Below, in pieces: positions 1 through 20,489 of a stretch of 20,489 nt of DNA (position 1 is the first letter of the stretch; the number at the start of each line of letters is the position of its first letter). Below the pieces are notes generated by a model. It was not told the DNA's origin, made no database searches, and saw only the letters and a program-made list of their open reading frames with translations. The DNA lies in the IMG/VR virus record IMGVR_UViG_3300049825_000002, positions 1-20,489 of that record. The stretch is one strand, 5' to 3'. Source of the stretch: a virus. Made by a program: the position numbers and the translations under genes.

Positions 1-494
1 GCCTTAACTTCAGCAACTCTACGGCTCCAACCCTTACCAAAGGTAGGGAAAGCCTTTAGGGACTCTAGGAACTCTAATCGTTTAGCGGAAAATAGCTCAA
101 TTAGTCTTGTTGGGTCTTTTTCTGCTTCTCGGACTAATGCAGCAGTAATGCTACCGTAACCGCCATCTGGAGTAGCGCCAACAGACGACTGTAGAAGCTT
201 AATGGCGCGCCCGACGCCCGAGTTAACAGCGACGTCAAAAACGCAATAGTCAAGACCAGATATAAGCTCATCAGCGTGGCAAGCATCCCAATATTTCCTT
301 TTGTATAAAGGCGCAACCATTATCGGCGTAAGGTTACGCATTTCTTTTTCAGAAACATCATGCCCTACCCACTCTTGCCATACCTTTTTAGTAACGCCAA
401 GGTTAGTTTCGCCCCCAGGATCAGCCGGATGGTTAACGTAACCGCCTTCGTGGACTAATAGCTTGGCTAAACACGCTTCAAAATTACTTTGCAT
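1..494 (-). CDS. GH108-type endolysin (N-acetylmuramidase), 3' end cut by window edge
   Basis: Reading from the ATG at 494 gives an uninterrupted frame of 164 codons that runs off the left edge. Near the N-terminus it carries a H15-E16-G17-G18-Y19 motif followed by DPGGETNLGVT, the signature of glycoside hydrolase family 108 phage lysozymes. Glu16 is the expected catalytic acid. Further on, DVAVNSGVGRAIKLLQ and a PDGGYG stretch match the C-terminal peptidoglycan-binding-3 part. The family cuts the glycan strands of peptidoglycan at the end of infection. No signal peptide or SAR anchor is visible, so release should depend on the holins encoded upstream. The start overlaps the HNH stop as TAATG, which suggests translational coupling. 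Family members are about 165-180 residues long, so probably only the last few residues are missing. The family call is confident. Confidence 0.88.
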   Translation of the reverse strand, partial: MQSNFEACLAKLLVHEGGYVNHPADPGGETNLGVTKKVWQEWVGHDVSEKEMRNLTPIMVAPLYKRKYWDACHADELISGLDYCVFDVAVNSGVGRAIKLLQSSVGATPDGGYGSITAALVREAEKDPTRLIELFSAKRLEFLESLKAFPTFGKGWSRRVAEVK

Positions 495-991
495 TAATTT
501 GCACCTTTTCTAAGATTGCATATTGCTGGAATTACTTTTAAATTTTCTATTGTATGCAAACCACCTTTTGTTATAGGAATTACATGGTCTACATGAAATT
601 TATCACCTAATGACATTGCGATATAAAAATCTCTTAAAGCATAAATTTGTTTAACTTCAGGGGTAATCGCAGTATTTATTTTTGCTCTACGCATTGCGTT
701 ATCAGCATTAACTCTTGATTTATTAATTTGCCTATCTTTTTGTTTCCAAAAAGCTACTTTTTCAGGATTGTTTAACCTGTAATTGTGATTGCTATTAAGT
801 TTCTTTTGATAGTTTCTTTGTACGCTTTCAGCAACTAAACGCCTATGATGTTCAGGGTTTTCAAAATGTTTTATACGCCTATTTTTAGCCATGCAAACTT
901 TACACTTAGATTGACGTCCAGTTGTAGTTCTTTTATCAGGACTAAATTCAGCAAACGGCTTCTGTTGTTTGCATTGAGAACAATTCTTCAT
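494..991 (-). CDS. HNH endonuclease with N-terminal zinc-ribbon cysteines
   Basis: A 165-residue protein with two CxxC pairs (C4/C7 and C30/C33) that would bind zinc. A long Lys/Asn-rich linker follows, then a C-terminal HNH nuclease fold. The visible active-site elements are D135-H136 in HVDHVIP, G143-G144, N150 and N159 (ICNLRKG), so it is an H-N-N version. Such proteins are common in phages as free-standing homing-type endonucleases or as packaging-associated nucleases; here it sits inside the lysis cassette, away from any terminase. Its start overlaps the holin stop (ATGA) and its stop overlaps the endolysin start (TAATG). A hand count of positions 541-990 gives about 32% G+C against about 49% over 1-240, so its origin is probably foreign. 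The family is clear; the role is inferred. Confidence 0.87.
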   Translation of the reverse strand: MKNCSQCKQQKPFAEFSPDKRTTTGRQSKCKVCMAKNRRIKHFENPEHHRRLVAESVQRNYQKKLNSNHNYRLNNPEKVAFWKQKDRQINKSRVNADNAMRRAKINTAITPEVKQIYALRDFYIAMSLGDKFHVDHVIPITKGGLHTIENLKVIPAICNLRKGAN

Positions 992-1386
992 TTACTTAAT
1001 TTCATGTCAGCAATTTTTTCTAAAGTTCTGCCACCAAAATAAAATGACATAACCAACATTCCCCAATTTCCAAGCAATGTTACATAATTTTGATTAGATT
1101 CGTAACCAAAGGAACTCATCATGGCAAAAGTAAAATAGCCCGCCAAAATTGCTATAAGAGTCATAGGACGAATGTTTTTAGACAACCACGAGTCAGATGT
1201 CATATCTGCTTGCAAGCGTGTAGTAAGTTCTTTGCCTTCAGCAATATCAGCGTTAATTTGCGCTAATTCGCCATTTTGTTGCATCTGCAACAGTTCTAAT
1301 TGGGCTTTTGCCTTAGCTTCTGGGTCAGGGAAGAACTTATCTACAAGCTTCATTCCTACATCAAGTATTGCGCCTAATGGAAACAT
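988..1386 (-). CDS. Holin of the 3TM (GTA_holin_3TM) family
   Basis: A 132-residue protein with a hydrophobic/amphipathic N-terminus (1-19), a charged helical stretch rich in Gln, Glu and Lys (22-60), the conserved SDSWLSKNIRPMTL block (64-77), a membrane span at about 73-91 and another at about 103-118, ending in SFYFGGRTLEKIA. This block order is that of the 'holin of 3TMs, for gene-transfer release' family found in phages and gene transfer agents. It should form inner-membrane lesions that let the endolysin reach the wall. The start at 1386 follows GGGAGAAG and overlaps the previous stop (TAATG). The last codons overlap the HNH start (ATGA). It is one of two holin-like proteins in tandem. 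Confidence 0.8.
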   Translation of the reverse strand: MFPLGAILDVGMKLVDKFFPDPEAKAKAQLELLQMQQNGELAQINADIAEGKELTTRLQADMTSDSWLSKNIRPMTLIAILAGYFTFAMMSSFGYESNQNYVTLLGNWGMLVMSFYFGGRTLEKIADMKLSK

Positions 1387-1748
1387 TAACTTCTCCCAAC
1401 GGTGGTTTCGTTATCGCCTTTGCGAACAGTAACTTTGTCGCCTTCAACCTGAACTGACATAGGGTCACGGTCAGCCATGCCATCTAAACGGGCAATAAGC
1501 TCCTTCATAATCTCAAATTCAGGCTTGTCTTGTTTAGGACTAGCACCAGCCACGCCATTTAACATAGATATAAGAGCCGTGAGTGATGCGCCTAACAAAC
1601 CCATAACAGCCGCCATCTTGCCTTCATCAAGCACAATAGACGCGCCTACGCCCATAGCCACAATAATGGTGATGTAGATTAAGCCGTGGCGCCCAATGGC
1701 TTTGCCAGCGACTTCTTTAGCGGTTTCAATATAGGTAGGTTCGCTCAT
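1386..1748 (-). CDS. Putative two-TM holin or holin partner
   Basis: A 120-residue protein with a short polar N-terminus (1-20), two hydrophobic spans at about 22-40 and 45-67 separated by a short DEGK turn, and a charged hydrophilic tail (71-120). This is the layout of a class II holin, although the tail is longer than in typical members. I recognise no named family with certainty. Its place, between a membrane-anchored coiled-coil protein and a 3TM holin and upstream of the endolysin, supports a lysis role, either as holin or as antiholin of the next gene. Its start lies within the stop of the 77-residue gene (ATGA), and its own stop overlaps the next start (TAATG), so the three are probably translated together. 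Confidence 0.6.
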   Translation of the reverse strand: MSEPTYIETAKEVAGKAIGRHGLIYITIIVAMGVGASIVLDEGKMAAVMGLLGASLTALISMLNGVAGASPKQDKPEFEIMKELIARLDGMADRDPMSVQVEGDKVTVRKGDNETTVGRS

Positions 1749-1978
1749 TTATCTGCCTTTTGCTCAAGTTTTTCATAAAGTCTATCAAGCAACATCTCAA
1801 TACGATCAAAGCGCTCTTTGATTTCGTCTTTTTTGATGTAATGCGTAGGCAGATCAATCTCGATCTGCTTTACGTCATCTTTAAGTTTTTGCACTGAGTC
1901 CCATATTTGACGAGCAAACCAACCAAGACTAGAAAGGGCGGCTGCACCGCCGATGTTAATAATAATTTGCCAATCCAT
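1745..1978 (-). CDS. Small membrane-anchored coiled-coil protein of the lysis cassette
   Basis: A 77-residue protein with one N-terminal hydrophobic span (about 4-24, IIINIGGAAALSSLGWFA), then a charged region of heptad character (about 28-45 and 50-75) broken by DLPTHYIKKD. The topology resembles the inner-membrane subunit of a spanin pair, but it is short, no lipoprotein partner is visible, and similar small proteins often sit beside phage holins without an assigned function. An antiholin or holin-modulating role is equally possible. The start is supported by GAGGT a few bases upstream, right after the stop of the large ejection protein. It overlaps the next gene by 4 nt. The gene is well supported; its function is unassigned. 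Confidence 0.6.
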   Translation of the reverse strand: MDWQIIINIGGAAALSSLGWFARQIWDSVQKLKDDVKQIEIDLPTHYIKKDEIKERFDRIEMLLDRLYEKLEQKADK

Positions 1979-1980
1979 TT

Positions 1981-4338
1981 TTACCTCGCAAGGGCGTTTA
2001 CATTTTGTTGTTGTGGTGCCAAAGCGTTAGGTGTTGCGTATTGAACTGCCCCTATGCTAACAGCGCGTTGTACGTCAGGATTATTACGGAATAAATCAAT
2101 TACCTTTAATCGTTCTTCGGCAGGCAGCGTATTAAGAATCTCATTCATGGCTTTACCAGAACGAACACCCTCTGTAATTAAGCGTTGCGCTTTCTCGTTT
2201 ACCTTGCCAGTTACCATTTGAGCAATCTTCTTAGCTACGGCGGTCTTGTATCCTACGAAGCCTGGAATTAGCTCTGTAGGGTTGCCATACTGATCTTCTA
2301 GATTTAACGCTTTACGACCTGCTTTTATTTGTGGTTTGATATCTAAGTCACGTTCAGCTTGATCGGCTATGCCTAATAGCTTAACCATAGGGCTATTTGG
2401 ACGTTGACCGCCCATCGCTTGCATAATGTCGCGGTTGCCAGGGCCAAAGATCTTTTCTACAAAGTCAGGATCTCTACCTTTGACAATATCGACAAATCGT
2501 TGTGGGTCTGTATCTAATATCTTAACTAATTGACCTGCTGCGAGGCGTTGATCTAGTTGTCCACGACCTTTAGAGAAAGTTTCTAGATATCTATTCCAAT
2601 CTTCACCACCGCCAGCGTTACGAATAGCGTCATCAATTAAACCACGAACGTCGCCTAATAGCCCCGCCAAACGCTGCGATTGCGCTGCTGGATCGTAACC
2701 ACTTTCAGATAAAGCTTTATTAATAGCGTCATTAATTGAAGTTTTACGTATTTGATATACATCTTCTACGTCTATAAGCCCGTTAGATGGTGCGCTTAAT
2801 TCAGCGACTTTATCACGCAAATTAAGCAAGGCTTTGCTTTGAACTGTGTCAGCACGAACGCCTGGCTGGCTGGCAATAGCTTCAATTTTTGACGCCAAAG
2901 TGCTACCAGCCAAAGGTTGTAGCCCTCGTTCGTTCATAGTAGCTAGTTTAGCCTCAGCGGTTCTGGCGCCTTGACCTGCGGCTAATGAATCAAACGCAGC
3001 TTTACCCGCAACTTCATCAGCGCTACCAGCTAACTTGCCAAGCAGGTAATCTGTAGCTAAGTTATCTTGAGCAGGGGTAATAGCACGGGCTTGCGCTGCT
3101 GGGGATATAGATACTTCATCAAATAAGCCAGGCGTAACATTAGTTGGTTTAGATACTTGTTGCCCTGCAAAACGGCGCACGTCGGCTACTCTATCTGCCG
3201 CTTCTTTACGCAAAGCTTTTGATTCTTTTGCCAGCGCAGGCATAACTTGCCCTGTTTCCGTTACTTTACCAAATACTTCTTCGCGCATAGGTGTTGTTAA
3301 TCTATTAAGAACACGCTTGGCATCGCTAATATTGTTGATAACTTCGGTTTCAGTAGAACCACCGGCTAATCTAGCCAATTGATTTAATTGGCCTAGTTTC
3401 TGCTCATCTTTTAATACGCGTTGAAATGAAGTCTTATCTTTACCAGCGTAAAAGTCTAGGAAAGCTTGATAAACGTCGTTATCTACGCCACCTACGGCTT
3501 GCGCTGCATTTACGTCCATAGGAGCTACGTTATTAGCAGCGCGGATTGTATTGATAGCATCGCCAGCCATTTCACGGGCGACTTTACCAGCTTTAACTTC
3601 AGCTAATTTGCCTGTAAAGGCGTCAACAATCTTGCCGCCGCCTTGGGCAATGTATCGACCGACTGTAGGCAATACAAATGGTGCAGCAGCGCCTATAGCC
3701 GCGCCTGTTGTAGCTTCTTCAGGGTTAATAAGGGCAGCAGATGTACCACCAAGAATAGCGCCGCCAGCAGCCTTTGTAGCTATATTAGCTGCGCCTGGAG
3801 CCATACCAGTGGAAAAACCACCAGTTCTAACGGCTTGAGCTAAAGGTGCTAAAGCTGGACTAGCCGCTTGCAAACCTTTACCGATAAGCCCACCAGCAGG
3901 CAAAGTAGCTACGGTTTGACCAACAAACTCACCTACAGGTACAGCGCCAGGGGCTACTTCTCTGTATTTAGCAACGTTAGCTTCTTCCATCGCTTTACGA
4001 CGGGCAGCATCTTCAATCAAAGCTTGACCTGTTTGTTGCGCTCCAAGTGCTTGTAAGCCTTGACCAACTAAACGTTGACCACCAAACATGATGTCGCCGA
4101 TGCCTTTGCTGATACCTTGTCCTGTAGCTAATACTTCAACTGCGGGTTGCAAAACACGACTACGCAAGAATGACTCATCCCTGACGTTAGTACGTGCAGC
4201 AGGTGTAGGTTCAGCTGCCGAAATAGCGCCACCAAACTGTTTGGCTAACGCTTCATAGTCAACGTCAGACGCGGGAGCAGGGGCAGGCGCTGCCGAGCCA
4301 CCAAATTGCTTTGCAAGGGCTTCGTAGTCTACGGCCAT
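1981..4338 (-). CDS. Large internal/ejection protein, P22 gp16-like by position
   Basis: A 785-residue protein, last and largest of three consecutive genes that match the gp7-gp20-gp16 ejection block of P22-like phages. In P22 these proteins are packaged in the capsid and ejected into the cell envelope to help DNA enter. The N-terminus repeats VDYEALAKQFGG exactly (residues 3-14 and 26-37) across a Pro/Ala linker. A Gly/Ala-rich hydrophobic region (about 130-235) could enter or perturb a membrane. The remainder (about 240-785) looks predominantly helical and charged, with many Arg, Lys, Gln and Asp residues. No lytic transglycosylase motif is obvious, so no enzyme function is claimed. The start is 1 nt past the previous stop with only a weak GGGG upstream, so it probably depends on coupling. 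Confidence 0.65.
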   Translation of the reverse strand: MAVDYEALAKQFGGSAAPAPAPASDVDYEALAKQFGGAISAAEPTPAARTNVRDESFLRSRVLQPAVEVLATGQGISKGIGDIMFGGQRLVGQGLQALGAQQTGQALIEDAARRKAMEEANVAKYREVAPGAVPVGEFVGQTVATLPAGGLIGKGLQAASPALAPLAQAVRTGGFSTGMAPGAANIATKAAGGAILGGTSAALINPEEATTGAAIGAAAPFVLPTVGRYIAQGGGKIVDAFTGKLAEVKAGKVAREMAGDAINTIRAANNVAPMDVNAAQAVGGVDNDVYQAFLDFYAGKDKTSFQRVLKDEQKLGQLNQLARLAGGSTETEVINNISDAKRVLNRLTTPMREEVFGKVTETGQVMPALAKESKALRKEAADRVADVRRFAGQQVSKPTNVTPGLFDEVSISPAAQARAITPAQDNLATDYLLGKLAGSADEVAGKAAFDSLAAGQGARTAEAKLATMNERGLQPLAGSTLASKIEAIASQPGVRADTVQSKALLNLRDKVAELSAPSNGLIDVEDVYQIRKTSINDAINKALSESGYDPAAQSQRLAGLLGDVRGLIDDAIRNAGGGEDWNRYLETFSKGRGQLDQRLAAGQLVKILDTDPQRFVDIVKGRDPDFVEKIFGPGNRDIMQAMGGQRPNSPMVKLLGIADQAERDLDIKPQIKAGRKALNLEDQYGNPTELIPGFVGYKTAVAKKIAQMVTGKVNEKAQRLITEGVRSGKAMNEILNTLPAEERLKVIDLFRNNPDVQRAVSIGAVQYATPNALAPQQQNVNALAR
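4228..4332 (-). repeat. Duplicated 12-codon motif in the ejection protein
   Basis: Positions 4297-4332 and 4228-4263 both encode VDYEALAKQFGG, separated by 11 codons rich in Ala and Pro. The two peptide copies are identical, but seven of twelve codons differ (eight nucleotide changes, all synonymous). The repeat is therefore old or was kept by selection on the protein, not a fresh DNA duplication. Confidence 0.9.
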
Positions 4339-4339
4339 G

Positions 4340-5524
4340 TTATAACCCCGCTGCTTTTTTGTACGCTGCTGCTGCTTCTGGTGTTGGGAAAGTTAATACT
4401 TTACCGCCTGGGATTGTTACAGTGCTACCTCCAGCACCGGGTGCAGGCGTTTTTGCCCCTTTGTAATCGTACGTCATATTGTACGCTTCACGAACACGGG
4501 ATTTAGAACCTTGAAGATCAGCAATAGCGTCGCTAATTGCGTTTTGTACACTTGACGCATCTTGTCTACGATCAATTGCAGCAAACGATTGACGGAGCTG
4601 TGTACCCTCTTGGTTAGATACGTTACCCAAAGCACCGCCAGTTGGTGATGCAGCTCGCATATCTTGAAGTTCTTTGAAACCGCCACGGGCAACAATCTTG
4701 TCATATAACGCTTGTGCTTCTCTACCGTCTTTAGTGACCGCAGGCGCCCGTCCAGCAACAATACCTGTAATGCTAGCTAACCCTGGATGATTTTTAAGTG
4801 TAAGCAAATCTTTTTCTAATTGATCTGTTTTAGCTTCAAAAGTATTAACGGCTTGCGTAGCTACAGGATATTTAGACTCACGCGCTTGTATTTCTTTAGA
4901 CGACAAGTTAGTTGTGGTTGGGCCACCAGGCATAGCTTCAAGCGTACCTTCTGGTGTCATACGATAACCTACAGGAATACGTCCAAGATCCTGACCACGC
5001 CGCGCTGTAGTTGCACTAATATCCTGCCCACGAATAGTCGTAGCGTTAGTTTGCGCTTGAGAAGCACTAATTTGCGTTTGATTAATATATTTATCTGCCT
5101 CTAACATCAAGCTAGTTTTAACATCTTTGTCAAATTTAGCAGGCAAAAATTGAGTTAGCCCAGGTAATTGTGCGCTAGTTTGTTTGCGCCATAAATCATA
5201 AGTATCTTGATCATTAATAGGCGCAAGGCTATTTCTAGCGTTAGTCATTAATTTAGCTTCTAACTCAACTTGCGCTGTTTTATTTTTGGTCTGCCCTTGT
5301 TGCAATTCCAATGCAAGTTTAGGGCTGACCCTACCAACTTGGCTAATGTAATCAGGTGAATTAATGTCCAAACCACGCAGAGCATTACGCTCTGCCATAA
5401 CTTGTTCAGCTTCTTGCATCTTAAGGTTGTTAAGACCAAACTGTTGCGCTTGTGCAAGCGCGTTCATTGGGTTTTCTAATTGTACTGGGCGTATGCCTAG
5501 GGGAATACTTGGATCGATTGGCAT
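4340..5524 (-). CDS. Putative internal/ejection protein, P22 gp20-like by position
   Basis: A 394-residue, mostly helical protein. It starts with MPIDPSIPLGIRPVQLENP and a Gln/Ala-rich stretch (NALAQAQQFG), which is typical of phage virion proteins from this slot. Residues 200-350 form a charged helical domain containing ASPTGGALGNVSNQEG. The C-terminus has a disordered Pro/Gly/Ala linker and a final FPTPEAAAAYKKAAGL tail, a recurrent ending in phage structural proteins. It lies between the short gp7-like gene and the large gp16-like gene, so an ejected DNA-transfer protein is the best guess. That rests mainly on synteny and composition. The start is supported by AAGGA five bases before the ATG, next to the previous stop. 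Confidence 0.58.
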   Translation of the reverse strand: MPIDPSIPLGIRPVQLENPMNALAQAQQFGLNNLKMQEAEQVMAERNALRGLDINSPDYISQVGRVSPKLALELQQGQTKNKTAQVELEAKLMTNARNSLAPINDQDTYDLWRKQTSAQLPGLTQFLPAKFDKDVKTSLMLEADKYINQTQISASQAQTNATTIRGQDISATTARRGQDLGRIPVGYRMTPEGTLEAMPGGPTTTNLSSKEIQARESKYPVATQAVNTFEAKTDQLEKDLLTLKNHPGLASITGIVAGRAPAVTKDGREAQALYDKIVARGGFKELQDMRAASPTGGALGNVSNQEGTQLRQSFAAIDRRQDASSVQNAISDAIADLQGSKSRVREAYNMTYDYKGAKTPAPGAGGSTVTIPGGKVLTFPTPEAAAAYKKAAGL

Positions 5525-5532
5525 ATTATTCC

Positions 5533-6309
5533 TTAACTTTGATACGGTTGGCTGTAGTCATAAACGGGAGCCGCACCGCCGCTTCTACCTGTATCGTATG
5601 CAGAGCGATTGCCGTACAAGCCCATCATAGCTGCCGTCTGCGCTGCGTTACCAATACCACCTAAAGCAGAACCATACGCATTAGCTGAACCAATTTGACC
5701 TGCGGCTAAAGCATTACCAGCGCCCGTAATGTTAGCAGCCTGAGATGTACCAAAATTACCTACGTTAGCTGCTTGATTACTTGCGCCTGCTTGACCAATA
5801 TTAGTTAAGAACTGTAATGGGTTAATTAAATTGTTGCGATTCATTTGGAACGTATTTTGTGCGCGGTTAAACGCGTTGTTATATTCTTGTGAACCTAATT
5901 CTTGGCCGTACATTTGACCTGCTCTAAGAGCGTTACCAGAGATCAAACCGCCTCTAGCCGCCGCCGTAGCGTTCATAGCGTTCATACCTTCTCTTAAACG
6001 AAAAGCGTACCCTGGATCCGCTTTATATTCATTTGGGCCATACGTAAAGTCTTGCGTTAAACGACCGCCTGGCTGAGTCATAGCAGACAGTTGGTTAACC
6101 GCTGTTGTACCCGCTGTAGTAAACGGTTGTTGTAGCGCTAGTTGTCTTTCAAGTGCAGCTTGTTGCGCTGCGGTAGCGTTATTGGCTGCATCGGCTTGTT
6201 GTTGGGCGGCGCTAGACGCAGCTTTACTAGCGTTCATGCCTCCTATTATGCTTGCACCGCCTGCAATTGCGGCGGCGCCTAGTATCGCGGTTCCAGTAGC
6301 TACAGCCAT
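5533..6309 (-). CDS. Putative DNA transfer/ejection protein, P22 gp7-like by position
   Basis: A 258-residue low-complexity protein. A hydrophobic Gly/Ala N-terminus (about 4-26) is followed by a helical Gln/Ala-rich region (about 30-60), a YGPNEYKADPGYAFRL block, a RGGLISGNALRAGQ block, and a long Asn/Gln/Gly/Ala-rich tail ending in Tyr/Ser-rich sequence. This composition, and its position first in a row of three large Ala/Gln-rich proteins after the neck genes, is what is seen for gp7-like ejection proteins. In P22, gp7 forms part of the ejectosome with gp16 and gp20. The start follows GAGGTG and overlaps the GNAT stop (TAATG). Confidence 0.62.
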   Translation of the reverse strand: MAVATGTAILGAAAIAGGASIIGGMNASKAASSAAQQQADAANNATAAQQAALERQLALQQPFTTAGTTAVNQLSAMTQPGGRLTQDFTYGPNEYKADPGYAFRLREGMNAMNATAAARGGLISGNALRAGQMYGQELGSQEYNNAFNRAQNTFQMNRNNLINPLQFLTNIGQAGASNQAANVGNFGTSQAANITGAGNALAAGQIGSANAYGSALGGIGNAAQTAAMMGLYGNRSAYDTGRSGGAAPVYDYSQPYQS

Positions 6310-6767
6310 TATTTCACCTCTTTAACGAATGTGCGCTCTAAAGGCGTAAACCCAGCGCGTATGTAAACTTTTTCCATCTTGTCAGCCCGGTCATCTTCTA
6401 ACGCAATCATAAACAAAGACTTTGCATTTTTCTCTTTAGCCCATTGTTCAATCTGATTGAACATCTTGGCTCCTGCACCGCTTCCCCGTGCAGTTGGGGT
6501 TAACCACCACCATAACTCTTGCGCTACTAGATGCGTAGGGCTGAAATACAACGGATAAACCATTGCCCCCGTAATTCCCACGATTTTACTATCAATTTCA
6601 GCTAACCAGATACCTACATCGGGATTATTTAACGCATTTAAAAAGAATTTACTATATCCGTCTATATCAAATTCAGAAATACTATCCATTGGCGACGCAA
6701 TATGGAAATCTTTAGCCAATACAACATATTGATCTAAGTCTGCCTCGGTTGCAATTCTAACTATCAT
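6309..6767 (-). CDS. GNAT-family N-acetyltransferase
   Basis: A 152-residue protein with the GNAT fold order: N-terminal IRIATEADLDQ-type strand and helix (residues 3-20), a central beta strand pair (52-72), motif A with R94-G95-S96-G97-A98-G99 for the pyrophosphate of acetyl-CoA, and motif B near YIRAGFTPLE (135-144). The family moves acetyl groups from acetyl-CoA to amines; the substrate here is unknown. The gene sits among virion genes, 1 nt after the fibre-like gene and overlapping the next gene by 1 nt, in the slot that holds head-assembly gene 14 in P22. It lacks a Shine-Dalgarno sequence of its own, so reinitiation is likely. The family is certain; virion or host modification is a guess. 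Confidence 0.88.
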   Translation of the reverse strand: MIVRIATEADLDQYVVLAKDFHIASPMDSISEFDIDGYSKFFLNALNNPDVGIWLAEIDSKIVGITGAMVYPLYFSPTHLVAQELWWWLTPTARGSGAGAKMFNQIEQWAKEKNAKSLFMIALEDDRADKMEKVYIRAGFTPLERTFVKEVK

Positions 6768-6768
6768 A

Positions 6769-7701
6769 TTAAATTAAAAGTACATTATTTGGTGTGTATT
6801 GCATTGTTATCCAATTTGTTCCATCTGACACTAATGTAGCCGTATCGCCTGCTACATCAGCAAGAAGCGCCGTACCCGCAGATCCACCTGCCCTTGGCAC
6901 CACGTTAGAGGACGCCGAAACAAGAAACTGGGCTTGGTAGTTCTGAAAATACAAAACACGGCCTGTATTAGTTGATGGGCTAGGAAGCGTAACAGTGCAA
7001 GTTGAGCCTGACTTATTGTTAATAATCCAAGTGTCAGTAGCGCCTACGCTAAAGTTAGCCGTCTTAGTAGATGGCGCAGTAGTAATAAACGTGCCACTTG
7101 TGGCGATAGTAATCGCCCCTGCGCCATTAGTAATGGACACACCAGCGCCAGCCGTTAACGTGGATTTAGTTAATGTATTGCCTGTAGTGTTGCCAATTAA
7201 CAGTTGACCATCGGTGTAGCTTGTTTGTCCTGTGCCGCCGTTATTTACATCTAAAGTGCCAGCAAGCACTACAGCGCCAGTTGTAGTGGTGCTAGGGGTT
7301 AACCCTGTAGCTCCACCGCTAAAGCTTAATACACCTGTATTGCTAATAATAATGTCGCCGACACCCGCATCAACACTAATGCCTGGGCCAGCGGCTAAAG
7401 AAGTAACGCCTGTGTTTTCAATGGTAATTGTGCCTGGGCCATTAACAATTTGAATACCGCCCAAAGGTGTTAAGGTGTTCTTATCAAGCCCTGTAGTAGT
7501 GCTATTACCAATAAGCAATTGACCATTTGTATATTCTGATTGTCCTGTACCGCCTCTATTTACAGGAAGAATACCGCTGCCTTCACCAAGCGTAATAAAG
7601 ATGTTGTAAAAAAATCGATACCAAGCAGGCGTCATGTCGCCAGAGTTTTCGTCAATCAACGACGTTCTAGGCGCCGGGATCTTGGTAATATTTTCAGACA
7701 T
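6769..7701 (-). CDS. Tail fibre-like protein with GGTGQ repeats, at the tail-needle position
   Basis: A 310-residue protein. The N-terminus (about 7-37) has KIPAPRTSLIDENSG and MTPAWYRFFYNIF, a block recurrent in phage proteins encoded after gp10-like genes and probably a virion-attachment segment. Residues 47-78 and 152-183 are imperfect copies with GGTGQ and GQLLIGN cores. Between and after them are strand-rich GxGI..I.NTG units. The C-terminal part (about 210-310), with WIINNKSGSTCTVTLP and ATLVSDGTNWITM, looks like a small beta domain common at the ends of fibres. It occupies the slot of the P22 tail needle gp26, but I see no long coiled coil, so a short tail fibre is more likely. Its start overlaps the gp10-like stop (TAATG). 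Confidence 0.68.
   Translation of the reverse strand: MSENITKIPAPRTSLIDENSGDMTPAWYRFFYNIFITLGEGSGILPVNRGGTGQSEYTNGQLLIGNSTTTGLDKNTLTPLGGIQIVNGPGTITIENTGVTSLAAGPGISVDAGVGDIIISNTGVLSFSGGATGLTPSTTTTGAVVLAGTLDVNNGGTGQTSYTDGQLLIGNTTGNTLTKSTLTAGAGVSITNGAGAITIATSGTFITTAPSTKTANFSVGATDTWIINNKSGSTCTVTLPSPSTNTGRVLYFQNYQAQFLVSASSNVVPRAGGSAGTALLADVAGDTATLVSDGTNWITMQYTPNNVLLI
7153..7563 (-). repeat. Imperfect repeats in the fibre-like gene
   Basis: Two 32-codon units, at 7468-7563 and 7153-7248, encode VN-x-GGTGQ-x(2)-YT-x-GQLLIGN with related flanks. Each is followed by a Gly-rich strand motif. A weaker relative of the unit ([10 protein letters not shown]) occurs in the S74 fibre encoded at 15225-16028. 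Confidence 0.75.
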
Positions 7702-9140
7702 TATCTATTTGTAGGGCTTACTATTAAGTTAGCGCCCGTAATAACAATCTTTACAGGATCAGTACCAGACAATTCATAAACACGATCACGCAACTTCAAG
7801 GTCATACCAAGACGACGCCAAAACGCTCTAAAGCCATATTGACCGATACGCCCCATCTTTGTCCAATGTTCGCTAGACCACGTATGGCCGCCATCATCAG
7901 ACCAACGAAGCATTGCTTCAGGATCGCTACCTTGACCTAAGTTAAGCCCTGGGCCTGACTCGCACATGAGTTGCAAACCGTGTTGCGTTGTACGATTAAG
8001 ATTGTTTTGATTTGCGGGGATAGGACGCCATGAACGTAACCACTTTTGGATTTGCCCATTATCTTGATAAACGTCTAAATCAAAAGCGTATAGGTTGCCG
8101 TTTTCGTAATCGCCAACAATAGTTTCGCTATCAAAGCTCATTTGGCATTGGCTACGGTGGCGTACAAATTCGCCATTAACAAAGCCTGCACGTTCATGCC
8201 AAGCATTTGTAGACACATCGTAAACCCAAGTCTTGCCAACTGTAGGGAACGCTATTACATAGAACGCATGACCTTCTTGCTGATAAGTGTAGGCAACCGC
8301 ATCAGAAACGTCGCCATACTGTTGAATAGCAAACTCTACAGCGTGGGTAGATACGCGCTTGCCTGTATAGCCTTGGTTGCGGTAAACGATTCCATAGCCC
8401 CTTGGGTCTTGCCCAAGCCAAAATAGGCTATTGTCTAATTTACAAATGGAAGATTTAGCAATACAACCAATCTCGTTGTACGCACCTTGAATAGGAGCTA
8501 AAGGGAAAGGTGTAAGCCCTGCGTCATACCAAACCTCAGTAGTGCCAGTTCCAAACACCCATACTTCACGATTATTAGATACTACCGCCACTACAGCGTC
8601 GGGAGTACTTTCAGCAGCCGCAAACGCTAACGGGTCAATAACGGTGCCATCAAGAATACCTGTCACCCAAAGAATCTGTGTGCCTGGTTGGTTAAAACAA
8701 AAATAGCCGTCAATGTAGCAAACCGTTTCAGCGCCAAAAAAGTCAGGATCGGTAATTCTTTGGAATGTATTGGCAGGCTCATCGTAGATAAACGCCTCTG
8801 CGCCGCAAGCAATAAACAGTTGTATGCCGTTATCGGCGATAGATACAGGGCCAGTACCGCTAATGTTGCCTAACTTTGTAGCAGTAAAGTCAGGCAGAAT
8901 TTTATAGAACTCATTACCTGACGCTACGTAGGCATCTTCGCCGTTGCTTAAATGCGTCCAAAGCCCACGGATGGGGCCAGTACCTACAGTAGCTACCTTA
9001 CGCAAGCCTGGGGCGCGGTTAAGAAACCCACCTGTCAAACCGCCTTCAGGGACAGGTTCAGGGAAAAGGTTAATCATGCGGTTATCCGCAGCGTTAACCG
9101 ACCTAGCCGTATACGCTTGGCCTAAAATAGGCGTCAACAT
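7701..9140 (-). CDS. Packaged-DNA stabilisation protein, P22 gp10-like (tail hub)
   Basis: A 479-residue protein of nearly the length of P22 gp10 (472). The N-terminal GQAYTARSVNAADNRMINLFPEP and FLNRAPGLRKVATVG blocks and the mid-protein FWLGQDPRGYGIVYR and NAWHERAGF sequences are characteristic of the phage stabilisation protein family. In P22, gp10 forms a hexameric ring under the gp4 ring, closes the filled head and carries the tailspikes and needle. Beta-propeller-like strand repeats are visible through residues 60-330. The start overlaps the gp4-like stop (TAATG), so the two neck proteins are probably coupled, which would suit their joint role. Identity is strongly supported. Confidence 0.85.
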   Translation of the reverse strand: MLTPILGQAYTARSVNAADNRMINLFPEPVPEGGLTGGFLNRAPGLRKVATVGTGPIRGLWTHLSNGEDAYVASGNEFYKILPDFTATKLGNISGTGPVSIADNGIQLFIACGAEAFIYDEPANTFQRITDPDFFGAETVCYIDGYFCFNQPGTQILWVTGILDGTVIDPLAFAAAESTPDAVVAVVSNNREVWVFGTGTTEVWYDAGLTPFPLAPIQGAYNEIGCIAKSSICKLDNSLFWLGQDPRGYGIVYRNQGYTGKRVSTHAVEFAIQQYGDVSDAVAYTYQQEGHAFYVIAFPTVGKTWVYDVSTNAWHERAGFVNGEFVRHRSQCQMSFDSETIVGDYENGNLYAFDLDVYQDNGQIQKWLRSWRPIPANQNNLNRTTQHGLQLMCESGPGLNLGQGSDPEAMLRWSDDGGHTWSSEHWTKMGRIGQYGFRAFWRRLGMTLKLRDRVYELSGTDPVKIVITGANLIVSPTNR

Positions 9141-9850
9141 TAGTAGTTACCGGCAAAGATGTTGAAACGCTGACGGGTAGCCACAATACTGTATGGCAAG
9201 GACATAATGTCGTCAGGGTTGTTAATACGCTTGAGGTTGCGTTTAGAAGTCATCGCAATACGAGCTACGTTAGGTGGCGGCTCTACACCAAACTCATTGG
9301 CAAACTCACAAGCTAAGTTGTATTTAAACGCTCTCAAATAGCCAGGAGGCATATAAATGTCGGTAGACAAGCTAGGAACGCTTATCAGTTCATTAACCGA
9401 CACAAAGTGAAACTCTAATGCTTTTGTAGGCACTGGGTAAACGTACATATCAATATTAGGAAAGTCCATATTGATCCACATTACTTGTGGGTAAGTAGAA
9501 GTCACCGTTTTAACCGCAATACCGTTGTATTGTTGTTGGTTAATAATCTTAATACCAAAAGAAATGCCGTTACTAGGGTCTTTAAAATAAGTAGAATCCT
9601 CCAATAAAATAGGACGATTACCTACAAAATCACCTGTTGGCCCTAATGTTCTATGGATTTGATTTGGTAGCCAAGTAAAAACTTGATCTTGGGTAGAAAA
9701 GACAGATAGACGCTCAGTATTCCAAGAGTCGATCATTTGATTTAACGCCATCAAAGCGTCTTGGGAAGTAGCCGCAGAAGGTGTTTCACCTTCAGCCAAA
9801 ATGCCTAGTACGCGTAGGGCGCCGTTAATTTGGTCATTTGCCGTGGTCAT
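9140..9850 (-). CDS. Head-to-tail adaptor / packaged-DNA stabilisation protein, P22 gp4-like
   Basis: A 236-residue protein whose N-terminus (NDQINGALRVLGILAEGETP, then DALMALNQMIDSWNTERLSVFS) is the helical block of gp4-like tail accessory proteins. A central beta-rich region (about 60-150) and a C-terminal helical section with YLRAFKYNLACEFANEFG follow. P22 gp4 (166 residues) forms a dodecameric ring that extends the portal and receives gp10. This version is longer by about 70 residues, in line with the bigger adaptor family found in other podoviruses. The start is supported by AAAAGGAAA upstream, and the next gene is gp10-like as in P22. Confidence 0.78.
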   Translation of the reverse strand: MTTANDQINGALRVLGILAEGETPSAATSQDALMALNQMIDSWNTERLSVFSTQDQVFTWLPNQIHRTLGPTGDFVGNRPILLEDSTYFKDPSNGISFGIKIINQQQYNGIAVKTVTSTYPQVMWINMDFPNIDMYVYPVPTKALEFHFVSVNELISVPSLSTDIYMPPGYLRAFKYNLACEFANEFGVEPPPNVARIAMTSKRNLKRINNPDDIMSLPYSIVATRQRFNIFAGNY

Positions 9851-9862
9851 GGCGGTTTCCTT

Positions 9863-10063
9863 TTACTCTGAGGTTTTACGACGTCTTTTTACTTCCAGTG
9901 TATTAACAGGAGCCGCAATCACTTCTTCTACTTCTTCTACGATTTCAGGTTGCGTATCCAATTCGTAGCGTTCCCAACCTTGTGCTTCATCGTGTTCTGC
10001 TTCGGCGTCCATTGTAGCAACTTTAGTGCCGTGAATGGGGTGCTTCATATAAATTATAGGCAT
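9863..10063 (-). CDS. Small charged protein of unknown function
   Basis: A 66-residue protein with a start resembling many small phage proteins (IYMKHPIHGTKVA, then a Glu/Asp-rich helix and GWERY). A very acidic stretch (about 39-48) and a terminal basic patch KRRRKTSE (59-66) follow. It lies between the decoration-like genes and the gp4-like gene, so a virion or assembly role is possible, but I assign none. The ATG at 10063 has no good Shine-Dalgarno sequence (TTGAAAAAACT precedes it), unlike most neighbours. A second in-frame ATG at codon 6 is no better. A stable hairpin lies 16 bases upstream of the start. Confidence 0.55.
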   Translation of the reverse strand: MPIIYMKHPIHGTKVATMDAEAEHDEAQGWERYELDTQPEIVEEVEEVIAAPVNTLEVKRRRKTSE

Positions 10064-10078
10064 AGTTTTTTCAATTAG

Positions 10079-10098
10079 ATAGGGGGCGAACCCCCTAT
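10079..10098 (-). other. Perfect 8-bp hairpin without a downstream U-tract
   Basis: In the transcribed strand ATAGGGGG-TTCG-CCCCCTAT forms a perfect stem of eight pairs, 5 nt after the stop of the 134-residue gene. CTAATTG follows instead of a T-run, so it is not a standard intrinsic terminator on this strand. On the opposite strand the stem is followed by TTTTATT. An mRNA-end stabilising or processing hairpin is the likeliest role. Confidence 0.6.
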
Positions 10099-10102
10099 TT
10101 TA

Positions 10103-10507
10103 TTACGATGCGCCGTGAATAACGCAAAAGTTAATAATTACAGCTTCGGCTAATGGAGCCGCAGTATTGTTAAACAAACCAATTACAGCGCTGCCCGTTG
10201 CTAAACTAGCAACGTACGGCCAATAAGCACCTGAAGTGCCACCACCAGACACGTTAACAATAACTACATCTCTTGCACTAATTACAGTGTTATTTAATGT
10301 AAAAAGCACTACAGCTTGGTTAGCCAACGATGCTGCGTTCATGGTGATACGACCCATAGAAGTGTTTAGCGTAACTGCGGTAGATTTGCTTGTTGCTTGA
10401 GTAACTGTACCTTGAGCAACAGATGAATAGCCAAGTTCTTCAGTGGCATAGCAAGTGCTAAATTCAGGGTCTAGATACGCAACACCAGTAGCTTTGGTAT
10501 TAGGCAT
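10103..10507 (-). CDS. Putative head decoration-like protein
   Basis: A 134-residue protein with a short leader (PNTKATGVAYLDPEFS) followed by a strand-rich domain. The stretch GTVTQATSKSTAVTLNTSMG, then ITMNAASLANQAVVLFTLNN, VVIVNVSGGGTSGAY and PLAEAVIINFCVIHG, is a widespread phage domain, often encoded beside the coat gene and left unnamed. No catalytic motif is seen. With the gene upstream (131 residues) it forms a pair of small beta-rich proteins right after the major coat, so capsid decoration is a reasonable but unproved guess. The start is supported by TTAAGGAAAAA. Hairpins lie on both sides of the gene. Confidence 0.58.
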   Translation of the reverse strand: MPNTKATGVAYLDPEFSTCYATEELGYSSVAQGTVTQATSKSTAVTLNTSMGRITMNAASLANQAVVLFTLNNTVISARDVVIVNVSGGGTSGAYWPYVASLATGSAVIGLFNNTAAPLAEAVIINFCVIHGAS

Positions 10508-10520
10508 AATTTTTCCTTAA

Positions 10521-10545
10521 TAAGAAACCCACCCCGAAGGGCGGG
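10521..10545 (-). terminator. Rho-independent terminator after the 131-residue gene
   Basis: On the minus strand CCCGCCC-TTCG-GGGTGGG forms a seven-pair stem (one G-T pair) closed by the extra-stable C(UUCG)G tetraloop, and TTTCTTA follows. It begins 8 nt after the stop codon of the 131-residue gene and just before the Shine-Dalgarno of the 134-residue gene. Confidence 0.8.
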
Positions 10546-10553
10546 ATATTACA

Positions 10554-10949
10554 TTAACCAGCGATACGATAGAAAACGTAGACGTTTTCAGCCGTCTTGC
10601 GAACGCGCCATTGACAAGCAGAGTTCGCTGCAACCGCTGCTACACCAACTAATGTACAACCTGTATTAGCTGTTACTGTAGCGGCGTTTGTGCCACCGAT
10701 ATTAATAATGTTGAAATCAAAAGAGCTATTTACTTTCATGTTGCCAAAAGCTGTTTCTAGGGCAACACCTGTAGGTACGGTTAAAGCTAAAGCCGCGCCG
10801 TTGTAAGTAATAATCCCGTTTGCTAATTCTTCGGCAGTTAAAGTCGCTGCGCCTGTTTTAGCTATTGGGGCTGTTTGAGTCCCCATAACGATTTCATCTA
10901 AATTACCATCACCAACTTGGTAACCATTTGCGCCATTTGGAAGTGCCAT
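10554..10949 (-). CDS. Putative head decoration-like protein
   Basis: A 131-residue protein. A Gly/Asn-rich start (ALPNGANGYQVGDGNLDE) and a TLTAEELANGIITYNG segment lead into a small beta domain (about 55-131) with FDFNIINIGGTNAATVTANT and a final QWRVRKTAENVYVFYRIAG. Such proteins are frequent directly after phage coat genes and have no fixed name. The beta domain is reminiscent of the C-terminal part of the 310-residue fibre-like protein, so an exposed capsid protein is plausible. The gene lies between two terminators, with its own strong AAGGAAA Shine-Dalgarno, and no promoter is visible in the 59-base gap upstream. Its expression probably comes from read-through of the coat terminator. 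Confidence 0.6.
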   Translation of the reverse strand: MALPNGANGYQVGDGNLDEIVMGTQTAPIAKTGAATLTAEELANGIITYNGAALALTVPTGVALETAFGNMKVNSSFDFNIINIGGTNAATVTANTGCTLVGVAAVAANSACQWRVRKTAENVYVFYRIAG

Positions 10950-10975
10950 GATATGTTTCCTTAAAAAATAGATTT

Positions 10976-11000
10976 AAAAAGCCCCCGCTTGCGCGGGAGC
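10976..11000 (-). terminator. Rho-independent terminator after the coat gene
   Basis: On the minus strand GCTCCCGC-GCAA-GCGGGGGC forms an eight-pair stem (one T-G pair) capped by a GNRA-type GCAA loop and followed directly by TTTTT. It starts 8 nt after the coat stop codon. Confidence 0.88.
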
Positions 11001-11008
11001 ATTTAGGT

Positions 11009-12214
11009 TTAACCCCAGATACGGCAAGCCATCGCAGGGCGAATTGTGCTAAAGCCATATAGAACGTCAATACGGCAAGGTAAACGGTCGTTATTGATGT
11101 CGTACTGACGTACAACACGCATAGAGATACCGTTGTGAACTTGGCGGGAAGCCATGTCTACACCTTGTGGCAACAACAAGTCAGCGGTCGCAAAAGTGAT
11201 CGCATCTTTGTGGTAAACCAAGTTTTGAGCGTACTGGCTAGTAGCTGCACCAAACATCGTTACTACAGCGCCAGCTACAGGGAATGAATCCACAGTTGCC
11301 AAAGCGTTAGATGATGTATAGATAGCTGGGCTGATAGCCAAAGTAGTTGTTGCACTAGCACCAGTAACAGCAGCGGTTACGGTAAACTGTTGCAAGCTAC
11401 CTGTGGACTCACGGGTTTGTGGGTTAACAGAGTACACGTTAGCGATTGTAAATACATCGCCTACGTTCCATGACTGTGAACCACCTGTAAAGCTGATACC
11501 TAAAGTAGCTTGACCTTGGGTAGCAACAGTAGAAGTTACAGTAATGGTTGTACCCCAAGTACCTGTTGTGTGTTGCTTGATAGATTGGCTCATGTTGATT
11601 TCTTCGTAGCCCAATACACCCATACCCATCATGCCATTCTTGAACTGACGGCTGATTGTGTCTGTAGGATTAAACAGACCTTTCATGCCTTCAACCAAGC
11701 CTGCGTTAGCTGCTGGGTTAACAGTAGCGTAACGTGGGGACATAACAGCAGCAGCTTCGTTCAGCTTTTGTTGCGCTTGCAACAGAACCAAAGAAGTAGA
11801 TGGAGTTGTACCAGGAGTACCAACAGAAGCAGAAATAGCTTTGTAAGCATTAGCTACGTCAGCGTCGATAGAAGAAGCCAACTGTGAGATACGTGGTTTT
11901 AGAACACGCTCTGCAAAGTCATCTAACTGCATTGTCAATTCAGCAGAGGTGAAGTTAACACCAATGTGCTTTTGTGACGCAACAGTCAAAGTTGTGAACT
12001 GCTCGTTGTCGTCCTGAACTTGCAGGGCGGCACCGTCAGTTACCAAAGCGCGGTCTGGTAAGCGGATACGCAGTGTAGAACCAATTTTGGCACCTTCAAC
12101 AGCAAAGGAGTCGTCATATTGGCGGTTTACGTTACGTGTAAGAACAAGGTTGTTTTCAAGAATTTCTAAAGCCTTCCTTGTTATCATGTCGATCGTTAAG
12201 ATTGAATTACTCAT
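11009..12214 (-). CDS. Major capsid (coat) protein, P22 gp5 family
   Basis: A 401-residue coat protein (P22 gp5 has 430). The N-terminus ILTIDMITRKALEILENNL and the following RQYDDSFAVEGAKIGSTLRI match the N-arm and E-loop region of P22-type coats. The HK97-like core continues with FTSAELTMQLDDFAERVLKP. Residues about 213-325 are Thr/Ser/Gly-rich and strand-rich, in the place of the P22 insertion (I) domain, and the core resumes at DAITFATADLLLPQG. It builds the icosahedral head together with the scaffold encoded 23 nt upstream. An AGGA Shine-Dalgarno sits 6 nt before the ATG, and a strong terminator follows. A phage GroES is encoded in the same window, and P22 coat folding is known to need GroEL/ES. 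Confidence 0.88.
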   Translation of the reverse strand: MSNSILTIDMITRKALEILENNLVLTRNVNRQYDDSFAVEGAKIGSTLRIRLPDRALVTDGAALQVQDDNEQFTTLTVASQKHIGVNFTSAELTMQLDDFAERVLKPRISQLASSIDADVANAYKAISASVGTPGTTPSTSLVLLQAQQKLNEAAAVMSPRYATVNPAANAGLVEGMKGLFNPTDTISRQFKNGMMGMGVLGYEEINMSQSIKQHTTGTWGTTITVTSTVATQGQATLGISFTGGSQSWNVGDVFTIANVYSVNPQTRESTGSLQQFTVTAAVTGASATTTLAISPAIYTSSNALATVDSFPVAGAVVTMFGAATSQYAQNLVYHKDAITFATADLLLPQGVDMASRQVHNGISMRVVRQYDINNDRLPCRIDVLYGFSTIRPAMACRIWG

Positions 12215-12237
12215 GGTAAGTCCTAATTAAAAAATAG

Positions 12238-13023
12238 TTAGCGGTTTCTCTGCGCTTCCCACTTCTTGATCTGACGTTGGCGATCAGCTTCAATCCACTC
12301 TGAAGTCGTCATGCTTTTAATGGCACGAGGATCCGTTGTGTCTGTTGCTGAAGATCCAGAGGATCTTGCCGTAATCGGAGCAATTGGTGCTGGGGCGCTC
12401 GAAGTCTTTTTTACAACTGGGTTATCAGCTAATTTAGCCTCAATTTTCCCTAATTCTTTGGCTTGTTGGAGTGGCGATAACCGAGAAATACGATCTGCTT
12501 CTTTCGGATTAGACCCTAGGTAATAAGCCATGTCGGGGCCAACATCGGAAGATTGAATCGTTTGAGCCATAGCGTCAGTAATTGGAAGCTTGGGGTTGTA
12601 GGCAACTTGTTCAAAGTCGTCGTACTTATTCCTAGCATCTTCTTCTCTGTCGTGGTAGGACTCAATGATCTCAGACTGCATCCTAGCTTGTTCACGCCTA
12701 GCAAGCAATTCTTCTGCCTTACGCTCCGCCAAAACTTCGGCATATTCGTCTGGTGAAGCAAACTGCTCAATCGGCGGGATTTCTACTGGAGTTTTAAGCT
12801 GCTTTTCAGCGGCTCTAGCTGCCTGTTCTCTTTCCCACTTACGTTGTTCTCTAGCAAGTCGTTTACCAATAGCGGCATCAAGTTCTTCTTGCGAAAAGGT
12901 CTTGGGTGCTTCTGCTGCTGGTTCTACTGCTTCCGGCGCTAATTCTTCAGCTTCAGGTGCAGCCGTTGCCACCTGTTCTGGCGCGGATACTTCCGCTGGT
13001 ACTACTTCTTGACTTTCGTCCAT
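12238..13023 (-). CDS. Scaffolding protein
   Basis: A 261-residue hydrophilic protein just upstream of the coat gene, as in P22. It has an acidic Glu/Ala/Pro-rich N-terminus (1-42), a long charged helical region rich in Arg, Glu, Lys and Gln (about 43-130) with coiled-coil character, and a C-terminus with the basic amphipathic segment WIEADRQRQIKKWEAQRNR. In P22 scaffolding protein a basic C-terminal helix-turn-helix binds the coat. The protein would direct procapsid assembly and leave before DNA packaging. It is shorter than P22 gp8 (303). The start is supported by AAGGAAA about nine bases upstream. A sigma70-type promoter and a small hairpin precede it. Confidence 0.8.
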   Translation of the reverse strand: MDESQEVVPAEVSAPEQVATAAPEAEELAPEAVEPAAEAPKTFSQEELDAAIGKRLAREQRKWEREQAARAAEKQLKTPVEIPPIEQFASPDEYAEVLAERKAEELLARREQARMQSEIIESYHDREEDARNKYDDFEQVAYNPKLPITDAMAQTIQSSDVGPDMAYYLGSNPKEADRISRLSPLQQAKELGKIEAKLADNPVVKKTSSAPAPIAPITARSSGSSATDTTDPRAIKSMTTSEWIEADRQRQIKKWEAQRNR

Positions 13024-13045
13024 TTCGATGTTTCCTTAAGAAACC

Positions 13046-13062
13046 CTGGTGTATCGCACCAG
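13046..13062 (-). other. Hairpin in the scaffold mRNA leader
   Basis: On the minus strand CTGGTG-CGATA-CACCAG forms a six-pair stem with a five-base loop, followed by GGTTTCTT and the scaffold Shine-Dalgarno. It lies downstream of the predicted transcription start near 13070, so it is more likely a leader stem than a useful terminator. It could also slow polymerase coming from the tailspike gene. Confidence 0.45.
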
Positions 13063-13076
13063 TACGATTGATACAA

Positions 13077-13105
13077 AATATATTCTTAAACTTTTGGTTC
13101 GTCAA
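13077..13105 (-). promoter_or_regulatory. Sigma70-type promoter for the scaffold-coat module
   Basis: TTGACG (13100-13105) and TATATT (13077-13082) are separated by exactly 17 bases, each hexamer matching the consensus at five of six positions. The -35 box overlaps the tailspike stop codon, and transcription would begin near 13070, about 45 bases before the scaffold start. It lies in one of the few real intergenic gaps of the window. Confidence 0.65.
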
Positions 13106-15216
13106 GCATTTGCAGGAGCTTTATGTATTAAAACAGGCAATCTTCTTGTAGAAGTTACCAAAGCATTTCCATTCATTGTGACAGTTGGGGAACTAATTGC
13201 GGTGATTCTAGTGCTAATATTTGACGCAAAATTATCTGTTTCAGCAGAAGCCAAGAAAGCGTCATCAACAACACCATCAAAAGCGTATGTTCCTGCCGAT
13301 GTTCCTATGTTTGTAATGTTCGCACTTCCGCTAGTAAATGTACCTTGTTGCCAATTACTATTTAAATAACAACGCCCAATACTTGAATATATAAACCCAG
13401 TATTAGTTAAGGTAGCTAAACAATCACCATTGTCGTCAAATCCATTTTGAAGTTCTGCTGTAACTACACCAAGTGTTCTAGCTCTAATATAGAAAAAATA
13501 AAGCAAACCATTTGCGTCCACATACGTTAAAACATCTCCTGGGTTAAACCCACGAACATTGTATAAATCTTCATTACCAAAAGCCGAAGATAAAGTAATT
13601 GTTGCGGTTCTTCCAATTAAAGAAATAGTATATGCGCTAGGGTTAATTATGTAGTCATACTGCCCAAGAGGATTCATAACACCTAAATCATGCCCAAAAG
13701 CAGTTACAGTAGCAGCAGAATAAATAGTATCTGAATTTCTATAAATTAAAGCTGTTCTTGAAGAATATGAATAATTTGAATTTAATAATACATCGCCACC
13801 CAAAGAATTTCCTGTAGTTAAATCGTAACCAATAAATTGATAAGAAGCATTTAATTGTGAATTAGGCCCTGTATTAATTAAACCTAAAGACTGTAATGGA
13901 TAAGCGTTATATACAGGAACAGCACCGCCTGTACCACCATTTCTGTAAGGCCCCCATGCGCTTAAATACAAATAACCATCACTAAAATTCATTTGCTTAA
14001 CTTCAAAAACTGGATTGCCAACAAAGCCAGCCATGTAGCAACCTTGCATATTGACAATAGAATTAGCGTTACCAACTATAAAAGCTCTAGGTGCGCCAGC
14101 AGTTTGTTGTTTATCAAAATTCCAATTACAACCAATCATATTTAAACAATCAGTTACTTGACCGCCTGAACCATAAGAACCAAGGGTATATAAAGTTTCA
14201 GCGTAACAACCTTCAAATACAGTTGGCCCACCTAATTGCGAAGTAGCAGTAATTAACTGAATACACCTGTCAAATTCAGTAGCGCGTACAACAAAACAAG
14301 GTTTGCCATTTTGGGCGCCGTTAGTAATTGTTGTTAAGCAGGTATGAACATCGGCAAAATTACAATCAGTAATTCCAAAATTTCTAGCTTGCGTTTGGCT
14401 AATACTTACGCCATAAGCACAAAATTCAATTTCAGAATTTTGCATACGGACAAACTCGCCTTGCATATCGTAACCTGAAGGCTGGGTTACTATTCCAACA
14501 ACAAAACCACCAATATAGACGTTATCTAAAATAATACCGCTAGAAGATACTTTATTGTATTGAGTTTGCGTTCCTAAAAATGAGGGATAAGTAACAGACG
14601 GATACGCAGGTGTTGGTTGTGCGCCTGAATACCCATCTACGCAAATACCAGCATAGGGGGCATAACGACTATTAGCATTGGCGTTTAAAGCTGGGTCTAT
14701 CCATGCACTTACGGCTAAGTCTGGGATATCTGGGTTTAAATCGCCTAATGCTTGGCTAGAAATCCAGTCATAATTAAGACCAATAATACTAAGCCCACGC
14801 AATACGGTATGTCTTACACCTTGAAAATTAATAGCAGGTGCGTTAGAAAAGTTAGCAGTAATTGTTGTTCCAGCAAAATATTCATCTTGACCACGCCAAC
14901 ATACTCCATCACCTTCAATTTCAACGCCGGTGTATGGGCCAGTAACCGTACCACCAGAAGCACCGTATCCAACTTGTAATGTTTTAGAAATTAAATAAGT
15001 ACCAGCGGGGATGTAAAGTTTGCATTTGCCTTGGTACATTGCATAGTCAATAGCATTTTGTAACGCAACAACATCATCGGTAGTTCCATCGCCAACAGCA
15101 CCAAAATCTTTAGCAGAAACTATATCTTGTGCTTTTTGATTAATGGTTCTATTGATAGCACCAGTAGGTGTGGTGCCACCATTCATTAAATCAATTTTTG
15201 GAATCAACGTGGTCAT
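13102..15216 (-). CDS. Tailspike with pectate-lyase-type right-handed beta-helix
   Basis: A 704-residue protein. The [12 protein letters not shown] motif (37-48), with ALQNAI and [12 protein letters not shown] after it, is the entry sequence of the Pectate_lyase_3 beta-helix fold used by phage tailspikes. Repeated strand/turn units ([43 protein letters not shown]) run to about residue 400, and a beta-rich C-terminal region follows. Tailspikes of this fold bind, and often cleave or deacetylate, surface polysaccharide; I cannot identify the catalytic residues. The N-terminus is only about 36 residues before the helix, so it lacks a full head-binding domain and may attach through another protein. 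It is visibly A+T-richer than the portal. The start is supported by TAGGAAA. Confidence 0.82.
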
Positions 15217-15224
15217 TTTGTTTC

Positions 15225-16028
15225 CTATGGATGAGATGCTACATAAGCATCAAATTTAGCACTTAATTCTTTAACGGCAGCAATTAAATATACGTTTATA
15301 ACATTAGGGTCATAAGAGTAAACTTCGCCTAATGTTGGGTCAACTTGAGGGGAAACAACCATTGCGTCAGGTATTGCTGCGCCTACATCTTGTGCAAAAT
15401 GACCATATTGAGGTGCGCCTGTTTGCGGTTGATTTTTGTAATAAAAACTAACGGGGTTAAGTTTGTTTATAGCGTCTAAAGCACTAGTAACATCTGCTAC
15501 TTTGTTTTTTAACCTTTTATCTGAAGTTGCTGGAACCCATGTAGAACCACCAGGAGCAAGATAAACACCAACACCGCCTTCGTTTTGAATAATAAAGAAA
15601 GGCGTTGCATCAGGAGTTGCTCCAATTACAAAATATTTACCAGCAGTTGAACTTGAATTTCTAACTGCTAATTGACCACCAGTTGCGCTTGCACCAACAA
15701 ATGAGTGCATATTACTTTGCAATACAGCGTTAGTATTTAGTAATAAATTTGTACCGTTAAATTGTAAATTAGCACTATTAGCAAAGGCACTTGTCGCATT
15801 TCCATAAGGAATGTAATTGGCGGTAAGACTCGTTAGCCCTGTACCGCCAGAACCAACAGGTAAAGGTGTAGTTGTCAAAGCAAGACTTGCAGCGCTAACC
15901 GCGCGGCCAGCAGTTAAATCAGATACAGCTACCTTTTTAGTGACGCCACTTTGAACAATAGGCAATACTTCAGTACCCGCAAGCGGTGTAGTTGAAGCGG
16001 GGAGGGCTGAAATTTTTACGTCTGCCAT
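15225..16028 (-). CDS. Tail fibre with C-terminal S74 intramolecular chaperone
   Basis: A 267-residue protein. The N-terminus ([20 protein letters not shown], 1-20) is a short leader common in phage fibres. [11 protein letters not shown] unit lies at about 59-68, then a strand-rich middle. From S169, SDKRLK starts the peptidase S74 (endosialidase-type) chaperone, with [15 protein letters not shown] and [13 protein letters not shown] after it. In this family the chaperone drives trimerisation and then cuts itself off at the conserved Ser-Asp, so the mature fibre would be about 168 residues, short for such proteins. AAAGGA precedes the start. It lies between the adapter-like fibre and the tailspike, and its A+T-rich middle resembles those neighbours. 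Confidence 0.85.
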
Positions 16029-16039
16029 GATCTAATCCT

Positions 16040-16879
16040 TTATGGTACTAAATTAGTAATTGATGTAACTGTACCGCTAGTAATTGTAACGGTGCCTAAT
16101 GAATAAAATTTTCCTGTGACCGTACCTGTAATTGCGTAAGTGCCTTTGGGAACAAAAACGGCTTGCGGGTTAGCTTCCGCCCAAGCATTTGTAAAAGCAG
16201 TAGTGCTATTAGTTGCGCCTGTTCTATCTGCACCAAAATCTAAAACAGAAATTGACTCTCTTAATTTAGTTTGAACAGTAGTAGCTACGGCGTTTGTTCC
16301 AGCAGGTGTGTAAATTACTAAAGAAGCATTAGTTACGCCCACAGATAAAATTGCAGACGTAGTAAAGTCAACTACATCACCTACATTTAAGCCACTTATA
16401 AATGTAACAGTTGTTGAATTAGTTTCAACGTAATTAGTGCTAAGAACTTGTTTACTACCATTTACATATACGTTTAAAGTGTTAGTGCCAGGCGTGTAAG
16501 TAATAGTTGTTAAAGTAAATACAGTTTGACTTTGAGTTGCGTTAAAAATTTGTTTTTGGACGTTATAGTTTACAAAATTGGAGTTAATACCAATAATGTT
16601 GTCATAAGTCCCAATTAATACATCGTTAGCGTCTTTAAGAACAAATTTGTACTGAACATTGTCTGTTAACCAAATTTCACCTCCAGCGGGTACGCGACCT
16701 GCGGCATCAAGAATAATAGGGTTACTATGAAAAGTAACGCCTGTGGCGCTTGTGTAAGTTGGTGAGGGAGTAGTTGTACCAGCTAAGTATGTGTATAACT
16801 TGCCGCCTGTCAATACATTACCGCTATTGTCGAAGAACTGTACTGCTGCACCGCCGACAGGGGATAGAAATACGGCCAT
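16040..16879 (-). CDS. Tail fibre/adapter with N-terminal anchor and short beta-helix start
   Basis: A 279-residue protein. Residues 1-100 (LSPVGGAAVQFFDNSG, GGKLYTYLAGTT, DAAGRVPAGGEIWL) are the N-terminal virion-binding block frequent in podovirus tailspikes. Residues about 105-175 form a small beta domain with LNVYVNGSKQV and STTVTF. SISVLDFGAD (209-218) then opens a pectate-lyase-type beta-helix, with AVFVPKGTYAI after it, but the protein stops about 60 residues later. It is therefore either an adapter that carries the following fibres or the remnant of a longer spike. I favour an adapter, since the frame is clean and AAGGAA precedes the start. It is first of three tail genes in a row. 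Confidence 0.75.
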   Translation of the reverse strand: MAVFLSPVGGAAVQFFDNSGNVLTGGKLYTYLAGTTTPSPTYTSATGVTFHSNPIILDAAGRVPAGGEIWLTDNVQYKFVLKDANDVLIGTYDNIIGINSNFVNYNVQKQIFNATQSQTVFTLTTITYTPGTNTLNVYVNGSKQVLSTNYVETNSTTVTFISGLNVGDVVDFTTSAILSVGVTNASLVIYTPAGTNAVATTVQTKLRESISVLDFGADRTGATNSTTAFTNAWAEANPQAVFVPKGTYAITGTVTGKFYSLGTVTITSGTVTSITNLVP

Positions 16880-16888
16880 ATTTATTCC

Positions 16889-17047
16889 TTAAACTTGAAT
16901 AAAACCACCGTCCTCTTGGACGAGGTTGTCGTTATTTTCAGTAATTAAATTGCCAAACTCTTGATCTCGACCATAACCCGAAAAGAACGTGGCAATATTG
17001 CCAAGCCCTACGGCTATGCCGGTACGGAGTCCAACACCCCAACTCAT
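16889..17047 (-). CDS. Small Gly-rich protein, 52 residues, coupled to the upstream gene
   Basis: The ATG at 17047 lies within the stop of the 101-residue gene (ATGA), and the frame runs 52 codons to TAA at 16889, just before the Shine-Dalgarno of the next gene. The protein starts MSWGVGLRTGIAVGLGNIAT, a Gly-rich hydrophobic segment that could be a membrane span. It continues with FFSGYGRDQE and ends in a polar LITENNDNLVQEDGGFIQV tail. Small proteins of this build recur in phage head-tail regions without an assigned function. The exact fit between both neighbours and the overlapping start support it as a real gene over a longer shadow frame on the same strand. Confidence 0.68.
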   Translation of the reverse strand: MSWGVGLRTGIAVGLGNIATFFSGYGRDQEFGNLITENNDNLVQEDGGFIQV

Positions 17048-17349
17048 CTGATATTAATAGGTTTAGCGTACACAGTACCAGCCGTAGACACTTGCAATGC
17101 ACTAACACGCCAAGGGGCGCCTGAACCAGTTTGCGGTGCAAAGAACGGGATTGGGGTGTAAGCTGGGATTGGAGTGCTTGCAGATGTAGCAGTTACGCCG
17201 ACACCGACCGCAATATACGCATCTTGCGTACACCAAACCATAACACCTTGTGGCCCAGGACTCCAAGGCCCTAAAGTAACAGCCGTACCGCTAGTAGATG
17301 CAGAACTAGCGGGATATTCGGTATCGGCTAAGGGGCGTAACATTTCCAT
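17044..17349 (-). CDS. Small beta-rich phage protein of unknown function
   Basis: A 101-residue protein with LRPLADTEYPAS at the N-terminus, then TAVTLGPWSPGPQGVMVW, an alternating strand section (DAYIAVGVGVTATSAS), PIPAYTPIPFFAPQTG, and a final VSALQVSTAGTVYAKPINIR. The regular hydrophobic/polar alternation suggests a small beta-sandwich. I know the type as a common unnamed protein between portal and tail genes in podovirus-like genomes; a capsid accessory role is possible. The first ATG (17349) is chosen over codon 3 because AAGGAA lies five bases before it. The last codon overlaps the next small gene (ATGA). No membrane span or catalytic motif is visible. Confidence 0.6.
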   Translation of the reverse strand: MEMLRPLADTEYPASSASTSGTAVTLGPWSPGPQGVMVWCTQDAYIAVGVGVTATSASTPIPAYTPIPFFAPQTGSGAPWRVSALQVSTAGTVYAKPINIR

Positions 17350-17358
17350 ATTTGTTCC

Positions 17359-17721
17359 TTATGCTAAAAAGCGTAATTTATACAAAGTGCTGAGGTATAG
17401 CTCAATAATACCGTCAATTAAATTTTGTAATGGTGCATCTGTCTTATCGCATACATCGTAACGCATGGCTTCAATTTCAGCAAGCTGAGATTCTAAGAAT
17501 TCAACCACATTTGATGTCTTTTTTGCAGACATCAAACTGATAGGGCCAATTAGACCATGACGGCCTTGGTAGGCTTCCGCAAATGAGTCTGCTAAATCAA
17601 TAATGTTCTCGTAGAACTTTTGCAAAGCCTTATGTTTTGCATAGCTACGGGTGTTTAAATGAACACTATGGGTTACATCACGGGCGAGGAATAAGAGTCC
17701 TACAAAATCAGAGCATTTCAT
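17359..17721 (-). CDS. Helical protein, DUF5856/ferritin-like candidate
   Basis: A 120-residue, entirely helical-looking protein. Residues 17-56 carry THSVHLNTRSYAKHKAL and FYENIIDLADSFAEAYQG, with His18, His21, His30 and a D42-x-x-D45-x-x-x-E49 row. This resembles the DUF5856 phage family, which has a Dps/ferritin-like four-helix layout. A second helical pair with LESQLAEIEAMRYD and QNLIDGIIELYLSTLYKLR follows. If the likeness holds, metal binding or DNA protection is possible, but this is inferred from pattern only. It starts within the portal stop (ATGA), so it is translationally coupled to the portal gene; its stop overlaps the Shine-Dalgarno of the next gene. Confidence 0.55.
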   Translation of the reverse strand: MKCSDFVGLLFLARDVTHSVHLNTRSYAKHKALQKFYENIIDLADSFAEAYQGRHGLIGPISLMSAKKTSNVVEFLESQLAEIEAMRYDVCDKTDAPLQNLIDGIIELYLSTLYKLRFLA

Positions 17722-19964
17722 TGTGGCATCATCCCTTCTGGCGGCATTTGTTCAGGTGGCATCATCTCAGGTGCCATTGGTTGTTGCATTGGCATCTCTG
17801 GTTGCTGTTCTTCTTGCATTTCCATTGCGGTGTCACGTTGCATCTCGGTTACAAGATCGCCGTTTACCATCATGCCATGCACAGTTCCCATAACAATATC
17901 TTGGATTTGTTCAGGTGACATAGACGCTTGAACAGCCGTCAAACGCTTGGTTTCAGCATCAAATAGCTTGATTTGAGCCTCAAAGTCTTTACGCTCCAAG
18001 TCTTGCATTTCAATGGATTTACCCACGTTTTGCAACATTTGGTGCATTTGTTCCATTTCCTGACCCATTGCTTGCATTTGTTGTTGCGCTGCTTGCAACT
18101 CAGGATTTTCGTCTGTATCGGACATGAGTTTAGGATCAATAGTCTTAGCCAAACGCTTAGACATCTCTTGGGCGCCAGGCCAATCCATATTCTTAACAAA
18201 TAGATCGCCCGCAACCGACCATAACTGAGGATTGCCCTGCAAAATCTGAGCCATAGCTTCCATTGCCTCTTGGCGCTTAGTCATGTAGCCTGGGCCAGTA
18301 GTAGCAACCACATCGTACACACCAACGCTAGGGTTGTAGATTTTTTCAATCACAATACCTGCTTGATCGGTGATTTTCTTAACCGCTTCAGGCTGATCAG
18401 GGTTTAACTTGACCATAGACACTTCACCATCCACGCCTACGATACGGGCAATACGCTCGGTGTCGTAAATCTTAGGAATCAGGTCAATTAATTGACGCGT
18501 TGCAAAGCGAATCGCTTTAGTCAGGTTGTCACCGTAATGGAAAGTACCCACATCACCTTGGCGTTCTCTTGCAAGAATAGCTTTCCCCGAGCGTTCGTTG
18601 CTTGTGGCACCTAAGCTCGAGTCATACTGTCCAGTTGTGGACTTGATATCATCAGACGCGCCCATTTTGGCTTGGATAAGACCAGTTTGTGCCAAAGGAG
18701 GTGGGGCGCGTTGTGGAAGTGGCAAAGTTGCGCCCATTCCATCAGTTACATCGGGGTTAACTTCCAAATACGGCCAATTGGTCGTGTTGGCAGTTTTCCA
18801 CTGCATTTCGTAGCCCTCAAATTGACCGCCATAACCGATAAACGGTGCTTTTGGAGCCAATGCAAGCATTTCTGCCTCTTGAGATACCCAGTAGTTGTAC
18901 ATACGTTGTGCATCTTTGGCATTTCTTACCAAGCCAGACACATAAATACGGCCATCTACTTCAAATTCGTTACCTACTACACGGATCACAGGGATCCACT
19001 TGCCCGCCCATTCCTGTTCTTGGAGGACTTCATAACCATTGGACTTCATCCACATGACTTTTTTGACGTCTACCGTGCGGGATTTAATGGGTTTTAAGCC
19101 CATTTCTTTCATATTCTTATCTTCAAGGCTGCCATCAAAAAATGATTGGTTGCCAGGATACAGATTGAGCTTAGTTGGGGTGTGCTTGTAGTAAAAATAC
19201 TCAACAATACGGATCGTATTCTCATTAATCCATTGGGATAGGGACTGATCGCCTACACCTTGGGACATAATCGACGTAATGGGCGCGGCATCAGGATATT
19301 GACGCTCGTATTCGTCTTTTTCAATGTCTTGGCTAATAAAACACCACTCGGCATCGCAACCAGCAGGGTCTTGGATCATCGGATCCATATAAACGCTAAA
19401 CGAGTTGCGAATACGGCCTAAGCAAATGTCTTGATCAAAGCTGTCATCGTTACAGAATTCAGTCAGGATACGGAAATACCCTTCACCGTAAGTTGTTTGG
19501 TTCTCGCAGGCGGTGTCATAGACCACATCAGCGTCAGACATATACTCGATATGGCGAACCATACCTTCAAATACTTCGGCTACTTCAATGTCGCCTTTGT
19601 CGTCCGCAGGGATCACTTTCCCAGAGGGTCGGTTCTGACGTTGTTCGTTTGTTACCTGGTGGACGTGCTGTGGCAGTTTGTTGATTGTCAAACAAGGACG
19701 CGCATTGATGGTCTGTCCTTGAACAGATCCGCGAGTAGCCAATACGTCAGCAGGCCATTGCCACTGGTTATCAGGGCTACCTGCCATAAAGCGCAAGTCA
19801 TCTAGCTCATCTTCACGGGATTCAGAATACGCAGACATTGCCATCTGAAAACGATGGCGCATAGTAGCTAAAGAATCGGATTGATCTTCAGGCGTAGAGG
19901 TGGGGTTACTGCCTACGTTGGCTACTTTGCCAACGATATTCATGGACGTATTATCGTATGCCAT
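17718..19964 (-). CDS. Portal protein, P22 gp1 family
   Basis: A 748-residue portal protein (P22 gp1 has 725). After a disordered start (1-25), the FQMAMSAYSESREDELDDLRFMAGSP block, INKLPQHVHQVTNEQRQNRP and TYGEGYFRI are hallmarks of the P22 portal family, as is RNSFSVYMDPMIQDPAGCDAEWCF. The dodecamer sits at one head vertex, takes in DNA with the terminase and later binds the gp4-like adaptor. The C-terminal part (about 620-715) is a Gln/Met/Glu-rich coiled-coil region, in the place of the long helical barrel of P22. It ends in a Met/Pro/Gln tail with PEMMPPEQMPPEGMM. Its ATG lies inside the co-chaperonin gene (14-nt overlap), and its stop overlaps the next start (ATGA). Confidence 0.9.
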   Translation of the reverse strand: MAYDNTSMNIVGKVANVGSNPTSTPEDQSDSLATMRHRFQMAMSAYSESREDELDDLRFMAGSPDNQWQWPADVLATRGSVQGQTINARPCLTINKLPQHVHQVTNEQRQNRPSGKVIPADDKGDIEVAEVFEGMVRHIEYMSDADVVYDTACENQTTYGEGYFRILTEFCNDDSFDQDICLGRIRNSFSVYMDPMIQDPAGCDAEWCFISQDIEKDEYERQYPDAAPITSIMSQGVGDQSLSQWINENTIRIVEYFYYKHTPTKLNLYPGNQSFFDGSLEDKNMKEMGLKPIKSRTVDVKKVMWMKSNGYEVLQEQEWAGKWIPVIRVVGNEFEVDGRIYVSGLVRNAKDAQRMYNYWVSQEAEMLALAPKAPFIGYGGQFEGYEMQWKTANTTNWPYLEVNPDVTDGMGATLPLPQRAPPPLAQTGLIQAKMGASDDIKSTTGQYDSSLGATSNERSGKAILARERQGDVGTFHYGDNLTKAIRFATRQLIDLIPKIYDTERIARIVGVDGEVSMVKLNPDQPEAVKKITDQAGIVIEKIYNPSVGVYDVVATTGPGYMTKRQEAMEAMAQILQGNPQLWSVAGDLFVKNMDWPGAQEMSKRLAKTIDPKLMSDTDENPELQAAQQQMQAMGQEMEQMHQMLQNVGKSIEMQDLERKDFEAQIKLFDAETKRLTAVQASMSPEQIQDIVMGTVHGMMVNGDLVTEMQRDTAMEMQEEQQPEMPMQQPMAPEMMPPEQMPPEGMMPQ

Positions 19965-20229
19965 CTAGTATCCCAATGATGTCAGGTTCGCGCATAATCA
20001 GTAATTCTTCGCCGTCAATGGTTACTTTTTGCCCACTGAATTCACCAAAAAGTACGTGTTGACCTTCTTCTACATTCATTGGCTCAAGCCCACCTTTCGG
20101 TAATCTTTTTCCCTCACCAATAGCAACAATTACGCCGCTAAATAGCTTGTTTTGGGGTAGAACAATTAATTCTGACAGCTTTTCAATATCTTGCCTGATT
20201 AAAACACAATTACTTAACGGACGCATCAT
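19951..20229 (-). CDS. groES: Phage-encoded GroES-type co-chaperonin
   Basis: A 92-residue protein of GroES (Cpn10) length and order. The N-terminal MMRPLSNCVLIRQD matches the RPL-x-D-x-V first strand. Residues 17-32 form the mobile loop with the I22-V23-L24 tripeptide that contacts GroEL. GVIVAIGEGKR and the C-terminal GEELLIMREPDIIGIL follow the GroES pattern. The mobile-loop region looks a little shorter than in E. coli GroES. It would cap the host GroEL chamber; phages such as T4 (gp31) use their own co-chaperonin to fold the coat, and P22-type coats are GroEL clients. The start overlaps the previous stop (ATGA), and two ATG codons are adjacent. The portal gene begins inside its 3' end. 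Confidence 0.86.
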   Translation of the reverse strand: MMRPLSNCVLIRQDIEKLSELIVLPQNKLFSGVIVAIGEGKRLPKGGLEPMNVEEGQHVLFGEFSGQKVTIDGEELLIMREPDIIGILDGIR

Positions 20230-20369
20230 TTTTTTGTTTTACCTTTAGCTGCTTCACGCTTGACTGAATACGCAATTGCTAGTGCCTGCTTGACGGGCTT
20301 GCCACTTTTGACCTCAGCCTTGACGTTAGCACGGAAGGCTTCTTTACTTGGGCTTTTCTTGAGCGGCAT
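20226..20369 (-). CDS. Small Lys-rich phage protein, 47 residues
   Basis: A 47-residue basic protein (MPLKKSPSKEAFRANVKAEV, then KSGKPVKQALAIAYSVKREA and a Lys-rich end). The K(S/T)xSKEAxxxNVKAE...GKPxKQAxAIA pattern recurs in short phage and bacterial proteins of unknown function (DUF6496-like). About a third of its residues are Lys or Arg, so it could bind nucleic acid, but no fold motif shows this. It starts within the previous stop (TAATG), and its own stop overlaps the co-chaperonin start (ATGA), so it sits in a translationally linked row ahead of the portal gene. I consider the gene real and the function unknown. Confidence 0.7.
   Translation of the reverse strand: MPLKKSPSKEAFRANVKAEVKSGKPVKQALAIAYSVKREAAKGKTKK
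20229..20235 (-). other. A7 run with slippery-site form at the end of the 47-residue gene
   Basis: On the minus strand the 47-residue gene ends ACA AAA AAA TGA, which gives the heptamer A-AAA-AAA directly before the stop. A shift of -1 would continue in the co-chaperonin frame, while ordinary ATGA restart would also express it. No downstream stimulatory stem was identified. Confidence 0.35.
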
Positions 20370-20489
20370 TATTTACCTTTCTTTGCGGTTTTAGCAGATT
20401 GTTTAAATGCTTTAGCTGTCGGTGCGCCTGCGCTGCCAGGCTTTCTCATCTTCTCACCCGAGCCAGCTTTGATGCGTTCTTGCTTGGCG
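20369..20489 (-). CDS. C-terminal end of a small Lys/Ala-rich protein, 5' end outside the window
   Basis: An open frame enters from the right edge and ends at TAA (20369-20371) after 39 visible residues. The sequence includes KQERIKAGSGEKMRKPGSAG, then APTAKAFKQSAKTAKKGK. The EKMRKPGSxGAPTAKAFK block is recurrent in short basic phage proteins encoded before portal genes, without an assigned function. Its stop overlaps the next start (TAATG), consistent with the coupled arrangement that follows. The start and total length cannot be seen here. Confidence 0.65.
   Translation of the reverse strand, partial: AKQERIKAGSGEKMRKPGSAGAPTAKAFKQSAKTAKKGK

Follow-up and report, generated by a model that had tools for sequence, protein, structure and literature searches.

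The window, the whole 20,489-nucleotide stretch of viral DNA analysed here (IMG/VR record IMGVR_UViG_3300049825_000002), carries a P22-type head module made up of a portal, a scaffold and a coat with an I-domain (PF16510, phrog_8865 and PF11651), and directly before the portal gene lies a small gene for a GroES-like co-chaperonin. A P22-type head had already been proposed in a preliminary description made from the letters alone, and the profile scores (562 bits for P22_portal, 145 bits for P22_CoatProtein) bear it out. The features on which the argument rests are the following.

20226-20369, minus strand: small basic protein, 47 aa (from the sequence and the relatives L091, L096, L097 and L110)
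19951-20229, minus strand: Cpn10/GroES co-chaperonin, 92 aa (PF00166, E 1.8e-17; fold match to Cpn10; dN/dS 0.087)
17718-19964, minus strand: P22-type portal (PF16510 P22_portal, 562.6 bits)
17359-17721, minus strand: DUF5856/phrog_858 protein after the portal (PF19174, 81.9 bits; order conserved in relatives)
12238-13023, minus strand: head scaffolding protein (phrog_8865, E 2.4e-28)
11009-12214, minus strand: P22-type coat with an ordinary I-domain (PF11651 P22_CoatProtein, 145.3 bits; PDB profile match to gene 5 protein; I-domain fold match)

The junctions on either side of the Cpn10 gene are tight, its start ATG overlapping the TGA of the small basic gene by 4 nt and its stop reaching 14 nt into the portal gene, the overlap with the portal start that had been described before. 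Tailspike- or fibre-like genes at 13102-17047 lie between the portal and DUF5856 genes and those for the scaffold and coat, interrupting the usual P22 head order, and the same is seen in the phage DSL-LC05. Downstream of the coat gene two proteins of about 130 aa (10103-10507 and 10554-10949) are possible capsid decoration proteins, and at 494-991 an HNH endonuclease-like ORF stands directly upstream of the endolysin gene.

The product of 19951-20229 is a genuine Cpn10 subunit of a phage-specific lineage. The ORF is complete, and PF00166 covers residues 2-87 of its product at 63.6 bits against a cut-off of 21.1, so that a profile search, which had been named in advance as able to overturn the assignment, places the protein inside Cpn10; its PHROG match is PHROG 3188, co-chaperonin GroES. 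Fourteen NCBIfam GroES models also match but none of the 14 above its curated cut-off, the best score being 70.4 bits against 120 (PRK00364 series), and the protein is therefore a Cpn10 outside the named cellular NCBIfam subfamilies. Searched with phmmer against solved GroES chains it gives a best E of 2.7e-15, and with the AlphaFold2 model (mean pLDDT 83.6) the top Foldseek matches in the PDB are all Cpn10 (best E 7e-8, TM 0.79-0.86), the predicted model having the GroES beta-barrel fold. The IVL tripeptide of the mobile loop occupies residues 22-24, and the roof region, with its hairpin, spans approximately residues 39-53, where EGKRLPKGGLEPMNV aligns to the GroES roof. The reading of a complete GroES-length protein with an IVL motif, and of a phage co-chaperonin within a head cluster, is thus upheld by profile, fold and position. 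The gene is real and not a chance reading frame, given 97 IMG/VR stretches with relatives and a dN/dS of about 0.09, and the window phage is a freshwater phage with its own small copy of GroES, the lid with which bacteria shut their protein-folding chamber.

Those 97 confirmed relatives come from one IMG/VR scan; the locus was fetched for 80 of them, and in 78 the portal start can be read and Cpn10 lies next to it. In all scans together Cpn10 neighbours this portal at 187 loci; it overlaps or closely abuts the portal at 175 and is separated from it by extra DNA at 12, for two of which the contents were identified by reading, in each case an HNH-type endonuclease gene (L029:6268-6800 and L044:6268-6800). 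The two scans made without Cpn10 as the query, with coat and with portal, find it in the slot before the portal in 6 of 22 and 32 of 76 readable loci respectively, so the gene is common and not universal. At four loci (L091, L096, L097 and L110) a homologue of the small basic gene runs straight into the portal with no Cpn10 between, and the slot has three natural states, namely roofed Cpn10, roofless Cpn10 and empty. Whole-record searches of 27 further records, several of them 36-38 kb, found no Cpn10 in 25; since IMG/VR records may be incomplete, its absence is firm for the slot and only probable for the whole genome. Cpn10 matches in 'Acinetobacter phage MD-2021a' were set aside as bacterial groS-groL operons on mislabelled contigs, and CAKLQH020000021.1 (L336), also named as an Acinetobacter phage, has a groS-groL operon beside metabolic genes and seems to be host DNA under a wrong label.

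Median pairwise dN/dS is 0.087 for roofed and 0.10 for roofless Cpn10, the neighbouring portal giving 0.07-0.11, and the Cpn10 of this slot is under purifying selection. In the Cpn10 tree a branch with support 95/89 divides the slot proteins from the GroES proteins of bacterial genomes with related phage contigs, from those of E. coli and Thermus, and from the proteins of two other phages. This separation from bacterial GroES points to a lineage long established in phages rather than to a host gene copied recently. The trees are unrooted and give no direction of Cpn10 gain or loss, and the placement of the long branches L115 and PBR31 is unsure. The Cpn10 lineage is found only in phages, its genes standing immediately ahead of the same portal in contigs of freshwater viruses.

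Measured over the stretch set by a pair of aligned anchors (window residues 9 and 32), the mobile loop has 24 residues, 5 fewer than the 29 of E. coli and Thermus GroES, and so the short loop noticed earlier is real. It is also shared across the lineage, 24 residues being the length in 43 of 50 distinct roofed forms and in 32 of 32 roofless ones, with an overall range of 23-27. The tip is mainly hydrophobic in all variants, LIVLP in most roofed and of FILLR type in most roofless forms, and the IVL tripeptide of the window protein is predicted to bind GroEL. A loop that is short throughout the lineage is more probably adapted to binding GroEL than to the coat, and the shortening could weaken that binding. 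The roof hairpin is lost in a sister lineage of about 82 aa, examples of which sit in the same slot at L082:7592-7837, L246:1892-2137 and L204:1309-1554. The last of these joins a window-type loop to a missing roof, so that roof loss possibly occurred twice; the roofless proteins form a single group in 48% of bootstrap trees. A third and very divergent form of 87 aa (about 38% identical) lies in the slot before a related portal at L115:4166-4426.

A short loop in the whole lineage, with binding kinetics that may therefore differ from those of host GroES, and a gene that is optional would also suit a Cpn10 that acts as a competitor, seizing or blocking host GroEL and diverting it from host or defence proteins, with phage folding not the main job. 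We regard this as improbable, in that purifying selection has preserved the roof and the tip, which a working lid requires, and a late position in the head cluster suits folding better than an early takeover.

The claim in the preliminary description that the phage carries its own cap to suit its coat, possibly an altered or insertion-bearing one, is not supported. A special coat was sought by profile, phylogeny and I-domain fold, and the window coat is of the standard P22/Sf6/CUS-3 type. Aligned by profile with the P22-like gene 5 protein of Sf6 it shows no large insertions, and the I-domain (model residues approximately 213-320) matches CUS-3, Sf6 and P22 in fold, CUS-3 most closely; the coat model has a mean pLDDT of 51 and is poor outside the I-domain, to which the fold comparison was confined. 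The earlier premise that P22 gp5 needs GroEL/ES is probably too strong, the dependence being clear for temperature-sensitive folding mutants.

A lid specifically fitted to the window coat, which host GroES could not serve, would have in its favour the place of the gene in the head cluster adjoining the portal and the precedent of T4 gp31 as a coat-specific co-chaperonin (PMC6318259), but relatives with coats 81-90% identical have a slot without Cpn10, and searches of the remainder of their records turned up none either. With nearly the same coat present and the gene absent, Cpn10 has the look of a helpful addition, not of a cap made for the window coat. Further, the coat tree mixes Cpn10-bearing and Cpn10-free genomes, and a tree constrained to keep the roofed genomes as a single clade is rejected, being worse by 93.6 log-likelihood units (p 7.2e-5), so coats have probably been exchanged between genomes with and without the gene. 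Coat length (398-404 aa) and domain plan are also the same in the roofed, roofless and empty states. Taken with these observations a coat-fitted lid seems unlikely.

The portal tree, unlike that of the coat, allows a single roofed clade (its support is only 63), and this together with the constant position directly before the portal might point to a Cpn10 fold turned to a GroEL-independent use, either as a structural element of the portal vertex or in portal assembly. Yet portals about 70% identical occur without Cpn10, nearly all forms retain the GroEL-binding tip, and position alone accounts for the linkage with the portal; such a role is very improbable.

The reading that we favour, and which seems probable, is that the gene encodes an accessory lid that is synthesised alongside the head proteins, works with the host's GroEL and is optional for this coat type. 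By analogy with the family, seven Cpn10 subunits would form the lid, which would bind host GroEL through the hydrophobic IVL-type loop tip. Since the gene and the portal share a late cluster of tightly overlapping genes, the lid would be expected to appear during head protein synthesis. It might then add to or replace host GroES in folding phage structural proteins, the coat being the likeliest client, and would most likely make coat folding more productive or more robust when host GroES is in short supply. A search of 19 long genomes for a gene family that tracks Cpn10, and hence for the client, gave no clean candidate, because many genes differ by clade. No Cpn60 was found in 16 long records, each with one Cpn10, and so host GroEL should be the partner. 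Related portals occur in genome bins labelled Burkholderiales, Rhodoferax, other Betaproteobacteria, Gammaproteobacteria and Methylococcaceae, labels that serve only as a pointer to the host because bins can hold stray phage contigs. Another lies in a 769-kb isolate contig of Rhizorhabdus histidinilytica (L323, NZ_FUYM01000001.1), where a related P22-type head module without Cpn10 is likely a prophage and a possible culturable relative.

In T4 gp31 the loss of the roof is usually explained as making room for a larger coat. We raise tentatively, as an idea that may well not hold, that one short-loop lineage lost the roof in some members while the coat encoded alongside stayed the same in size and type (398-404 aa), for a cause other than a larger coat, for example a match to host GroEL or a faster release of the lid. 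If so, the roofed, roofless and empty slots would make a comparative system for the cause of roof loss.

Amongst known systems the closest is DSL-LC05 (OR003940.1), an uncultivated freshwater phage of the proposed family Luchaoviridae, in which likewise a Cpn10 gene overlaps the portal and is followed by a DUF5856-like gene, tailspike genes, scaffold and coat. Over full length its portal is 72% and its coat 73% identical to those of the window, a coat identity of 94% being limited to a 48-residue match at the end of the locus. Its Cpn10 differs, having 82 aa, about 30-35% identity, no roof hairpin and a FILLR-type tip in place of LIVLP. That gene is already annotated as co-chaperonin GroES and so the arrangement itself is on record, although the main text of the DSL-LC05 paper makes no mention of GroES (PMC10611076); what is new here is the fixed short loop of the lineage and the roofless sister form.

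Bacterial GroES (E. coli 1aon, H. thermoluteolus 8wuc) shares with the window protein the fold, the roof region and the hydrophobic loop tip, and it is 34-45% identical to the GroES of bacteria in whose genome bins related phage contigs occur, whereas the window protein has the shorter loop, LSEL in place of TASG/SAGG before the tip, and a separate clade. Phage-encoded Cpn10 is also found in pelagiphages of HTVC023P type (as a core gene), Pseudoalteromonas phage B8b and Xanthomonas phage PBR31 (PMC9599517, PMC4294664), the likeness of the HTVC023P-type and B8b proteins being drawn by description; the PBR31 gene differs in lying before the terminase, in its long loop and in its tree branch. T4 gp31 resembles the window protein as a phage co-chaperonin fold (Foldseek E 3e-3, TM 0.65), but it lacks roof loops, and its mobile loop is longer, with 22 residues against 16 in GroES (PMC6318259). 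The window protein departs from this gp31-type combination on both counts, in that it keeps the roof and has a loop shorter than that of GroES, and only the roofless sister form shares the absence of a roof.

Phage co-chaperonins are usually explained from one case, that of T4 gp31 with its large coat. In this one phage group a single slot can hold a roofed lid, a roofless lid or no lid while coat length stays the same, which makes it possible to ask how a phage benefits from a GroEL lid of its own and whether it is the client or the host chaperonin to which such lids become adapted.
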